DNA of 64,000 nt. Origin: Solirubrobacter phytolaccae. GTDB taxonomy: Bacteria; Actinomycetota; Thermoleophilia; Solirubrobacterales; Solirubrobacteraceae. The notes below the pieces were generated by a model. It ran no database searches, was not told the DNA's origin, and saw only the letters and a program-made list of their open reading frames with translations. The stretch covers positions 1 to 64,000 of the forward strand of contig NZ_JAPDDP010000020.1 in NCBI RefSeq assembly GCF_027587195.1, in the 5' to 3' direction. Each line of letters starts with the position of its first letter. The stretch's first letter is position 1. Both the position numbers and the translations under genes were made by a program. This document shows positions 1 through 64,000 of this stretch, piece after piece.

Positions 1-103
1 TGTCAAGCGGCTCGCCGCGCAGCGCGAGGTGCTTGACACGCGGCCCGACGGTGTGCTCGCCGTACGAACCGGCCGGGGCTCCTTCTACGATCGCGGGAGG
101 CCA

Positions 104-2437
104 ATGGACCCTGTGCTGAGAACCCTGTTGCTGGAGCGGCTCGGCGCCAGCGACCTCGACAACGAGGCCAAGGGCGTGATCGAGGCCGCGGCCGACAGCG
201 CCGCGCCCGCGCCGACCACCGCGACGTCGCCGCCCGTGTGGTTGAAGGAGGTCACGGTCGAGGGGTTCCGCGGGATCGGTCGGCCGGCGACGCTCAAGCT
301 CGACCCCGCGCCGGGCCTCACCGTCGTGGTCGGCCGCAACGGCAGTGGCAAGTCGTCGTTCGCGGAAGGGCTGGAGCTGCTGATGACCGGCGCGCTCAAG
401 CGCTGGGAGAAGCGGCCGAAGGCGTGGAGCGAGACGTGGCAGTGCCTGCACCACACCGAGCCGACCGCGATCGCCGCGCAGCTGCAGCTCGAGGGCGGCG
501 AGGTCGTGACGCTCGACCAGGAGTGGCCGCACGGCGCGCCCTATGGCGATGCGAGTGGTCGGGCAGCGCCGGCGCAGGTCCTCGCCGAGCACGGCTGGGA
601 CCGCGACCTGCCGAGCTTCCGGCCGTTCCTCGCGTACGCGGAGCTGGCGACGATGTTCGACACGCTGAGCTCGCTGTATGACGCGCTCACGCCGGTGCTC
701 GGGCTCGGTGACCTGGACGCGCTCGCGGCGCAGCTCGCCACCACGCGTCTGGCCCTCGACGGGCAGCGCAAGGCGGTCACCGCCGAACGCGACCAGCTCC
801 TCGCCCGGCTGAGCCCGGACGACGATCGGCACGCGCTCGTCAACGCCGCGATCGGCGGCCGCAAGCCCGACCTGTCGCAGCTCACGGGGCTGCTGGAGGA
901 GACGCCGAGCTACACGGAGGACCTGACGCTGCTGCGGCGGCTCGCCGCGCTGCACCTGCCGACGGACACCGACATCCGCGACGCGTTCCAGGACCTGAAG
1001 GCCGCCGAGCGCGCGCACGCCGACGCGAGCGCCACGGACGCCGCGCGCGCGACGAACCTCGCGGTGCTGCTGCGCAAGGCGCTCGCCTTCAAGGACCCCG
1101 CGACGCTCACCGACGACTGCCCGGTGTGCAAGACGCCGGGCGTGCTGGACGAGGCGTGGGTCAGCGCCGCCCAGCAGGAGGCCGCGCAGCTCGAGGAGCA
1201 GGCGCAGGCGCTCACGTCGGCCAACGCGAAGCTCACCGGCGCCCGTCGCCGCGTCGAGTCGCTGCTTGACGGCAACGCGCTCGCCGCCCCGCTCGCCGCG
1301 CGCCACCTCGGGCTCATCGAGGACGAGCTGGAGCTCCCGCGCGAGACCGAGGCAGAGCTGAAGGCCTCGGTCGCCACGCTGCGCGAGCTCACGCAACGCG
1401 CCGCGACCGAGCTCGAGCGCAAGGGCGCCGCCTGGCAGGAGCTCGCCGGCCAGCTGCGCGGGTGGCTCGCCCGCGCGCGGGAGGTCGAGACCGGCGCCAC
1501 CACGCTGAAGGCGATCAAGGACGCCGAGAAGTGGCTCAAGGGCGCCACGGACGAGCTGCGCCGCGAGCGCTTCGCCCCGATCAGCCAGTCCGCGATCGCC
1601 AACTGGCAGGAGCTCCGTCAAGGATCGAGCGTCGACCTGCACGAGATCACGCTCAAGAAGGTCGGCAAGGGCGGCCGCGCGGACTTCGACGTCCGCGCCG
1701 ACGACACCGAGGCCAACGCGCTCGGCGTGATGAGCCAGGGCGAGCTGCTCGCGCTCTCCGTCTCCGTCTTCCTGCCGCGCGCCGCGCTCGAGGAGTCGCC
1801 CTTCCGCTTCGCCGTGATCGACGACCCGGTGCAGGCGATGGACCCGGCGAAGGTCGACGGCCTCGCGAAGGTCCTGCACCGCGCCGCCCGCACGCGCCAG
1901 ATCGTCGTCTTCACCCACGACGACCGCCTGCCGGAGGCGATCCGCCGCCTCCGACTCGACGCGACGATGCTCCACGTCGACCGCCGCGCGCAGTCCTCGG
2001 TGGACGTCCAGGTCTCCCGCAGCCCGGTGCAGCGCTACCTCGACGGCGCCCGCGGCTACGCCAAGCCGGACCGGCTCCCGCCCGAGGTCCAGGCGCGCGT
2101 CGTCCCGATGTTCTGCCGCAGCGCGGTCGAGGCCGCCGCCGCGAACATCGTGCGCCGACGCGCCGCCCAGCACGGCACCGACCTCAACGAGGCCGACGAC
2201 CAGATCGCCGAGGCGCGCAGCCTCCGCGAGACGCTCGCGCTCGTCCTGTTCGGCGACGCCGGCCGCCACGGCGAGGTCGGCGGCGAGATCAAGCGCCGCT
2301 ACGGCGACCCGAGCGCCGCGCTCGTCACCGCGCTCAACCGCGGCGCGCACGGGAACGCGCTCGAGCGCGAGACGCTGACCCGGCTTCCGGACACCACGCG
2401 CAGCTTCATCCGCGACCTGGAGACGACGTCCAAGTGA
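104..2437 (+). CDS. Rad50/SbcC-like AAA ATPase, start uncertain
   Basis: A P-loop ATPase of the SMC/Rad50/RecF type. A Walker A motif (GRNGSGKSS) lies near residue 80, followed by a long helical, partly coiled-coil middle with a single DDCPVCK motif, as in Rad50 zinc hooks that pair two protomers. Near the C-terminus come an ABC-signature-like MSQGELLALS, Walker B (FAVIDDPVQAMDP) and an H-loop (VFTHDD). About 130 further helical residues follow. I chose the ATG at 104, preceded by GGGAGG at 95-100. The frame stays open to the window edge, with another possible GTG at 29, so the gene may begin earlier. GTGA overlaps the next gene. Exact substrate unknown; DNA-end or nucleic-acid sensing is inferred from the family. 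Confidence 0.8.
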   Translation: MDPVLRTLLLERLGASDLDNEAKGVIEAAADSAAPAPTTATSPPVWLKEVTVEGFRGIGRPATLKLDPAPGLTVVVGRNGSGKSSFAEGLELLMTGALKRWEKRPKAWSETWQCLHHTEPTAIAAQLQLEGGEVVTLDQEWPHGAPYGDASGRAAPAQVLAEHGWDRDLPSFRPFLAYAELATMFDTLSSLYDALTPVLGLGDLDALAAQLATTRLALDGQRKAVTAERDQLLARLSPDDDRHALVNAAIGGRKPDLSQLTGLLEETPSYTEDLTLLRRLAALHLPTDTDIRDAFQDLKAAERAHADASATDAARATNLAVLLRKALAFKDPATLTDDCPVCKTPGVLDEAWVSAAQQEAAQLEEQAQALTSANAKLTGARRRVESLLDGNALAAPLAARHLGLIEDELELPRETEAELKASVATLRELTQRAATELERKGAAWQELAGQLRGWLARAREVETGATTLKAIKDAEKWLKGATDELRRERFAPISQSAIANWQELRQGSSVDLHEITLKKVGKGGRADFDVRADDTEANALGVMSQGELLALSVSVFLPRAALEESPFRFAVIDDPVQAMDPAKVDGLAKVLHRAARTRQIVVFTHDDRLPEAIRRLRLDATMLHVDRRAQSSVDVQVSRSPVQRYLDGARGYAKPDRLPPEVQARVVPMFCRSAVEAAAANIVRRRAAQHGTDLNEADDQIAEARSLRETLALVLFGDAGRHGEVGGEIKRRYGDPSAALVTALNRGAHGNALERETLTRLPDTTRSFIRDLETTSK

Positions 2438-2811
2438 GCGAGCGCCTCACCGTCTCCAAGGTGCTGGACGAGGCCCAGCGCCAGCTCGACGAGTTCGACC
2501 CGCGCACGTCCGGCGCCTGGCCGCACGCCGCCGCGGCGCTCATCCGCCAGTCGCTGGAGCGCACGGTCGACGTGTTCTGGAACGACAAGTCGGCCGGGAT
2601 GCTGGAGACGAGCATGCGCGACCGCTGGGTATGCCTGCCCGCCTACCTCGGCGACAAGCCCGAGGCGCGCGAGGCGGACTTCGCCTGGACGGCGCTCTCG
2701 AACGCCTGCCATCACCGCGCCTATGAAGTCGGGCTCACGCAGGACGAGCTGCGCACGCACCTCGTCACCGCGCGCGAGTTCCTCACGACGGTCGCTCGTG
2801 CCCTCGCGTAA
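2434..2811 (+). CDS. small helical protein coupled to the ATPase
   Basis: A 125-residue protein starting at the GTG inside the ATPase stop (GTGA overlap), so translational coupling is likely. It is predicted by eye to be all helical, with a conserved-looking ACHHRAYEVG stretch followed by TQDELRTHL near the C-terminus. This resembles the ends of HEPN/DUF4145-type helical domains, but no clear R-x4-6-H RNase motif is present, so that link is weak. It overlaps the patatin gene by 14 bp. Tight packing suggests it acts with the ATPase, as accessory subunit, regulator or effector. No function can be named. Confidence 0.7.
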   Translation: MSERLTVSKVLDEAQRQLDEFDPRTSGAWPHAAAALIRQSLERTVDVFWNDKSAGMLETSMRDRWVCLPAYLGDKPEAREADFAWTALSNACHHRAYEVGLTQDELRTHLVTAREFLTTVARALA

Positions 2812-3949
2812 CCCGGTCGGCCTCGTCCTCGCCGGCGGCGGCGCGCGCGGCGCGTACGAGGCGGGCGTGCTGTCCGTCCTGCTGCCCGCGCTGCCGGTCA
2901 ACGAGCGCCCGAACATCATCGTCGGCGCGAGCGTCGGCGCGATCAACGGCTCCTACATCGCCGCGACCGTCCCCGACGGCGGCGACCCCACGCTGGCCGC
3001 CGGCCGGGAGGTGTGGGAACGCCTGCACTGGGGCGACGTGATGGCGACGCCGTCGCTCAAGGACCTGGAGCGCCTCGCCCGCGGCGCCGTGAACTTCACG
3101 GGCCTGCTGTCGCTCGATATCCCGTCGCTGCTGGACACGACGCCGCTCGGCCCGACGCTGGACCGCGTGATCCCGTTCGACGCCATCGGCGAGCACGTCG
3201 CGAACGGGCAGCTGATCACCGCCGCGGTCGTGACGCTGTCCGCGCGCACGGGCCGCAGCATCGTCTTCCACACGGGCGGCACGCCGGACAACGTGCGCGA
3301 CGACAAGCGCGCGATCGACTACGTCCCGACCGCGCTGACCGAGACGCACGTGCGCGCGTCCTCCGCGATCCCCGCCCTGTTCCCGGCGGTCCGGCTGGAC
3401 GACGGCTGGCACTTCGACGGCGGCACGCGCCTGAACGCGCCGATCAAGCCCGCGCTCGCGTTCGGCGCGCGGCGCGTGATCGTGATCGGGCTGCACTCGA
3501 TCGCGCCCGGCCAGGCCGGCGGCGACGAGCGCCCGGACCTCGCCGCGGGCGCCGCGCTCGTGCTCGACGCGCTGCTCGCCGACCCGCTCGTCGAGGACCT
3601 GCAGACGCTCACCACGATCAACCGGCTCGCCGGCCCGGAGCGGCGGATCCCGTACATCTTCGTCGCGCCGCCCGAGCGCGACACGATCGGCCAGATCGCC
3701 CGCGAGGTCTTCCGCAAGCACTACGGCGGGCTGCTGCACGCGGCCCGCGCGCCGCAGCTCGCGTTCCTCGGCCGGCTGATCGACGCCGACGCCGACCCGC
3801 TGCACGGCGAGCTGCTCAGCTACCTGTTCTTCGCGCCCGAGTTCGCCCGCGCGCTGATCGAGCGTGGCCGGGCCGACGCCGAGGCGTGGCTGGCCGAGCC
3901 GCACGACGAGGGCCTATGGGACCTGGGTCCGCTTGGTCGTGAGCGCTGA
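2798..3949 (+). CDS. patatin-like phospholipase
   Basis: A 383-residue patatin-family lipid acyl hydrolase. The N-terminus carries the oxyanion-hole glycine motif (LAGGGARGAYEAGVL). The nucleophile elbow is GASVG, and the partner Asp of the Ser-Asp dyad is in FDGGTRLNAP. The GTG at 2798 places the glycine loop about ten residues from the N-terminus, normal for the family, and overlaps the previous gene by 14 bp. No signal peptide is evident, so it is probably cytoplasmic. Patatins act on membrane phospholipids; some are effectors in bacterial immune systems, which fits the ATPase context but is inference. It overlaps the convergent glycosyltransferase gene by 36 bp. Confidence 0.9.
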   Translation: MPSRNPVGLVLAGGGARGAYEAGVLSVLLPALPVNERPNIIVGASVGAINGSYIAATVPDGGDPTLAAGREVWERLHWGDVMATPSLKDLERLARGAVNFTGLLSLDIPSLLDTTPLGPTLDRVIPFDAIGEHVANGQLITAAVVTLSARTGRSIVFHTGGTPDNVRDDKRAIDYVPTALTETHVRASSAIPALFPAVRLDDGWHFDGGTRLNAPIKPALAFGARRVIVIGLHSIAPGQAGGDERPDLAAGAALVLDALLADPLVEDLQTLTTINRLAGPERRIPYIFVAPPERDTIGQIAREVFRKHYGGLLHAARAPQLAFLGRLIDADADPLHGELLSYLFFAPEFARALIERGRADAEAWLAEPHDEGLWDLGPLGRER

Positions 3950-5113
3950 GAGCGCCAGCGCGGCGAGCATGATCACGAACGGGTCGATCGCCATCCGGTA
4001 GCGGGGCGTCTCGACCACCAGGAAGACCACGCCGAGGTACATCAGCACGGGAACGCTCCACAGCCACAGCGGCGCCTCCCGCGCACGCCGCGTGAACGCG
4101 CCCCCGATCGCCAGCAGCGCGAACGCCCAGAAGCAGACGATCCCCGCGGCGCCCGCGCGCTTGCCGGCGCTGACCGTGCCGGCGGTGTGGATCGCCCAGT
4201 CCCAGCCGCCGAGGTCGAGCATCCGGCGCGAGGTCCAGTAGGCGACTTTGAAGGGCGAGCCCGGATGGTCCTTGATGTAGTCGAGCGAGGCGCTGCGCAG
4301 CTCCTTCTCCAGCACGGCCTCGTTGGTCTCGCGCACGCGGTTGAAGATCGGCCGGTAGTCGTCGACGCGCTTGAGCGACATCCACGCGGCCGGGTTCTCC
4401 GTGTTGTTCATCGCCTCGCTGTTGTAGGTGCCGGCGAGCGCGGAGCCGAGCTGCGTGGAGACGGGCACGAAGTGGTCGAGCACGACGTAGTTGCGGATCG
4501 TCCAGGGCACGATCGTGAGCGCGCACGCGACGACCATGATCAGCGCGGGCTTGGGCCCTTTCCACACCGCCCAAGCCAAGGGCAGCAGCAGGATCAGCGC
4601 GTTCGCCCGACCGAGCACGGCCAGCCCCATCAGCACACCCGCGGCGAGCGGCCAGCGCCTGATCGCACACGCGATCGCGCCGAGCAGGCAGAGAACGAAC
4701 AGCGGCTCGCTCATCACGGACTGCCCGACGAGGATCAGCGGGATGTAGACGGCGGCGAGCGCCATCGCGATCAGCGCCACGCGTGAGCTCCACATCTGCG
4801 CGCAGATCACGCCGATCAGGCCGACGATGCCCGTGCCGACGAGCGCGTTCGCGAGCCGCGCCCACTCCAGCGACGGGCCGAAGAGCCAGTACACGCCCGC
4901 CAGGAAGATCGGGTACGCGGGCGGCCGGAACGCGGTCTCGCGGCCGTAGCTGAGCGCGAACCCGTCCCCGTTGGCGATCGAGATCGCGTGCCGGTTGTAG
5001 TCGAGCGCGTCGTGCACGAGCCGGTAGTCCGGCGTCGCGAACACCCACGCGACGCGGATCGCCAGCGCGGCGACGAGGATCGCGACGGCTACTCGTCGCG
5101 TGCTGAAAGCCAT
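3914..5113 (-). CDS. ArnT/GT39-like membrane glycosyltransferase
   Basis: A 399-residue polytopic membrane protein with many hydrophobic segments. The first extracytoplasmic loop carries the acidic HDALDYNRHA stretch after TM1, as in GT39/ArnT/PMT-type transferases that use polyprenyl-phosphate sugars. FRPPAYPIFLAGVYWLF and the following helices are also typical. The ATG at 5113 lies inside the end of the upstream methyltransferase-GT2 gene (25-bp overlap), so the two are translationally coupled. Likely role: adding a lipid-linked sugar made by the upstream GT2 protein to an envelope acceptor; sugar and acceptor unknown. Confidence 0.8.
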   Translation of the reverse strand: MAFSTRRVAVAILVAALAIRVAWVFATPDYRLVHDALDYNRHAISIANGDGFALSYGRETAFRPPAYPIFLAGVYWLFGPSLEWARLANALVGTGIVGLIGVICAQMWSSRVALIAMALAAVYIPLILVGQSVMSEPLFVLCLLGAIACAIRRWPLAAGVLMGLAVLGRANALILLLPLAWAVWKGPKPALIMVVACALTIVPWTIRNYVVLDHFVPVSTQLGSALAGTYNSEAMNNTENPAAWMSLKRVDDYRPIFNRVRETNEAVLEKELRSASLDYIKDHPGSPFKVAYWTSRRMLDLGGWDWAIHTAGTVSAGKRAGAAGIVCFWAFALLAIGGAFTRRAREAPLWLWSVPVLMYLGVVFLVVETPRYRMAIDPFVIMLAALALSALTTKRTQVP

Positions 5114-6771
5114 GCAGCGGGTCGGCGGAGCAACGTCCAGCGGCGGTCCAGCCGGTAGCGGCCGAGCACCCACAGCGTCTTCAGCGCGTAGCGCAGGCTC
5201 GTGAGGAAGTCGACGGAGGACGCCTCGTGGAAGTACCGCGTCGGGATCGGGATCTCGACCACGCGCGCGTTGCGCGACAGGACCTGGGCGAAGATCTCCT
5301 GGTCGAACACGAAGTCGTCCGAGTTGCGCAGGAACGGGACCGAGCGCAGGAAGTCGGCGCTGAAGGCCCGGTAGCCCGTGTGGTACTCGCTGAAGCGCAC
5401 GCCGAAGACCGCGTTCTCGATCCCGGTCAGCAGCCGGTTGCCGACCCACTTCCAGCGCGGCATCCCGCCCGCGACCGCGCGGTCGACAAGCAGCCGTGAG
5501 CCGATCACGACGTCCGCGTCGCCGGCGAGGATCGGCTCGGCCATGTCGGCGACGAGGCCCGGGTCGTACTGGTTGTCGGCGTGCACCATCACGATCACGG
5601 CCGCGCCGTCGCGCAGCGCCCGCGTGTAGCCCGTCTTCTGGGAGGCGCCGTAGCCGCGGTTCGTGGGATGGCGAAGGACGTTCAGGCCGTGCAGGAGCGC
5701 GACGTTCGTGGTCTCGTCGGGGGACGCGTCGTCGATCAGCAGCGCGGAGTCGGCGGCGCCGGTGGGCATCTCCGCGACGACGTCAGGAATGGTCCGCACC
5801 GCCCGGTACGCGGGCAGCACGACGTGGATCGGCGCGCGGCCGTTGGCGTGGTAGAGCAGCGGGTGGTCGGCGAGCGTGACCGGCGTGCGGTGCGCGAGGA
5901 TCACGCGCTCGTCGTACAGGCTGAGCGAGAGCTTCACCGGCGGCATCCGGTCCGCGACGGCGTTGAGCGGCCTCGAGAGCGGGCCGAGCCGCTCCGCCAA
6001 CCCGCCTACCCAGCGCTTGGCGGCGAACGTGCGCACGAACGGGACGTCCTCGGAGATCACGAGCCCGGTGGCGGACAGCAGCTCGCGCAGCGTGCGGCGC
6101 GGCAGCAGGACCGTGTGCGCGGGCAGGTAGCCCCACCAGCGCGCGCCGGCGACCTTCGCGGTGAGCGAGGCCGGGTCGGGCGTGACCACGCACAGCACGC
6201 CGCTGGACCGCAGCAGCGCGGCGCACTGGTCGATCGCGGCCACCGGATCGTCGAGGTGCTCGATCACGTCGGCGAGGATCACCACGTCGAACGCGCCGGG
6301 CGAGTCACCGTTCGTGCCCTCGCTGAAGGCCTCGAGCGGCACCTCGCGCACGTCCAGCCCGAGCGTCTCGCGCGCGTGCTGCGCGTTCTGGCGGCTCAGC
6401 TCCAGCCCGACCGTCTCGTAGCCGCGCTTGCGGGCTTCGTCGAGCAGGAGGCCGTGACCGCAGCCGACGTCGAGCAGCCGCCCGCGCGGGCGGTGCGCGC
6501 CGACCAGGTCGAGCAGGCGGTTGGCGGTCGCGCGCCGGCCTTCCTCCTCGGCGAGGTAGTCGTCGTCGCGCATCTCGCGGTACAGGTCGTGCAGCGCCTC
6601 GCCCTGTGGCAGCACGGGCTGCTGGATCGTCCCGCACTCGAGGCAGCCGAGCAGGTCGCCGTGCTGGCCGACCACGTGCGCGGAGGGCGAGAAGTGGGCA
6701 GCCGTCAGCGCGGCGCCGTTGCCGGGCACGCGTAGCTCGAGCTCCCCGGAGCAGATCCGGCACACCGCCAT
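5089..6771 (-). CDS. SAM methyltransferase-GT2 glycosyltransferase fusion
   Basis: A 560-residue fusion. Residues 1-60 have CRIC...CLEC zinc-ligand pairs. A class I SAM methyltransferase follows (motif I LLDVGCGHGLLL near residue 100, then DVVILADVIEHLDDP). From about residue 310 there is a GT2 domain: VVLPAYRAVRTIPDVV, DDASPDE, HPTNRGYGASQKTGY, and HADNQYDP as the DxD-like metal site. GT2 proteins of this form resemble dolichol/undecaprenyl-phosphate sugar synthases. The ATG at 6771 is preferred over a TTG at 6783. The downstream ArnT-like gene starts within its last codons, which suggests supply of a polyprenyl-phosphate sugar to it. The methyltransferase substrate is unknown. Confidence 0.85.
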   Translation of the reverse strand: MAVCRICSGELELRVPGNGAALTAAHFSPSAHVVGQHGDLLGCLECGTIQQPVLPQGEALHDLYREMRDDDYLAEEEGRRATANRLLDLVGAHRPRGRLLDVGCGHGLLLDEARKRGYETVGLELSRQNAQHARETLGLDVREVPLEAFSEGTNGDSPGAFDVVILADVIEHLDDPVAAIDQCAALLRSSGVLCVVTPDPASLTAKVAGARWWGYLPAHTVLLPRRTLRELLSATGLVISEDVPFVRTFAAKRWVGGLAERLGPLSRPLNAVADRMPPVKLSLSLYDERVILAHRTPVTLADHPLLYHANGRAPIHVVLPAYRAVRTIPDVVAEMPTGAADSALLIDDASPDETTNVALLHGLNVLRHPTNRGYGASQKTGYTRALRDGAAVIVMVHADNQYDPGLVADMAEPILAGDADVVIGSRLLVDRAVAGGMPRWKWVGNRLLTGIENAVFGVRFSEYHTGYRAFSADFLRSVPFLRNSDDFVFDQEIFAQVLSRNARVVEIPIPTRYFHEASSVDFLTSLRYALKTLWVLGRYRLDRRWTLLRRPAAWLSARDE

Positions 6772-6791
6772 TCGGGGCGGCAAGCTACCAG

Positions 6792-7187
6792 CTACGTCAG
6801 CGCTTCACGCGCGTTGTAGATGTCGTCCGTGGCGATCACGACGCGGTCGCCGCCGAGCGCCGTGTACGCGAGGTCCACGTTCACGTTGCCTTCGGCGAGC
6901 TGGATCATCACGTCCACCAGCCCACCGGGGCCGACCGGCACCACGAGCACTTCCCGCGTGTCGGCGACCCGCAGGCGCTCCCGTTCGAGCGCCGCGGTGA
7001 CGACCTTCACGTCGTCGTTGTCGACCAGCGCGTGCACGAAGCCGTGCTCGTCGCCGGTGAACGCCGCGATGCCGCGAAGGTGCACGCCGGCCGAGACCGC
7101 GACCTCGGCTACCCGCGCCAAGCCGCCAGGCTCGTCACGCAGCACAACGGTGAGATCGGTCGCGATCACCATCGCGCCGAGCATCAT
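6792..7187 (-). CDS. tandem ACT-domain protein
   Basis: A protein of about 131 residues with two ACT-like repeats. The first begins TDLTVVLRDEPGGLARVAEVA, followed by a strand with GIAAFTGDEHGFVHALV. The second is VVPVGPGGLVDVMIQLAEGNVNVDLAYTA. ACT domains bind amino acids or similar small ligands; no catalytic domain is attached, so a stand-alone sensor or regulatory subunit is likely. The start could be ATG 7187, 7184 or 7172; none has a strong ribosome-binding site. It lies 20 bp upstream of the methyltransferase-GT2 fusion on the same strand. Confidence 0.75.
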   Translation of the reverse strand: MMLGAMVIATDLTVVLRDEPGGLARVAEVAVSAGVHLRGIAAFTGDEHGFVHALVDNDDVKVVTAALERERLRVADTREVLVVPVGPGGLVDVMIQLAEGNVNVDLAYTALGGDRVVIATDDIYNAREALT

Positions 7188-7203
7188 CCCACGCGGAGCA
7201 CCC

Positions 7204-7440
7204 TCATGTCGTATGGACCAGGGTCGACGCCCCATGCTGTTCGCGCACCGCCCGGTACGCGTAGGGGTGATGAAAGACGTCGAGGGCGCGCTCGCCGGGG
7301 AGCACGACCACCTCGAACGCGTCGTCGGTCTTGGCGTCGGCGACCGCCACCGTGACCTGATCGGAGGCCGCGTCCCAGAACATGGTCACGTAGATGCCGT
7401 CGTGGGCGCGGTAGGCGAGCTCGTGCACGGTGGTGGTCAT
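7204..7440 (-). CDS. small conserved protein of unknown function
   Basis: A 78-residue protein starting MTTTVHELAYRAHDGIYVTM. The ATG at 7440 is preceded on the minus strand by GAGGATTCCTCC, giving a purine-rich ribosome-binding site. The pattern of alternating beta-type residues (DQVTVAVADAKTDDAFEVVVLPGERALDVFHHPYAY, shown here only as landmarks around residues 28-63) resembles small single-domain actinobacterial proteins, without a named function. It sits between the ACT gene and the divergent lar genes. A palindrome at 7485-7502 lies just upstream. Confidence 0.7.
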   Translation of the reverse strand: MTTTVHELAYRAHDGIYVTMFWDAASDQVTVAVADAKTDDAFEVVVLPGERALDVFHHPYAYRAVREQHGASTLVHTT

Positions 7441-7484
7441 GGAGGAATCCTCGGGTCGGCGGGTGGTTGGGTGAATCCTCCTCC

Positions 7485-7502
7485 GGGGTGAACGTTCTCC
7501 CC
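7485..7502. promoter_or_regulatory. near-perfect palindrome in the divergent promoter region
   Basis: GGGGTGAACGTTCTCCCC is an inverted repeat with a perfect GAACGTTC core and one mismatched pair. It lies between the minus-strand small gene (start 7440) and larB (start 7588). The form fits a dimeric repressor site. No protein can be assigned. The rest of 7441-7587 shows only repeats of AATCCTC. Confidence 0.35.
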
Positions 7503-7587
7503 ACCGGGCCAGCCCGCCTTCTGTGGCCGTGCAACCCGCCGGTCCCGGTGGGGCCAGCCGTACCCCGCGGATAACCTGCGAGCCCAG

Positions 7588-8256
7588 ATGGACTCTTTTG
7601 CCGACCTCGGGTTCGCGCGGGTGGACACCAGCCGCGAAGCGCGCCAAGGCGCCCCCGAGGCGATCGTGGCCGAGGGCAAGACGCCCGCGGAGATCAGCGC
7701 GATCGCGCAGGCGCTGCTGGACGCCGAGGCGAGCAGCGTGCTCGTGACGCGCGCCGACGCGGCTGCTCGCGCCGCGCTGCGTGAGGTGGCGCCCGACGCG
7801 CAGGAGGACGAGCGGGCGCGGCTCGCGTGGGTCGCTCGCAACGTGCCGGCGCCCGAGGGCGTGGTCGCGATCGTCTCCGGCGGGACGTCGGACCTGCCGG
7901 TCGTGCGCGAGGCGCAGGTGCGGGCGGAGCTGCTCGGGACCGAGGTGCTCGTGCACGTAGACGCAGGGGTGGCCGGGCTGCACCGGCTGGAGCCCGCGCT
8001 GCCGGACCTCAAGCGCGCGCACTGCGTGATCGTCGTGGCCGGGTGGGACGCGGCGCTCGCGTCCGTGGTCGGCGGGATCGTCGCCGCGCCGGTGATCGCG
8101 GTGCCGACGAGCACCGGGTACGGCGCGACGTTCGGCGGTGTGAGCGCGCTGCTGGCCATGCTCACGAGCTGCGCCGCGGGCGTGGCCGTGGTGAACATCG
8201 ACGACGGATTTGGCGCCGGCACGATCGCTGCGCGGATCGCGAGGCAATCGAAGTGA
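7588..8256 (+). CDS. larB: LarB, nickel-pincer cofactor biosynthesis
   Basis: A 222-residue LarB. Known family role: carboxylation of the pyridinium ring of nicotinic acid adenine dinucleotide and release of AMP, the first step to the nickel-pincer nucleotide used by lactate racemase. Visible family features are the N-terminal helical region with the VAEGKTPAEI stretch, VAIVSGGTSDLPVVREA (PurE-like nucleotide fold), HVDAGVAGLHRL, VVAGWDAALASVVGGIV, and TSTGYGATFGG near the C-terminus. Length is usual. Its stop overlaps the larC GTG (GTGA), so the two are coupled. It is the first gene of the larB-larC-larE run. Confidence 0.93.
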   Translation: MDSFADLGFARVDTSREARQGAPEAIVAEGKTPAEISAIAQALLDAEASSVLVTRADAAARAALREVAPDAQEDERARLAWVARNVPAPEGVVAIVSGGTSDLPVVREAQVRAELLGTEVLVHVDAGVAGLHRLEPALPDLKRAHCVIVVAGWDAALASVVGGIVAAPVIAVPTSTGYGATFGGVSALLAMLTSCAAGVAVVNIDDGFGAGTIAARIARQSK

Positions 8257-9389
8257 TCCTGTACGTGGACTGCATCGGCGGGGTCGCCGGGGACATGCTG
8301 CTCGGCGCGCTGCTGGACGCGGGTGCAACGGTCGACCTGTCGCCGTTCGACCTCGCAGTCGAACGCGGGACCGCCGACCGGCACGGCATCACCGCCGTCA
8401 CCACGACCGTGACCGGCGCGGCGGAGCAGCCGCACCGCGACTGGGGGACGATCCGCACGCTGATCGCCGAGGCCGGGCTGCCGGAGCGCGTCGAGGCCCG
8501 CGCGCAGGAGGCGTTCAAGCGGCTCGCGATCGCCGAGGGCCGGATCCACGGCATCGAGCCCGAGCGGGTGCACTTCCACGAGGTCGGCGCGATCGACGCG
8601 ATCGGCGAGATCGTCGGCGTCGCGCTCGCGCTGGAGTCGCTCGGCATCGACAAGGTGCTGTGCTCGCCGCTGCCGATGGGCCGCGGGTTCGTCAAGGCCG
8701 CGCACGGCAACCTGCCGCTGCCCGCGCCCGCCACGTTGGAGCTGCTCAAGGGCGCGCCGATCCACGGTGTGGAACTGGAGATGGAGCTCGTCACGCCGAC
8801 GGGCGCCGCGCTCGTCGCCGCGCTGGCCGAGGGCTACGGACCGCTGCCGCGGATGACGCTGCATTCCACCGGCTACGGCGCCGGCACGCGTGACCTGAAG
8901 CCGTTCCCGAACGTGGTGCGCGTGATCCTCGGCACCGAGGCGACCACGGGCACGATCAGCCTGATCGAGGCCAACCTCGACGACTTCCTGCCCGAGCTGG
9001 CGCCCGACGCCGCCGCCGCGTGCTTTGAAGCCGGCGCGGTCGACGTCTGGACCACGCCGGCCCAGATGAAGCGCGGCCGCCCGGGCTTCGTCATCTCCGC
9101 CCTTGCCCGTCCGGGTGACGAGCGCGCCGTGATCGACGCGATGCTGCGCGAGACCAGCAGCCTCGGCGTGCGCGTCGCGCACCTGGACCGCGTCGAGCTC
9201 GAACGCGACTTCCTCACCGTCGAGGTCGCCGGAGAGCCCGTCCGGATCAAGGTCGGCCGCCGCGAAGGCAAGGTCGTGAACCTCGCCCCCGAGCACGCCG
9301 ACTGCGAGCGCGCGGCGCGAATCGCGGGTGAGCCCGTGAAGACGGTATGGGCGCGTGCCCTCGCCGCGGCCCACGAGGCAGTCGCATGA
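8253..9389 (+). CDS. larC: LarC, nickel insertion protein for the pincer cofactor
   Basis: A 378-residue full-length LarC. The family is a CTP-dependent cyclometallase that inserts nickel into the pyridinium bis-thiocarboxylate mononucleotide. Typical features are DCIGGVAGDMLLGALLDAG at the start, HFHEVGAIDAIGEIVG in the middle (His/Glu/Asp cluster), GRGFVKAAHGNLPLPAPAT, and a C-terminal domain with EANLDDFLPE. LarC is often split by a programmed frameshift into LarC1/LarC2; here both parts lie in one uninterrupted frame. The GTG start is inside the larB stop. A 70-bp spacer holding a repeated element separates it from larE. Confidence 0.93.
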   Translation: MILYVDCIGGVAGDMLLGALLDAGATVDLSPFDLAVERGTADRHGITAVTTTVTGAAEQPHRDWGTIRTLIAEAGLPERVEARAQEAFKRLAIAEGRIHGIEPERVHFHEVGAIDAIGEIVGVALALESLGIDKVLCSPLPMGRGFVKAAHGNLPLPAPATLELLKGAPIHGVELEMELVTPTGAALVAALAEGYGPLPRMTLHSTGYGAGTRDLKPFPNVVRVILGTEATTGTISLIEANLDDFLPELAPDAAAACFEAGAVDVWTTPAQMKRGRPGFVISALARPGDERAVIDAMLRETSSLGVRVAHLDRVELERDFLTVEVAGEPVRIKVGRREGKVVNLAPEHADCERAARIAGEPVKTVWARALAAAHEAVA

Positions 9390-9455
9390 CTCGCGCTGCG
9401 CGCTCGCATGCTTCGGCAGGAACTCGCCTTGCGGCTCGCTCCTGCGGCGAGGTTT
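9390..9455 (+). repeat. bimodular GC-rich intergenic element, copy A
   Basis: The larC-larE spacer contains two successive modules of the form ACTCGC-N4/6-GCTCGC (9389-9408 and 9422-9439), then GCGGCGAGG leading into the larE GTG. Module 2 is closed by the stem GCAGGA/TCCTGC (9416-9421 with 9440-9445). The spacer before the acyltransferase gene (15848-15911) has the same layout with a different closing stem. It includes the ribosome-binding sequence of larE. Confidence 0.55.
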
Positions 9456-9459
9456 CCTC

Positions 9460-10260
9460 GTGACCGGGCCCGGGCTCGCCGCGCTCGAGCGCGAGGTCGC
9501 CGCGCTCGGCCACGCCGTCGTCGCGTTCTCCGGCGGTGTCGACTCGTCCGTCGTCGCCGCGATCGCCTTCCGCGCGCTGGGCGACAAAGCCCGGGCCGTG
9601 ACCGCCGTGTCCCCGTCCGTCGCGAGCGGCGAGCTCGAAGGCGCGCAGCGGGTGGCGGCACACATCGGCATCACGCACGAGCTCGTCAGCACGAACGAGC
9701 TCGCCCGCGACGGCTACCGCGCCAACGGCCGCGACCGCTGCTACTTCTGCAAGTCCGAGCTCTACGGCACGCTCGCCGCGCGTTATCCGGGTGTCCCGCT
9801 GCTCAGCGGCGCCAACAAAGACGACCAGGGCGACTGGCGACCGGGCCTGAAGGCCGCGGCCGAGCACGACGTCGTCCACCCGCTCGTCAACACGAGCAAG
9901 GACGAGGTCCGTGAGCTCGCGCGCCTGCTCGCCCTGCCCAGCGCGGAGAAGCCCGCTTCCCCCTGCCTGGCGAGCCGCATCCCCTACGGCACCGGCGTGG
10001 ACCCCGAGACGCTCGCGCAGATCGACCGCGCCGAGCAGGCCGTGAAGGCGCTCGGGTTCCCGGTCATCCGCGTCCGCCACCACGGCATCCTCGGCCGGCT
10101 GGAAGTCGCCATCGAGGACCTGGACCGCGCGCTGTCAGCCGAGCCCGGCATCGTCCGGGCGATCAAGCGCGCCGGCTACCAGCACGCGGTGATCGACATC
10201 AAGCCCTTCAAGAGCGGCCGGCTCAACGTGGAGCCAGCGCGTCCCGCAACATCGCCGTGA
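9460..10260 (+). CDS. larE: LarE, sulfur insertase of the nickel-pincer cofactor
   Basis: A 266-residue LarE, a PP-loop (ATP pyrophosphatase) enzyme that activates the carboxylates of the cofactor precursor with ATP and delivers sulfur. The PP-loop SGGVDSSVV is near residue 27. CYFC at about residue 94 and a Cys in SPCLASRIPYG (about 170) are the candidate sulfur-donor or cluster-ligand positions. Both sacrificial-Cys and [4Fe-4S] forms of LarE are known, and three cysteines in place favour looking for the cluster form. Start GTG 9460 follows GCGAGG. Converges on the TetR gene with a 38-bp overlap. Confidence 0.93.
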   Translation: MTGPGLAALEREVAALGHAVVAFSGGVDSSVVAAIAFRALGDKARAVTAVSPSVASGELEGAQRVAAHIGITHELVSTNELARDGYRANGRDRCYFCKSELYGTLAARYPGVPLLSGANKDDQGDWRPGLKAAAEHDVVHPLVNTSKDEVRELARLLALPSAEKPASPCLASRIPYGTGVDPETLAQIDRAEQAVKALGFPVIRVRHHGILGRLEVAIEDLDRALSAEPGIVRAIKRAGYQHAVIDIKPFKSGRLNVEPARPATSP

Positions 10261-10813
10261 GCGCGGCGCCGAAGCGCTCGCGCGCCTCCGCCGACGTCGG
10301 GTCGCCGCCGAACAGCCGGGCGCGGAAACCGGCGTCGGAGAAGTAGGTCGAGACCGCTCCGTAGACGATCTGCATCAGCTCGCTGGGGTCGTGCTCGCGC
10401 AGCCGGCCGGCGGCCATCTCGCGCTCCAGGAACGCGATCGCGCGGTCCAGGAACGGCCGCATGTGCTCGGCCATCGCGCCCTCGAGCCGGCCGCCGCCCT
10501 CGATCGCCTCGCGCCGCCAGATGACGACGAAGTCCGCGTGCGTGGCGAAGAACTCCATGCCCGCCCGGACCAGCGCCGCGACACGGTCGAACCCGAGCGG
10601 CGCGACCGCCACGACCTGCGAGGTCATCACCGCCCAGTCCGCCATGGCCTGCTCGATCACGGCGGCGTAGAGCCGTTCCTTGGACTTGAAGTGGTACAGC
10701 AGCGTGGGGTGCGTCAACCCCGCCCGCTCGGCGATGTCCTGCAGCCGCGCGCCGTAGCCGTGGAGCGCGAACTCGCCACGTGCAGCCTCCAAAATGCGGG
10801 CCTGAGAGGGCAT
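10223..10813 (-). CDS. TetR-family regulator of the acyl-CoA reductase/LarA-like operon
   Basis: A 196-residue TetR regulator. The N-terminal helix-turn-helix reads ILEAARGEFALHGYGARLQDIAERAGLTHPTLLYHF, of which the LTHPTLLYHFKSKERLY segment is the recognition part. The C-terminal ligand domain is helical with FADAGF-like TYFSDAGFRARLF near its end. It is divergently transcribed from the reductase/HAD gene, and an 18-bp dyad begins right at its start codon. That placement implies it represses itself and the operon. The ligand may be an acyl-CoA or lipid intermediate (inference from the targets). Confidence 0.9.
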   Translation of the reverse strand: MPSQARILEAARGEFALHGYGARLQDIAERAGLTHPTLLYHFKSKERLYAAVIEQAMADWAVMTSQVVAVAPLGFDRVAALVRAGMEFFATHADFVVIWRREAIEGGGRLEGAMAEHMRPFLDRAIAFLEREMAAGRLREHDPSELMQIVYGAVSTYFSDAGFRARLFGGDPTSAEARERFGAALTAMLRDALAPR

Positions 10814-10831
10814 CTACTGACACGTTAGTAG
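10814..10831. promoter_or_regulatory. probable TetR operator
   Basis: CTACTGACACGTTAGTAG has outer arms CTACT/AGTAG that are perfect inverted repeats and inner arms AC/GT. It directly abuts the TetR start codon (10813) and lies 15 bp before the GTG of the reductase/HAD gene. TetR-type sites commonly have the form TnAC-n-GTnA, so binding here would block both genes. Confidence 0.65.
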
Positions 10832-10845
10832 AGAGCCTTGGTACG

Positions 10846-13074
10846 GTGCTCGCTCTGCCTGACGAAGACGTATTCCCCGCGACCATTCGCGAACGCCTGG
10901 CCGGCCAGACGGTGCTGCTCACCGGTGCCTCCGGCTTCCTCGGCAAGGCCGTGCTCGGCCAGATCCTGCGCGAGCTGCCCGAGACCGAGGTCGTCGTGCT
11001 GCTGCGCGGCGACGCCGCCAAGCGCCTCTCGGACGAGATCCTCCCCAGCGGCCCGTGCGCGGGCCTCGACGGCTCCCGCGTGCGCCCCGTCAGCGGCGAC
11101 CTGGGCCGCGAGGGCCTGCAGGGCCTGGAAGGCATCGACGTCGTCATCCACTGCGCCGCGTCCGTCTCCTTCGAGCAGCCGCTCGACGAGGCGCTCGAGC
11201 TCAACGCCAAGGGCCCGGCCCGGCTGCTCGAGTCGGTCCGCGCCGGCGGCAGCGACCCCTACTTCATCCACGTCTCCACGGCCTACGCGGCCGGCATGCG
11301 CACCGGGCTCGTGCTCGAGAAGCCGTCCGGCACCGCGCCGACGGAGCCGTGGCTGGACCTGAACGCCGAGCTGGACGCCGCGAAGGCCTGGCGGCGGGAC
11401 ATCGAGGCCGAGTCGCGGCTGCCGCAGCACCAGCACCGCTTCGTCGCCGAGGCGCACCGCGCGATCGGCCCGGCCGGCGGCCCGGCGGTCGGCACGCGCG
11501 CCGAGATCCTGCGCTACGAGTGGGTGCGTGACCAGCTGACCGAGCGCGGTCGCGAGCGCGCCCGCGCCCTCGGCTGGAGCGACACCTACGGCCTGTCCAA
11601 GGCACTCGGCGAGCGCACGCTGATCACGGCCAACCCGCGCAACCTGACCATCGTCCGCCCGGCGATCGTCGAGTCCGCGCTGCACACGCCGTACCCCGGC
11701 TGGATGGAGTCGCTGAAGGTCGCCGACCCGATCATGCTCGGCTACGGCGCCGGCATCATCCCCGGCCGCTTCGGCGCCAACCGCAGCATCCGGATCGACA
11801 TCATCCCCGTCGACTTCGTGGCCAACGCGTGCCTCGCGGCCGCCGCGCACCCCCCGGAGACGCCGCGCGTGTTCAACGTGAGCACCGGGATGCGCAACCC
11901 GTTCACGATCGGCGACCTCGCCGAGGTGACGACGAAGTACTTCCGCGAGCGCCCGCTCCCGGACGAGGACGGCCTGCCGGTCAGCGTGCCCGACTGGAAC
12001 TTCTCCTCGGCCGGCAGCATCCTCACGAAGATCAACCGCGCGAACGCCGTGCTCGAGCGCGGCCGCACGCTCGTGGACAAGCTGCCGATCCCGCGCAGCA
12101 ACGACGTCGAGCTCCGGCTGCACAAGAACCAGCGCAAGCTGGACCGGCTGAAGCGGCTCAACGAGATCTACCGCCCGTACGGCGAGCTGGACTGCGTCTT
12201 CGACGACCGCAACGCCCGCGCGCTCCTCGAGTCGCTGCATCCCGAGGACCGCGAGCGGTTCGGGTTCGACGTCGACGAGATCGACTGGGACCACTACATG
12301 GAGGAAGTCCACCTCCCGGCGCTGCGCAAGATCGCCGTGCCGCCCGCGCCCGGGCCGAAGAAGACGCGCTCGGCCGGCCGTCGCCCCGTGCCCGAAGGTC
12401 CGCCCGCGCTCGCGCTGTTCGACGTCGAGGGCGTCGTGCTGGACTCCACCGTCGCGCACTTCTACGCCTGGCTGCGCACGCGCGACATGCCCGAGCTGGA
12501 CAAGCTCGTGTGGACGGCCGGCGCCGCGACCAAGGTCCCGAGCTGGATCATCGAGGACCGCCGCTCGCGCACCGCGTTCAACCGCAACTTCTACAAGCTC
12601 TACAAGGACCTCCCGGCGCGCGAGCTCAAGCGCCAGGCCGAGGACGCTCTGGCGGACTTCATCCAGCCGCGGATCCAGAACGAGGCCGTGCGCCGCATCC
12701 GCGAGCACAAGCGCCGCGGGGACCGCGTGATCCTGATCACGAGCGCCCTGGACTTCCTCGTCGAGCCGCTCAAGCACCTCGCGGACGAGGTCCACGCCGC
12801 CAAGCTCGTCGAGCGCGTCGGGCGCTTCACGGGCGAGCTGGAGGAGCCGCCGCTGACCGCCGACGGTCGCGCGTCCCTGGCTGCCCGCCTGGCCGCCGAC
12901 CACGGCGTCGAGCTGAGCGACTGCCACGCCTACGGCGACTCGCTCGCCGATCTGCCGCTGCTCGAGCTCGTCGGCCATCCGCACGCGATCAACCCCGACT
13001 TCCGGCTCTCCCGTGAGGCGCGGCGTCGCCGCTGGCCGATCGAAGCGTGGAGCACCGAGAAGGCCGCGATCTAG
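10846..13074 (+). CDS. fatty acyl-CoA reductase (NAD-binding)-HAD hydrolase fusion
   Basis: A 742-residue fusion. The N-terminal half is a male-sterility/fatty-acyl-CoA-reductase-type extended SDR: glycine motif LLTGASGFLGKAVLG near residue 20 and catalytic YGLSK near 250. The C-terminal part (from about residue 525) is a HAD-IB-type phosphatase: ALFDVEGVVLDST as motif I and HAYGDSLADLPLLELVG as motif IV. The usual second Asp of motif I is Glu here. Such proteins are known from actinobacteria in lipid metabolism. Likely reaction: acyl-CoA or acyl thioester to aldehyde/alcohol, plus a phosphatase or phosphotransfer step. GTG 10846 is the first usable start after the operator. The stop TAG overlaps the next GTG by one base. 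Confidence 0.85.
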   Translation: MLALPDEDVFPATIRERLAGQTVLLTGASGFLGKAVLGQILRELPETEVVVLLRGDAAKRLSDEILPSGPCAGLDGSRVRPVSGDLGREGLQGLEGIDVVIHCAASVSFEQPLDEALELNAKGPARLLESVRAGGSDPYFIHVSTAYAAGMRTGLVLEKPSGTAPTEPWLDLNAELDAAKAWRRDIEAESRLPQHQHRFVAEAHRAIGPAGGPAVGTRAEILRYEWVRDQLTERGRERARALGWSDTYGLSKALGERTLITANPRNLTIVRPAIVESALHTPYPGWMESLKVADPIMLGYGAGIIPGRFGANRSIRIDIIPVDFVANACLAAAAHPPETPRVFNVSTGMRNPFTIGDLAEVTTKYFRERPLPDEDGLPVSVPDWNFSSAGSILTKINRANAVLERGRTLVDKLPIPRSNDVELRLHKNQRKLDRLKRLNEIYRPYGELDCVFDDRNARALLESLHPEDRERFGFDVDEIDWDHYMEEVHLPALRKIAVPPAPGPKKTRSAGRRPVPEGPPALALFDVEGVVLDSTVAHFYAWLRTRDMPELDKLVWTAGAATKVPSWIIEDRRSRTAFNRNFYKLYKDLPARELKRQAEDALADFIQPRIQNEAVRRIREHKRRGDRVILITSALDFLVEPLKHLADEVHAAKLVERVGRFTGELEEPPLTADGRASLAARLAADHGVELSDCHAYGDSLADLPLLELVGHPHAINPDFRLSREARRRRWPIEAWSTEKAAI

Positions 13075-14216
13075 TGCAGGCCTTGACGTACACGCCGTCG
13101 GTGGCCAAGTACGTGGCGCAGCGCGCGAAGCTTCCGGGCTCCGGCGCGCTGGCGCTCGCCGAGGTTCGGCCCCCACGCATGCCCGGCCCGGGCTGGCTGC
13201 CCGTGCGGCCCAAGCTCACCGGCATCTGCGGCTCGGACCTCGCGCTCGTGACCGGCAAGGCCTCGCTGCACCTGGCGACGCTCACGAGCACGCCGTTCGT
13301 CCCCGGTCACGAGATCGTGGGCGAGATCGGCGCGGGCCCGCGGCGCGGCGAGCGCGTCGTCGTCCAGCCCGCGCTCGGCTGCACCGTGCGTGGCGTCACG
13401 CCCCCGTGCACGGAGTGCGCGCAGGGCCTGCCGGCGCTGTGCCGCAACGTGATCGACGGCAACCTGTCCGCCGGCCTGCAGACCGGCTTCTGCCGCGAGA
13501 CCGGCGGCGGCTGGAGTGAAGGCCTCGTCGCGCACGAGTCGCAGCTGCACACCGTGCCCGACGACCTCTCCGACGAGGACGCGGTGCTGGTGGAGCCGCT
13601 CGCGTGCGCGCTGCACGCCGCGCGCCAGGCGGACGTCCAGCCGGGCGAGACGATCGCGATCATCGGCGCGGGCACGATCGGGCTGCTGACCTTGGCGGCC
13701 GTGCGCGAGGCCGCGCCCTCCGCCACGATCATCGTCGTCGCCAAGCACGCGGGCCAGCAGACCGCCGCGCGCCGCTTCGGCGCCGACGACGTCTTCACGC
13801 CCGAGAACCTCTACATCGAGGGCGCGCGGGTCACGCATTCCCGGAGATTGGTCGGTCATTTGAACCGCGAGATGTTGCTCGGCGGCTTCGACCGTGTACT
13901 TGACTGTGTGGGGACGGGAATGAGCATCGAGCAGTCGATCACGATCACGCGTCCGCGTGGCCGGGTCGTCCTCGTCGGGATGCCGGGTGAGCTGAAGGCC
14001 GACCTCGCCGCGGCGTGGCTGCGCGAGCTCGAGCTGCGGGGCGCGTACGGCTACGAGCACGACTTCCCCGCCGCCCTGAACTTCGCCCGTACGTTGAAGC
14101 CGGGTCGGTTGATCGACCGCGGTTGGCCGCTGCGCAGCTTCCAGAAGGCTTTGGAGACTGCGCCCAAATCCGCACGCGCAGGTCGCGTCAAGACCGTCTT
14201 CGAGATCGCCGCATGA
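13074..14216 (+). CDS. zinc-dependent medium-chain dehydrogenase
   Basis: A 380-residue MDR-superfamily dehydrogenase. Catalytic zinc ligands are in GICGSD (Cys) and PGHEIVGE (His-Glu). A cysteine-rich loop TPPCTECAQGLPALC fits the structural zinc lobe. The Rossmann motif is IIGAGTIGLLTL, and FDRVLDCVG follows. The substrate could be an alcohol, polyol or hydroxy acid; sorbitol/threonine-type dehydrogenases are the nearest forms by eye. It starts at the GTG overlapping the stop of the reductase/HAD gene, and its own stop overlaps the LarA-like ATG (ATGA). It is therefore an integral part of this operon. Confidence 0.85.
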   Translation: MQALTYTPSVAKYVAQRAKLPGSGALALAEVRPPRMPGPGWLPVRPKLTGICGSDLALVTGKASLHLATLTSTPFVPGHEIVGEIGAGPRRGERVVVQPALGCTVRGVTPPCTECAQGLPALCRNVIDGNLSAGLQTGFCRETGGGWSEGLVAHESQLHTVPDDLSDEDAVLVEPLACALHAARQADVQPGETIAIIGAGTIGLLTLAAVREAAPSATIIVVAKHAGQQTAARRFGADDVFTPENLYIEGARVTHSRRLVGHLNREMLLGGFDRVLDCVGTGMSIEQSITITRPRGRVVLVGMPGELKADLAAAWLRELELRGAYGYEHDFPAALNFARTLKPGRLIDRGWPLRSFQKALETAPKSARAGRVKTVFEIAA

Positions 14217-15847
14217 GCATCGCTCCGACCCGCATGATCGAGCGCACCAAGCGCCGCCAGCCCGCCACCGAGCGTGAGGCGTGCGTCGTCGAGGTGCACG
14301 AGCACTCGCCGCCGACGCTGTTCCACTCCGGCGAGCAGTTCCGGCTCGAGCGGCTGCCCGTCGGCTCCCGGATCGTCTATCCGCCGCCGCCCATGAAGGG
14401 CCTCATCGACGTCGATGCCGCGATCTGCGCCGCGCTCGACTCACCCTTGGGCATGGACCCGCTCGACTCGCTGCTGCGACCGGGCATGAAGCTGACGATC
14501 GCGTTCGACGACATCAGCCTTCCGCTCCCGCCGATGAAGCTCCCGGACATCCGCGGGCGGGTCATAGAGCACGTGCTCGAGCGCGCCTACCGGGCCGGCG
14601 TCGAGGACATCCACCTGATCGCGGCGCTCGCGCTGCACCGGCGGATGACCGCGGCCGAGCTCAAGCGCGCCGTCGGCTCCCGGATCTTCGACGAGTTCTA
14701 TCCCGACCGGCTCTACAACCACGACGCCGAGGATCCCGACGGCATCGTGGACCTGGGCAAGACGCGCCACGACGAAGACGTGGAGCTGTCCAAGCGGGCC
14801 GCCGAGTCGGACCTGCTGATCTACGTGAACATCAACATCGTCTCGATGGACGGTGGCCACAAGTCGGTCGCGGTCGGCCTGGGCACGTACAACAGCGTCA
14901 AGGCCCACCACAACGTGCACACGATGCGCCACTCGAAGTCCTTCATGGACCCGAGCAAGTCGGAGATGCACAACAGCACCAACCGGCAGGGCGACATCGT
15001 CGAGGCGGCCGTCCCGATCTTCCACATCGAGACGACGCTCAACAACGACATGTTCGACGGGCCTTTGAGCTTCCTGGCCAAGCCCGAGGCCCGCTGGACG
15101 GCGCGTGAGCAGACGACGTTCGCGGCGCTCAAGCGCACGACGGACCGGATGAACCCGAAGCTGCGGCGCGCGGCCTTCCACAAGTCGACGGCCCCGTACT
15201 CGATCACCGGCGTCCAGGCGGGCGCGGTCGGGCCCGTCCACGAGGTCACGCTCGAGCACGTCGCCGCGCAGCAGGCCGTGTACGTGAAGGGCCAGGCGGA
15301 CATCGTCACCGCCGGCCTGCCGTACGTCGGCCCGTACAACGTCGACTCGATCCTGAACCCGATCCTCGTCATGTGCATGGGGCTCGGGTACTTCTTCAAC
15401 CTCTACCAGGGCGTGCCCCTGGTGCGCGAGGGCGGCGTGATGATCTTCACGCACCCCGTCAAGCGCGAGTTCCACCCGGTGCACCACCCCTCGTACGTGG
15501 ACTTCTACGAGGAGGTCCTGAGCGAGACGAAGGACCCGGCGGAGATCGAGCGGCGCTTCGAGAAGAGCTACGCCGAGGACGAGTGGTACCGCCACCTGTA
15601 CCGGACGAGCCACGCCTACCACGGCGTGCACCCGTTCTACATGTGGTACTGGGGCGCGCACGGCCTCCAGCACCTCGGTGACGTGATCTTCGTCGGCGGC
15701 GACGCCGAGGCCTGCCGCCGCCTGGGCTTCCGCCGCGCCGACACGATGCGCGACGCGCTCGAGATGGCCGAGCAGGTCGTCGGCCGCGATCCGTCGCTCA
15801 CCCACTTCCACTGCCCGCCGCTGTTCTACGCGCAAGTCGAGGCCTGA
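14213..15847 (+). CDS. LarA-like nickel-pincer racemase/epimerase family protein
   Basis: A 544-residue protein of the lactate racemase (LarA/DUF2088) superfamily, clearly longer than typical LarA (about 420-430). Family-like signatures: TIAFDDISLPLPP near residue 100 (LarA has D-x-x-RP), ALALHRRMTAAEL (catalytic His region), LYNHDAED (second His), and SMDGGHKSVAVGLGTY, whose Lys matches the residue that carries the pincer cofactor in LarA. HHNVHT follows. These match a cofactor-binding active site, and larB-larC-larE lie a few kb upstream. Substrate unknown; known members racemise or epimerise 2-hydroxy acids. Neighbours suggest a lipid-linked or acyl-type hydroxy compound. The last 120 residues (rich in His/Tyr/Trp) have no LarA counterpart I recognise. 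Confidence 0.85.
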   Translation: MSIAPTRMIERTKRRQPATEREACVVEVHEHSPPTLFHSGEQFRLERLPVGSRIVYPPPPMKGLIDVDAAICAALDSPLGMDPLDSLLRPGMKLTIAFDDISLPLPPMKLPDIRGRVIEHVLERAYRAGVEDIHLIAALALHRRMTAAELKRAVGSRIFDEFYPDRLYNHDAEDPDGIVDLGKTRHDEDVELSKRAAESDLLIYVNINIVSMDGGHKSVAVGLGTYNSVKAHHNVHTMRHSKSFMDPSKSEMHNSTNRQGDIVEAAVPIFHIETTLNNDMFDGPLSFLAKPEARWTAREQTTFAALKRTTDRMNPKLRRAAFHKSTAPYSITGVQAGAVGPVHEVTLEHVAAQQAVYVKGQADIVTAGLPYVGPYNVDSILNPILVMCMGLGYFFNLYQGVPLVREGGVMIFTHPVKREFHPVHHPSYVDFYEEVLSETKDPAEIERRFEKSYAEDEWYRHLYRTSHAYHGVHPFYMWYWGAHGLQHLGDVIFVGGDAEACRRLGFRRADTMRDALEMAEQVVGRDPSLTHFHCPPLFYAQVEA

Positions 15848-15911
15848 TGCTCGCCCAAGGGCTCGCATCCGGGGCGAGAACTCGCCCAGGGGCTCGTTCT
15901 CGCGCTCGAGG
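15848..15911 (+). repeat. bimodular GC-rich intergenic element, copy B
   Basis: The spacer between the LarA-like gene and the acyltransferase gene repeats the layout of 9390-9455. Module 1 is GCTCGCCCAAGGGCTCGC (15849-15866). Module 2 is ACTCGCCCAGGGGCTCG (15880-15896), closed by the perfect 7-bp stem GCGAGAA/TTCTCGC (15874-15880 with 15897-15903). GCTCGAGG and the GTG start follow. The differing stem sequences in copies A and B both pair, which suggests a conserved RNA structure. Confidence 0.55.
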
Positions 15912-15917
15912 TGTTTT

Positions 15918-16682
15918 GTGAAGTTCGCCTCTGGCGGGCGTCGGCTGGAGAAGCTCGCCGGTTCGAACAAGGCGGGAAGCCGGGCGCCGTCGGCGCCTTC
16001 CAAGTGGCGCACGGTCTCGGCGGGCAAGGACCCGTGGTCCGAGCGCGGCGTCGAGGACCAGGCCTGGCTGCGTGAGCCGCGCCCGGCGCTGATCCGCGAG
16101 CTCGCCCAGCAGGCGCTGCTCTTCCCGGCCACCCGGGCGGTCGCGATGCCGACCATCATCGGCGCCGAGGACCTCGTCCACGCGCCGCAGCCGGCGATCC
16201 TCGCGCCCAACCACGAGAGCGACATCGACACGCCGCTCGTGCTGCTCGCGCTCCCGCACGCCTGGCGCTCCCGCACCGTCGTCGGCGCGGCGAGCGACCG
16301 CTTCTACCGCAAGCGCGGCTACGCCCTCGCGGCCGGCTTCTGGATCAACACCTTCCCGTTCGACCGCGGCGGCGGCCAGCGCCGCGGCCTCGCCGCGGCG
16401 GCCGCCCACCTGCGCGACGGCCGCAACGTGATGCTCTTCCCCCAGGGCACCCGCGGAGCCGGCCCTGAGGGTTACCGCGCGGGCGTCGCCGAGCTCGCGC
16501 TGACCGCCGGCGTCCCGATCATCCCGATCCACATCGAGGGCACCGCGCTCGTCATGCCCAAGGGCCGCGGCCTGAACCGCCGCGGCAAGACGAAGGTCAC
16601 CTTCGCCCGCCCGCTGCAGCCCCGCCCGGGCGAGACGCCCGATCAGCTCACCGCACGCCTGCAGGACTCGATCGAGCACTAA
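15918..16682 (+). CDS. PlsC-like 1-acyl-glycerol-phosphate acyltransferase
   Basis: A 254-residue acyltransferase with the LPLAT signatures: NHESDID (HxxxxD catalytic motif) near residue 95 and FPQGTRG near 175. IEGTALVMPKGRG follows. It transfers an acyl group from acyl-CoA/ACP to a hydroxyl of a phospholipid-type acceptor at the inner membrane face. It is last in the reductase/HAD-dehydrogenase-LarA-like operon, separated by the repeated element, and its GTG follows GCTCGAGG. This supports a lipid product for the operon. The stop shares the 4-bp CTAA with the convergent lipoprotein gene. Confidence 0.9.
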   Translation: MKFASGGRRLEKLAGSNKAGSRAPSAPSKWRTVSAGKDPWSERGVEDQAWLREPRPALIRELAQQALLFPATRAVAMPTIIGAEDLVHAPQPAILAPNHESDIDTPLVLLALPHAWRSRTVVGAASDRFYRKRGYALAAGFWINTFPFDRGGGQRRGLAAAAAHLRDGRNVMLFPQGTRGAGPEGYRAGVAELALTAGVPIIPIHIEGTALVMPKGRGLNRRGKTKVTFARPLQPRPGETPDQLTARLQDSIEH

Positions 16683-17287
16683 CAGCGGACGAGGGTGACC
16701 ACGTCCCCCGGGTGGAGCTCGACGCGCTTGAGCTCACGCCCCGTGGCATCACGTACGCTCGCGTAATAGACGCGCAGTCGCGTGGTCCCGCGGGCTCGAT
16801 GCCGCCGTGTGCGCGCCTCGGCGACGAAGTACCGCAGGTCGCCCCCGAGCTGCGACGGCGCCTCCATCAACGTCACGCGCGTGGGGAGCGCACCGCCGCG
16901 CCCGGTGACGAGCTTCACGTCGGTCGCGCCGCGGTCCACCGCACCGTACGCGAACGCGCGCCCGGCGCAGACGTCCTCGAAGCTCTCGAACTCCTCGGTC
17001 GGCACCCCGGTCTCGCCACCGGCCGGGCAGACCCGCTCACGCGGCTCGCGCGGCCGGAGGTTGAGGCACTGCTCCCCGCGTCCCTCGCTCGAGAGCCGGA
17101 CACGCAACCGCCAGCGCTCACCCCATTGGAACCGCCCGATCCCGGCAGTGACCCAGTCCGAGGCAGGCGCGGCGACCGGTCGGCCACTGGACTCCGGGCG
17201 AGCGGTGCCGCAGCCGGTGAGGCACAGCACGAATGCCGCGATCACGCCGGCGGCTACGCCGCCCGAAGTCCAGGGCCGGAGGTTCAC
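16679..17287 (-). CDS. lipoprotein coupled to the RHS-protease gene, possible immunity protein
   Basis: A 202-residue lipoprotein. A hydrophobic signal (GVIAAFVLCLTGCGT) ends in a lipobox LTGC, with the modified Cys near residue 26. The mature part is beta-rich with several cysteines and ends VELHPGDVVTLVRC. It starts at ATG 17287, overlapping the stop of the large secreted RHS-type protease gene (ATGA). Coupling of a surface lipoprotein behind a secreted toxin-like protein suggests an inhibitor or immunity role, but this is positional inference only. Confidence 0.75.
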   Translation of the reverse strand: MNLRPWTSGGVAAGVIAAFVLCLTGCGTARPESSGRPVAAPASDWVTAGIGRFQWGERWRLRVRLSSEGRGEQCLNLRPREPRERVCPAGGETGVPTEEFESFEDVCAGRAFAYGAVDRGATDVKLVTGRGGALPTRVTLMEAPSQLGGDLRYFVAEARTRRHRARGTTRLRVYYASVRDATGRELKRVELHPGDVVTLVRC

Positions 17288-20200
17288 TGCGCCGGATACT
17301 GCTTCCGCATGCCGTTCACGTCACCACGGTAGAGCCGCCGCCAACCGGTGGAGTTCTCCCGAGCCACGCCGAACATCGCCTGCAGCGCATCGTCGTCGTG
17401 CGCGAGGCCGATCGAGTGACCGGTCTCGTGGATGGCGACCGCGTACAGGTCGTAGCAATTGGGGCTACCGGCGGCGGTCTTGGTGCAGTTGTCCAGCGGG
17501 TTGATGAACTGGCCCGTGTTGGTTCCGACCGAGCCGAGATAGAGCCTGACCGCCGTGTTGTAGCGCTGATTGGCCTCGTTCATGCGGGTGCCGTTCGCGT
17601 TGAGCGACCGGGCCGTGCAGCCGACCGGCACGGCCATGCCGCCACAGCTGCCCGCGGCCATCTCGGCGAAGTCGACGGTGTTCGCGCAGTTGGTCGCGTT
17701 CGTCCCGTTCGGACAGTTGCGCTGCGTCGCGCTGAACCTCCGGTTGGTGGGGGACGAGTCGTAGATCGCGCGGAAGTTCACCTGGTCACGGAAGCCGCAG
17801 TTGTCCCGCGTGCTGTTCCAGGCCTGGTGACCCTCGATGACCCGCTGACGCGCCCGCACGTGGCCGCCCAGCCCGCTGCGGTTGAAGCGGTAGGTGTATT
17901 CCCGCGCATCCCACTTCGGGTACAGCTCGTAGCTGAGGCGGCTGTTGGCGCCACAGCCACGGGCGTTCTCGTCGATCCCGGCCGGCAGCTCCTCCAGCGA
18001 ACGAGCGGCGGACGCGGCCGGCTCGAAGTCCCCCACCGTGGGCGGCTGAGGCTCCGGGATGCCTTTGCTCCGTGCTTCCGCGAGGCCGGCGGCGAACGCC
18101 GGATCGTCAGGGCTGACCAGCATCGCATCCAATACGAACAGCTGGTCGTAGCGGTCACGGCGAGTGGTCTCCGTCGTGACGTACTCCGTGGTCCCACTGG
18201 GCAGCTCGAACGCTTCCACGCGCTCCGCGTACGTGACCTCGTCGGCCGCGTTGCACTGCGTCACGCGGTACGTGTCGTCCGCGTAGAACAGCGTCCACTG
18301 GGGATTGGCCGACGTCCCGCCGGTCGTGTATCCGACGCCGCCCATCGCCGTCGCGAGCTCCGCGTCGGGCGTGCACGTGTAGACGCTGCGGGCCGCGGGT
18401 GAGTCGTCCGGGTCGGTGGTGTCGGGCTGCCCGTCCGGTACGACGGTGAACGACGTCGTCGCCGTGTTGTTGGCGAAGTCGGTCGCGGTGACCGTCACCG
18501 TCATGCCGCTCGGAGCGACGTAGTTGTCGGGGTTGAACTCGAGCTCCGCGTCGAGCACGCACGAGTCGCCCGGGCACTCGGCCCGGTCGGTCAGCGTGAC
18601 CTGCGAGGTGGGAGCCCCGTTGAGCACCTGTGAGGCACCCGTGAGGTTGATGGCGATCTGCTTGACGCCGGACTGCGGCGCGCTCGAGTTGCCGTCAGTG
18701 GCCATCACGAGCAGGTCCGAGTCGTCCGGCACCGTGTGCGACGTCGTCTGCCCGCGCTCGTACAGCAAGCCGTCGAGCGCGATCACCGGTGGCGTCGTGT
18801 CCGTGCTGGTGCACGAGCAGATCACACGGGTCACGACGCCCGTGCGGTCCGAGCAGTAGGTGTACGTCACGCTGCCGGAGGTCACGGTCGTCTTGGTCGC
18901 GTCGGTCGCCGGGTCGCACGGCGAGCTCGCCGCGGCGTAGGCGAACGTCGTGCTCGTCACGGTGCTCCCGACGGTGCGCTGAGCACTCGTGACGCGGCCC
19001 TGTCCGTCGTAGCCGAACGCCATCGTCGTGCCCGAGGACTCCGCGATCGACGTGAGCGGTCCGCGGAAGCCGTCGTGCGTGTACGTGCTCGTCCGCTCCG
19101 GCGTCTGGACGCTGGTGAGCATCCCTCCGCTGTCATGGTTGTAGTTCACGGTACGCCCGCTCGTCTGGTCGACGATCGTGTCGATCCGGCCCGCCGTGTC
19201 CCGTTCTTGCAGCAGGGTCCGGTTGGCGTCGACGATCGTGCGACGGCGGTTCGCGTCCTCCTGGCCGAACGTCACTGTGCTGGCGCCGCGCACGATGCTC
19301 TGCGTCCGCCAGTGGTACGGATCCGGGAACCCCGTGTACGCGCTCTCGGCGGCGTCGGCGGGCTGCAGGCGGACCGTGTACGAGCCGTCGGGGTTCGCCG
19401 ACAGCGCCGCATGGTTGCTGGCCGGCGTGAAGTAGCCGCCGCCACCGTCCGGATAGAACGTCAGCTCGGCACCGCTCGGGAGCCCGACCTGGATCGAACC
19501 GTCCCAGTCCGGGACGCCCACGTAGAGGCCATCGCCGTGATGGTTCGTCCAGCCCGGGCCGAGCTGGCCCCAGACCCGCCACGTCGCGAACGAGTTGAAC
19601 GTACGCGCCAACCCTTCCTCGAACCCGCTAAAGGGCGCGTCGGTCGCGTCGACGAGCAGGTTGCCGTTGGCCGGGTTCACACGCACCGCGTGCGTCGCGG
19701 TGTCGGGCGCGTCGACCAGCGTGTAGTTCCCGAGCTGGCCGACCGCCGGCATCCAGTCGACATCGATGTACGGCGCCTGCGAGGCGTCACCGTCGCTGGA
19801 GGTGAAGCGGAACTGGCTCTGCGGCGACCCGGTCGGGGTCTGCAGCACGAAGCCGTGGTTCGGAAGCGCTCGAGCCACCCACTTGCGGACGAGCTCGGTC
19901 GGCTCCCACGCGGTCCAGAAGCCCGGCTGCCCGATGGTGCGCACGGGCCCTTCGACGGCGGGGTCGATCGCTCCGGCGGGCCAGGCCGTGCTGCCGTTCG
20001 TCGTGTTCCAGGTCGCGGCGTTCGTCCACGGGACCGTCAGCCGATGCAGCTCGATGCCGGTCGGCGACGTGCTCCCGGTGCTCTGGTTGTGGTAGAGGGC
20101 GAACCAGCCTTCGAGCACCTGCGCGTCCGGCGGGATCGCGTCCTCCACCGCGAACCGGAAGGTGGGCTTGAGCTCACCGCTCGAGGTGCGGCCGACGCGC

Positions 20201-21180
20201 AGGTAGGCAAGGCTGCAGGTGGACGTCGTGGGCGTCGAGCTGTCCAAGAAGCAGTCCTGGTCGGCCTTGGAGAAGCGCAGCAGCCCGTCGACCCAGTAGA
20301 CGTCGGGGTCGAGGGCAACGGGGAACGCGCGTGCCTTGTCGCGCAGCCAGCCCCGGTCCGTGCTGACCGTGAGCGTCCAGGCGGAGCCTGCGCGCGAGAG
20401 CCCGAACGTGGCACGCCCCGTCACGCCCTTGGCGTCGACGATCGTCGGGGCCGCGAAGCCGAAGCGCACGTTGTCGGCGGCATCGACGAACGCGACGCCC
20501 CCGTCGCGGGTGAGCCGGGGCTGGAGGCCACGGCTGGCGTCGACCCGATAGCGGAAGCTGTCCGGCGCCTTCGCGGAAGCCAGCGAGAGCACCTCGCGGA
20601 CACCGGCACCGTGCACCGTGTAGCGCGCGGTCACCTCTTGGGACACGCGATAGGTCGCCGTGTCACCGTCGAGCGTCGGCGCGGCGGTCTCCTCACCCAG
20701 GAGCGCGAAGCTGACCCAGCGACCGTCGGCCTCCACGCGAACGGGAGCGGCCAGCGAGCGCGGCAGGCGCGCGTCGAACGCGTTGGCGGCGTTGCGTGCC
20801 GCGAAGGCGCCGCCGGTGGCCAGCAGCCGGTTGTCGATCGGGCGCCAAGTGGCACCGTCATCGACCGAGAAGTTCAGCGGCTGTTCTGAGACTCGCGTGA
20901 TGAAACGGCCGTCCTGCCCGGCCCGCTGATACGTCCGCGAGAACCGCGTGCGCTCCGACGTGAGCTCGGCGCCTGCAACCGTCGGCGTCGCGTCGCGCGT
21001 GCCCGTCAACGATCCGAGCGGCGTGCCTGCCCGGCTCAGCGCGTCGACGCCGGTGCTCGCGCTCGCCTCGGTCCCGAGCACCAGGCTCGAAAGCACCACA
21101 CATCCAGCGGCGACCACGTGTGATCGCCGAATGGACCCCGTCGAAGCACGCGCCCGCGCACGTGCAGCCAGAGCTGTCAT
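17284..21180 (-). CDS. secreted YD/RHS-type protein with C-terminal metzincin-type protease motif
   Basis: A 1298-residue secreted protein. The signal peptide (residues 20-43, ending ASAST) follows a strong GGGGGAG ribosome-binding site. Next come a beta-rich region, a DNRLRE-like carbohydrate-module stretch (residues 300-450), and a DUF6531-like entry (NLLVDATDAPFSG...LGPGWTNHHG). Short YD/RHS repeats (YNHDSGGMLTSV, YTHDGFRGPLTSI, FGYDGQGRVTSA) lead to an Ig-like segment after DTTPPVIALDG. At residues 1251-1261, HETGHSIGLAH is a complete HExxHxxGxxH zinc site of matrixin type, with a plausible Met-turn (ALQAMF). Architecture resembles polymorphic toxins with a protease tip, but the classical RHS closing motif was not seen. 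Confidence 0.85.
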   Translation of the reverse strand: MTALAARARARASTGSIRRSHVVAAGCVVLSSLVLGTEASASTGVDALSRAGTPLGSLTGTRDATPTVAGAELTSERTRFSRTYQRAGQDGRFITRVSEQPLNFSVDDGATWRPIDNRLLATGGAFAARNAANAFDARLPRSLAAPVRVEADGRWVSFALLGEETAAPTLDGDTATYRVSQEVTARYTVHGAGVREVLSLASAKAPDSFRYRVDASRGLQPRLTRDGGVAFVDAADNVRFGFAAPTIVDAKGVTGRATFGLSRAGSAWTLTVSTDRGWLRDKARAFPVALDPDVYWVDGLLRFSKADQDCFLDSSTPTTSTCSLAYLRVGRTSSGELKPTFRFAVEDAIPPDAQVLEGWFALYHNQSTGSTSPTGIELHRLTVPWTNAATWNTTNGSTAWPAGAIDPAVEGPVRTIGQPGFWTAWEPTELVRKWVARALPNHGFVLQTPTGSPQSQFRFTSSDGDASQAPYIDVDWMPAVGQLGNYTLVDAPDTATHAVRVNPANGNLLVDATDAPFSGFEEGLARTFNSFATWRVWGQLGPGWTNHHGDGLYVGVPDWDGSIQVGLPSGAELTFYPDGGGGYFTPASNHAALSANPDGSYTVRLQPADAAESAYTGFPDPYHWRTQSIVRGASTVTFGQEDANRRRTIVDANRTLLQERDTAGRIDTIVDQTSGRTVNYNHDSGGMLTSVQTPERTSTYTHDGFRGPLTSIAESSGTTMAFGYDGQGRVTSAQRTVGSTVTSTTFAYAAASSPCDPATDATKTTVTSGSVTYTYCSDRTGVVTRVICSCTSTDTTPPVIALDGLLYERGQTTSHTVPDDSDLLVMATDGNSSAPQSGVKQIAINLTGASQVLNGAPTSQVTLTDRAECPGDSCVLDAELEFNPDNYVAPSGMTVTVTATDFANNTATTSFTVVPDGQPDTTDPDDSPAARSVYTCTPDAELATAMGGVGYTTGGTSANPQWTLFYADDTYRVTQCNAADEVTYAERVEAFELPSGTTEYVTTETTRRDRYDQLFVLDAMLVSPDDPAFAAGLAEARSKGIPEPQPPTVGDFEPAASAARSLEELPAGIDENARGCGANSRLSYELYPKWDAREYTYRFNRSGLGGHVRARQRVIEGHQAWNSTRDNCGFRDQVNFRAIYDSSPTNRRFSATQRNCPNGTNATNCANTVDFAEMAAGSCGGMAVPVGCTARSLNANGTRMNEANQRYNTAVRLYLGSVGTNTGQFINPLDNCTKTAAGSPNCYDLYAVAIHETGHSIGLAHDDDALQAMFGVARENSTGWRRLYRGDVNGMRKQYPAQ

Positions 21181-21199
21181 TTCTCCCCCACTCCTAAGC

Positions 21200-21215
21200 G
21201 AGGAGCAATCTCCTC
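21200..21215 (-). promoter_or_regulatory. 5' leader hairpin of the RHS-protease gene
   Basis: GAGGAG-CAAT-CTCCTC is a perfect 6-bp stem with a 4-nt loop, 20 bp upstream of the ATG at 21180 on the minus strand. It would form in the leader RNA near the strong ribosome-binding site. A role in translation control is possible but not shown. Confidence 0.35.
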
Positions 21216-21253
21216 AGCGCCCCCAATGTGACACGTAAAGGCGAGATTCCCCG

Positions 21254-21267
21254 ATCATTTAAATGAT
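21254..21267. promoter_or_regulatory. AT-rich perfect palindrome upstream of the RHS-protease gene
   Basis: ATCATTTAAATGAT is a perfect 14-bp palindrome of nearly pure A/T in a very GC-rich setting. It lies 74 bp upstream of the RHS-protease ATG and 83 bp upstream of the small membrane gene on the other strand. Likely a regulator binding site or promoter core; the protein is unknown. The rest of 21181-21349 shows only the hairpin at 21200-21215. Confidence 0.45.
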
Positions 21268-21349
21268 GCGTAACTAAAGTGACGTGCCGCTCCGGATCAG
21301 TGAGGCGTTAGATTGCGGCCATCCGGGGCACCCACTCGGTGTGTCCCGA

Positions 21350-21631
21350 ATGTCGCAAGTGCTTCTCGCCCTGCTGCTCGCGGTCGGCGCGTTCGTCTTC
21401 TGGCACACGGGCGGCCGCGCCGGCACGCTGTGCGAGCGCGAGCGGTTCGTGCCCGGCGGCGACCTCTCGCTGTGGCCGCCCGGGGCGGCCTGCACCTACG
21501 GCGAGCCCTCGACGACCGACGTCTTCGTCAACCCGTGGTTCCTCGGCACGGTGCTCGTGCTCGGCGTGTTCCTCGCCGTCATTCAGCTCAGCGGCGCCGT
21601 GAAGAACTCCTCCGGGCGCGAGGCGACGTAG
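21350..21631 (+). CDS. small membrane protein, unknown function
   Basis: A 93-residue protein with two hydrophobic segments: MSQVLLALLLAVGAFVFW at the N-terminus and PWFLGTVLVLGVFLAVIQL near residue 65. Between them is a short polar loop with two cysteines (TLCERERF, AACTYGE). The ATG at 21350 is chosen because it sits at the first membrane helix; an in-frame start at 21284 would add a polar tail. The 3' end overlaps the convergent DMP19-like gene by 49 bp. No family is recognised. Confidence 0.6.
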   Translation: MSQVLLALLLAVGAFVFWHTGGRAGTLCERERFVPGGDLSLWPPGAACTYGEPSTTDVFVNPWFLGTVLVLGVFLAVIQLSGAVKNSSGREAT

Positions 21632-22071
21632 CGCTCCAGATCCTCGTCGATCGACGGGAGCGCGTAGAACGCGTCGTCGAGCTCGGTGATGGCCGCCTCG
21701 TCGTCCCCGGTCATCGCGAGCAGCCGCGCGTTGCGCGTCGGCTGCGGCATCGCGACGTCGCCGGCCAGGCCGACCGCGACGAAGCGCTCGAAGAGCTCCG
21801 CGTGCGCGTCGGCGCCGACGAGACGCGCGGCGGCGATCGCCTCCGCGGTGAAGTCGCCGGCCGAGTTGCCCATGCACGAGCAGAACCCGCCGTTGTCGAC
21901 CTCGCCGCAGAACACGAACAGCACGGTCAGCGCGCGCATGCCCGGCGTCAGCTCGTCGAGCCGGTCGTCGAAGCAGCCGACGGCCGCCTCGTGCAGGCGC
22001 TGGAGGCGGTCGAAGCCCTCGAGCCCGGTGACGGACCCGGGCGAGACGCGATGGTCGAGAGCCACGACCAC
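21583..22071 (-). CDS. DMP19/DUF4375-like protein
   Basis: A protein of about 162 residues with the family-like block LFVFCGEVDNGGFCSCMGNSAGDF, here spanning roughly residues 50-73 and distinguished by GEVDNGGF and the following NS. It is helical before and after (AEAIAAARLVGADAHAELFERF). DUF4375 proteins are small and often function as DNA-mimic or interaction proteins; the role here is unknown. The start is uncertain: GTG 22071 gives family-like length, while ATG 22110 would overlap the divergent AKR start codon. Confidence 0.65.
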   Translation of the reverse strand: MVVALDHRVSPGSVTGLEGFDRLQRLHEAAVGCFDDRLDELTPGMRALTVLFVFCGEVDNGGFCSCMGNSAGDFTAEAIAAARLVGADAHAELFERFVAVGLAGDVAMPQPTRNARLLAMTGDDEAAITELDDAFYALPSIDEDLERYVASRPEEFFTAPLS

Positions 22072-22087
22072 GCAAGTGCCCGGCCGG

Positions 22088-22106
22088 GCGGAGGCGTAAG
22101 CTCCGC
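22088..22106 (+). promoter_or_regulatory. hairpin enclosing the ribosome-binding site of the AKR gene
   Basis: GCGGAG and CTCCGC (22088-22093 with 22101-22106) form a perfect 6-bp stem around GCGTAAG. The 5' arm contains the GGAG(G) ribosome-binding sequence for the ATG at 22109. Folding would hide that site, so translation may depend on melting or on a ligand or protein. Confidence 0.4.
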
Positions 22107-22108
22107 GC

Positions 22109-22948
22109 ATGATCGAGCGCGCCCCATTCGGCGCGACCGGACACGAGTCCAGCCGCGTGATCTTCGGTGCCGCGGCGCTTGGCGACGTCTCGAAGGCAGA
22201 CGCCGACGCAGCGCTGCAGCTGCTCCTCGAGCACGGCATCAACCACATCGACGTCGCCGCGAGCTACGGCGACGCGGAGCTGCGGATCGCGACGTGGCTG
22301 AAGGAGCACGAGTTCTTCGTGGCGACGAAGACCGGCGAGCGGACATACGCGAAGGCCCGCGAGGAGATCCGGCGGTCGCTGGACCGGCTCGGCGTCGACC
22401 ATGTGGACTCGATCCAGCTGCACAACCTGTGCGACGTGATCGAGTGGGACATCGCGCTCAGTCCGGGCGGGGCGCTGGAAGCCTGCCTGGAGGCGCGTGA
22501 GGAAGGGCTCGTCGAGCACATCGGCGTGACCGGGCACGGGCTCTCGATCCCGAAGATGCACCTGCGCAGCCTCGAGCGGTTCGACTTCGACTCGGTGCTG
22601 TGCCCGTACAACCACGTGCAGATGCAGGACGAGCGGTACGCGCGCACGTTCGAAGAGCTGGCGGCGCTGTGCGCGACCAAGAACGTCGCGCTGCAGACGA
22701 TCAAGAGCCTCGCCCGCGCGCCGTGGGAGGGTCGCGAGCACACGGCGGCCACGTGGTACGAGCCGCTCACCGAGCAGTCGGCCATCGACACCGCCGTGCA
22801 CTGGGTGCTCGGCAACCCGCAGGTGTTCCTGCTCACCACGGGTGACGTCGGCGTGCTGCCCAAGCTGCTCGACGCGGCCGAGCGCTACAGAGAGCGCCCG
22901 GCCGACGAGGAGCTGGCGGCGCTGGACCTCGCGCCGCTGTTCACCTAG
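22109..22948 (+). CDS. aldo/keto reductase-like oxidoreductase
   Basis: A 279-residue (beta/alpha)8 aldo-keto reductase. The AKR tetrad can be placed in DVAASYGD (Asp, Tyr), FVATKTG (Lys) and IQLHNL (His). The N-terminus [22 protein letters not shown] is typical of AKR proteins that act on sugars, alcohols or aldehydes with NAD(P)H. Neighbours do not identify the substrate. Its stop codon directly abuts the stop of the convergent large secreted protein (TAG then CTA), leaving no intergenic space. Confidence 0.88.
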
Positions 22949-25900
22949 CTACGGCGTCGTACTCGACAACGTGAAGGTGAGCGTCTTGCTGTAGCGGCCC
23001 GTGCGGAGCGGGTCGCGCTCGCCGATCGTCTGCTTGAACTCGACCGGGACCGGCTCGCCGCTGATCGGCGCCGCGAACGTGCGCAGCGTGACCAAGGCGT
23101 CCAGCGGCGCGAACGCGGCCGCGCCGCTGCGGACCTGCAGCGGCTGGGCGAGCGCGAAGCTGCCGTTGACGAGCTTGCCGGTGTCGGTCGCGCTCGGGTC
23201 GGAGACCGTGAGCGTGGCCGCGCCGGCGGTGCTGGTCACCGTCGCCGTGGTGGTGGAGGTGTAGTCGCGATCGACGTTCGGGACGAACGCGCCGAGCGAG
23301 GAGGTGCCGCTGAGCCGGACGGCGAGCGTCGGCGCGACGGTGCCCTCCAGCTCGTGCGTCTCGGTGTCCTCGACGTAGGCGATCGTGAACGTCTTCGAGC
23401 CGACGGGCGAGACGTTGCCGGCGGCGTCGGTCGCGCGGTACTCGACCGTGTGGTCGCCGGTGGCGGTCACGGTGAGCGGAGCGGAATAGGCCGTCCACGC
23501 GCCACCGTCCAGGCGGTACTCGACCGTCACGGCACCGGGCGACTCGTCCTGCGCCGACAGCGTCACCTGGACCGGACCGGTGCCGTCGAGCGTCGCGGAG
23601 ACCGTCGGCGGCGTCGAGTCCACCGGGGTGACCGGGCCGCTCTTGAGGCGGATGTTGCGGTACCAGACGAGCTCGCCGGCACCGTGGTTCTGGATGCCGA
23701 TGAAGCCCTGCGTGAGGTCACGGACCGGGTCGGTGCTGGTGAAGTCGTTGACCAGCACGCCGTTGAGGAACACCTTGATGTTCTGGCCCTGGACCTGGAT
23801 CTCGTACCCGTTCCACTGGCCCAGCGGCTTGAGCGCCTCGACGACCTTGTCGCGGTTCGCGCCCTGGAACGTGTAGATCGAGCCGGTCAGGCGGTCCGGC
23901 ACGTCGGACTCGTCGATCTGGATCTCGTAGCCCTGGTTGATCGCGATGTCGCGGTTGGTGCCCGGGTTCGGGAAGCCGACCCAGATGCCGCCGTTGTCGT
24001 CCTTGATCAGCTTCCAGTCGAGCTTGAGCGTGTAGCTGCCGAACTCCTGCGCCGTGAACCAGTTCATGCCCGAGCCGCCGGCGCTGCGCAGCGAGCAGTC
24101 CTCCTGGCGCCCGAACGAGCCGGGGCCGGCCATGCGCCACTTCGACAGCGACTCGAGCGTGCCGTCGTACAGGGCGACGTAGCCCGGCTCCTGCGTGATC
24201 GGCGCGCAGTGGTCGGCGCCGTTGCCGACCTGGAGCGCGTCGAAGTTCATGCGGCCCTCGTCGCCCGTGTCGTAGCGGACGGCGATCGTGTTGACGCCCT
24301 TGGTGAGCGTGAGGTCACGCGAGAGGAACGTCCAGTTCTTCCAGTCGGTCGTGCCCGGGAACGTCTGCTGGCCGAGCTTGGCGTTGTTGACGTAGATCGA
24401 GACGCGCTTGTTCACCGGCAGGCCCGCGGTCACGCCGCTGGCGTAGCGGAAGCGCACCGGGTAGACGCCGTCCTCGGGGACGGTGACCTGCCAACGGACG
24501 CCGCTGCCGACGGCCGCCAGGTTGTCGGCGAAGCCCGAGCCGGAGTAGCCCGAGTGCTCGGTGTCGTACTGCATGCCGCCGAGCAGCGCGGCCTCCTCGG
24601 CCTCGTAGAAGCCGCTCTCGGCCGGGGTCTTGTAGCCCGGGATCGTGTTGAGCGTGTACCAGGCCTCGGTGTTCCACAGCTCCTGGCCGTTGGCGGCCGA
24701 GAACGGGCGCGGGGAGCGGACGTGCACGACGTGATCGGGGCGCAGTCCGGCGATCTGGAGCGTGACCGACTTGCGGTCGGCGGACGCGGTCGCGCCCGTG
24801 ACCAGGAGCTGCTCCTCGTCGAGCTTCGGGCCGCCGTAGGCCGACGTCGGCACGTAGCGCCACTGCTGCACGCGGTAGCCGTCGGCGAGGTCGGCGACCG
24901 TGTCGTCGGAGAGCGGCTGCGTGTAGGTGATCTTGAAGCCGCCCTCGACGACCTCCATCTTCTCCATGTCGAAGACGTTGGTGCCGTTCGGGGTGAGCTT
25001 CTGCAGGCCGTGGCGCAGCTTGCCCGGCTCCTGCCAGTTGCCGGTCGAGCCGATGCCGCCGACGTAGAGCGCGCCGTCCGGACCGGCGATGATGCGGTTC
25101 ACGCCGGCCTCGAGGCCCGCGGAGTGGCGGAACACGGCGCCCTGGTACTCGCCGCCGACCTTCTCCAGGAACGCGCGCTGGAGGCCGCCGTAGGTGACGT
25201 CGCCGAAGAGCATCTGCCCCTTGAACGGGCCGTCGGAGAGCGTGATCGGCGTGCTCGGCGAGTTCGCGATCTCGTTCTGCGGCAGCCACAGGACCGGCTT
25301 GCTGACCGGCTTGTGGTCGAACGGACCGGCCGGCGTCGTGAAGTGGTTGAAGAACCGGTCCTTCTTGATGTGGACCAGCTTGGAGGCCGGGAGCCAGCCG
25401 CCCTGGTTGTCCATCACGAAGATGTCGTTCTCGGGGCCCCACGTCATGCCGTTCGGCGTGCGCAGGCCGCCCGCGATGTACTCGACCGCGTAGGTCTCAC
25501 GGTCGATCCGCAGGTGCGTGCCGGCGTTGGGGCCGGGCTGCGGGCTCGTCGTCGCGCCGCCCTCGTTGATGGCCACGGAGCGGTTGACGTAGAAGTAGTC
25601 GTCGTCGTGGAGCAGGCCGAAGTTGAACTCGTGGAAGTTGCCGCCGTTGGGCAGCGTCACGAGCGTCCGGCGCTCCATCATGCCGTCGCCGTTCGTGTCG
25701 GCGGACAGCTCGGTGAGCGCGTGCTTCTCGGTCACGTAGAGCTTGTCGCCGATCGCCGCGATGCCCATCGGCACGTTCAGGTTGGTCGCGACCTTCTTGT
25801 ACTCGACCTGGCTCGCGCTCGTGGTGCCGGTGACGTTGGAGACGACGAAGACCTCGCCCGGCTGGACCGACGGGTCGGCACCCGGCCGCGGCGTGCCCGA

Positions 25901-26635
25901 CGTGAGCACGACCATCCGGCCGTCGGCCATGAAGTCCAGCGCCGCGACGCGCGGCTCGAAGCCGGCGGGGCGCAGGTTCGTGAGCGTGTAGTTCGGGTTG
26001 ACCGTCTCCAGGCGCAGGCCGTCGCCGGCCGTGTCGGCGGCGCCCTCGCAGTACTTGTTGCCGGGCGCGACGACGCGCACGACGTCCGCGTCCGTGCTCA
26101 GCACCGACGTCGGGACGACCTCGAAGGTCGACTGTCCGGGGCGCTTCCACTCCAGCTTCAGGACCTGATCGTTGGCGCGGTCGAAGTAGTCGACGTCGAG
26201 CGTGTGCACACCGGCGGTGAGCGTGACCGCGCCGTCCTTCGGCGGGTCGGCGCCGTGCGTGAGGTCGTGGTCGATGACGACGCTGCCGTTGATCTTCAGG
26301 CGCGAGCCGTCATCGCTGCTGAGGCGGAAGGTGTGCTCGCCGGCGGTCGCGACGGTGAGGTTCGCGAAGACATGGGAGAGGAAGTTGTTGCTGGCGCCGA
26401 ACTGGTCGGTCGTCGTCCAGTTGATCGTCGACATCACCTTGTCGACGTTCGGCGTCGTGCCCGCCTTGATCGTGCACAGCTCGTTCGGCGTGCTGCCGAG
26501 CTGGTACGTGCGCAGCGTGACGCCCGGCTGCTGCGGCGGCAGCTGCGCGCTCGCCGAGCCCGTCAGCGCGACGGTCGCTCCGGCGCACACGACCGCAACC
26601 GCGCCCACGCGGCCGCGCCAGTTCCCTCTACCCAC
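22949..26635 (-). CDS. secreted PA14-sugar dehydrogenase-like-DUF1080 multidomain protein
   Basis: A 1228-residue secreted protein. The signal peptide (AVVCAGATVALTGSASA) follows an AAGGAGGAG site and a GTG start. Domains in order: PA14 (about 30-165; HTFRLSSDDGSRLKING, DYFDRANDQVLKLEW), a beta-propeller of glucose/sorbosone-dehydrogenase type (200-540; WGPENDIFVMDNQGGW, FGDVTYGGLQRAFLE), a CBM6-like module (about 690-800, FYEAEEAALLGG), DUF1080/3-ketosaccharide hydrolase-like (820-990; YVALYDGTLESLSKW, GYEIQIDESD), an OmpL47-like beta module (TVEYRLDGGAWTAYSAP), and a final beta domain. It probably binds and degrades or oxidises extracellular glycans. Stops abut the AKR gene. Confidence 0.85.
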   Translation of the reverse strand: MGRGNWRGRVGAVAVVCAGATVALTGSASAQLPPQQPGVTLRTYQLGSTPNELCTIKAGTTPNVDKVMSTINWTTTDQFGASNNFLSHVFANLTVATAGEHTFRLSSDDGSRLKINGSVVIDHDLTHGADPPKDGAVTLTAGVHTLDVDYFDRANDQVLKLEWKRPGQSTFEVVPTSVLSTDADVVRVVAPGNKYCEGAADTAGDGLRLETVNPNYTLTNLRPAGFEPRVAALDFMADGRMVVLTSGTPRPGADPSVQPGEVFVVSNVTGTTSASQVEYKKVATNLNVPMGIAAIGDKLYVTEKHALTELSADTNGDGMMERRTLVTLPNGGNFHEFNFGLLHDDDYFYVNRSVAINEGGATTSPQPGPNAGTHLRIDRETYAVEYIAGGLRTPNGMTWGPENDIFVMDNQGGWLPASKLVHIKKDRFFNHFTTPAGPFDHKPVSKPVLWLPQNEIANSPSTPITLSDGPFKGQMLFGDVTYGGLQRAFLEKVGGEYQGAVFRHSAGLEAGVNRIIAGPDGALYVGGIGSTGNWQEPGKLRHGLQKLTPNGTNVFDMEKMEVVEGGFKITYTQPLSDDTVADLADGYRVQQWRYVPTSAYGGPKLDEEQLLVTGATASADRKSVTLQIAGLRPDHVVHVRSPRPFSAANGQELWNTEAWYTLNTIPGYKTPAESGFYEAEEAALLGGMQYDTEHSGYSGSGFADNLAAVGSGVRWQVTVPEDGVYPVRFRYASGVTAGLPVNKRVSIYVNNAKLGQQTFPGTTDWKNWTFLSRDLTLTKGVNTIAVRYDTGDEGRMNFDALQVGNGADHCAPITQEPGYVALYDGTLESLSKWRMAGPGSFGRQEDCSLRSAGGSGMNWFTAQEFGSYTLKLDWKLIKDDNGGIWVGFPNPGTNRDIAINQGYEIQIDESDVPDRLTGSIYTFQGANRDKVVEALKPLGQWNGYEIQVQGQNIKVFLNGVLVNDFTSTDPVRDLTQGFIGIQNHGAGELVWYRNIRLKSGPVTPVDSTPPTVSATLDGTGPVQVTLSAQDESPGAVTVEYRLDGGAWTAYSAPLTVTATGDHTVEYRATDAAGNVSPVGSKTFTIAYVEDTETHELEGTVAPTLAVRLSGTSSLGAFVPNVDRDYTSTTTATVTSTAGAATLTVSDPSATDTGKLVNGSFALAQPLQVRSGAAAFAPLDALVTLRTFAAPISGEPVPVEFKQTIGERDPLRTGRYSKTLTFTLSSTTP

Positions 26636-26708
26636 TTCGTTCTCCTCCTTGAGTCAGCAGTGAATGCGACATGAGAAGTTACGGACACCCCGGTCCGCAT
26701 GCAAGCGG

Positions 26709-26727
26709 GTCACCCCTATCGGGTGAC
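26709..26727. promoter_or_regulatory. perfect inverted repeat between the secreted-protein and META genes
   Basis: GTCACCC-CTATC-GGGTGAC is a perfect 7-bp inverted repeat with a 5-bp centre. It lies between the divergent starts at 26635 (minus) and 26763 (plus). It could be an operator serving either gene or a short hairpin in the leader of the plus-strand transcript. CACCCCTA also occurs in the dyads before the MMPL gene. Confidence 0.45.
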
Positions 26728-26762
26728 GTGTGATCATCCGGCCGCCCCTTCGTATAGGGAGC

Positions 26763-27470
26763 ATGCGCCGACTGCTCCTGGCCGTTCTGGTCCTTGCCGG
26801 CTGTGGCGGCGAGGCCGCGCAGGGTCCGCCCGCCCTAGAAGGGACGCCGTGGGTGGTGGCTTCCGGGGAGGCGAGCGCGTCGTTCACGGACGGCACGCTG
26901 TCCGGCAGCGACGGCTGCAACCGCTACACGACGAGCTACACGATCGACGGGGACACGCTCCGGCTCGGCGCGATCGTGACGACGAAGATGGCCTGCGAGC
27001 CGGCGCGCATGGAGCGCGCGGATGCGTTCCGCGCGGCGCTGGAGCGCGCTTCCCGCTGGCGCGTCGAGGACGAGGAGCTCACCCTGCTCGACGACGCTGG
27101 CGACGAGCAGCTGCGCCTGCGCGGCGCGAGCCCGCTGGGGTCGTGGACGCTGACGTCCTTCCTGCAGGGCGACGCGGTGACCGGGCCGGTCGACGGCGCC
27201 GAGCTCACCGCCAACTTCGTGGACGGCACGGTGTCGGGCTCGACGGGCTGCAACACGTACAAGGCGCCGTACACGCTGCGCGGCAAGGCGCTCACGATCG
27301 CGTCGCCGCAGGCCACGGAGATCGCGTGCTCGCGCCCCGAGCTGACCGAGCAGGAGGCGCTGTACCTGAAGGCGCTCCCGTTGACCGCGAGCTACACCGT
27401 GGCGGGCTCGACGCTGACGCTGCTGACGAAGGCCGGGACGATCGTCGCCACCTACGCGCGCGACAGTTGA
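26763..27470 (+). CDS. lipoprotein with two META domains
   Basis: A 235-residue lipoprotein: MRRLLLAVLVLAGCGG gives a short signal and lipobox (LAGC). Two META-domain repeats follow. The first has FTDGTLSGSDGCNRYTTSY and MACEPARMERADAF; the second has FVDGTVSGSTGCNTYKAPY and IACSRPELTEQE. META proteins are surface or periplasmic beta proteins linked to stress or motility in other bacteria; no enzymatic activity is implied. The ATG at 26763 is preferred over 26730 because it sits at the signal peptide. The 3' end overlaps the convergent gene by 19 bp. Confidence 0.85.
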   Translation: MRRLLLAVLVLAGCGGEAAQGPPALEGTPWVVASGEASASFTDGTLSGSDGCNRYTTSYTIDGDTLRLGAIVTTKMACEPARMERADAFRAALERASRWRVEDEELTLLDDAGDEQLRLRGASPLGSWTLTSFLQGDAVTGPVDGAELTANFVDGTVSGSTGCNTYKAPYTLRGKALTIASPQATEIACSRPELTEQEALYLKALPLTASYTVAGSTLTLLTKAGTIVATYARDS

Positions 27471-28123
27471 CCGGGCCGCGCCTTGAGCAGCCGGCGGCCG
27501 ACGAGCACGCCGCCCGCGGCCGCGACGACGTACAGGCTCACGGCGACCAGGCCGCGCGCCGACCACGGGTCCGACAACGCGCCGCCCAGCGCGACGTAGG
27601 CGATCGTCTTCGGCAGCGCGCCGATCGCGACGGCGCCGAGCAGCGCCCGCACGCGCAGGCCCGCCAGCCCGGCGAGGTAGTTGACGATGCCTGACGGCAC
27701 ACCCGGAGCGAGCCGGGAGACGAGCACCGCGCTGAACCCGTGCTCGGCCACCCACTGCTGCCAGCGGCGGGCGCGCGGGCTGAGCAGCGACAGCAGCGCG
27801 TCCGACCCGACGCGACGGGCGACGAAGTACGACAGCGCGGCGGCGAGCAGCGCGGTTCCGAGCGCGACCGCCGTACCGCCGAGTGCGCCGAACAGCAGCC
27901 CCGCGGCCGCGGCCACCACGTGCCCCGGGAACAGCGCGACGCCGAGCGTGGCGGCGACGAGCACGAACAGGAGCGGGGCGGCCGGCCCGGCGCCCGCGAC
28001 CCAGCGCTGCGCATCGCCCGGGCCGACGCCCGCGACCGTCACGGCGGCAAACGCGGCCGCGATCAGCACCGCCAGCAGGGCAAGGCGCGCGACCGCACGC
28101 CGGCGATCGGGCTCGCGGCTCAC
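27452..28123 (-). CDS. TVP38/TMEM64-family (DedA-like) membrane protein
   Basis: A 223-residue membrane protein with about six hydrophobic segments. The family core is visible: LFPGHVVAAAAGLLFGALGG and VSRLAPGVPSGIVNYLAGLAGL, the latter matching the F/RxxPxxPxxxxNYxAG motif. TVP38/DedA-like (SNARE-associated) proteins act in lipid carrier flipping or membrane homeostasis. GTG 28123 gives a short polar N-terminus before TM1. Overlaps the META gene at its 3' end. Confidence 0.85.
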   Translation of the reverse strand: MSREPDRRRAVARLALLAVLIAAAFAAVTVAGVGPGDAQRWVAGAGPAAPLLFVLVAATLGVALFPGHVVAAAAGLLFGALGGTAVALGTALLAAALSYFVARRVGSDALLSLLSPRARRWQQWVAEHGFSAVLVSRLAPGVPSGIVNYLAGLAGLRVRALLGAVAIGALPKTIAYVALGGALSDPWSARGLVAVSLYVVAAAGGVLVGRRLLKARPGQLSRA

Positions 28124-28180
28124 ACCAGACCTATCGCAGGCGCGCCGCCGAGTTACGCCACCTATGGAACATTTACCTCG

Positions 28181-29245
28181 GTGATCCCGGATCCCACCAC
28201 GAGCGAGTGGGCGCTGATCGTCGCGATCGTGCTCGCGCGGCTCCTCGTGCCGTTGCTGATCCCGCGCTGCGAGCTGGTGATCATCGTCGCGCTCGTCCTG
28301 GACGCGATCGACAACTCGCTGCTCGCGGCGTTCACCGACGTCGACCTCGGCCCGGACGGCCCGTACCAGAGCGTCGACAAGGCGCTCGACATCTACTACC
28401 TGGCGATCGCGTACGTGACGACGCTGCGCAACTGGACGAGCCACTCGGCCGTCCGGATCGCGCGCTTCCTCTTCTACTACCGGCTGGTCGGCGTGCTCGC
28501 GTTCGAGCTCCTGGACTCGCGCGCGATGTTGCTGCTGTTCCCGAACACGTTCGAGTTCTTCTTCATCGTCTACGCGACGCTGGCGCTGCGGTGGAGCCCG
28601 TCGACGTGGCCGCCGCGGTTCTGGTGGTGGGTGGCGATCGTGCTGTGGGTGTGCGTGAAGCTGCCGCAGGAGTACTGGATCCACATCGCCCAGCGCGACT
28701 TCACCGAGACCGTCACCGACTACCCGTGGGTCGGCGTCGTCTCGGCGCTCGGCATCGCGGCCCTCGCCGCGCTCTACTGGTTCGTCGCCCGCCCGCGGAT
28801 GCCCGCGCCGGACCGGGCTTGGCACTTCCTCGCCGAGCGCCGCGACCACGAGCCGCGGCGCGGCGGTGGCGTGCGCTGGAGCGAGGTCGGCGAGAAGACC
28901 GCGCTGATCGGCCTGATCGCGATCATCTTCGCCGAGATCCTGCCGGACGTGGAGACGTCGGCGCTGGAGGTCGGGGTCGGCGTCGTCGCGATCATCCTCG
29001 CCAACGACGCGATCAGCACCTGGGCGCCGCGGCTGACGGTCGAGTTCGCCGGGCTCGTCGTCGTCAACCTCGGCCTGATCTTCGGCCTCAGCCGCTTCTT
29101 CACGGCCGCCGAGAACTTCCCGCTCGGCACCGCGCTGTTCTTCGCGCTGCTGATCTCGCTGCTGCTGTGGCTCTACGACCGCTACAAGCCGGTCTACGAC
29201 GAGCGCTTCGGGCCTGCGAGCATGCGCGCATCGAGCTCCCCCTGA
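28181..29245 (+). CDS. polytopic membrane protein, unknown function
   Basis: A 354-residue protein with about ten hydrophobic segments (for example WALIVAIVLARLLVPLLIP, FFFIVYATLALRW, WWVAIVLWVCVKLP, VVVNLGLIFGLSRFF, LFFALLISLLLWLY). An intervening loop carries LPQEYWIHIAQRDFT. No family is recognised. GTG 28181 places the first helix near the N-terminus. The DNA ligase frame overlaps its end, so the two may be cotranscribed, but the functions look unrelated. Confidence 0.7.
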   Translation: MIPDPTTSEWALIVAIVLARLLVPLLIPRCELVIIVALVLDAIDNSLLAAFTDVDLGPDGPYQSVDKALDIYYLAIAYVTTLRNWTSHSAVRIARFLFYYRLVGVLAFELLDSRAMLLLFPNTFEFFFIVYATLALRWSPSTWPPRFWWWVAIVLWVCVKLPQEYWIHIAQRDFTETVTDYPWVGVVSALGIAALAALYWFVARPRMPAPDRAWHFLAERRDHEPRRGGGVRWSEVGEKTALIGLIAIIFAEILPDVETSALEVGVGVVAIILANDAISTWAPRLTVEFAGLVVVNLGLIFGLSRFFTAAENFPLGTALFFALLISLLLWLYDRYKPVYDERFGPASMRASSSP

Positions 29246-29262
29246 CTCCGCCCGTCGCGCCG

Positions 29263-30309
29263 ATGCTGGCGAAGCCCGCCGCCGCGATCCCGCCCGGCCA
29301 GTTCTACGAGCCCAAGTGGGACGGCTTCCGCTCGATCGTGTTCCGCGACGGCGACGAGGTGGAGATCGGCAGCCGCAAGGAACGGCCGATGACGCGCTAC
29401 TTCCCCGAGGTCGTCGAGGCCGTGCGCGCGAGCTTCCCGCCGCGGGCGATCATCGACGGCGAGATCGTCATCGCCGGTGACGGCGGCCTCGACTTCTGGG
29501 CGCTGCAGCAGCGCATCCACCCGGCCGCGAGCCGTGTCGAGCGGCTGGCCGCCGAGACGCCCGCGAGCTTCGTCGCCTTCGACCTGCTGGCGCTCGACGA
29601 CAAGGACCTCACCGACGAGCCGTTCGAGCGCCGCCGCGCGCTGCTCGAGCAGGCGCTGGCGGACGCGCGGCCGCCCGTCCACCTCACGCCGATCACCCGC
29701 GACGAGACGCTCGCCCAGGCCTGGTTCGAGCGCTTCGAGGGGGCCGGGCTCGACGGCCTGATCGCCAAGCGCGGTGACCTCACCTACCAGCCCGACAAGC
29801 GCGTGATGACCAAGATCAAGCACGTGCGCACCGCGGACTGCGTCGTCGCCGGCTACCGCGTCCACAAGGCGGACCCGCAGGCGATCGGCTCGCTCCTGCT
29901 CGGCCTCTACATCGACGAGGCCGCGCCGCCCTCGCCGTGGCAGAGCGAGACCGGCCGCCTCGCCTCGGTCGGCGTGATCGGCGCGTTCCCGATGGCCCGC
30001 CGGCGCGAGCTGTTCACCGAGCTGCAACCGCTCGTCGTCGACTTCGCCGACCACCCCTGGCACTGGGCGGGCGAGCTGACGAAGGCGCCCGAGGGCGGCA
30101 GCCGCTGGAACCCCAAGAAGGACCTGACGTTCGTGCCACTGCGCCCCGAGCGGGTCGTCGAAGTCCGCTACGACTACCTGGAGGGCGCGCGCTTCCGGCA
30201 CCCGCCGCAGTTCGTGCGCTGGCGTCCGGACCGCGAGCCGGAGTCCTGCGGCTACGCACAGCTGGACCGGCCGGCGCCGTTCCAGCTCGCCGACGTGCTG
30301 CGCGCCTAG
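29263..30309 (+). CDS. ATP-dependent DNA ligase (LigC/LigD ligase-domain type)
   Basis: A ligase of about 348 residues. The nucleotidyltransferase motif I is EPKWDGFR (Lys forms the AMP adduct). Later motifs include IDGEIVI, FVAFDLLALD, GLDGLIAKRGD and MTKIKHVRTADCVVAGYR. The C-terminal OB domain ends with HPPQFVRWRPDRE. It seals nicks, probably in NHEJ or repair as for actinobacterial LigC. The ATG at 29263 is the first canonical start, but family-like sequence (IELPLTPPVAPML) extends upstream to ATC 29230, so a rare start codon may be used. No Ku or primase gene is nearby. Confidence 0.87.
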   Translation: MLAKPAAAIPPGQFYEPKWDGFRSIVFRDGDEVEIGSRKERPMTRYFPEVVEAVRASFPPRAIIDGEIVIAGDGGLDFWALQQRIHPAASRVERLAAETPASFVAFDLLALDDKDLTDEPFERRRALLEQALADARPPVHLTPITRDETLAQAWFERFEGAGLDGLIAKRGDLTYQPDKRVMTKIKHVRTADCVVAGYRVHKADPQAIGSLLLGLYIDEAAPPSPWQSETGRLASVGVIGAFPMARRRELFTELQPLVVDFADHPWHWAGELTKAPEGGSRWNPKKDLTFVPLRPERVVEVRYDYLEGARFRHPPQFVRWRPDREPESCGYAQLDRPAPFQLADVLRA

Positions 30310-32066
30310 AAGGCGCGGCTCACGCTGTAGCCGCACTGGGCGCTCGCGGGCGGGAGGTTCAGCGCCACGCGATCCTCACCCGCCCGCAGGCCGGCGATGA
30401 CGGCGTCCGGCACGAACGCGTACCAGGCGTCTTCACCGTCCAGGGCGATCCGGCGCGCCTTGACCTCGCGACCGTCCACGAGCACGACGGACGGCGTCTT
30501 CAGCCCGTCGGTGAAGCGCCCGTAGGCCAGCGCCAGCCGGGGCGTGCAGGAGACGACGACGGCGCCGCCGTACTGCCGCATCGGACCGTCGATCGGCACG
30601 CCCGGGTCGGGGTCCGTGCAGAACCGCGGCACCGGCGCCGGATCGGCGACCACCGCCTCCAGGCACGGCTGCTCGCCCGTCTGGCGCGCGACCTGCAGGC
30701 GCACGCCCGCCTGCTCGGCGAGCACCCGGCGGTTCACGCGCGGGGCGACGACACCGCGGTCGGCGATCCCGATCGCCCGGCCGGAGGCGTCGCGGACGAC
30801 GACGCGAACGACCTTGCGCGAGGCCGCGACGGCCGCCGCGAAGAACCGCACCTTGCCGTGCCAGCGGCCGGTGTAGGCCGGAGCGTCGGTCGTCGGCACG
30901 GTCACGTCGCGGCCGCGGTCCAGCTCGAGCGTGACCCGCGCCGCGTCGACGCTCAGCACGCCGGCGACGGTCCCGCCCTGCCGCAGCAGGCGCGGCGGGT
31001 CGGAGTCGACCGGCGCGGGCGGGCACAGCTGCGCCGGCAGCTGCCCGAGCTCGGCGCACAGCGTCTCGCCCTGGTCGGCCACCAGCAACGGCACGCCGGC
31101 CGCCTCGGCCACGGCCACCGCGCCGGGCGCGGGTGCGACGGGCACGAGGCGTCCCATGAAGCGGTCGTCGCCGCGGTCCTCGCCGGCACACGGCTGCCCG
31201 CCGGGCGCCAGACCCACGCCGACGCGGCTGAGCTCGCGCCCCGCCGCGTCGACCGCCGTCGCCGCGCGGACCGCCTCGCCGGCCGGGACGTTCGCGCCCA
31301 GCGTGCGACGCCCACCGAACGGCGCGGGCAGCTCGCTCACGGGCAGCTGCACCGTCGCGCCGCTCCCCAGCTCGAGCCGCACGCCGGCGACCGCCGGGCT
31401 GAAGACGCCACCGACCAGCCCGGGCCCGTCGCAGGAGCCCATGATCACGAGCGCGTCTTCGCTGTCGTCGTCGCACATCCCGCTGCCGCCGGAGCTGCTG
31501 ACCACGTCGACGCACGCAAGTGTGCGCACGCGGTCGGCCTGGTCGGGTGACGGCTGCAGCCGCAGCTCCGTGTAGGCCGTGACGCCGGCCATGCGATCCC
31601 CGAACACGGGCACGGAGTCCGTGTGCCACTCGATGTAGCCGATCGTGCCCGCGTCCATGCTCAGCAGCGTGCCGTCGGCGCCGTACAGGCGCACGAACAG
31701 CGCGGCGGGCCTGGGGATGAGCACGAAGCGCGCCGCGAAGCCGCGCGCGGAGAACGTCCGGTGCATCGTCCGCCGGCCCTTGGCGTCCTCGACCTCCGCG
31801 CGCCGGACGGTCGGCGCGACCGCGACCGCGTAGGTGTTCGACGGAATGTCCGGGAACACCGAGAGGGTGTGGTGCGGGGAGCGCGGGAGCGGCCCGCACT
31901 CCTGGCCTTGATAGCGGCGTTCGCGGCGCAGGGTCAGGCAGACCTGGCCGTCCTTGCGCTCGGCCTGGAGCGAGAACTCGCCGCTGCGGGCGACGGTGCG
32001 CGGCGCCGCCTGCGCGGTCCCGCACAGCGCACCGACCAGAATCACGACGAGGAGCACGCGAAGCAT
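30306..32066 (-). CDS. secreted protein of unknown function
   Basis: A 586-residue protein with a signal peptide (MLRVLLVVILVGALCGTAQA). The mature part is beta-rich with many cysteines and several repeats of a strand-turn unit around a Cys and a short Arg/Asp-rich segment (VCLTLRRERRYQG, CVDVVSSSGGSG, PCLEAVVADP, FCTDPD). It has no recognisable catalytic motif. GTG at 32072 is an alternative start two codons earlier. It converges on the DNA ligase gene with shared stop bases (CTAG). Confidence 0.7.
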   Translation of the reverse strand: MLRVLLVVILVGALCGTAQAAPRTVARSGEFSLQAERKDGQVCLTLRRERRYQGQECGPLPRSPHHTLSVFPDIPSNTYAVAVAPTVRRAEVEDAKGRRTMHRTFSARGFAARFVLIPRPAALFVRLYGADGTLLSMDAGTIGYIEWHTDSVPVFGDRMAGVTAYTELRLQPSPDQADRVRTLACVDVVSSSGGSGMCDDDSEDALVIMGSCDGPGLVGGVFSPAVAGVRLELGSGATVQLPVSELPAPFGGRRTLGANVPAGEAVRAATAVDAAGRELSRVGVGLAPGGQPCAGEDRGDDRFMGRLVPVAPAPGAVAVAEAAGVPLLVADQGETLCAELGQLPAQLCPPAPVDSDPPRLLRQGGTVAGVLSVDAARVTLELDRGRDVTVPTTDAPAYTGRWHGKVRFFAAAVAASRKVVRVVVRDASGRAIGIADRGVVAPRVNRRVLAEQAGVRLQVARQTGEQPCLEAVVADPAPVPRFCTDPDPGVPIDGPMRQYGGAVVVSCTPRLALAYGRFTDGLKTPSVVLVDGREVKARRIALDGEDAWYAFVPDAVIAGLRAGEDRVALNLPPASAQCGYSVSRAF

Positions 32067-32094
32067 GCTCACCAGACTATGCGTCGCGAGTGCG

Positions 32095-34038
32095 TCAGGC
32101 GGCAGCGGCGCGGTCGCGCATCCAGCCCGCGAGCGCCGTGGCCGTCATCGGGCGGCCGAGGAAGAAGCCCTGGGCCTCGTCGCAGTGCAGCACCGCCAGC
32201 GCGTCCCAGGCCTCGACGGTCTCCACGCCCTCGGCCACGACCTTCATTCCGAGGCGGCGGCCGAGGTCGACCGTCGTGTGGACGATCGCGGCGTCGCGCT
32301 CGTCCTCGGCGAGCCGCAGGACGAACGAGCGGTCGATCTTGATCTCGTCCACGCCCAGGTGCTTGAGGTGCCCGAGCGAGACGTGGCCGGAGCCGAAGTC
32401 GTCCAGCGCCGTGGCCACGCCGATCGCGCGCAGCCCGCGCAGGACCTCCAGCGAGCGCTCCGGGTCGGCCATCACCGCGTCCTCGCTGACCTCCAGCCGC
32501 AGGCAGGAGGCCGGAAAGGCGTGCCGCTCCAGCGTGCGGGCGACGTCACTGGGCAGGCCGAGGTCCAGCAGGTCGGCGGGTGAGAGGTTGACCGCGACCG
32601 AGAGGTCGAAGCCCTCGCTCCGGCGCTGGCCGATCTCGACCAGCGCGCGGTCGAGCACGAACGCGGTCAGCGAGCGGCCGAGCCCGCTGTGGTCCGCGAG
32701 CGGCAGGAAGTCGCTCGGCATCAGCAGCCCGCGCCGGGGGTGCGCCCAGCGCACGAGCGCCTCGACGCCGTGCACCTCACCCGTCGCGATGTCCGCTTTC
32801 GGCTGGTAGTGGAGGATCAGCTCGTCGTTCGCCAGCGCGTCGCGCAGCTCGCCCAGCAGCTCGAGCCGCCGCCGGGAGTGCGTGTCGCGCTCGGGCAGGT
32901 AGACCTCGTGGCCGGTGCGGGTGCGCTTGGCCTCGTACATGGCAACGTCGGCGCGCTGGAGCAGCCCGAGCGCATCCTGAGAATGCTCGGGGAACAGCGC
33001 GATCCCGATCGACGCGTCGATGTGCACGCGGATGCCGCCGACCGAGAACGAGCGCTCCAGCGAGGACCGCAGCCGCAGCCCGGCGGCGGACGCCGACGCT
33101 TCGTCGCCCGGCGCGAGCACGACCGCGAACTCGTCCCCGCCGAGCCGCGCGAGCGTGTCCTCGGGATGCAGCGCCTCCTCGAGCCGTGGGCCGATCTGGC
33201 GCAGCACCTCGTCGCCGGCGTGATGGCCGAGCGTGTCGTTGAGCTCCTTGAAGCCGTCGAGGTCGATCAGCAGCAGCGCCACGTGCTGGCCCTCGACCGC
33301 GATCGCCTCGCGCAACGCGTCCAGGAGCTGGCGCCGGTTGCCGAGCCCCGTGAGGTCGTCCGTCACCGCCTGGTAGTGGCTGTGCTTGAGGCGGTCGACC
33401 ACGGTCAGCCCGGCGCGCGCCATCCCCGCCAGCATCGTGATCGTGGCCAACGTGGCCGCGTCCGCCGGCAGCGACACGAACTGGCCGACGACGAGCAGGA
33501 CCATCGCGGCGGCGGCGTACGCCAGCAGCGCCGCGAGCACGATCGGGTTGAACACGGGCGAGGGCGTCGCCGGCGGCTCCTTCAGCCACATCGCGACGGC
33601 GACCGGCAGGACCGCCAGCACGGGCAGCTCACCGAGCGCGATCAGGCCGATCAGCGCGAGCGCGAGCGCCGTCGACACGCGCCAGCGCGCCAGGCCGAGC
33701 GCCGCGGCGACCCCGCTCGCCCCGAGCGTCGCGCCGAGCTCGGCCCCCGTGGTCGCCGACAGCGCGCCGACCGCGCAGCCGCCCATCACGAAGTCGATCC
33801 AGCTGAGCCGCAGCGGCTTGCCCAGCCGCTGCAGGACCATCGTCACCGCGCCCGCGAAGCCGAAGCCGCAGGCCACGGCGTGCAGCCAGGAGTCCGCGCC
33901 GAACGCGTCCGCCGCCGCGCACGCGAGCGCCAACGCGAACAGGACCGCGACGAGCCACGAGCGACGACCGACAACGGCGGCGACGACGCACGCGAGGCTC
34001 CCGCAGACGAGCACCCCACCGGCCGCCTCGACGAACAT
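32095..34038 (-). CDS. membrane-bound GGDEF-EAL c-di-GMP enzyme
   Basis: A 647-residue protein. Residues 1-200 have about eight membrane segments (sensor region). The GGDEF domain (about 215-375) has an intact LGGDEFAVVL. The EAL domain (about 385-640) keeps GVEALVRWAHP, DDFGSGHVSLGHL and EIKIDRSFV, which includes metal/c-di-GMP binding residues. Both diguanylate cyclase and phosphodiesterase activities are therefore possible; which one dominates cannot be read from the sequence. A PilZ gene lies about 0.7 kb away. Neither the N-terminal sensor nor the stimulus is known. Confidence 0.92.
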   Translation of the reverse strand: MFVEAAGGVLVCGSLACVVAAVVGRRSWLVAVLFALALACAAADAFGADSWLHAVACGFGFAGAVTMVLQRLGKPLRLSWIDFVMGGCAVGALSATTGAELGATLGASGVAAALGLARWRVSTALALALIGLIALGELPVLAVLPVAVAMWLKEPPATPSPVFNPIVLAALLAYAAAAMVLLVVGQFVSLPADAATLATITMLAGMARAGLTVVDRLKHSHYQAVTDDLTGLGNRRQLLDALREAIAVEGQHVALLLIDLDGFKELNDTLGHHAGDEVLRQIGPRLEEALHPEDTLARLGGDEFAVVLAPGDEASASAAGLRLRSSLERSFSVGGIRVHIDASIGIALFPEHSQDALGLLQRADVAMYEAKRTRTGHEVYLPERDTHSRRRLELLGELRDALANDELILHYQPKADIATGEVHGVEALVRWAHPRRGLLMPSDFLPLADHSGLGRSLTAFVLDRALVEIGQRRSEGFDLSVAVNLSPADLLDLGLPSDVARTLERHAFPASCLRLEVSEDAVMADPERSLEVLRGLRAIGVATALDDFGSGHVSLGHLKHLGVDEIKIDRSFVLRLAEDERDAAIVHTTVDLGRRLGMKVVAEGVETVEAWDALAVLHCDEAQGFFLGRPMTATALAGWMRDRAAAA

Positions 34039-34086
34039 CAGGGCAGATACAACCGCACTCCGCCTCCAAAGACCAACGAACCGCTT

Positions 34087-34683
34087 TCAGGAGTCGAAAT
34101 CCGGACGCACCATCTGGAACAGCGACTCGACCACCGCGTAGTCGCCCCGGTAGCCACAGCGGGCGATCGGCTTGACCCGGGTGATGTCGAAGATCCCGTC
34201 GACGACGTAGCGCTCGTCCACGTGCACGCCGACGACCTCGCCGAAGGTGACGAGGTTCACGCCGACCTCGACGGTCTGCGTCACGCGGCACTCGAAGGCC
34301 ACCGGCGCGGCGGCGACGCGCGGCGGTGCCACCAGCGTCGACGGCGCCATCGCCAACCCGGCGCGCTCGAACTCGCTCTCGCCGCGCGGGAGGGTGGCGG
34401 ACGTCTCGTTCATGTGGGTGCGCAGGTCCCAGGTCGCCATGTTCCACACGAACTCGCCGGTGGCCGCGGCGAACGTCACCGAGTCCTTCGGCCCCGAGCT
34501 GGAGAACATCACCGTCGGCGGCTTGTCGGACACCGCGTTGAAGTAGGAGTAAGGCGCCAAGTTCACCGCGCCGTCCGGGTCCACGGTCGACACCCACCCG
34601 ATGGGCCGTGGCGCCACAAACGCCTTGAACGGGTCGTGCGGCAGAAGTTCACGGTCGCGCTTATCGGGTTCGTAGAAGACCAT
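34087..34683 (-). CDS. flavin reductase-like (FMN-binding split-barrel) protein
   Basis: A 198-residue flavin reductase-family protein. Features: FKAFVAPRPIGWVSTVDPDGAVNLAPYSYFNAVSDKPPTVMFS, recognised here by the PRPIGWVSTVD and NLAPYSYFN blocks (residues 18-45), and later NMATWDLRTHMNETSA. It binds FMN/FAD and reduces it or acts as an oxidoreductase partner; the partner is unknown. ATG 34683 is chosen because the sequence before it is not family-like. The short divergent gap to the PilZ gene (29 bp) implies shared promoter DNA. Confidence 0.85.
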   Translation of the reverse strand: MVFYEPDKRDRELLPHDPFKAFVAPRPIGWVSTVDPDGAVNLAPYSYFNAVSDKPPTVMFSSSGPKDSVTFAAATGEFVWNMATWDLRTHMNETSATLPRGESEFERAGLAMAPSTLVAPPRVAAAPVAFECRVTQTVEVGVNLVTFGEVVGVHVDERYVVDGIFDITRVKPIARCGYRGDYAVVESLFQMVRPDFDS

Positions 34684-34712
34684 GGCGAGACATACTGGAA
34701 GGTGTGGGAGCC

Positions 34713-35042
34713 ATGAGCGGGGAACGGCGCCGCAGCTGGCGCACGGAGATCGCTCTCGAATGCACCCTGCACCGCAAGACGGGCAAGGTGGTCGAGGGCA
34801 CGACACTGGATCTCGGCCCGGGCGGGATGCGCGTGAAAGCGAACCGGCCGATGAGCCTCGACGAGACGTTCGAGTTCGAGTTGCCCGACCGGGCGCGGAT
34901 CAACGGCCGCGCCCGCGTGGTGGGCGAGCGCGGCTATCGGGTCTATGCGCTGCGCTTCGACAAGCTCGGCGACGAGGCGCGCGCGGAGCTGGCGCTGCTC
35001 GCCAAGGAGCTCGCGCCTACGCCTCCCGCTCCAACACGATGA
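34713..35042 (+). CDS. PilZ-domain c-di-GMP-binding protein
   Basis: A 109-residue single PilZ domain. The binding motif is intact: RRRSWR near the N-terminus and LDLGPGGMRV (D/NxSxxG type) near residue 40. It is expected to bind c-di-GMP and pass the signal to a partner. The ATG at 34713 follows GGTGTGGGAG. Its neighbour across two genes is the GGDEF-EAL protein, so both may belong to one c-di-GMP circuit. The 3' end overlaps the convergent deazaflavin oxidoreductase by 26 bp. Confidence 0.87.
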   Translation: MSGERRRSWRTEIALECTLHRKTGKVVEGTTLDLGPGGMRVKANRPMSLDETFEFELPDRARINGRARVVGERGYRVYALRFDKLGDEARAELALLAKELAPTPPAPTR

Positions 35043-35421
35043 TCGGGATCTCCCGGTCCGTCTTGGTCTGGTACTCGTCGTAGGCCGGCCACTCGGCGAC
35101 CATCGTCTTCCACATCTCGGCCTTCTCCTCCGGCGTCGCGACGCGCGCCTTGGCCTTGAAGCGGTCACCCCAGACCTGCACCTCGGCGGTGGGGTCGGCC
35201 TCGAGGTTGAGGAACCAGGCGGGCGGCTCGTCCGCGCCGCCCTTGGAGGCGACGATCAGGTAGTCGTCGCCGGACTTGCCGTAGATCAAGGGCAGCTCGC
35301 GCGGAGTGCCCGACTTGCGGCCGGTGGTGGTGAGCAGCAGGCACTGGGTGCCCTGCCAGTCGTGGCCTTCCTGGCCGTCCGTCTCCTTGTACTTCTCGAC
35401 GTGTTCCTGTCCGAAGAGCAT
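35017..35421 (-). CDS. deazaflavin (F420)-dependent nitroreductase-family protein
   Basis: A 134-residue Ddn-family split barrel. Typical features: GTQCLLLTTTGRKSGTPRELPLIYG in the middle (the TTTGRKSG turn binds the phosphate of F420) and a following VASKGGADEPPAWFLNLEADP. Actinobacteria use F420 or flavin with this fold; the substrate here is unknown. It starts at ATG 35421, 9 bp after the glutamate dehydrogenase stop, so it is probably the last gene of that minus-strand run. Confidence 0.85.
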   Translation of the reverse strand: MLFGQEHVEKYKETDGQEGHDWQGTQCLLLTTTGRKSGTPRELPLIYGKSGDDYLIVASKGGADEPPAWFLNLEADPTAEVQVWGDRFKAKARVATPEEKAEMWKTMVAEWPAYDEYQTKTDREIPIIVLEREA

Positions 35422-35430
35422 GGTTGGAAG

Positions 35431-38400
35431 TTACCCCCTCGGCTGGATTAGATTGCGCACCTCGCGCAACGCCACCGGCAGCGTCGTGAGGTCGAACGCG
35501 CCGCCCGCCCGGATCTCGCCGAGGATCTCCTGCGCGCGCTCCACCGCGGCGCGGTTGGCGTCGACCCACGCCTCGAGCGACTCGTAGCGCAGCACCTCGC
35601 GCGTGAGGTCGGCGTGGAGCGAGAAGAGGTCGTCGCGCAACGCGGCGCGCGCCATCGTCGACCAGCGCGTGTCGCGCGTGAGCAGCGCGATCTGGTCGCG
35701 CAGCCAGTGCAGGTGCAGCCGGCCGCCGAGCTCGAAGTGCAGCGCCGCGACCTCCTCCACGCCCCGCTCGACCCCGCCCGCGACCTCGACGACGTCCAGC
35801 GCGCTGAACAGCACGCTCTGGGACGCGACGCGCCCGGCCAGCGCCTCCGGCACGCCCGCGTCGGTGAGCCCGGCCACGCGGTCGCGCCACGCCGCCTGCT
35901 CGGTCTCCACGAGCACGCCCGGGAGCAGCTCGGACACCGCGCGCACGCCGTCGGCGAAGCGCGCCACCTCGGCGCCGATGTCCATCGGCCGCGGCCGCGT
36001 GCGCAGCAGCCAGCGCGTCGCCCGCTCGACCATCCGCCGCCCGCTGAGCAGCATCCACGTCTGCGTGTCGGCGGTCACCACGCCGTCCAGCGACTCCACG
36101 TCCGACCACAGCGAGCGCATGTCGAACACGTCACGCGCGATCACCGACGCGCGGGCGATGTCGGCGTGCGTGGCGCCCGTGTCCTCGCGCAGGCGGAACA
36201 TGAACGTCGTGCCCGCGCGATCCACGATCTGGTTCGCGACCCGCGTGGCGATGATCTCGCGCCGCAGGCGATGGCGGGTCATCTCCTCGCCGAAGCGCTC
36301 GGGCAACGGCGGCGGGAAGTAGATCGCGAGCTCGCCGTTCAGCGCGGGGTCGTCCGGCAGGTCGGAGTCCAGCAGCGCGGCGTAGAGCGTGATCTTCGAG
36401 TAGGCGAGCACCACCGCCAGCTCGGGCTGGGTGAGGCCGGCGCCCGCCTGGCGGCGCTCGGCGATCACGTCGGCGTCCGGCAGCGCCTCGATCGCCCGGT
36501 CCAGCCGGCCCGCGCTCTCGAGGTCGCGCATGAAGCGGTCGTGCACGTCGAGCATCGCGGGCGCCTGGAAGCGGGCGAGCGAGAGCGCCTGCGTCTGCTG
36601 GTAGGAGCCCTTGAGCACGCGTTCGGCGACGGCGTCCGTCATCTCCGCCAGCAGGGCGTTGCGTTGCTTGACGGTCATGTCGCCCGCGGCGACGACGCTG
36701 TCGAGCAGGACCTTGATGTTGACCTCGTGGTCGGAGCAGTTCACGCCGCCCGCGTTGTCGATCGCGTCGGTGTTGATCCGCCCGCCGCGGGCCGCGAACT
36801 CGATCCGCCCGCGCTGCGTGCAGCCGAGGTTGCCGCCCTCGCCGACCACTCGCGCGCGCAGGTCGCGCCCGTTCACGCGCACGGGGTCGTTGGCCTTGTC
36901 GCCGACGTCGGCGTGGGTCTCCTCCGCCGCCTTGACGTAGGTGCCGATGCCGCCGTTCCAGAGCAGGTCGACCGGCGCGCGCAGGATCGCCTGCATCAGC
37001 TCGGCGGGCGTGAGGCGCTCGGCTTCGAGGTCGAGCGCCGCGCGCACCGGCTCGGTCAGCTCGATCGACTTCGCGGTGCGCGGGAAGATGCCGCCGCCCT
37101 CGGAGATCAGCGAGCGGTCGTAGTCGTCCCAGGACGAGCGCGGGAGCGCGAAGAGGCGCTGGCGCTCGGCCAGGCCGCGCTCCGCGTCCGGATCGGGGTC
37201 GAGGAAGATGTGGCGGTGGTCGAACGCGGCCACGAGCCGGATGTGCGGCGAGAGCAGCATCCCGTTGCCGAACACGTCGCCGCTCATGTCGCCGATGCCG
37301 GCGACGGTGAAGTCCTGCGCCTGCACGTCGACGCCGAGCTCGCGGAAGTGGCGCTGGACGCTCACCCACGCCGAACGCGCGGTGATGCCCATTGCCTTGT
37401 GGTCGTAGCCGACCGACCCGCCGGACGCGAACGCGTCGCCGAGCCAGAAGCCGTAGTCGTTGGCGACGCCGTTGGCGATGTCGCTGAACGTCGCCGTGCC
37501 CTTGTCGGCGGCGACGACGAGATACGGGTCGTCGCCGTCGGCGCGCACGACGTGCGAGGGCGGGACGACGCTGTCGCCGACGATGTTGTCGGTCACGTCG
37601 AGCAGGCCCGAGAGGAACGTCTTGTAGACCTCGACGACCTGGTCGCCCGGCCGCTTCATGACGAAGCCGCCCTTGGAGCCGACGGGCACGATCACGGCGT
37701 TCTTGACCATCTGCGCCTTCATCAGGCCGAGGATCTCCGTGCGGAAGTCCTCGCGCCGGTCCGACCAGCGCAGCCCGCCGCGCGCGACCGCGCCGCCGCG
37801 CAGGTGCACGCCCTCCACCCGCGGCGAGTGCACGAAGATCTCGAACTTCGGGCGCGGCAGCGGGGTGAGCGGGATCTGGTGCGGGTCCAGCTTGAAGGAG
37901 ATGTACGGCTTCGGGCCCGGCAGGAAGTAGTTCGTGCGCAGCATCGCGGTGACGACGCTGAGGAAGCCACGCAGGATCCGGTCCTGGTCGAGCGAGTCGA
38001 CGGCGTCGATCGCCTGCTCGATCCGCTCCGCGATCGCCGACGCGCCGCTCCGCGTGCCGTCGGGATCGAACCGCGCCCGGAACAGCTCGACGAGCGCGCC
38101 CGCCACCTCGGCGTGGCCGCGCAGGGTCGCCTCCATGTAGCGGTCGCTGAACGGGATCCCGGCCTGGCGCAGGTAGCGCGCGACCGCGCGCAGCATCATC
38201 ACCTCGCGCCAGTCCAGCCCGGCGGCGAGGATGAGCCCGTTGAAGCCGTCCTGCTCGGCCTCGCCGCGCCAGACGCGCTCGAAGCCCTCGTGGAAGCGGT
38301 CGCGGATGGCGTCGACGTCGACCTCGTCCTTGGCCTGCAGACCGAAGTCGTACAGCCACGCCGGCGGGCCCTCGCGCGGGGTCACGCGGTACGGGCGCTC

Positions 38401-40095
38401 GTCGGTCACGGTCAGCCCGAGCGACTCGAACATCGGGAGCACGTCGGAGAGCGACACGCGTTCGCCGCGGCGGTAGACCTTGCAGCGCAGCACGCCGGCC
38501 TGGGCCTCGAGCGGACGGTAGAGCGACAGGTCGAGCCCGTCCTCGTCGGTGAGCCCTTCGATCCGCAGGATGTCGGCGACCGCCGAGCGCGCCAGCAGGT
38601 CGTCGCGGTACTGGGGCGGGAACGCCAGGCCGTACTGGCGGTAGAGCGTCATCCCGCGCTCCTCGCCGCACTCCTCCAGCAGCGCGTCGAGCAGGTCGTC
38701 GTCCCACGAGCGGACGGCCTCGACGATCCGGGCCTCCAGCGCCTCGACGTCGAACTCCGGGCGCACGTCGGCGGGCAGGTGCAGCGTGTAGTGGATGCGC
38801 ACGAGCACCCACTCGGTGAGCCGGAGCCCCCAGTCGAGCGACTCGGCGCCGAGCGCCTCGCTCAGCAGCTGGCCGATCTTGATCCGGTTGTGCGTGTTGA
38901 AGCGGTCGCGCGGGATGAAGACGAGGCAGCTGACGAAGCGCTCGTAGCGGTCCGTGCGCATGAACAGCCGCACGCGCTGGCGCTCGCCCAGCTCGAGGAT
39001 CCCGCTCGCCATCTCGTACAGGTCGTCGACGCCGATCTGGAACAGCTCGTCACGCGGGAACGTGTCGATGACGGAGATGAGCGCCTTGTCGTCGTGGCTG
39101 CCGGGCGTGAAGCCCGCGCGCTCGCGCACCGCCGCGGCCTTACGCCGCAGCACCGGGATGTTGGCCGGCACCTCGCGGTAGGCGCCGGTCGTGTAGAGAC
39201 CGAGGAAGCGGCGCTCGCCGACGACGTTGCCGGCGTCGTCGAACTTCTTGACGCCGATGTAGTCCAGGTACGCGGGCCGGTGGATCGGGGAGCGTGTCGT
39301 CGCCTTGGCCAGGATCAGCGGGTCGGGCTCCCGCGCGAGCGCGCGCACGGCGAGCGGGAGTTTCGCGAAGCCCGTGGACTGCGCGCTGCCGCCCCGCAGC
39401 AGCCCGAGCCCGGTGCCCTCGACCGCCTGCAGGGAGTCCTCCTCGGTCAGCTGGTACTCGCGGTAGCCGAGGTAGGTGAAGTGGTGGTCGGCGATCCACG
39501 CGAGCAGCGCCCGCGCCTCCTCGCACTCGTCCTGGTCGAGCCCGGCCGGGAGCGGCTCGTCGATCAGCGCGTGCATGTGCTCGCGCATCCGCGGCCAGTC
39601 CTCGACGGCGGCCCGCACCTGCTCGAGCACGCGCTCGATCGCCTGCTCGAGCTCCTCGAAGCCGGACGCCTGGCGGTCGACCTCGATGTGCATGTAGGAC
39701 TCGTCGCCGACCACGGGGTGGACCAGCACGTGGATGCCGAGCTCGCGCCGGCTGAGCTCCATGCTCACCGAGTCCACGAGGAACGGCATGTCGTCGGAGA
39801 CGACGTCGATGGCCGTGTGCGGCGACTGCCAGCCGTGCTGCTCGAACGTCGGGTTGTACGCGCGTACGCGCACCTCTCCGGCGCTGCGACCGCCGGCGAA
39901 CGCGCGGTGCGCGAGCGCGGCGCCGTAGAGGTCGACGGGCTCGCGGCCCTTCAGATCCGCCGCGGGTGCGCGGCGGTAGTACTGGCGGACGAAGGCCTCG
40001 GCGTCGGCGACGTCCTCCGGCGCCACCCGCTCGCGGACCCGTTCACAGACGGACTCGATCAGTGCGGACTCGACGTCCTGCGTTCCCGTGGACAT
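35431..40095 (-). CDS. NAD-specific glutamate dehydrogenase, large type
   Basis: A 1554-residue NAD-glutamate dehydrogenase of the GDH180/Bac_GDH class, the usual length. It oxidises glutamate to 2-oxoglutarate and ammonia. The catalytic region (about residues 700-1100) includes SPRVEGVHLRGGAVARGGLRWSDRREDFRTE, read here by the motif GGLRWSDR, then KNAVIVPVGSKGGFV and AGIGDMSGDVFGNGMLLS. The long N-terminal part carries ACT-like regulatory segments. It follows the response-regulator gene by 10 bp on the minus strand, so kinase, regulator, dehydrogenase and F420-type oxidoreductase may be one transcript. Confidence 0.95.
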   Translation of the reverse strand: MSTGTQDVESALIESVCERVRERVAPEDVADAEAFVRQYYRRAPAADLKGREPVDLYGAALAHRAFAGGRSAGEVRVRAYNPTFEQHGWQSPHTAIDVVSDDMPFLVDSVSMELSRRELGIHVLVHPVVGDESYMHIEVDRQASGFEELEQAIERVLEQVRAAVEDWPRMREHMHALIDEPLPAGLDQDECEEARALLAWIADHHFTYLGYREYQLTEEDSLQAVEGTGLGLLRGGSAQSTGFAKLPLAVRALAREPDPLILAKATTRSPIHRPAYLDYIGVKKFDDAGNVVGERRFLGLYTTGAYREVPANIPVLRRKAAAVRERAGFTPGSHDDKALISVIDTFPRDELFQIGVDDLYEMASGILELGERQRVRLFMRTDRYERFVSCLVFIPRDRFNTHNRIKIGQLLSEALGAESLDWGLRLTEWVLVRIHYTLHLPADVRPEFDVEALEARIVEAVRSWDDDLLDALLEECGEERGMTLYRQYGLAFPPQYRDDLLARSAVADILRIEGLTDEDGLDLSLYRPLEAQAGVLRCKVYRRGERVSLSDVLPMFESLGLTVTDERPYRVTPREGPPAWLYDFGLQAKDEVDVDAIRDRFHEGFERVWRGEAEQDGFNGLILAAGLDWREVMMLRAVARYLRQAGIPFSDRYMEATLRGHAEVAGALVELFRARFDPDGTRSGASAIAERIEQAIDAVDSLDQDRILRGFLSVVTAMLRTNYFLPGPKPYISFKLDPHQIPLTPLPRPKFEIFVHSPRVEGVHLRGGAVARGGLRWSDRREDFRTEILGLMKAQMVKNAVIVPVGSKGGFVMKRPGDQVVEVYKTFLSGLLDVTDNIVGDSVVPPSHVVRADGDDPYLVVAADKGTATFSDIANGVANDYGFWLGDAFASGGSVGYDHKAMGITARSAWVSVQRHFRELGVDVQAQDFTVAGIGDMSGDVFGNGMLLSPHIRLVAAFDHRHIFLDPDPDAERGLAERQRLFALPRSSWDDYDRSLISEGGGIFPRTAKSIELTEPVRAALDLEAERLTPAELMQAILRAPVDLLWNGGIGTYVKAAEETHADVGDKANDPVRVNGRDLRARVVGEGGNLGCTQRGRIEFAARGGRINTDAIDNAGGVNCSDHEVNIKVLLDSVVAAGDMTVKQRNALLAEMTDAVAERVLKGSYQQTQALSLARFQAPAMLDVHDRFMRDLESAGRLDRAIEALPDADVIAERRQAGAGLTQPELAVVLAYSKITLYAALLDSDLPDDPALNGELAIYFPPPLPERFGEEMTRHRLRREIIATRVANQIVDRAGTTFMFRLREDTGATHADIARASVIARDVFDMRSLWSDVESLDGVVTADTQTWMLLSGRRMVERATRWLLRTRPRPMDIGAEVARFADGVRAVSELLPGVLVETEQAAWRDRVAGLTDAGVPEALAGRVASQSVLFSALDVVEVAGGVERGVEEVAALHFELGGRLHLHWLRDQIALLTRDTRWSTMARAALRDDLFSLHADLTREVLRYESLEAWVDANRAAVERAQEILGEIRAGGAFDLTTLPVALREVRNLIQPRG

Positions 40096-40105
40096 TCCAC
40101 GGACG

Positions 40106-40507
40106 CTACGCCTTTCCGTCGAGCTCGGCCACCCGCTGGCGCAGGACGCGCAGGCGGTCGGCCACGGCGAGCCGCATCGCCAGCTGGTTGCGGTCCAGCG
40201 GCTTGTTGAGGAAGTCGTCCGCGCCGGCCTCCATCGCGACCTTCACGTCGCTGTCGCCGCTGAGCGCGGTGAGCATGATCACGTAGCAGTCGGTGCCGTG
40301 CTCGGCGCGGACCTGGCGGCACAGGTCCGGCCCCGCGAGGCCCGGCATCATCCAGTCGGTGATCAGCACGTCGGGCGTCGCCTGCTGGAAGCGCGCCCAC
40401 GCCGCCTCGCCGTCCTCCGCCGACTCGCACTCGTGGCCCATCCGGTTCAGGACGGCTTCCAACACCCGGCGCGATACCGGGTCGTCCTCGGCGACAAGGA
40501 TCTTCAC
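40106..40507 (-). CDS. single-domain response regulator
   Basis: A 133-residue receiver domain. Acidic pocket [10 protein letters not shown], phospho-acceptor Asp in [10 protein letters not shown] (about residue 51), conserved Thr in VIMLTALSG and Lys in [10 protein letters not shown] are all present. No output domain follows, only a short helix. It overlaps the end of the hybrid kinase gene by 4 bp (ATGA) and is the expected phosphotransfer partner of its Hpt domain. It may act on the following glutamate dehydrogenase by protein contact, but that is inference. Confidence 0.93.
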
Positions 40508-43500
40508 GGAGCGCTCTTACCCAGTGCCGCCCATGTCATTCGCACCGCATCACCCAGACGGGTGAGCGCCGCGTCCAGCGCCGCGCCGTCGCTCTCGCCC
40601 GCGAGGCGCTCGACCTCGGCCGCCGCGTTCGCGACCGCCACCGCCCCGATGTTCGCCGCGCTGCCCTTGAGCTGGTGCGCGGCGCCGCGCACCGTCCCGA
40701 AATCGCCGTCCGCGGTCGCCTCGCGGAGACCGTCCACGCGCGCGTCGATGTCGGACAGGAACAGGTCGACGATCTCCGCGACCACGTCCTCGCCGCCGAC
40801 GTCCTTGGCGAGCGAGGCCAGGAACGCGCGGTCCATCACCGCCGGCGCGGGCCGCTCGAGCCACTGGCCGAGCACCTCGTCGAGCGCCTCGGGTCGCAAC
40901 GGCTTGCTCAGGTAGTCGTCCATCCCGGCCTCGATGCAGCGCTCGCGCGCGCCCTCCATCGCGTGCGCGGTCATGGCGATGATCGGCGTGTGGCGTGCCT
41001 CGCCCTCGAGGTCGCGGATCTCCGCGGTGGCCGCGTAGCCGTCGAGCACCGGCATCTGGCAGTCCATCAGCACCGCCGCGAACGGCCCGCGCCGGATCGC
41101 CGCGACCGCCTCCTCGCCGTTGCCGACGACCTCGACGCGGTAGCCGCGCTTCTTGAGGATGTTGACCGCGACCGCCTGGTTGGTCGGGTTGTCCTCGGCG
41201 AGCAGGATCGGTGCGCCGGCCCGCGGCGTGGCCACCGCCGGCAGCGCGGGCGGCGTCTTCGTCTTGGGCGCGCCGCCCGCCATCGTGTTGGCGATCGTGT
41301 CGTACAGGCGCGAGTCGCGGACCGGCTTGGTCAGGGTCGCGCTGATGCCCGGCCCGCCGCGGTTGCGCCCCGCGGAGCTGAGCAGGATCACGCGCGGACC
41401 GTCCGGGCCGAGCTCACGCGCGACGTCCAGCCCGTCGAGCCCGGGCATGTGGTGGTCGAGCAGGACCAGGTCGTACGGCGCACCCGCCTCCTGCGCCTTG
41501 AGGATCTTGGCGAGCCCGGTCTCGCCGCCGTCCGCGCAGTCGGCCTCCATCCGCCACGAGCGCAGCCGGCGGTCCAGGATCTCGCGGTTGGTCTCGTTGT
41601 CGTCGACGATCAGCACGCGCAGGCCGGCGAGCTCACGCGGGAGGGCGACCGTCTCCTTCGTCGCGGCCGGCATCCGCACCGTGAACCAGAACGTGCTGCC
41701 CTGGCCGGGGACGCTCTCCGCGCCGATCCGCCCGCCCATCATGTCCACCAGCTGGCGCGAGATCGCCAGCCCGAGGCCGGTGCCGCCGTAGCGGCGCGTC
41801 GTCGAGCTGTCGGCCTGGCTGAAGGAGTCGAACAGCCCCTCCATGATCTCCGGGTCGATGCCGATGCCGGTGTCGCGGACCGCGATCCGCAGGCCCGGCG
41901 TCTCGGCCGTCACCGTCACCACGACCTCGCCCTCGTGCGTGAACTTGAGCGCGTTGCCGACCAGGTTCGTGAGGATCTGGCGCAGGCGCCCCTCGTCGCC
42001 CGTGACCGCCTGGGGCACGTCGTCGGAGATCTGCGCGGCGAGCTCCAGGCCGCGGTCGTGCGCGCGGTTCGCGAGCAGTTCGCAGACGTCGCCGACGGCC
42101 TCGCGCACGTCGAATACGATCGGGTCAAGGTCCAGCTTGCCCGCCTCGATCTTCGAGAAGTCGAGGATGTCGTCGATGATCGACAGCAGCGAGGCGCCGG
42201 AGCTCTTGACGGTCTCGGCGAAGGAGCGCTGCTCGTCGTCGAGCGGCGTGTCCAGCAGCAGGTCGGCCATGCCGAGCACGCCGTTCATCGGCGTGCGGAT
42301 CTCATGGCTGACGTTGGCCACGAACTCGGACTTCAGGCGCGCGGCCTCGACGGCCTCGTCGCGGGCGAGGACGAGCTCGGCCTCGGCGCGGCGGCGCTGC
42401 ATGAACTGGCCGAGGTAGCCCGCGATCGAGATCATCGTCGACTCGACCTCGGGGTCGCGCTCGTGCACCGCGTCGTCCAGGAACTCGAACACGCCGAGGC
42501 ACACGCCCTCGCTCATGACGGGGACGGCGAGCGCGGCGCGCAGCTCGCGCACGGCCGACTGGGCGAAGCGCTCGTCCTTGGCGATGTCGGGGATCCAGTG
42601 CGGGGCGCGCGCCGCCCACACCGTGCCCGCGAGCCCCTGGCCGCGGGTGAACGCGAGCTCGTCGCCGCCGGCGGCCTGGATGGCCTCGACCGTCTCCGTG
42701 CGTGGCGACCAGTAGGCCTGCAGGTGCAGCATGCCGCTGCCGACCAGCCAGAGCGCGCCGACCTGCCACTCCAGCGCCTGGCACACCTGGGCGACGAGCT
42801 TGGGGGCGGCCTCCTCGACGTTGGTCGCCTCGGCCAGCACGCGCGTGGCGGCGTGCTCGGCCTCGGTGCGCCGGTGCGCGCGCACCTGGTCGGACACGTC
42901 GCGGAAGACGGAGGTGACGCCGACGATGCGCTCGCCGCGCCGCACGGCGGTGACGGTGTAGGCGACGATCGTCTCGATGCCCTCGGGGCTGCTGATCCGC
43001 TCGTGGTCGACCTGGCGCGTCTGCCCGTCGCGCAGGGTCGCGAGCACCTTGGAGTCCGGATAGTCGCCTGCGAGGTCCGTGCCCACGAGGTCGCGGCGCG
43101 TGATCGCGACGGCGGCCGGATTCGCGTACACGACCCTGCCGCCGGCGTCCGTGGTGACGATGCCGTCGCCGACGGAGCTCAGGACGCTCTCGTGCTGGCG
43201 TGCGAGGGTCGCGAGGGTCAGGCGCGAGCGGCGCAGCGCGAACCCGGCGCCGCCGAACAGCGCGATCAGCAGCGCGCCGATCAGCACCTCCAGGCGTAGC
43301 AGCCAGCGCTCGTCCGACCGCCGGCGCTCCTCGATCTGCACGATCGCCCGGTCGCGCTCACGCAGCAGGCCGGCGAAGACGGTGTCGTCGCGCGGGGTGG
43401 AGCGCAGCAGCAGGGTCTGCCGGCAGAGCGCATCGGCGGTCTCGACCAGGTCGCCGCGCGCGTTCTCCCGGAAGTCCTCGCAGCCCTGCATCGCCGCCGC

Positions 43501-43737
43501 CAGCGGCCCGTCGACGTCAGCGCGGATGTCCCCCGCTGCGCGCTTCTCGGCGCCGAGCCGGCCGAGCGCGGCCTCGTTGCGGACGGTGGCGACCTGGTCC
43601 CGCCACTCCGCCGTGCGCTCGAGCGTGTCGCGGGAGACGCGATGGTCGACGAGCAGAGCGACGATCGCGGCGAGCACCGCGAGGACAAGCAGCGCGCTGG
43701 CCCCGGGGGCGCGCACGAGCGACCGCCGTGAAGACAC
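40504..43737 (-). CDS. hybrid sensor histidine kinase with PAS, GAF, two receivers and Hpt
   Basis: A 1077-residue membrane hybrid kinase. TM1 about 13-31 and TM2 about 150-168 bracket an extracytoplasmic helical region. Next: PAS (about 185-290; [17 protein letters not shown]), GAF (about 310-450), HisKA with HEIRTPMNG, HATPase ([29 protein letters not shown]), receiver 1 ([12 protein letters not shown]...LLDHHMPG), receiver 2 ([11 protein letters not shown]...LMDCQMPV), and C-terminal Hpt ([12 protein letters not shown]). This is a full phosphorelay chain. GTG 43737 is used; the upstream purine-rich stretch lies somewhat far. Signal unknown. Confidence 0.93.
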
Positions 43738-43760
43738 TCGTGAAGGTGTTTCCTTGTGCA

Positions 43761-43777
43761 GTCCGTGGTAAACGGAC
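43761..43777 (-). terminator. hairpin after the SDR gene
   Basis: GTCCGT-GGTAA-ACGGAC is a perfect 6-bp stem located just after the SDR stop (43780, minus strand) and before the kinase start (43737). No T-run follows, so it may be a weak terminator or a leader hairpin of the kinase transcript. Confidence 0.4.
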
Positions 43778-43779
43778 GT

Positions 43780-44676
43780 CTAGTGAGTGAGAGCTGACTG
43801 ATCGAGCGAGAAATGCGTACCCGTCAGCCGCTCGGACTCTACCCACAGCTTCGCCGCCATGTCGGCGTCCTTCGCGTAGTCGGTGCGGTTCGCGATCGTC
43901 GGGTAGCCGCGCATCTCGCCCAGCCCGCCCGGCCCGATGTACGTATCCCCCGGGATGTCCTCCGTGGCGGCGTAGAGCGTGGGGAGCGCACCCATGTCGG
44001 CACTCTGCGCGAGCAGCCGGTTGCCGATGCTCATCAGCGTGTGCTCCACCACGTTCCCGGACCGGGACTGCAGGTTGGTCGCGGCCCACCCGGGGTGCGC
44101 GCCGACGGCCTTGACCGCGGACCCCGCAGCCTCGAGCTTGCGCTGCAGCTCGGACATGAACAGCAGGTTCGCGAGCTTGGCCTGCCCGTACACACGGTGC
44201 CGGCGATAGCCCCGCTCGGCGTTGAGGTTGTCCAGCTGAATCCGGCCGTAGCGGTGCGCGGTTGACGCGAGCACGACCACCCGATCGGTCAGGTGCGGCA
44301 GCAGCAGGTTCGTGAGCGCGAAGTGGCCGAGGTGGTTCGTGCCGAACTGCATCTCGAAACCGTCTTTGGTCTGCGCCTGCGGGATGTTCATGACGCCCGC
44401 GTTGTTGATCAGGACGTCGACGTCCTCGGTGACGCCTTCCGCGAACGCCCGCACCGAGCTTAGATCCGCCAGGTCCAGCTCACGCACCTCGGTCGTGCCG
44501 GAGATCTGCCGCGCGGCCTCCTCGCCCTTCTGGGTGTTGCGCACCGCGAGGATCACCCGCGCGCCCTTGCCCGCGAGCTCCCGGGCGGCGGACAGGCCGA
44601 TGCCGCTGTTGGCGCCGGTGACGACGATGGTCCGGCCGGTTTGATCGGGGATGTCCTGCGCGGTCCAGTGACTCAT
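43780..44676 (-). CDS. short-chain dehydrogenase/reductase
   Basis: A 298-residue classical/extended SDR of the retinol-dehydrogenase-like type. Cofactor motif TGANSGIGLSAA, acidic/Arg NADP-type AVRNTQKG, NNAGVM, and catalytic YGQAKLAN (YxxxK) are present. Substrate unknown. ATG 44676 follows a readable minus-strand promoter, with about seven bases between the -10 box and the start codon, so the mRNA may be leaderless. It is divergent from a TetR gene whose operator appears to overlap that promoter. Confidence 0.88.
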   Translation of the reverse strand: MSHWTAQDIPDQTGRTIVVTGANSGIGLSAARELAGKGARVILAVRNTQKGEEAARQISGTTEVRELDLADLSSVRAFAEGVTEDVDVLINNAGVMNIPQAQTKDGFEMQFGTNHLGHFALTNLLLPHLTDRVVVLASTAHRYGRIQLDNLNAERGYRRHRVYGQAKLANLLFMSELQRKLEAAGSAVKAVGAHPGWAATNLQSRSGNVVEHTLMSIGNRLLAQSADMGALPTLYAATEDIPGDTYIGPGGLGEMRGYPTIANRTDYAKDADMAAKLWVESERLTGTHFSLDQSALTH

Positions 44677-44683
44677 GCCGAGT

Positions 44684-44712
44684 AAAGTAGTCGCTGACAA
44701 CAATGCTGTCAA
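44684..44712 (-). promoter_or_regulatory. SDR promoter overlapped by a TetR-type dyad
   Basis: On the minus strand, TTGACA (44712-44707) and TACTTT (44689-44684) are spaced 17 bp apart, close to the sigma70/HrdB consensus. The start codon at 44676 lies at or next to the expected transcription start. TGACA-N7-TGTCA (44695-44711) covers the -35 box and spacer, consistent with repression by the divergently coded TetR protein. Confidence 0.65.
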
Positions 44713-44737
44713 TGGCAACATCGTAAGCTGTTCCTAA

Positions 44738-45274
44738 GTGCCCCCCGTCCGCCGCTACCACCACGGGAACCTGCGCCCCACGCTGCTGGCGCACGCCGAG
44801 CAGGTGCTCACCGAGGGCGGCGAGCTGTCGCTGCGCGAGCTCGCGCGGCGGGCCGGCGTGAGTCACGCCGCTCCGCGCCGGCACTTCCCGGACAAGCAGG
44901 TGCTGCTCGACGCGCTCGCGCTGGACGGCTTCCGGCGGCTCGGGGAGCAGCTGGACGTCGCGCTCGCGAGCGAGGACCCGGTGCAGGCGTGGGCGCGAAC
45001 CTACGTGCGCTTCGCGACCGAGCACGCGGCGCTGCTCGACCTGATGTACACCGGCAAGCACGCCGACGGCGCGTCGCCGCTGCTCACCGAGGCGGCCGAC
45101 CGCACGTTCCACTCCGCGCTGGGCCTCTTCGAGTCCGAGCGCTCGGCGATGGTCACCTTCGCCACCTTCCACGGCCTCGCGGCGATGATCAACAGCCACA
45201 TGCTCGCCGTGGACGACCTCGACGAGCTCGTGGCGGACGCCGTCGCGCAGATCCGTCGGGGCGTGGTGATGTGA
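44738..45274 (+). CDS. TetR-family regulator
   Basis: A 178-residue TetR regulator. The HTH is in LLAHAEQVLTEGGELSLRELARRAGVSHAAPRRHFPDK; SHAAPRRHFPDKQVLLDALA is the recognition side. The helical C-terminus (TFHGLAAMINSHMLAVDDLDELVADAV) is the ligand/dimer domain. GTG 44738 lies 61 bp from the SDR start on the other strand, and a dyad overlapping the SDR promoter lies between them. The peptidoglycan hydrolase gene begins 7 bp after its stop and may be cotranscribed. Confidence 0.88.
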   Translation: MPPVRRYHHGNLRPTLLAHAEQVLTEGGELSLRELARRAGVSHAAPRRHFPDKQVLLDALALDGFRRLGEQLDVALASEDPVQAWARTYVRFATEHAALLDLMYTGKHADGASPLLTEAADRTFHSALGLFESERSAMVTFATFHGLAAMINSHMLAVDDLDELVADAVAQIRRGVVM

Positions 45275-45281
45275 TGAACGG

Positions 45282-46220
45282 ATGGAGCGGGATCTCGCGA
45301 GCGTCGAGCTGTGGGAGCGGTCATTGGAGCGCTCCCGCCGTCGCCGGGCGCAGAGCAAGAGCCGGGTGACGAACGTGCAGGTGTCGGCCGCGCTCATCGC
45401 GGCCTCCGTCGCCGTACCCGCGACGGGCGGCACGGCGATGGCGCAGACGCTCGAGCGCGGGCACACGGGAGACGACGTGCGCGCGGTCCAGCGCGCGCTG
45501 GGCATCTCCGCCGACGGCGAGTTCGGTCCGATGACGCGCCAGGCGGTCAAGGACTTCCAGGCGCGCAGCGGGCTCGTCGTGGACGGCATCGTCGGCCCGA
45601 TGACCAAACGCGCACTCGGTCTGGCGGGCGCGCCCGCGCCGAGCGCCTCGAAGGGCGTCACGCCGTCCAACGCCACGACCACGATGGCCATCCAGCGCGC
45701 GCTCGGCATCGGCGCCGACGGCGTCTACGGGCCGGTCACGCGCCAGGCGGTGCGAGACTTCCAGCGCAGCCGCGGGCTCGTCGTCGATGGCGTCGCGGGG
45801 CCGGCGACGCTGGGCGCGCTCGGCGTCTCGGGGTCCTCCGGCACGGGCGGAGGCGGAGGCTCGTCGAGCGGCTCGGCCGTCGGCGCCGCGCAGACGAAGC
45901 TCGGCGCCCCGTACCTGCTCGGTGGCGAGGGTGAAGGCGGCTGGGACTGCTCGGGCCTGACGCAGTGGGCGCTCGCCCAGGCCGGCGTCACGATCCCGCG
46001 TACGAGCTTCGACCAGTTCAACGTCGGCACGCCGGTCGCGCGCGAGAGCATCCAGGCGGGAGACCTCGTGTTCTTCGACGCCAACGGCCCGGGCGCGTCG
46101 CACGTGGGCATCGCGACGGGCAACGCGACGGTCATCTCGGCGACGACGCACGGCGTGCGCGAGCACGCGATCGGCGGCGACTACTGGGGCACGCACTACG
46201 TAGGCGCGCGGCGTTTCTAG
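45282..46220 (+). CDS. NlpC/P60 peptidase with two peptidoglycan-binding domains
   Basis: A 312-residue cell-wall hydrolase. The N-terminal region has charged residues, then a hydrophobic helix (VSAALIAASVAVPA). Two PG_binding_1 domains follow (GHTGDDVRAVQRALGI...DGIVGPMTKRAL; MAIQRALGIGADGVYGPVTRQAVRDFQ), then a Gly/Ser linker. The C-terminal NlpC/P60 domain has Cys in WDCSGLTQWA, His in ASHVGIATG and His in ATTHGVREH. It should cleave peptide bonds in the wall (gamma-D-Glu to diamino acid type). The ATG is used although a convincing ribosome-binding site is missing. Confidence 0.9.
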   Translation: MERDLASVELWERSLERSRRRRAQSKSRVTNVQVSAALIAASVAVPATGGTAMAQTLERGHTGDDVRAVQRALGISADGEFGPMTRQAVKDFQARSGLVVDGIVGPMTKRALGLAGAPAPSASKGVTPSNATTTMAIQRALGIGADGVYGPVTRQAVRDFQRSRGLVVDGVAGPATLGALGVSGSSGTGGGGGSSSGSAVGAAQTKLGAPYLLGGEGEGGWDCSGLTQWALAQAGVTIPRTSFDQFNVGTPVARESIQAGDLVFFDANGPGASHVGIATGNATVISATTHGVREHAIGGDYWGTHYVGARRF

Positions 46221-46259
46221 GCCTCAGGGCCGGGGCGAACTTTGCACGCGCGATCCTCT

Positions 46260-48419
46260 ATGCCAGTGATGGATACGCCCGGCACCCCCTTCGAGGACGA
46301 GATCGTCGTCCGCCGCATCCGCTTTTCCAGCGAGGACACCGGCTTCGCGGTGGTCGACGCGGACCGCGGCGCGGACGAGCTCGTGCTGATCGGCCCGCTC
46401 GCGCACCTCGAGGAGCGCGAGCACGTGCGGGTGGTCGGCGTCTGGCACGACGACAAGCGCTACGGCCCGCAGGTCAAGGTGCAGATCGCCGAGTCGGTGC
46501 CGCCGTCGGGCGAGGAGGCGCTGCTCGCGTACCTCAAGCGCGTCCGCCACGTGGGCGCCAAGCGGGCCTCCAACCTGCTCGAGCGCTACGGCGAGCACGT
46601 CCTCGAGGCGATCGACGAGGACCCTGGCCTGGCGTTCCGCCGCGCCGGGCTCACGCACACGCGTTCCAAGGAGGCCGCGAAGTCGTGGGCGGCGCTGCGC
46701 TCCACGCGCGCGCTGCACCTGCTGCTCGCGCCGCACGGGCTCGCCTGGCTCGTGCCGCGGATCGCGGCCGAGTACGGCGACCGCGCGCACGAGGTCGTGC
46801 GCAAGCGCCCCTACGACCTCACGAGCGTGTTCGGGGTCGGCTTCGCCATCGCCGACACGATCGCGCGCGCGGCCGGCCTCCCGCCCGACTCGCCCGGTCG
46901 TCGTCGGGCCGCGGTCGTGCACGTGCTGGCCGAGGCCGAGCGCGACGGCTCGACGTGCCTGCCGGTCCCCGAGCTCGCGACCAAGGCGGGCGCGCTGGTC
47001 GGCGGCCCGCCGCCGGACGCGGAGCTGCTGCACGAGATGGTCGACCATGAGGACCTCGTGCTGGAGGTCGACGACCCGACGCTCGACGCGGTCGACGCGC
47101 TGACGGCGACGATGGCGCCGGTGATCTGGGCGTACCGGCCGCCGACGTGGCGGCTGGAGGCCGAGCTCGCCGACCTCATCGGCCGGCTCGCCGGCTCGCG
47201 CGCGTCGCTCAAGCCCGCGGTCGTCGCCGAGGAGGACCTCACCCCGGCGCCTGAGCAGGCCGCGGCGGTGCTCGCGGCGTTCACGTCGCGGATCTCGATC
47301 GTCACGGGCGGCCCCGGCACCGGCAAGACGGCGACGATCCGGCTCATCTGCGCGGCCGCCAAGGCGCAGAAGGCGTCGATCGCGCTGGTTGCGCCGACCG
47401 GTCGCGCGGCGCGACGGATGACCGAGTCGACGGGCATGGAGGCGTCGACGATCCACTCCGCGCTCGGCTGGATCCCGGGCCAGGGCCCGACGAAGGACGA
47501 GATCGAGGCCGACGTGCTCGTCGTCGACGAGACCTCGATGGCCAACCTGGAGCTGCTGGTCACGCTCCTGCGTGCGGTCGGCACGGACATGCACGTGGTG
47601 CTCGTGGGTGACGCCGACCAGCTCGCCCCGGTCGGCGCCGGCAAGCCGTTCGCGGAGCTCGTGGCCACCAAGGTCGTCCCCGTCGCCGAGCTCACGCACA
47701 TCTTCCGGCAGGCGGCGGGCTCGATGATCGTCCGCGGCGCGCACGCCGTCCGCCAGGGCCAGATGCCGGACTTCGCCGCCCACGAGGAGTTGCGGCGGGA
47801 CCTGTTCCTGATCGAGCGCGAGGACCCCGCCGCGGCGCTGGACGAGATCGAGACGCTGGTCGCGCAGCGGCTCCCGAAGCACTACGGGATCGATCCGATC
47901 ACCGACCTGCAGGTCTTCGCGCCGGTCTACCGCGGCGCGCTCGGGATCGAGGCCATCAACACGCGGCTGCGGCAGGCGCTCAACGGACGTGGCGAGCCGG
48001 TGATGGGCGGCCGGCTGCGGATCGGCGACAAGCTGATGCTGTCCGGGCGCAACCTGCACGAGCTCGGGCTGATGAACGGCACGATCCTGCGGCTCCTCGA
48101 CCACCGCGACGAGAAGCTGATCGTGTCGGCGGACGGGCTCGTGGTCGAGCTGCCCGACGAGGAGGCGCCGCGCCTGCAGCTCGCCTACGCGTGCTCGATC
48201 CACAAGGGGCAGGGGATCGAGCTGCCGGTCGCGATCGTCGTCGCGCACCCCGCGGCGGGCGCGTACTTCCTGCGCCGCGAGATGCTCTACACGGCGATGA
48301 CGCGGGCGCGCGTGGCCACCTTGGTGGTCGGCACGCGCGGCGTCGTCGGCCGGGCCGCGGGCACGCCGGACACCTCGCGTCGGTATTCGCGCCTGGCGGT
48401 TAGGCTTGCCTCGGATTGA
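46260..48419 (+). CDS. recD2: RecD2-like helicase
   Basis: A 719-residue SF1B helicase of the RecD2/TraA type, without RecBC partners nearby. After an N-terminal domain (EIVVRRIRFSSEDTGFAVV) and helical region (HVGAKRASNLLERYG), motif I is GGPGTGKTATI, motif II VVDETSMANLELL, then LVGDADQLAPVGAGKPFAEL and a C-terminal IHKGQGIELP. RecD2 unwinds 5'-3' in repair. ATG 46260 and 46269 are both possible; neither has a clear ribosome-binding site. Its stop overlaps the next gene start (TTGA). Confidence 0.9.
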   Translation: MPVMDTPGTPFEDEIVVRRIRFSSEDTGFAVVDADRGADELVLIGPLAHLEEREHVRVVGVWHDDKRYGPQVKVQIAESVPPSGEEALLAYLKRVRHVGAKRASNLLERYGEHVLEAIDEDPGLAFRRAGLTHTRSKEAAKSWAALRSTRALHLLLAPHGLAWLVPRIAAEYGDRAHEVVRKRPYDLTSVFGVGFAIADTIARAAGLPPDSPGRRRAAVVHVLAEAERDGSTCLPVPELATKAGALVGGPPPDAELLHEMVDHEDLVLEVDDPTLDAVDALTATMAPVIWAYRPPTWRLEAELADLIGRLAGSRASLKPAVVAEEDLTPAPEQAAAVLAAFTSRISIVTGGPGTGKTATIRLICAAAKAQKASIALVAPTGRAARRMTESTGMEASTIHSALGWIPGQGPTKDEIEADVLVVDETSMANLELLVTLLRAVGTDMHVVLVGDADQLAPVGAGKPFAELVATKVVPVAELTHIFRQAAGSMIVRGAHAVRQGQMPDFAAHEELRRDLFLIEREDPAAALDEIETLVAQRLPKHYGIDPITDLQVFAPVYRGALGIEAINTRLRQALNGRGEPVMGGRLRIGDKLMLSGRNLHELGLMNGTILRLLDHRDEKLIVSADGLVVELPDEEAPRLQLAYACSIHKGQGIELPVAIVVAHPAAGAYFLRREMLYTAMTRARVATLVVGTRGVVGRAAGTPDTSRRYSRLAVRLASD

Positions 48420-48661
48420 CGGTTCGGGTCCGCCTCGGCGCTGGGCTCGCGCGCCTTTCGGCCGCGCCGCTGAAGACTGTCCAGATCCCCGAAGGCGCCA
48501 CCGTCGGTGACCTCTTCGCCCGACTCGCGGAGGACGAGCCGGACCTCGCGCCCGCGCTGCGATCGGTGCTCCCGGTCGTCGCGGGCGAGCACGTGACCCG
48601 CGACCAGGTCCTGGCTTCCGGCCAGGAGGTCGCCCTGCTGCTGCCGGTCTCCGGCGGCTGA
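48416..48661 (+). CDS. MoaD/ThiS-like sulfur-carrier protein
   Basis: An 81-residue beta-grasp protein with a C-terminal GG (PVSGG), as needed for thiocarboxylate formation by an E1-like enzyme. Family-like features: VQIPEGATVGDLFARL near residues 23-38 and ALLLPVSGG at the end. It may serve molybdopterin or another sulfur transfer; no MoaE or MoeB gene is nearby. The TTG start is inside the RecD2 stop, and the acetamidase gene begins 13 bp after its stop. Confidence 0.8.
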   Translation: MTVRVRLGAGLARLSAAPLKTVQIPEGATVGDLFARLAEDEPDLAPALRSVLPVVAGEHVTRDQVLASGQEVALLLPVSGG

Positions 48662-48674
48662 AAGGACCACTGAG

Positions 48675-49985
48675 ATGGCGATTCAAGACACCTCCACCAC
48701 CCGCCGCACGCTCATCGTCGACACGTTCACGGACGGCGTGCTCGGGCCCGAGGTCGAGATGCTCGGCCCGGTGGCCGACGGCGGGCACATCGTCTGGAAC
48801 TCCACCCCGGGCTGCTGGGGGCCGATGATCACGCCCGCGATCCGCGGCGGGCACGAGGTGTGCACGCCGGTCGCGGTCGAGGGCGCCGAGCCCGGCGACG
48901 GGATCGCGATCCGCATCAAGGACATCGCGGTCACCTCCCGCGCGACCGCATCGGGCAACGACCAGGCGATGGAGGGCCGCTTCAACGGCGACCCGTACTG
49001 CGCGGCGGTGTGTCCCGGCTGCGGGGCGGAGTGGCCGGAGACGCGGCTGGACGGGATCGGCGAGACGGCCGTGCGGTGCGTGGTCTGCGGGGCGGACGCG
49101 ACGCCGTTCACGTTCACGAACGGCTACACGCTCGCGTTCGACGGCAAGCTCGGGTTGAGCGTGGATTCCGCACGGGCCGAGGAGATCGCGCGCGACGCCG
49201 CCGCCTACGCGCAGCTGCCGGACAACAGCGCGCAGAACCCGATCCTGACGTTCGCGCCGAGCGACCTGGTCGGTGTGGTCGCGCGGATGCGGCCGTTCCT
49301 CGGGCAGCTGGGGACGACGCCGAGCGCGACGATGCCGGACTCCCACAACGCGGGGGACTTCGGCGCGTTCCTGGTCGGCGCGCCGCACAAGTTCGCGATG
49401 GACGCGCAGGCGCTCCAGCAGCACAAGACGGACGGGCACTTGGACATCGACGCGGTGCGCGCGGGCGCGATCCTCGTCTGCCCGGTGAAGGTGCCGGGCG
49501 GCGGTGTCTACCTCGGCGACATGCACGCGATGCAGGGCGACGGCGAGATCGCCGGCCACACCGCGGACGTCGCGGGGACGGTCACGCTGCAGGTCGAGGT
49601 CCTGAAGGGGCTGGGGATCGACGGACCGGTGCTGTTCCCGGTGCTCGAGGACCTGCCGTTCCTGGCGCGCCCGTTGACGGCGGACGAGCGTGCGCGGGCG
49701 CTGGCGCTGGCGGAGCGCGAGGGCGTCGCGGCGATCGAGGAGTCGCTGCCGATCTCCGTGATCGGTACCGGGCCGGACCTGAACTCCGCTATCGACAACG
49801 GGCTCGCGCGGGCCGCCGCGCTGTTGGGGATGAGCGTCCCGGAGGTCATGAACCGGGCGACGATCACCGGCGCGATCGAGATCGGGCGCGCGCCGGGTGT
49901 CGTGCAGGTCACGTTCCGCGCGCCGTTGCCGGCGCTCGAGGCCGCGGGCCTGCTCGGCTACGCGATGGAGCAGTACGGGTCCTAG
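48675..49985 (+). CDS. acetamidase/formamidase-family protein with zinc-ribbon insertion
   Basis: A 436-residue FmdA/AmdA-family amidase; the family hydrolyses short amides to acid and ammonia. Features: WNSTPGCWGPMITPA, GAEPGDGIAIRIKDI, MPDSHNAGDFG, VKVPGGGVYLGDMHAMQGDGEI and GDGEIAGHTADV. A zinc-ribbon-like insertion (CPGC...CVVC, about residues 116-140) is unusual compared with the short classical form. The ATG follows AAAGGACCACTGAG. The ammonium theme could fit the MoaD-like or GDH neighbours only loosely. A bidirectional hairpin follows. Confidence 0.88.
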   Translation: MAIQDTSTTRRTLIVDTFTDGVLGPEVEMLGPVADGGHIVWNSTPGCWGPMITPAIRGGHEVCTPVAVEGAEPGDGIAIRIKDIAVTSRATASGNDQAMEGRFNGDPYCAAVCPGCGAEWPETRLDGIGETAVRCVVCGADATPFTFTNGYTLAFDGKLGLSVDSARAEEIARDAAAYAQLPDNSAQNPILTFAPSDLVGVVARMRPFLGQLGTTPSATMPDSHNAGDFGAFLVGAPHKFAMDAQALQQHKTDGHLDIDAVRAGAILVCPVKVPGGGVYLGDMHAMQGDGEIAGHTADVAGTVTLQVEVLKGLGIDGPVLFPVLEDLPFLARPLTADERARALALAEREGVAAIEESLPISVIGTGPDLNSAIDNGLARAAALLGMSVPEVMNRATITGAIEIGRAPGVVQVTFRAPLPALEAAGLLGYAMEQYGS

Positions 49986-49995
49986 AACGACAAGA

Positions 49996-50015
49996 GGCGC
50001 GAGTCTCCTCGCGCC
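49996..50015. terminator. bidirectional hairpin between acetamidase and Ro60 genes
   Basis: GGCGCGAG-TCTC-CTCGCGCC is a perfect 8-bp stem with a 4-nt loop in the 35-bp space between the convergent stops at 49985 and 50021. There is no T-run. It is the only convergent pair in the window with a clear hairpin in a real gap. Confidence 0.6.
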
Positions 50016-50020
50016 CCTCG

Positions 50021-51772
50021 TCACACCACCCCGCGCGCGAAGCCGGAGACCACATCCGGCGTCGCGGTGTCGAACCCGACGATGTCGAGCATCCCCGGGT
50101 CCTCGGGGTCGGCGATCGTGAACCCGTTCGCGATCATCCCGACCACGACGAGCCGCGCGGCGATCCCGGTCCGCTCGCGGTACTCCCGCAGCGCCTGGAC
50201 CGGGTGGATCTCGCCCGCCCACGTCTCCGAGTCGGTGTAGATCACGAACGTGTCGATCTCGCGGCCGCGTTCGAGCGCGTACCGCATCGGCAGCGAGCAG
50301 TCCGTGCCGCCGAACGGCAGGTCGGACACGGCCTTCACCGCGTCCGTCAGCCGCTGGCGCGGGCTGATGGCGAGCGGCGTGAGGCCGGTGTGGCCCATCC
50401 AGTCACGCGTGCCCGACTTCCAACCGCCCTTGCCGGCGAAGAAGCCGACGATCTCGTGGCGCGGCTCGGTCGCCGCGGTCACGAGCGCCAGCGCCGCCGA
50501 GGCGTCACGTGGCGTCAGCCCAGGCACGCCTGCCAGCTGCCCGTACGTCATCGAGCCCGACACGTCCAGCGCGAGCATCACCCGCGTGTTCGCGGGCTCC
50601 ACGTTGCCGAACGCCGCGTAGAACGCGCCGTCGAGCGCGTCGACGACCTGCGCGACCGGGTCCCACGTGCGCGTGCTCCGCACGCCGTGCCCGCTCGCGT
50701 ATGTCCGCAGCGCGGACAGCACGGCGATCGGGTGCACGCGCGCCTTGCGCAGACGATCCGTGTCGCCGAGCTGCTCGGCCGCGTAGTCGGCGCCGAACGA
50801 GCCCGGAGCGATCACACCCACGCGGGTGAGCGTCGCCAGGTTGCGCAGCAGCGCCGTCATCGGCATCCGCTCGAGCAGCGCGGCCCACACCTCGGCGTCG
50901 TCGAGGTGCTCGGCCTTGACCGCCTCGCGCGGGAGCCCGTGCTCGCGCACGAGCCGCGCAGTCTCGGCCGCCGTGGTGGCGGCCTGCGCGGCCTCGAACG
51001 CGCCGATCACGGCCGGGAGGCCGCGGGCCGCGTCCTCGCTGCCCGCCACGGTCCCGCCGGCACGCGCGGCCGTCTCGCCGCCGCCCGCCGCGATCCCGCC
51101 GGCACGCGCGGCCGTCTCGCCCCCGCCGCGGACGATCCACTCGAACAGGCGCGCGTGCTCGTCGGAGACGGGCAGGCGCGGGTTGCCCGCGCGGGTCTTC
51201 GCGCCCGGGTGGGCGAGGCGGAGCAGGTCGCGGTGGCTCATGCCGTCGCGCCGGCGGTACTTGACCGCCTGGTAGGCGACGCGGTCCACCGGCTGCTCGA
51301 CGTACCAGCGCCCGACGCCGCGGCGCAGCGCACGGCCCCAGCCGCGGAACTGCTCGACGTGGCGGGCGAACGTGAACAGGTGCGTGCCGGTGCGGCAGAC
51401 CTGCGGGAGCGCGTCGAGTGCGAGCGCGCGCGTCGCCTCGTCCTCCGCGGACGCCGCCATGGCGAGCGCGAAGATGGCCGCGTCATTGGAGGCGGCGCGG
51501 CCGTCGCGGGAGATCGCCACGATCTCACGGACGGCACGCGGGCCGTCGGCGGCGATCGCCTTGGCCGCGACCTGCGCGTTCTCGAGCGTCAGCTCGTGCT
51601 CACCGGCGTAGTACGAGCCGCCGGCGGAGCCGAGGATCAGGAAGCGGCGCAGGCGCGTCCAGTCGTCGACGGCCCACGCGAAGCCACCCGCCGAGTTCGG
51701 CACCTGATCGGTGCCGGGCATCGGTTCGCTCTGCGACGTGCGCCGGAGGTTGATGCGGGTCAGGTAGGACAT
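50021..51772 (-). CDS. rsr: Ro60/TROVE-domain RNA-binding protein
   Basis: A 583-residue Ro60 ortholog. The N-terminal TROVE/HEAT ring region (LRRFLILGSAGGSYYAGEHELTLENA; WGRALRRGVGRWY) binds RNA ends and Y RNAs in known homologs. The C-terminal vWA domain has a complete MIDAS (LALDVSGSM, GGTDCSLPM, YTDSETW). Bacterial Ro proteins work with Y RNAs and exonucleases in RNA quality control and stress. ATG 51772 follows GAGGAGAGAGG. A glycine/alanine/glutamate repeat (GGGETAARAGG twice) interrupts the ring domain. A tRNA or tRNA-like gene is 157 bp upstream on the same strand. Confidence 0.92.
   Translation of the reverse strand: MSYLTRINLRRTSQSEPMPGTDQVPNSAGGFAWAVDDWTRLRRFLILGSAGGSYYAGEHELTLENAQVAAKAIAADGPRAVREIVAISRDGRAASNDAAIFALAMAASAEDEATRALALDALPQVCRTGTHLFTFARHVEQFRGWGRALRRGVGRWYVEQPVDRVAYQAVKYRRRDGMSHRDLLRLAHPGAKTRAGNPRLPVSDEHARLFEWIVRGGGETAARAGGIAAGGGETAARAGGTVAGSEDAARGLPAVIGAFEAAQAATTAAETARLVREHGLPREAVKAEHLDDAEVWAALLERMPMTALLRNLATLTRVGVIAPGSFGADYAAEQLGDTDRLRKARVHPIAVLSALRTYASGHGVRSTRTWDPVAQVVDALDGAFYAAFGNVEPANTRVMLALDVSGSMTYGQLAGVPGLTPRDASAALALVTAATEPRHEIVGFFAGKGGWKSGTRDWMGHTGLTPLAISPRQRLTDAVKAVSDLPFGGTDCSLPMRYALERGREIDTFVIYTDSETWAGEIHPVQALREYRERTGIAARLVVVGMIANGFTIADPEDPGMLDIVGFDTATPDVVSGFARGVV
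51052..51121. repeat. tandem 42-bp repeat inside the Ro60 gene
   Basis: A 28-bp block (51052-51079) recurs exactly at 51094-51121; the unit is 42 bp, i.e. 14 codons. It encodes two copies of a GGGETAARAGG-type segment in a flexible loop of the TROVE ring. Such in-frame repeats can vary in copy number between strains. Confidence 0.7.
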
Positions 51773-51928
51773 GGTTCGAGGGACCTCTCTCCTCTCTTCG
51801 TGGGTCGTGGACGGGCTAGGACAGGTGAAGCACTCACCGCGGTCATGGGTCGGCGACCGGAGGAAATGACCGACGGTGTCGGCCATCGCTTGACAGGCGA
51901 TAACCGGCCGCCTTCGGCCCGCGGTGAA

Positions 51929-52002
51929 CACGCTCGGCTGGATTCGAACCAGCGGCCTCCGCCGTCGCAGGGCGGTGCTCTCTTCCACTGAGCTACGAGC
52001 GT
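51929..52002 (-). tRNA. tRNA-Arg(GCG), or tRNA-like RNA linked to Ro60
   Basis: A complete 74-nt cloverleaf: 7-bp acceptor (ACGCTCG/CGAGCGT), D arm GCTC/GAGC, anticodon arm CCGCC/GGCGG with loop CTGCGAC (anticodon GCG), five-base variable loop, T arm GCTGG/CCAGC with loop TTCGAAT, discriminator G. No CCA is encoded. GCG would read CGC/CGU Arg, whereas bacteria normally use ACG edited to inosine. It lies directly upstream of the Ro60 gene on the same strand. Bacterial Y RNAs include tRNA-like modules, so this could be such a module rather than a translating tRNA. Perfect stems favour a real tRNA. Confidence 0.8.
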
Positions 52003-52036
52003 CTGTGTTGCATCGGTATGCGGTTGTCAAGGAACG

Positions 52037-52063
52037 AAAAAGGGCGGCCCGCCGGGCCGCCCT
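52037..52063 (-). terminator. Rho-independent terminator, minus strand
   Basis: AGGGCGGCCC (52041-52050) and GGGCCGCCCT (52054-52063) form a perfect 10-bp stem with a 3-nt loop, followed on the minus strand by a T-run (AAAAA at 52037-52041 on plus). It ends a transcript coming from the right, about 190 bp after the stop at 52254. This is the clearest intrinsic terminator in the window. Confidence 0.85.
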
Positions 52064-52210
52064 CGCTTGGTGCTGCGTCACTGTCCGAGCAGGCGCTCAG
52101 GCGTGGACGCACCTCCCGGCGAGGGCGAGGTACAGCTGGAGTTCTCGGCGGCTGCTTGTCATGCGGAGCTGCAAGGTAGGGCCTCGTGACGGACGTTGCA
52201 AGGGGCAGTC

Positions 52211-52245
52211 GGGTTCGAGTCCGGGGCGCCTCCGGGTTCGAGCCC
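52211..52245 (+). repeat. tandem T-arm-like motifs
   Basis: GGGTTCGAGTCC (52211-52222) and GGGTTCGAGCCC (52234-52245) are near-identical motifs 23 bp apart. Both look like tRNA T arms read on the plus strand, but neither has a full cloverleaf around it, and only 6-nt loops pair well. They may be remnants of tRNA 3' ends, such as attachment-site debris, or hairpins of the downstream transcript. The rest of 52064-52253 holds no recognisable gene. Confidence 0.4.
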
Positions 52246-52253
52246 GGGCAGCG

Positions 52254-52508
52254 TCAACGGGCGCGGCGGCCGCCCAGCAGCCGCGCGAGCCGGCCGCGCC
52301 GCTCCGGCTGCGTCGCGAGCCACTCGTCGCGGTACGGCAACCGCCCGGCGCGGCGCTCGGCCAGCGCGCACTCGGTGTGCGCGTGCCGGCGGCGCCGCGT
52401 GTCGCCTTCGGGGGCGATCAGCACGTGCTCCATCATCGACGGCAGGTGCTCTTCGCAGAACGGGCAGCGATACGTGGCCGGCTTGGAGTTCTGCGCCGGC
52501 CGCACCAC
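52254..52508 (-). CDS. small zinc-ribbon-like protein
   Basis: An 84-residue protein with CPFC near residue 15 and a second possible ligand set (HVLIAPEG...RHAHTEC), about 30 residues apart. This looks like a one-metal treble-clef or ribbon fold; the rest is Arg-rich. No function is recognised. The start is one of two adjacent GTG codons (52508 or 52505). The strong minus-strand terminator lies about 190 bp beyond its stop. Confidence 0.65.
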   Translation of the reverse strand: MVRPAQNSKPATYRCPFCEEHLPSMMEHVLIAPEGDTRRRRHAHTECALAERRAGRLPYRDEWLATQPERRGRLARLLGGRRAR

Positions 52509-52545
52509 CCACCACCTCGGGGCCTGGCGTTCCAGGCCCGGGACG

Positions 52546-52803
52546 CTAGTGGTCGCGGAGTGCCTTGATCAACTCATCCTTGTTCATGTCCGAGCGCCCC
52601 TCGATGCCGATCTCCTTGGCCCGCTCCTCGAGGTCGTCCTTCGTCCAGTCCTCATAGGCGGGCGCCTTGCCGCCCTTCTTCGCCGTCGACTTGGTGTTCG
52701 AGTTGGCGATCCGTGCCGCCTTCTCCTTGCTCGCGCCCTGATCGCGGAGCGCCTCGTACTGCTCGTCGTCCTTCACGGACGGACCGTGATCCTTGGTTGC
52801 CAT
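52546..52803 (-). CDS. Rho-N/SAP-like small protein
   Basis: An 85-residue protein. The C-terminal part YEDWTKDDLEERAKEIGIEGRSDMNKDELIKALRDH has the Rho N-terminal/SAP-type helix-extended-helix (key: TKDDL..RAKEIGI and MNKDELIKAL). The N-terminal half is charged (KDHGPSVKDDEQYEALRDQGASKEKAARIAN). Family members bind nucleic acids. Its start ATG is at 52803, and no operon partner is evident. Confidence 0.8.
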   Translation of the reverse strand: MATKDHGPSVKDDEQYEALRDQGASKEKAARIANSNTKSTAKKGGKAPAYEDWTKDDLEERAKEIGIEGRSDMNKDELIKALRDH

Positions 52804-52833
52804 GCCTCGGATCTACCCAGCCGGCAGCCCGCC

Positions 52834-53583
52834 TCAGTCGTCGTAGGCGTTGGACTCGAGCACGCCGAAGACGGCGCCCTGCGGGTCGACGAACACGGCG
52901 AACTTGCCCGACGGCACGGGGATCGGACCGGTCATCAGCTTCGCGCCGAGGCCCTCGGCGCGTTCGATGACGGCGTCGACGCTGTCATGGCCGAAGTACG
53001 GCATCCACGCGGACGGTCCGTCCATCGGCATCACGCCGCCGTTGGTGCGCTCACCGTTCTTGATGATCCGGTAGCCCATGGCCTCCGGGAGCTCCTCGAT
53101 CGTCCAGCCGAACAGCGGGCCGTAGAAGTCGGTGGCCGCGTCCGGGTTGGCGGTGACGAGGTCGTTCCAAGCCATCGCCCCGGGCTGGTTGACGAGGTAG
53201 GCGCCGATGTTGTCGCCCGGCTGCCACAGGTAGAGCACGGCGCCGGTCGGGTCCGCGATCGCCGCCGACCGGCCCGCCGTCATCACGTCGAACGGCTCGG
53301 CGAGGATCTGTGCGCCGAGCCCGCGCGCGGCCTCGACCGTGGCGTCCACCGACTCGACGGTCACGTAGCAGTTCCAGTGCGGCGGATCGTCGCTCTGGTA
53401 CAGCGCGGCGACGCTCTTGCCGTCGCGCTGCGCCATCGAGTAGACCATCCCCTCGCCGACCGGGCGGTCGTCGTACGACCACCCGAACAGCTCCGTGTAG
53501 AAGGCCTTCGCGCCGTCGGCGTCGCTCGTCAGCAGCTCGGTCCAGGACAGCGTCCCGGGTGCGTGGCTCGTTCGTTCCCCCAT
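52834..53583 (-). CDS. two-domain VOC/glyoxalase-like protein
   Basis: A 249-residue protein with two vicinal-oxygen-chelate modules: [23 protein letters not shown] (start) and [23 protein letters not shown] (about residue 140). VOC proteins bind a metal for lyase, dioxygenase or resistance functions; the substrate here is unknown. Such tandem proteins are common in actinobacteria. ATG 53583 is chosen as the family-like start; an in-frame extension to 53622 is not family-like. The icd gene ends 50 bp upstream on the same strand. Confidence 0.85.
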
Positions 53584-53595
53584 GGCCGGAGCGTA

Positions 53596-53615
53596 TGCCC
53601 GCACGGCCGCGGGCA
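53596..53615 (-). terminator. hairpin after icd
   Basis: TGCCCGC-ACGGCC-GCGGGCA is a perfect 7-bp stem in the 50-bp gap between the icd stop (53634) and the VOC start (53583). No T-run follows, so termination strength is uncertain. Confidence 0.5.
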
Positions 53616-53633
53616 CACGCATCCGGCTGAGGA

Positions 53634-55859
<2,226 letters not shown>

Positions 55860-55923
55860 CGCCTGCTCTTCGCGTTCGTTGTTCCTGGGGCGGTGAGGGT
55901 ACCCATCGGCGATACTCGATCCG

Positions 55924-56358
55924 ATGGTGCACGTCCCGCTCGCCCGGCATCTCCTCAGGGGCAAGGACCTCGCCGACCTCCGGTACAGCGAGCCGCTCGG
56001 CGTCGACGACATGGCCGCGGCCGCCGGGCTCTCCCGCGCCCACTTCTCGCGCGCGTTCCGCAAGGAGTTCGGCGTCTCCCCGCACGTGTACCTCCTGACC
56101 CGCCGGCTCGAGCGCGCCGCCGCGCTGCTGCGCAACACCGACCGCTCGATCGCGGAGATCTGCCTCGACGTCGGCCTCACCAGCGTCGGCTCGTTCACCA
56201 CGAGCTTCAAGCGCATGTTCGACGCCACGCCGACCCAGTACCGCGCGAGCCATCCACCGGCCGTTTCACGCGCCGTCGTGCCCAGCTGCGTCGTGCGCGC
56301 GTACGGCCGTCCGCAACACCGCACATTTCGAGAAGACAACGGCGCGGGCCCCGAATAG
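55924..56358 (+). CDS. AraC-family regulator
   Basis: A 144-residue AraC/XylS DNA-binding domain without a clear ligand domain. Two HTH motifs: [25 protein letters not shown] and [33 protein letters not shown]. The C-terminal 30 residues are not family-like. It is 11 bp upstream of a VOC gene and probably controls it, either alone or in one transcript. Divergent from icd. Confidence 0.88.
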
Positions 56359-56369
56359 CTTGCTGTCCC

Positions 56370-56795
56370 ATGAAGATCGCCACCACGCAGATTTGGGTTC
56401 ACGACCAGGACGAAGCGCTCGCCTTCTACACGCAGAAGCTCGGCTTCGAGGTGCGTGAGGACGTCACGATGCCCGAGCTCGGCAACTTCCGCTGGCTGAC
56501 CGTCGCGCCGGCCGGCTCGGACGTCGCGCTCGTGCTGATGGCCATCCCCGGCGCGCCCGTCTTCGACGACGAGCGCTTCAAGGCCGCTCAGGACGCGATG
56601 TCCAAGGGCGTCGCCACCGCCGTGTTCTTCACGACCGAGGACATCCAGGCGGACTACGAGACCCTCAAGGGCCGGGGCGTCGAGTTCACCGAGCCGCCCG
56701 AGGAGCGCCCCTACGGCATCGACTGCGGCTTCCGCGACCCGTCCGGGAACCACTTCCGGCTGTCGCAGCTCACCCAGGTCGCCTCCCCCGCGTGA
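56370..56795 (+). CDS. VOC-family protein
   Basis: A 141-residue single-module VOC/glyoxalase protein: [27 protein letters not shown] at the start, and [18 protein letters not shown] near the end (Glu/His metal-ligand area). It follows the AraC gene by 11 bp. The pairing of an AraC protein with a small VOC protein is common. Substrate unknown. Confidence 0.88.
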
Positions 56796-56839
56796 TGTGC
56801 CTCTATGAGCCGCCGCGCGCACACGCGGCGCGCGGCGAG

Positions 56840-57109
56840 TCAGCGCCCCAGGACCGCGTCGGCCGTCGGGGTCCCGCCCGGGACGACGGGGACGATCTCG
56901 AACTCCGTGAGGTCCTCCCAGTTGGCGACCCACCGCTGGAGCAGCGTGATGTCGTCGCACTCCATGACCTGGAACACGCGACCTAGGTCCGCAGACACCC
57001 AGCTCGCGACGAACTCGAGCCCGTCCGGCATGAGGCGCCCCTGCTCCCCGAAGCGCTCGTAGACCGGGCGGGCGCCGGCCCGGAAGCGTTCGATCACCAT
57101 GAATTGCAT
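56840..57109 (-). CDS. DUF3303-like small protein
   Basis: An 89-residue protein: [20 protein letters not shown] and [24 protein letters not shown] are family-like for ferredoxin-fold DUF3303 domains (recognised by the [16 protein letters not shown] stretch). It is likely cytoplasmic and binds a small ligand; no role known. It lies 12 bp after the next minus-strand gene and may form an operon with it. Confidence 0.75.
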
Positions 57110-57121
57110 CGGCGAACCCTC

Positions 57122-57472
57122 TCACGACGCCGCCTTCCGACGCAGCTGCTCGAGCGCCGCGAGCGCGGCCTCGTCCGGCTGCGGCAGCGTCTCCTCCCAC
57201 TCGAAGAAGACCTCGTCCAGCGCATCCCCGCGCTCGACCACCTGGTACCGGAACCGGGGCACGTAGCCGAACAGCCGCCCGTCCTCGCCCACGTGCAGGT
57301 AGCGCCGCGTGGCCACGTGCTTGTACGCGTGCGCGGGCGTGCCGTCCACCTCGAACTCGTGCATCCACATGAACCAGCGCACGAGGTGCACACCGACGAG
57401 CTCGATCAGCGGGTCCCAGTTCGGCCGCTCGTACTGGGACAGCTCTCCGGCGAACGTATGTTTGGGTGCCAT
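57122..57472 (-). CDS. small protein of unknown function
   Basis: A 116-residue protein with many aromatic residues ([37 protein letters not shown]) and an acidic C-terminus. I do not recognise a family. ATG 57472 is preferred over the TTG at 57508. It is divergent from the small paralog gene at 57577; their shared upstream region contains a conserved motif. Confidence 0.6.
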
Positions 57473-57511
57473 ATCGGGAGCATCCGCGACCCGGCTGTCA
57501 CGAAACAAGAC

Positions 57512-57538
57512 GAAATTGCAACTTCTTTGTCAATTCTC
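57512..57538 (+). promoter_or_regulatory. conserved upstream motif, copy 1
   Basis: The block GAAATTGCA-ACTTCTTTG-TCAATTCTC (57512-57538) has outer arms AATTG/CAATT. A related block lies at 60851-60877 on the opposite strand. Both are upstream of the two paralogous small-protein genes, 39-65 bp before their start codons. A shared regulator or promoter type is likely. Confidence 0.5.
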
Positions 57539-57576
57539 GAGGGGGCGAGAAGTTCCCGCGATGGCCTACACAGACC

Positions 57577-57942
57577 ATGGAAGAACTCGCTACGCCTCCG
57601 GGCCACGTTGAACTCGTCGACGCGCTCCTCGAGCTCGTCACCTCGTCGAGCAGCATCGTCGACGAGCTGACCCGCGCGACCGACGTCGCCGACCGCGCAG
57701 CCGCCCTCGACTTCTATCGGTACGCGCTGTACGACCTCCTGGCTCCCACCGCGATGCTGCTCGGCCCGCGCGACCTGCGCGCGGCCACCGCCGCGCTCGA
57801 GGTCGCCGCAGGCCTGACGATCGGCAGCTTCAACTTCTCGGCATGTGAGGTCGAGACCGAGGTCCCCAAGCGCGACCCGCGCAGCGCCCACCGCCGACGC
57901 CGGTACCCGAAGATCCCGCGCCGGCGCGGCACGCGATACTGA
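57577..57942 (+). CDS. small protein, paralog of the one at 60916
   Basis: A 121-residue protein: HVELVDALLELVTSSSSIVDEL, then LLAPTAMLLGPRDLRAATAALEVAAGLTIGSF, and an Arg-rich tail (HRRRRYPKIPRRRGTRY). The helical pattern matches the protein at 60916 (HVAEFVVQLINVGNSVVGVVESL; PPADFVRASELVEQTITVI). No known family. Both are preceded by the same type of upstream motif and by GGCC-TACA near the start codon. The HD-domain gene follows 8 bp later, so it may be in an operon with it. Confidence 0.65.
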   Translation: MEELATPPGHVELVDALLELVTSSSSIVDELTRATDVADRAAALDFYRYALYDLLAPTAMLLGPRDLRAATAALEVAAGLTIGSFNFSACEVETEVPKRDPRSAHRRRRYPKIPRRRGTRY

Positions 57943-57950
57943 AGCGACGC

Positions 57951-58571
57951 GTGGCCGAGACCTACACGGACACACCCCTGCTGACCGACGCGTTCGACCG
58001 CGCGCTCCTGCTCGCGACCGATCACCACCGCCGCCAGCTGCGCAAGGGTACGGAGATCCCGTACGTCAGCCACCTGCTCAGCGTGGCCGGGCTGACCCTG
58101 GAGCTGGGCGGCAGCGAGACGGAGGCGATCGCCGCGCTCCTGCACGACGCGGTCGAGGACGGCGGCGGCCAACCGATGCTCGAGCGCATCGAGCGCGAGT
58201 TCGGCCCCGACGCCGCGCGGATCGTGCTCGCCAACTCCGACAGTGACGCCGAGCCCAAGCCGCCGTGGGGTGAGCGCAAACGGGCGTACATCGCGTCGAT
58301 CGCCCACAAGCAGCCGGACGAGCTGCGCGTCTCGCTCGCCGACAAGCTTCACAACGCCCGCGCGCTCCTGCTCGACTACCGCACGCACGGCGAGGCGCTC
58401 TGGAGCCGCTTCACCTCGCGCGAGGGCACCTACATCCGCATGTACTACCGCGGCCTCTACGACGCCTTCGATGCCCGCCGCGACGCGCTCGGCGAGCGCG
58501 CGATCCCCGCGCTCGAGGAGCTCGGTCGCACGATCGACGAGCTCGACCGCCTAAGCGATGGCGCGCCTTGA
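57951..58571 (+). CDS. HD-domain protein, RelA/SpoT-hydrolase-like
   Basis: A 206-residue HD-domain hydrolase. Motifs: TDHHRRQLRKGTEIPYVSHLLSVA, ALLHDAVEDGG (HD), and VSLADKLHNARALLLDYR (DKxxN). These match the metal site of SpoT/MESH1-type (p)ppGpp hydrolases. No synthetase domain is present, so a stand-alone small alarmone hydrolase is possible. GTG 57951 is 8 bp after the upstream small gene. Convergent overlap with the permease gene. Confidence 0.85.
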   Translation: MAETYTDTPLLTDAFDRALLLATDHHRRQLRKGTEIPYVSHLLSVAGLTLELGGSETEAIAALLHDAVEDGGGQPMLERIEREFGPDAARIVLANSDSDAEPKPPWGERKRAYIASIAHKQPDELRVSLADKLHNARALLLDYRTHGEALWSRFTSREGTYIRMYYRGLYDAFDARRDALGERAIPALEELGRTIDELDRLSDGAP

Positions 58572-59741
58572 GCTCGACACCTTCGTGAGCGCGATCACCG
58601 CGAGCGGCACGAGGATGTACGCGCCGGAGAACCCGAAGACGACGAGCACGGCGACGAACGCGATCCCCGCCGCGGCGCGACCGGTGCCCTCGAGCAGCTT
58701 GTGGCCCGCCGCGGTCGCGGTGACGTAGACGGCCACGAACAGCGCGCTCGTGGCCCGCATCAGCGCGTCGACGTCGACGACCTCGAGCGCCAGCACGAGC
58801 AGCAGCGCACCGGAGATCCCCGCCATCGTGGCCAGCGCCCGCTTCGGCGCCGTCAGGAAGCGCGGCGCGTTGCCCTCCTCCGCGAGTGCTCCGGCCAGCC
58901 GCGTCGCGGCCGCGACGTACGTGTTCATCGTCCCCATCGTCAGCAGGACCGCGAGCAGCGCCGTGATCCGCCGGCCCGCGTCGCCGAGCCCGGCGCCCAT
59001 CAGGTCGGCGAGCGGGACGTCGGACTGCGTGCCGACGCCGATCGTCGCCGCGGCCAGGCCGAGATAGAGCACGACCACGATGGCGAGCGCCGTGCCGATC
59101 GCCCGCGGCAACTGGCGGCGCGGGTCCTGCAGCTCACCCGCGAGGTGCGAGCCGGCCTCCCAGCCGACGAACGAGAACATCAGCACGCTCGCCGCGCCGC
59201 CGATCGCGAGCCAGCCGTTGGGCGCGAACGGCGTCCAGTTCTCCGCCTGGCTGTGCGGCAACGCCGTGACGACCGCGACGAGCAGCAGCGCGCCGAGCAC
59301 CGCCGCGAGCCCGAGTTGCAGCCGCGCCGTGGTGTGCAGGCTCGCGGCGTTGGTGACCAGGACGATGCCGATCATGCCCGCGGCCGCCGCGACCGCGGCG
59401 CCGCGCCCCGCGTCCAGCAGCTCCGCCACATAGAACCCACCGACGAGCGCCACCGCCGGCGCGCCGATCACGACGCCGGCGAGGAACCACCAGCCCGTGG
59501 TCGCACCCGCGCGACGACCGAACGCCCTGCGCACGTACGCCGCGGTGCCGCCTGCCTCGGGCTGACGCGCGCCGAGCGCGGCGAACGTCGCGGCGAGCGG
59601 GATCGACAGCGCGAGCAGACCGGCCCAGGCGAGGATCGACGCCGGCCCCGCTTCCCGCGCGGCGACCGCCGGGATGAACAGGACGCCAGGGCCGAGCACG
59701 GCGCCGACGTAGAGAGCGATGGCCGTCCGCGTCGTGAGCAT
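58551..59741 (-). CDS. APC-family amino-acid permease
   Basis: A 396-residue membrane protein with about 11-12 hydrophobic segments. TM1 has YVGAVLGPGVLFIPAVAA (family substrate/ion site GxG). Further features are GGTAAYVRRAFGRRAG and FSFVGWEAGSHLAGELQDPRRQLPRAIGTAL. The family imports or exchanges amino acids or amines. Its ATG at 59741 faces the Lrp/AsnC gene, and a perfect TTGCGCAA-type site lies between them. The two are likely a regulator/transport pair. Confidence 0.9.
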   Translation of the reverse strand: MLTTRTAIALYVGAVLGPGVLFIPAVAAREAGPASILAWAGLLALSIPLAATFAALGARQPEAGGTAAYVRRAFGRRAGATTGWWFLAGVVIGAPAVALVGGFYVAELLDAGRGAAVAAAAGMIGIVLVTNAASLHTTARLQLGLAAVLGALLLVAVVTALPHSQAENWTPFAPNGWLAIGGAASVLMFSFVGWEAGSHLAGELQDPRRQLPRAIGTALAIVVVLYLGLAAATIGVGTQSDVPLADLMGAGLGDAGRRITALLAVLLTMGTMNTYVAAATRLAGALAEEGNAPRFLTAPKRALATMAGISGALLLVLALEVVDVDALMRATSALFVAVYVTATAAGHKLLEGTGRAAAGIAFVAVLVVFGFSGAYILVPLAVIALTKVSSSRRAIA

Positions 59742-59802
59742 GCAGATAGGTTCCCGCCGATCCCGGGGCATGTGGTGCTCATTTGTGCGGTGCTGGCCAC
59801 AC

Positions 59803-59814
59803 CATTGCGCAATG
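59803..59814. promoter_or_regulatory. AsnC/Lrp-type operator
   Basis: CATTGCGCAATG is a perfect 12-bp palindrome between the divergent permease and Lrp/AsnC genes. The core TTGCGCAA is a known type of site for AsnC-family proteins. A half-similar ATTTGTGCGG lies about 20 bp to the left, consistent with cooperative binding of an octamer. Confidence 0.65.
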
Positions 59815-59847
59815 ATCTGCTCCAGAAGCGACGACGAGAGGACGATC

Positions 59848-60306
59848 ATGCCCCTGGACCGCGTTGACCGCCAGATGTTGGCCATCCTGCAGAGCGAAGG
59901 CCGCATCTCGAACGCGGCGCTGGCCGAGCGCCTGCACCTGTCGCCGTCGCCGTGCCTGCGCCGGCTGCGCACGCTGGAGACCTCCGGCGTCATCTCCGGC
60001 TACACGGCCGTGCTCGACCGTCCGCGCCTCGGGCTCGGCCTGACCGTCTTCGTCGACCTCAAGGTGGAGCGCCACTCCGAGCAGTCCGCGGCGGAGATCT
60101 CACGCGCGCTCTCAGCCGCGCCCGAGGTCATCTCCGCGCACATCGTGTCCGGCGTGGCCGACTTCCGGCTCGAGGTCGTCGTCCGCGACCTCGTCGACTA
60201 CGAGCGGCTGCTGTTCGACACGCTGCTCAAGCTCCCGCACGTCACCGACGTCCGGTCGGACTTCGCCCTGCGCACCGTCAAGTCGGCAAGCCCGCTTCCG
60301 CTCTAA
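59848..60306 (+). CDS. Lrp/AsnC-family regulator
   Basis: A 152-residue regulator. HTH: LDRVDRQMLAILQSEGRISNAALAERLHLSPSPCLRRLRTLE. The C-terminal RAM domain (amino-acid binding) includes VFVDLKVERHSEQSAAEISRAL and VSGVADFRLEVVVRDLVDYE. It probably controls the divergent amino-acid permease in response to an amino acid. ATG 59848 follows GAGAGGA. Its stop overlaps the minus-strand gene (CTAA). Confidence 0.92.
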   Translation: MPLDRVDRQMLAILQSEGRISNAALAERLHLSPSPCLRRLRTLETSGVISGYTAVLDRPRLGLGLTVFVDLKVERHSEQSAAEISRALSAAPEVISAHIVSGVADFRLEVVVRDLVDYERLLFDTLLKLPHVTDVRSDFALRTVKSASPLPL

Positions 60307-60803
60307 CCCAACGGCTCACCGATCCCCTCGTACACGTTGCGGAACGGCAGCGGCTCACCGCTCACGCCGTCGATCACCACCCGATCGCCGAGCGGCCGCT
60401 CCAGGGCCGCGTGCGCGGGGAAGTCGATCGGCTCGCCGTGGTCGCCGATGACCGACATGCAGACGCACCCGCAGACGACCACCGTCTCGTCGTCCTCGGC
60501 GGTGACGATCTCGTCCACGTGCTGGTCGCCCTGGATGAGATACCGCAGCTGCAGCAGGCCGGGCGCGCGCTCCATGTAGGCGGAGGCGGCCCGGGGCCGC
60601 AGCTGGCGTGCCACGTCGCCGACCACCCACACGTCGACGTCCCCCAGCCGCTCGGTCACCCGCCGGCGCACGTACTCCTCGTCGCGCCCGACCACGCCCA
60701 CCTGGACGCGGCCCTCGTGGTCCTGCACCGAGAGCACGGCGATGCCCTCCTTGAGCAGCGCGACGCTGTCCTGCGCGCTGAGGATCCCGGATTCGTGGCT
60801 CAT
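60303..60803 (-). CDS. protein of unknown function
   Basis: A 166-residue protein. Beta-alpha segments at the start (VALLKEGIAVLSVQDHEGRVQVGVVGRDEEYVRRRVTERLG) suggest a compact domain. A central part has CGCVCMSVIGDHGE (two cysteines), and the end is VVIDGVSGEPLPFRNVYEGIG. No family is recognised. It is divergent from the small protein gene at 60916 and converges on the Lrp gene. Confidence 0.6.
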   Translation of the reverse strand: MSHESGILSAQDSVALLKEGIAVLSVQDHEGRVQVGVVGRDEEYVRRRVTERLGDVDVWVVGDVARQLRPRAASAYMERAPGLLQLRYLIQGDQHVDEIVTAEDDETVVVCGCVCMSVIGDHGEPIDFPAHAALERPLGDRVVIDGVSGEPLPFRNVYEGIGEPLG

Positions 60804-60850
60804 GCCCGGCACCGTCCCACCGCCGCCCGCGATCCCCACCGCGAGCGCGA

Positions 60851-60877
60851 GAGAATTCACAGAGTTGGTGCAGTTTC
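60851..60877 (-). promoter_or_regulatory. conserved upstream motif, copy 2
   Basis: On the minus strand this reads GAAACTGCA-CCAACTCTG-TGAATTCTC, and it aligns over most of its length to the block at 57512-57538. It lies between the gene at 60803 (minus) and the one at 60916 (plus). Orientation differs from copy 1 relative to the downstream small gene. Confidence 0.45.
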
Positions 60878-60915
60878 GTTGCAGAGAACCGCAGGCGCTC
60901 GGCCCTACAAGAGGC

Positions 60916-61242
60916 ATGGACACCCTTCCCGAGCACGTCGCGGAGTTCGTCGTGCAGCTGATCAACGTGGGCAACAGCGTCGTCGGCGTCGTCGAGAGCC
61001 TGGCCGAGGCCCTCACGGACACGACCGGCGAGCCCCTCGAAGTCACCCGCCACGACGTGCTGGCGATGGTCGCCGGCACCGTCGGCGTCCGGCTCGCTTC
61101 GATCCCGCCCGCGGACTTCGTCCGCGCGAGCGAGCTCGTCGAGCAGACGATCACCGTGATCCTCGACGACCTGCACCGGGCCGCCGAGCTCGCGGGCGAG
61201 CGACGGCGCGGCCACCGCACCGTCCGCTCCTCACATGGCTAG
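60916..61242 (+). CDS. small protein, paralog of the one at 57577
   Basis: A 108-residue protein: MDTLPEHVAEFVVQLINVGNSVVGVVESL, LAMVAGTVGVRLASIPPADFVRASELVEQTI, then an Arg/His-rich tail (ERRRGHRTVRSSHG). Its helical pattern parallels the protein at 57577. ATG 60916 follows CAAGAGG. No known family; the basic tail would fit nucleic-acid or phosphate binding. Confidence 0.65.
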   Translation: MDTLPEHVAEFVVQLINVGNSVVGVVESLAEALTDTTGEPLEVTRHDVLAMVAGTVGVRLASIPPADFVRASELVEQTITVILDDLHRAAELAGERRRGHRTVRSSHG

Positions 61243-61499
61243 AGCTCGTCGCGCCCCGGCCAGCGCCCGTGCTTTTCCAGGAACTGCCGCCGCGCCTCCT
61301 CGCGCTCGCGGTCCTCGTTGCTCTGCAAGCCGAGGCGCATGTACGCGTTCGCGAGCGCGCCGAGGACCGACGAGCCGATCAGGAAGATGCCCGCGCCCTG
61401 CGCGACCTCCCCGCCCAGGATCACGAGGATCACCCCCACCACGAACACCGTCACCGGCAGCGTGACCCGGACGAGCAACAGCTGTACGTCGCCCTTCAT
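61239..61499 (-). CDS. small two-helix membrane protein
   Basis: An 86-residue protein: two hydrophobic segments (LPVTVFVVGVILVILGG and AGIFLIGSSVLGALANAY), then a charged tail (NEDREREEARRQFLEKHGRWPGRDEL). No family recognised. ATG 61499 is 25 bp from the divergent membrane gene. Stop overlaps the gene at 60916 (CTAG). Confidence 0.6.
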   Translation of the reverse strand: MKGDVQLLLVRVTLPVTVFVVGVILVILGGEVAQGAGIFLIGSSVLGALANAYMRLGLQSNEDREREEARRQFLEKHGRWPGRDEL

Positions 61500-61524
61500 G
61501 GATGCAGCATGCCAGTCTGCGCGC

Positions 61525-61929
61525 ATGCCTTCGCCCGCCCGCCCGTCGCTGCTGCTCGCCTCCGGCCTGACCGAGCTCGCCGCCGGCGCGCTCTCCGGCT
61601 GGGTGTACACGTTCACGCGCCAGCAGCCGGAGAAGGCGAAGGCGGTCGGGATCCAGAGCGCCGCGCGGGTGCGCCAATGGCACCTGGACATGGCGATCCT
61701 CGGCACCGCGACGGTGGCGTGCGCGACCGCCGTGCCCGACGCGCCCCGCCCGGTCGCCGCGGCGCTCGGCGTCGGGGCGTGGACCAACGCGCTGCTGTTC
61801 CTCCCGCTCGCGTTCAAGCCCGATGCCGATCAACGGCCGGAGTACCGCGCGGCCGCCGCGGCGTCGTTCGTCGCGACGAGCATCGGCTTCACCGGCATGG
61901 CGATCACCGCCTGGGCGCGCCGTCGCTGA
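61525..61929 (+). CDS. small membrane protein, unknown function
   Basis: A 134-residue protein with about four hydrophobic segments (LLLASGLTELAAGALSGWVYTF; HLDMAILGTATVACATAVP; LGVGAWTNALLFLPLAF; SFVATSIGFTGMAITAWA). The WHLDMAILGT turn (His near residue 52) may be a family feature, but I cannot name it. ATG 61525; the ends are clear. The MMPL gene follows 112 bp later. Confidence 0.65.
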   Translation: MPSPARPSLLLASGLTELAAGALSGWVYTFTRQQPEKAKAVGIQSAARVRQWHLDMAILGTATVACATAVPDAPRPVAAALGVGAWTNALLFLPLAFKPDADQRPEYRAAAAASFVATSIGFTGMAITAWARRR

Positions 61930-61967
61930 AGCTTGGCTGAGGAGTCGGGGGTTCACATCAGGTCCGG

Positions 61968-62003
61968 TACGGGTGCCACCCCTACCCCGGCATACGGGTA
62001 CCC
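61968..62003. promoter_or_regulatory. two operator-like dyads before the MMPL gene
   Basis: TACGGGTGCCACCCCTA (61968-61984) is a dyad of the form TAnGGGT-N3-ACCCnTA. TACGGGTACCC (61993-62003) repeats its left arm and contains the palindrome GGGTACCC. They sit 39-75 bp upstream of the MMPL ATG. They may bind a repressor, as is common for MMPL/efflux genes. Confidence 0.45.
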
Positions 62004-62041
62004 CCGGCGAGATCTCTTGAGCGCCGCTTTAGGTTGCGTGC

Positions 62042-64000
62042 ATGCGCAAGCTTGCCGCCTGGTCCCACGACCGTCGCCGCACCGTCCTCGGTGTCTGGCT
62101 CGCCGCGTTCGTCGTCGCCATCGGGCTCTGGGTGACCGCCGCCGGGGAGTTCGTCAACAACTTCAACCTGCCGGGCACGGAGTCCCAGCGCACCTACGAC
62201 CTGCTGCAGGAGAAGTTCCCGCAGCAGTCGGGTGACACCGCGAACGTCGTGTTCGCCGTCAAGGACGGCGGCGTGCTCGACGACGCCAACCGGCCGACGA
62301 TCGAACGCGTCGTCGCGGAGATCAAGAAGTCGCCCGAGGTGCTCGCGGTCGCCGATCCGTTCGCCGACGGCGCGCCGGTCTCCCAGGACGGGAAGATCAC
62401 CTTCGCGCAGATCCAGTTCAAGGCGGCACCCGGCGACGTCGATCCCGTGCCGGTCAAGACCATGGCCGAGAACGTCCTCAAGCTCGACGGCCAGGACGGC
62501 GTGCAGGTCGCGCTCGGCGGCGACATCATCCACTGGTCGACCGCCGAGACCGGCGGCGCCGGCGAGATCATCGGCATCCTCGTCGCGGCGATCGTGCTCT
62601 TCCTGACGCTCGGCATCGTCGCCATGGGGCTGCCGCTGCTGAACGCGCTGTTCGCGATGATCGTGAGCCTGTCGCTGACGGCGGTCGTCGCCACGCGCGT
62701 GATCGACGTCGTCGACTGGGCGCCGCAGCTCGCGGCGATGATCGGGATCGGCGTCGGCATCGACTACGCGCTGCTGATCCTCAACCGCTTCCGCCTCGAG
62801 CGCGGCGGCGGGCGGGACGTGCGCGAAGCGACGCTGGTCGCGATCGACACCTCCGGCCGCGCCGTGCTGTTCGCGGGCGTCGTCGTCGTGATCGCGATGC
62901 TCGGCATGATGCTGCTCGGCATCTCGTTCCTCTACGGCCCGGCGATCGCCGCTGCGCTGTCCGTGCTGGCGACCATGGCCGGCGCGCTGACGCTGATCCC
63001 GGCGCTGCTGAGCAAGATCGGCGGGCGCGTGAAGCCCGCGACCCAGGGCGCCGACACCGAGACCGGCTTCTCCGCGCGCTGGAGCCGGTTCGTCGCGCGC
63101 CGTCCCGCCCCGGTGGCGATCGTCGCGCTGGCCGTGCTGCTCGCGCTCGCCGCTCCCGCGCTGCACATGCGGCTCGCGACCAGTGACGCGAGCACGTACA
63201 AGAAGGACGACACCGCGCGTGTGGCGTACGACCTGCTCAAGGAGGGCTTCGGCGCCGGCTTCAACGCGCCGCTGCTGCTGGCGGTCGAGCTGCCGGCTCC
63301 GGGCGACGACGCCGCCTTGGGCCAGATCACCGACGCGCTCGGCAAGCAGGACGGCATCGCCCAGGTGCTCCCGCCGCAGCTCAACGAGGCCGGCGACACG
63401 GCGACGATGATCGCCTACCCGACCACGACGCCGCAGGACGAGAAGACCGACGAGACCGTCCGGACGGCGCGCGACACGACACTCCCGCCCGTGGCCGACG
63501 CGACCGGCGCCCGCATCTCGATCGGCGGCACCACCGCGAGCAACCTCGACTTCTCCCAGACCATCCGGGACAAGCTCCCGCTGTTCATCGGCGTCGTCGT
63601 CGGCCTCTCGCTGCTGCTGCTCGCGATCGTTTTCCGCTCGCTGCTGATCCCGGTCAAGGCCGGCATCTTCAACCTGCTCTCGATCGCCGGCGCGTTCGGC
63701 GTCGTGACCCTGATCTTCCAGGACGGCAACTTCGCGAGCCTGTTCGGCGACGCGACCGGGCCGATCGAGTCCTTCCTGCCGATCATGGTCTTCGCCGTCG
63801 TGTTCGGGCTCTCGATGGACTACGAGGTCTTCCTCGTCTCCCGCATGCACGAGGAGTGGACGCACACGAAGGACGCGAAGTACGCCGTCCAGCACGGCCT
63901 GGCGATGACCGGTCGCGTCGTGACGGCCGCGGCGATCATCATGATCGCGGTCTTCGGCGCCTTCGCGATCGGCAACGAACGCGCGCTGGCCATGATGGGC
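62042..64000 (+). CDS. MMPL-family RND transporter, 3'-truncated by the window
   Basis: The first 653 residues of an MMPL/RND transporter. TM1 (VWLAAFVVAIGLWV) is followed by a porter loop, then a block of membrane segments (IGILVAAIVLFLTLGIVAMGLPLLN onward) containing GIGVGIDYALLILNRFR. A second porter loop leads to another membrane block with VFGLSMDYEVFLVSRMHEEW. Paired GIDYA and SMDYE motifs are typical proton-relay sites. The family exports lipids or drugs. The reading frame runs to the last base, so the C-terminus lies outside. ATG 62042 sits at TM1. Confidence 0.92.
   Translation, partial: MRKLAAWSHDRRRTVLGVWLAAFVVAIGLWVTAAGEFVNNFNLPGTESQRTYDLLQEKFPQQSGDTANVVFAVKDGGVLDDANRPTIERVVAEIKKSPEVLAVADPFADGAPVSQDGKITFAQIQFKAAPGDVDPVPVKTMAENVLKLDGQDGVQVALGGDIIHWSTAETGGAGEIIGILVAAIVLFLTLGIVAMGLPLLNALFAMIVSLSLTAVVATRVIDVVDWAPQLAAMIGIGVGIDYALLILNRFRLERGGGRDVREATLVAIDTSGRAVLFAGVVVVIAMLGMMLLGISFLYGPAIAAALSVLATMAGALTLIPALLSKIGGRVKPATQGADTETGFSARWSRFVARRPAPVAIVALAVLLALAAPALHMRLATSDASTYKKDDTARVAYDLLKEGFGAGFNAPLLLAVELPAPGDDAALGQITDALGKQDGIAQVLPPQLNEAGDTATMIAYPTTTPQDEKTDETVRTARDTTLPPVADATGARISIGGTTASNLDFSQTIRDKLPLFIGVVVGLSLLLLAIVFRSLLIPVKAGIFNLLSIAGAFGVVTLIFQDGNFASLFGDATGPIESFLPIMVFAVVFGLSMDYEVFLVSRMHEEWTHTKDAKYAVQHGLAMTGRVVTAAAIIMIAVFGAFAIGNERALAMMG

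What the first reader, a model, noticed from the sequence alone, without database searches (positions are those of the whole stretch)
16679..21180. RHS-type secreted protein with a metzincin tip coupled to a lipoprotein gene
Seen: signal peptide, DNRLRE-like and YD repeats, then an intact HExxHxxGxxH at the very end; the next gene is a lipoprotein with ATGA overlap. Known: polymorphic toxins place a variable toxin at the C-terminus and an immunity protein downstream. Inference: a contact-type protease toxin with a surface inhibitor. It could equally be a self-acting protease.
Basis: partly seen in the sequence, partly recalled or inferred. Interest (0 to 1): 0.62.

Follow-up and report, generated by a model that had tools for sequence, protein, structure and literature searches.

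The report
Surface protease coupled to a lipoprotein
A soil actinobacterium encodes a secreted protein whose tip is a zinc protease, directly joined to a gene for a membrane-anchored lipoprotein that may protect the cell from it; the same protease family is paired with unrelated lipoproteins in other actinobacteria, which suggests an overlooked kind of protease-and-guard pair.

Summary
Gene A (17284-21180, minus, 1298 aa) has a signal peptide, a DNRLRE/CBM96-type domain, a DUF6531-like stretch, about one YD repeat, an Ig-like domain and a complete matrixin (M10) unit with HETGHSIGLAH at 1251-1261. Gene B (16679-17287, minus) is a 202-aa lipoprotein that overlaps A by 4 nt (GTGA, not ATGA).

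A is not a classical Rhs toxin: no Rhs-core domain and far too few YD repeats for a cage. Its front half resembles WapA. In Thermoleophilia this front carries many different tips (trypsin-like, AHH nuclease, DUF6973, full Rhs cores). The A+B pair is absent from six sister species.

The protease, not the scaffold, goes with lipoproteins. A lipobox gene lies directly downstream in 6 of 42 matrixin loci, 0 of 24 scaffold-only loci and 2 of 403 control genes. Three unrelated lipoprotein families recur: B, DUF6281 (a second locus of this genome and all ten matrixin-bearing Streptomyces plasmid records) and a 'GGCW' family. Four further plasmids keep DUF6281 without the protease, as orphan immunity genes do.

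Best reading: an exchangeable extracellular protease tip with a lipoprotein inhibitor/immunity partner. No activity or inhibition was tested.

The parts
17284..21180 (-). Gene A: 1298-aa secreted DNRLRE/DUF6531/YD/Ig/matrixin protein
   Evidence: ORF and translation; domains
21058..21180 (-). Signal peptide of A, residues 1-41, predicted ASA cleavage
   Evidence: Read from the sequence
19759..20259 (-). DNRLRE (CBM96-like) domain, residues 308-474
   Evidence: NF033679, 75.2 bits against cut-off 34
18961..19680 (-). DUF6531-like stretch (501-575) and short YD-repeat region (to residue 740)
   Evidence: PF20148 21.1 bits (sub-threshold), TIGR01643 17.9 bits above cut-off
18385..18801 (-). Ig-like domain, residues about 794-932, shared with the matrixin protein of L053
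   Evidence: BLASTP 794-1295 against L053 424-900; Big_7 near cut-off in L053
17287..18381 (-). Matrixin unit, residues 934-1298: two-Cys pre-catalytic (possible pro-) domain plus catalytic domain
   Evidence: Alignments A1 and A3; PF00413; PDB profile match
17398..17430 (-). Zinc site HETGHSIGLAH, residues 1251-1261
   Evidence: Sequence; HExxHxxG invariant in A3
16679..17287 (-). Gene B: 202-aa lipoprotein (lipobox LTGC), GTG start overlapping A by 4 nt
   Evidence: no Pfam or NCBIfam family; only weak matches in 399 Thermoleophilia genomes

Best explanation
A is a Sec- (or Tat-) exported, WapA-like surface/secreted scaffold that carries a zymogen-type matrixin zinc protease as an exchangeable tip. 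Its DNRLRE/CBM96-type domain probably binds wall or matrix polysaccharide, and its short YD and Ig parts act as a stalk rather than a cage. B, translated from the overlapping downstream gene and tethered to the outer face of the producer's membrane, most likely holds the activated protease in check on self and kin cells (a membrane-bound inhibitor acting as immunity protein), while the protease attacks surface or matrix proteins of neighbours. Shown: domain identities, intact zinc site, lipobox, overlap, accessory distribution, tip diversity on the scaffold, recurrent protease-lipoprotein linkage. Inferred: proteolysis, latency, target, inhibition by B, contact action.
For: Matrixin unit above cut-off, catalytic residues invariant. 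Scaffold proteins with other tips in 63 of 399 Thermoleophilia genomes: trypsin-like, AHH nuclease, DUF6973, Vps62-like, full Rhs core. A+B absent from six congeners while the flanking PlsC and AKR genes stay; in one (G003) the two are 4 bp apart. Lipobox gene directly downstream: 6/42 matrixin loci against 2/403 control genes (P=1.2e-5) and 0/24 scaffold-only loci. This genome has a second DNRLRE-Ig-matrixin gene overlapping a DUF6281 lipoprotein. All 10 Streptomyces plasmid records with this protease carry DUF6281 downstream on the same strand; 4 more carry DUF6281 alone and one of the ten keeps only a protease remnant beside it. G032 has the scaffold with another tip, then a separate M10 gene, then a secreted-protein gene. 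WapA of Streptococcus suis has DNRLRE plus DUF6531 plus Rhs plus toxin with adjacent immunity genes (PMC12704120).
Against: The protease family is mostly stand-alone and often lacks a lipoprotein neighbour; chromosomal Streptomyces-like relatives L234 and L235 lack one. Linkage counts rest on a simple gene caller and include related loci. B has no convincing relatives, so co-evolution with the tip cannot be tested; the best weak match (L183) lies downstream of a gene unrelated to matrixins. AlphaFold models of both proteins failed (pLDDT 28 and 36). No delivery apparatus or target is known.
Confidence: 0.5

Rival explanations
1. A is an ordinary surface-bound or secreted degradative protease (nutrient, matrix or wall turnover, or predation), and B is an accessory lipoprotein such as a foldase, activator or anchor rather than an immunity protein.
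For: Stand-alone secreted matrixins of this family are common in Actinomycetota (51 of 396 genomes), usually with no lipoprotein neighbour. Sister scaffolds carry trypsin-like hydrolases. DNRLRE is related to the alginate-binding module CBM96 found in polysaccharide lyases (PMC9971899).
Against: DUF6281 kept without the protease on four plasmids suggests a use of its own, which an activator or anchor would not have. Different unrelated lipoproteins fill the same position.
Confidence: 0.35
2. B is unrelated to A's function; the overlap is a by-product of compact gene order at a variable insertion site.
For: The PlsC-AKR interval holds different cargo in sister species. B belongs to no known family.
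Against: Lipoprotein adjacency recurs with the protease in separate lineages and exceeds control genes; a second overlapping pair lies elsewhere in the same genome.
Confidence: 0.12
3. A is a true Rhs polymorphic toxin with a caged, self-cleaved tip.
For: DUF6531-like stretch and a YD repeat; a sister protein on the same scaffold has a full Rhs core.
Against: No Rhs-core domain; one YD motif by regular expression; only about 300 residues between the DNRLRE and Ig parts.
Confidence: 0.03

Closest known systems
WapA / Sec-exported Rhs polymorphic toxins of Gram-positive bacteria (S. suis WapA-CT1, PMC12704120; B. subtilis WapA)
   Same: Signal peptide, DNRLRE domain, DUF6531-like stretch, YD repeat, variable C-terminal tip, small gene directly downstream
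   Different: No LysM, no Rhs-core, no cage-length YD array; tip is a matrixin with its own pre-catalytic domain; partner is a lipoprotein
Rhs proteins with metallopeptidase toxin tips (Tox-MPTase1-5 and PVC-metallopeptidase; Zhang et al. 2012, PMC3482391)
   Same: Metallopeptidase at the extreme C-terminus behind YD/RHS sequence
   Different: Those are Wss1-like or PVC-type zincins; none of the passages read describes a matrixin or a lipoprotein partner
Bacterial matrixins (Pfam PF00413, peptidase family M10)
   Same: HExxHxxGxxH, Met-turn, profile match to MMP catalytic domains
   Different: Here fused to a 930-aa scaffold; most relatives are stand-alone proteins with open frames of 250-400 aa
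DUF6281 lipoproteins (PF19797)
   Same: Small lipoprotein encoded directly downstream of a matrixin (this genome's second locus; Streptomyces plasmids)
   Different: B has no DUF6281 similarity (hhalign probability 14%)
CBM96 / DNRLRE domain (PMC9971899)
   Same: DNRLRE model matched at 6e-21
   Different: Ligand binding not tested; the alginate-contact residues were not checked

Membership tests
Matrixin (M10) | HExxHxxGxxH plus Met-turn Met | tested here: met
   Sequence; HExxHxxG and the Met invariant in A3; PF00413 30 bits against 24
Matrixin (M10) | Matrixin catalytic fold | tested here: inconclusive
   Profile matches MMP-8 at 1e-16; AlphaFold model failed, pLDDT 28
Matrixin (M10) | Zinc-dependent proteolysis | not testable with these tools
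   Needs an enzyme assay
Rhs polymorphic toxin | Long YD-repeat shell able to enclose the toxin | tested here: not met
   One YD motif, one match above TIGR01643 cut-off
Rhs polymorphic toxin | Rhs-associated core domain with cleavage site ahead of the tip | tested here: not met
   TIGR03696 absent in A but found in L045
WapA-type polymorphic effector | Signal peptide, DNRLRE and DUF6531/YD in this order | tested here: met
   DUF6531 just below Pfam cut-off
WapA-type polymorphic effector | Same N-terminal scaffold with different C-terminal tips | tested here: met
   Family level only, 26-35% identity; no close orthologue to show a recent swap
Toxin-immunity pair | Tight co-directional downstream partner gene | tested here: met
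   4-nt overlap
Toxin-immunity pair | Partner linked to the tip across lineages | tested here: inconclusive
   Lipoprotein linkage recurs for the protease family, but B itself has no homologue to follow
Toxin-immunity pair | Partner neutralises the toxin | not testable with these tools
   Needs an inhibition or growth assay
DUF6281 | Pfam PF19797 match | tested here: not met
   No match for B; met by the second-locus lipoprotein, 28.3 bits against 28, and by Streptomyces L233, 142 bits
Anti-phage defence gene | PADLOC model match | tested here: not met
   None for A or B

The most novel reading that the evidence does not exclude
Actinomycetota carry an undescribed class of extracellular conflict module: a secreted matrixin protease paired with a lipoprotein inhibitor/immunity protein drawn from unrelated families (B, DUF6281, 'GGCW'). 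It occurs stand-alone on Streptomyces plasmids, where orphan DUF6281 genes persist without the protease, and in Solirubrobacter as the tip of WapA-like scaffolds.
Probability: 0.3. Interest if true: 0.7.

Novelty: new variant of a known kind. Interest (0 to 1): 0.52.

Why it matters
From general knowledge, described immunity proteins mostly protect against nucleases, membrane-damaging and wall-degrading toxins. A membrane-tethered lipoprotein guarding a monoderm cell against its own extracellular protease would be a clear, testable solution to self-damage outside the cell. It would also give a first function to DUF6281, for which no paper was found in the held library.

Tried and rejected
Single-protein genome-contig scan with the tip: no confirmed relative. 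A second scan with alignment A4 found 15 loci, the three closest in Solirubrobacteraceae-type MAGs. Close orthologues in six congeners: none. AlphaFold of the tip (3-row alignment) and of mature B (single sequence): pLDDT 28 and 36, unusable, so no fold search was run. B against DUF6281 and against the GGCW family by profile: unrelated. Weak matches of B in 399 genomes: mostly chance; only L183 looks like a real distant lipoprotein relative, and its upstream gene is not a matrixin. A first downstream-gene count used poor start sites and was replaced. Plasmid tblastn with the window tip and with the second-locus tip: no match.

Full report
What is there. The window lies in contig C82 of a 7.74 Mb genome. 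The closest named relatives of the protease unit are Solirubrobacteraceae MAGs, and genome size and kinship suggest a Solirubrobacter-like species; the genus name is my inference. Gene A runs from 21180 to 17284 on the minus strand (1298 aa) and gene B from 17287 to 16679 (202 aa). They share 4 nt: B's GTG start overlaps A's TGA stop, so the overlap is GTGA and not ATGA. A starts with a plausible ribosome site and a type-I signal peptide. The domain order in A is DNRLRE (308-474), DUF6531-like (501-575), one clear YD repeat (707-740), an Ig-like part (about 794-932) and a matrixin unit (934-1298). B has a lipobox (LTGC, 23-26) and no known family.

The tip is a genuine matrixin by sequence. 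PF00413 scores above its cut-off. A profile of 11 relatives matches MMP-8 catalytic domains at 1e-16. HExxHxxG, the Met-turn Met and a following Asp are invariant. The full-length relatives also share a pre-catalytic stretch (motif near 'ETTxxxxxxYxVxRCD') ahead of the catalytic domain. I read this as a pro-domain, by inference. Most relatives are stand-alone proteins: 24 of 399 Thermoleophilia and 51 of 396 Actinomycetota genomes have one, mostly in open frames of 250-400 aa, and the window's open frame (1309 aa) is the longest.

The scaffold is WapA-like but not an Rhs cage. There is no Rhs-core model or motif and one YD motif in A, while a sister protein (L045) has TIGR03696. S. suis WapA-CT1 has DNRLRE, LysM, DUF6531, Rhs and a toxin, with adjacent immunity genes (PMC12704120). 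DNRLRE is related to the alginate-binding module CBM96 (PMC9971899). In 63 of 399 Thermoleophilia genomes the scaffold profile matches at E of 1e-20 or better. Tips seen behind it include trypsin-like domains (L046, L049; sub-threshold Pfam matches), an Rhs core plus short tail (L045), an AHH nuclease inside L159, DUF6973 in L162 and Vps62-like in L157. No close orthologue exists to show a recent swap.

The pair is accessory. The flanking acyltransferase (PlsC-like) and aldo-keto reductase genes are kept in six congeners (81-98% identity). What lies between them differs: nothing (4 bp) in G003, other genes in G001, G002 and G005; in G004 the two lie on separate contigs. A's tip and B were not found in any congener.

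Lipoprotein linkage follows the protease. With one rule applied to all genes (start within -62 to +72 nt of the stop, coding score, hydrophobic N-terminus, lipobox), a lipobox gene lies directly downstream in 6 of 42 matrixin loci, 2 of 403 control genes and 0 of 24 scaffold-only loci (Fisher P=1.2e-5 for matrixin against controls). A reduced count by lineage, which adds the second locus of this genome that the coding-score cut missed, gives 5 of 38 (P=7e-5). One locus (G086) is counted twice among the 42, and related loci are not independent. Three unrelated lipoprotein families take part: B; DUF6281; and a 'GGCW...CGD' family in four genomes of family f5 (L112, L117, L202, L203; homologous to each other). 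B is unrelated to the other two by profile comparison.

A second copy of the pattern lies in the same genome. On contig C164 a 724-aa DNRLRE-Ig-matrixin protein (L058 4847-7021) is overlapped by a 205-aa DUF6281 lipoprotein gene (6997-7614). A third matrixin (C132, L108) is followed 23 nt later by a secreted protein gene.

Streptomyces plasmids give the clearest linkage. All 10 plasmid records with this protease (9 near full length, one remnant) carry DUF6281 on the same strand within about 1.3 kb downstream. Several S. anulatus records are near-copies, but S. fungicidicus, S. longhuiensis and NBC_00299 are distinct (protease 40-57% identical). Four other plasmids carry DUF6281 and no matching protease (three viewed). 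Keeping the partner without the enzyme, and never the enzyme without the partner, is what orphan immunity genes look like. Against this, chromosomal relatives L234 and L235 from the same genus as NBC_00299 have no such neighbour, so the rule holds for the plasmid set only.

A split arrangement also exists. In G032 contig C200 (L047) a scaffold gene with another tip is followed directly by a separate M10 gene (PF00413, 26 bits against 24) and then by an overlapping secreted-protein gene. The M10 reading frame appears interrupted in that MAG, so this is a lead, not proof.

How it most likely works. Shown: export signal, polysaccharide-binding-type domain, intact protease motif, overlapping lipoprotein gene, accessory distribution, tip diversity, recurrent protease-lipoprotein linkage. 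Inferred: A is displayed or released outside the cell, the protease is activated there and cleaves proteins at or near neighbouring cells, and B sits on the outer face of the membrane and blocks it on self and kin. I give this 0.5. The main rival, at 0.35, is an ordinary surface protease with an accessory lipoprotein.

Known versus new. Metallopeptidase tips behind RHS repeats are known (Tox-MPTase1-5 and PVC types; PMC3482391), and WapA-like exporters are known. A matrixin tip on such a scaffold, and lipoprotein partners including DUF6281, were not described in the passages read; no paper in the held library mentions DUF6281. I file it as a new variant of a known kind.

Noticed in passing
L253, L254, L255, L256, L260 (Streptomyces plasmids): A stand-alone M10 matrixin gene is followed by a DUF6281 lipoprotein gene in every plasmid record that has it; four other plasmids keep DUF6281 alone.
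   Followed up: yes
L058 4847-7614 (same genome, contig C164): Second DNRLRE-Ig-matrixin gene overlapping a DUF6281 lipoprotein gene.
   Followed up: partly
L047 7797-12000 (G032 contig C200): Scaffold gene with a different tip, then a separate M10 gene (frame apparently interrupted in the MAG), then an overlapping secreted-protein gene.
   Followed up: partly
window 16682-22109: The PlsC-AKR interval is a variable cargo site in the genus: nothing in G003, different genes in G001, G002 and G005.
   Followed up: partly
L112, L117, L202, L203: A conserved matrixin plus 'GGCW...CGD' lipoprotein gene pair in two genera of another Thermoleophilia family.
   Followed up: partly
window 21583-22248: DMP19-family protein (PF14300, 66.8 bits) next to the pair, in the same variable interval.
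   Followed up: no
window 22949-26635: Large secreted protein with PA14, CBM35 and 3-keto-disaccharide hydrolase domains; a protein with very similar N-terminal sequence lies in the PlsC-AKR interval of G001 (L071 3163-6822).
   Followed up: no
L159 1596-8552: Same scaffold with Ig-like domains and an internal AHH nuclease, followed 33 nt later by a small membrane protein gene.
   Followed up: no
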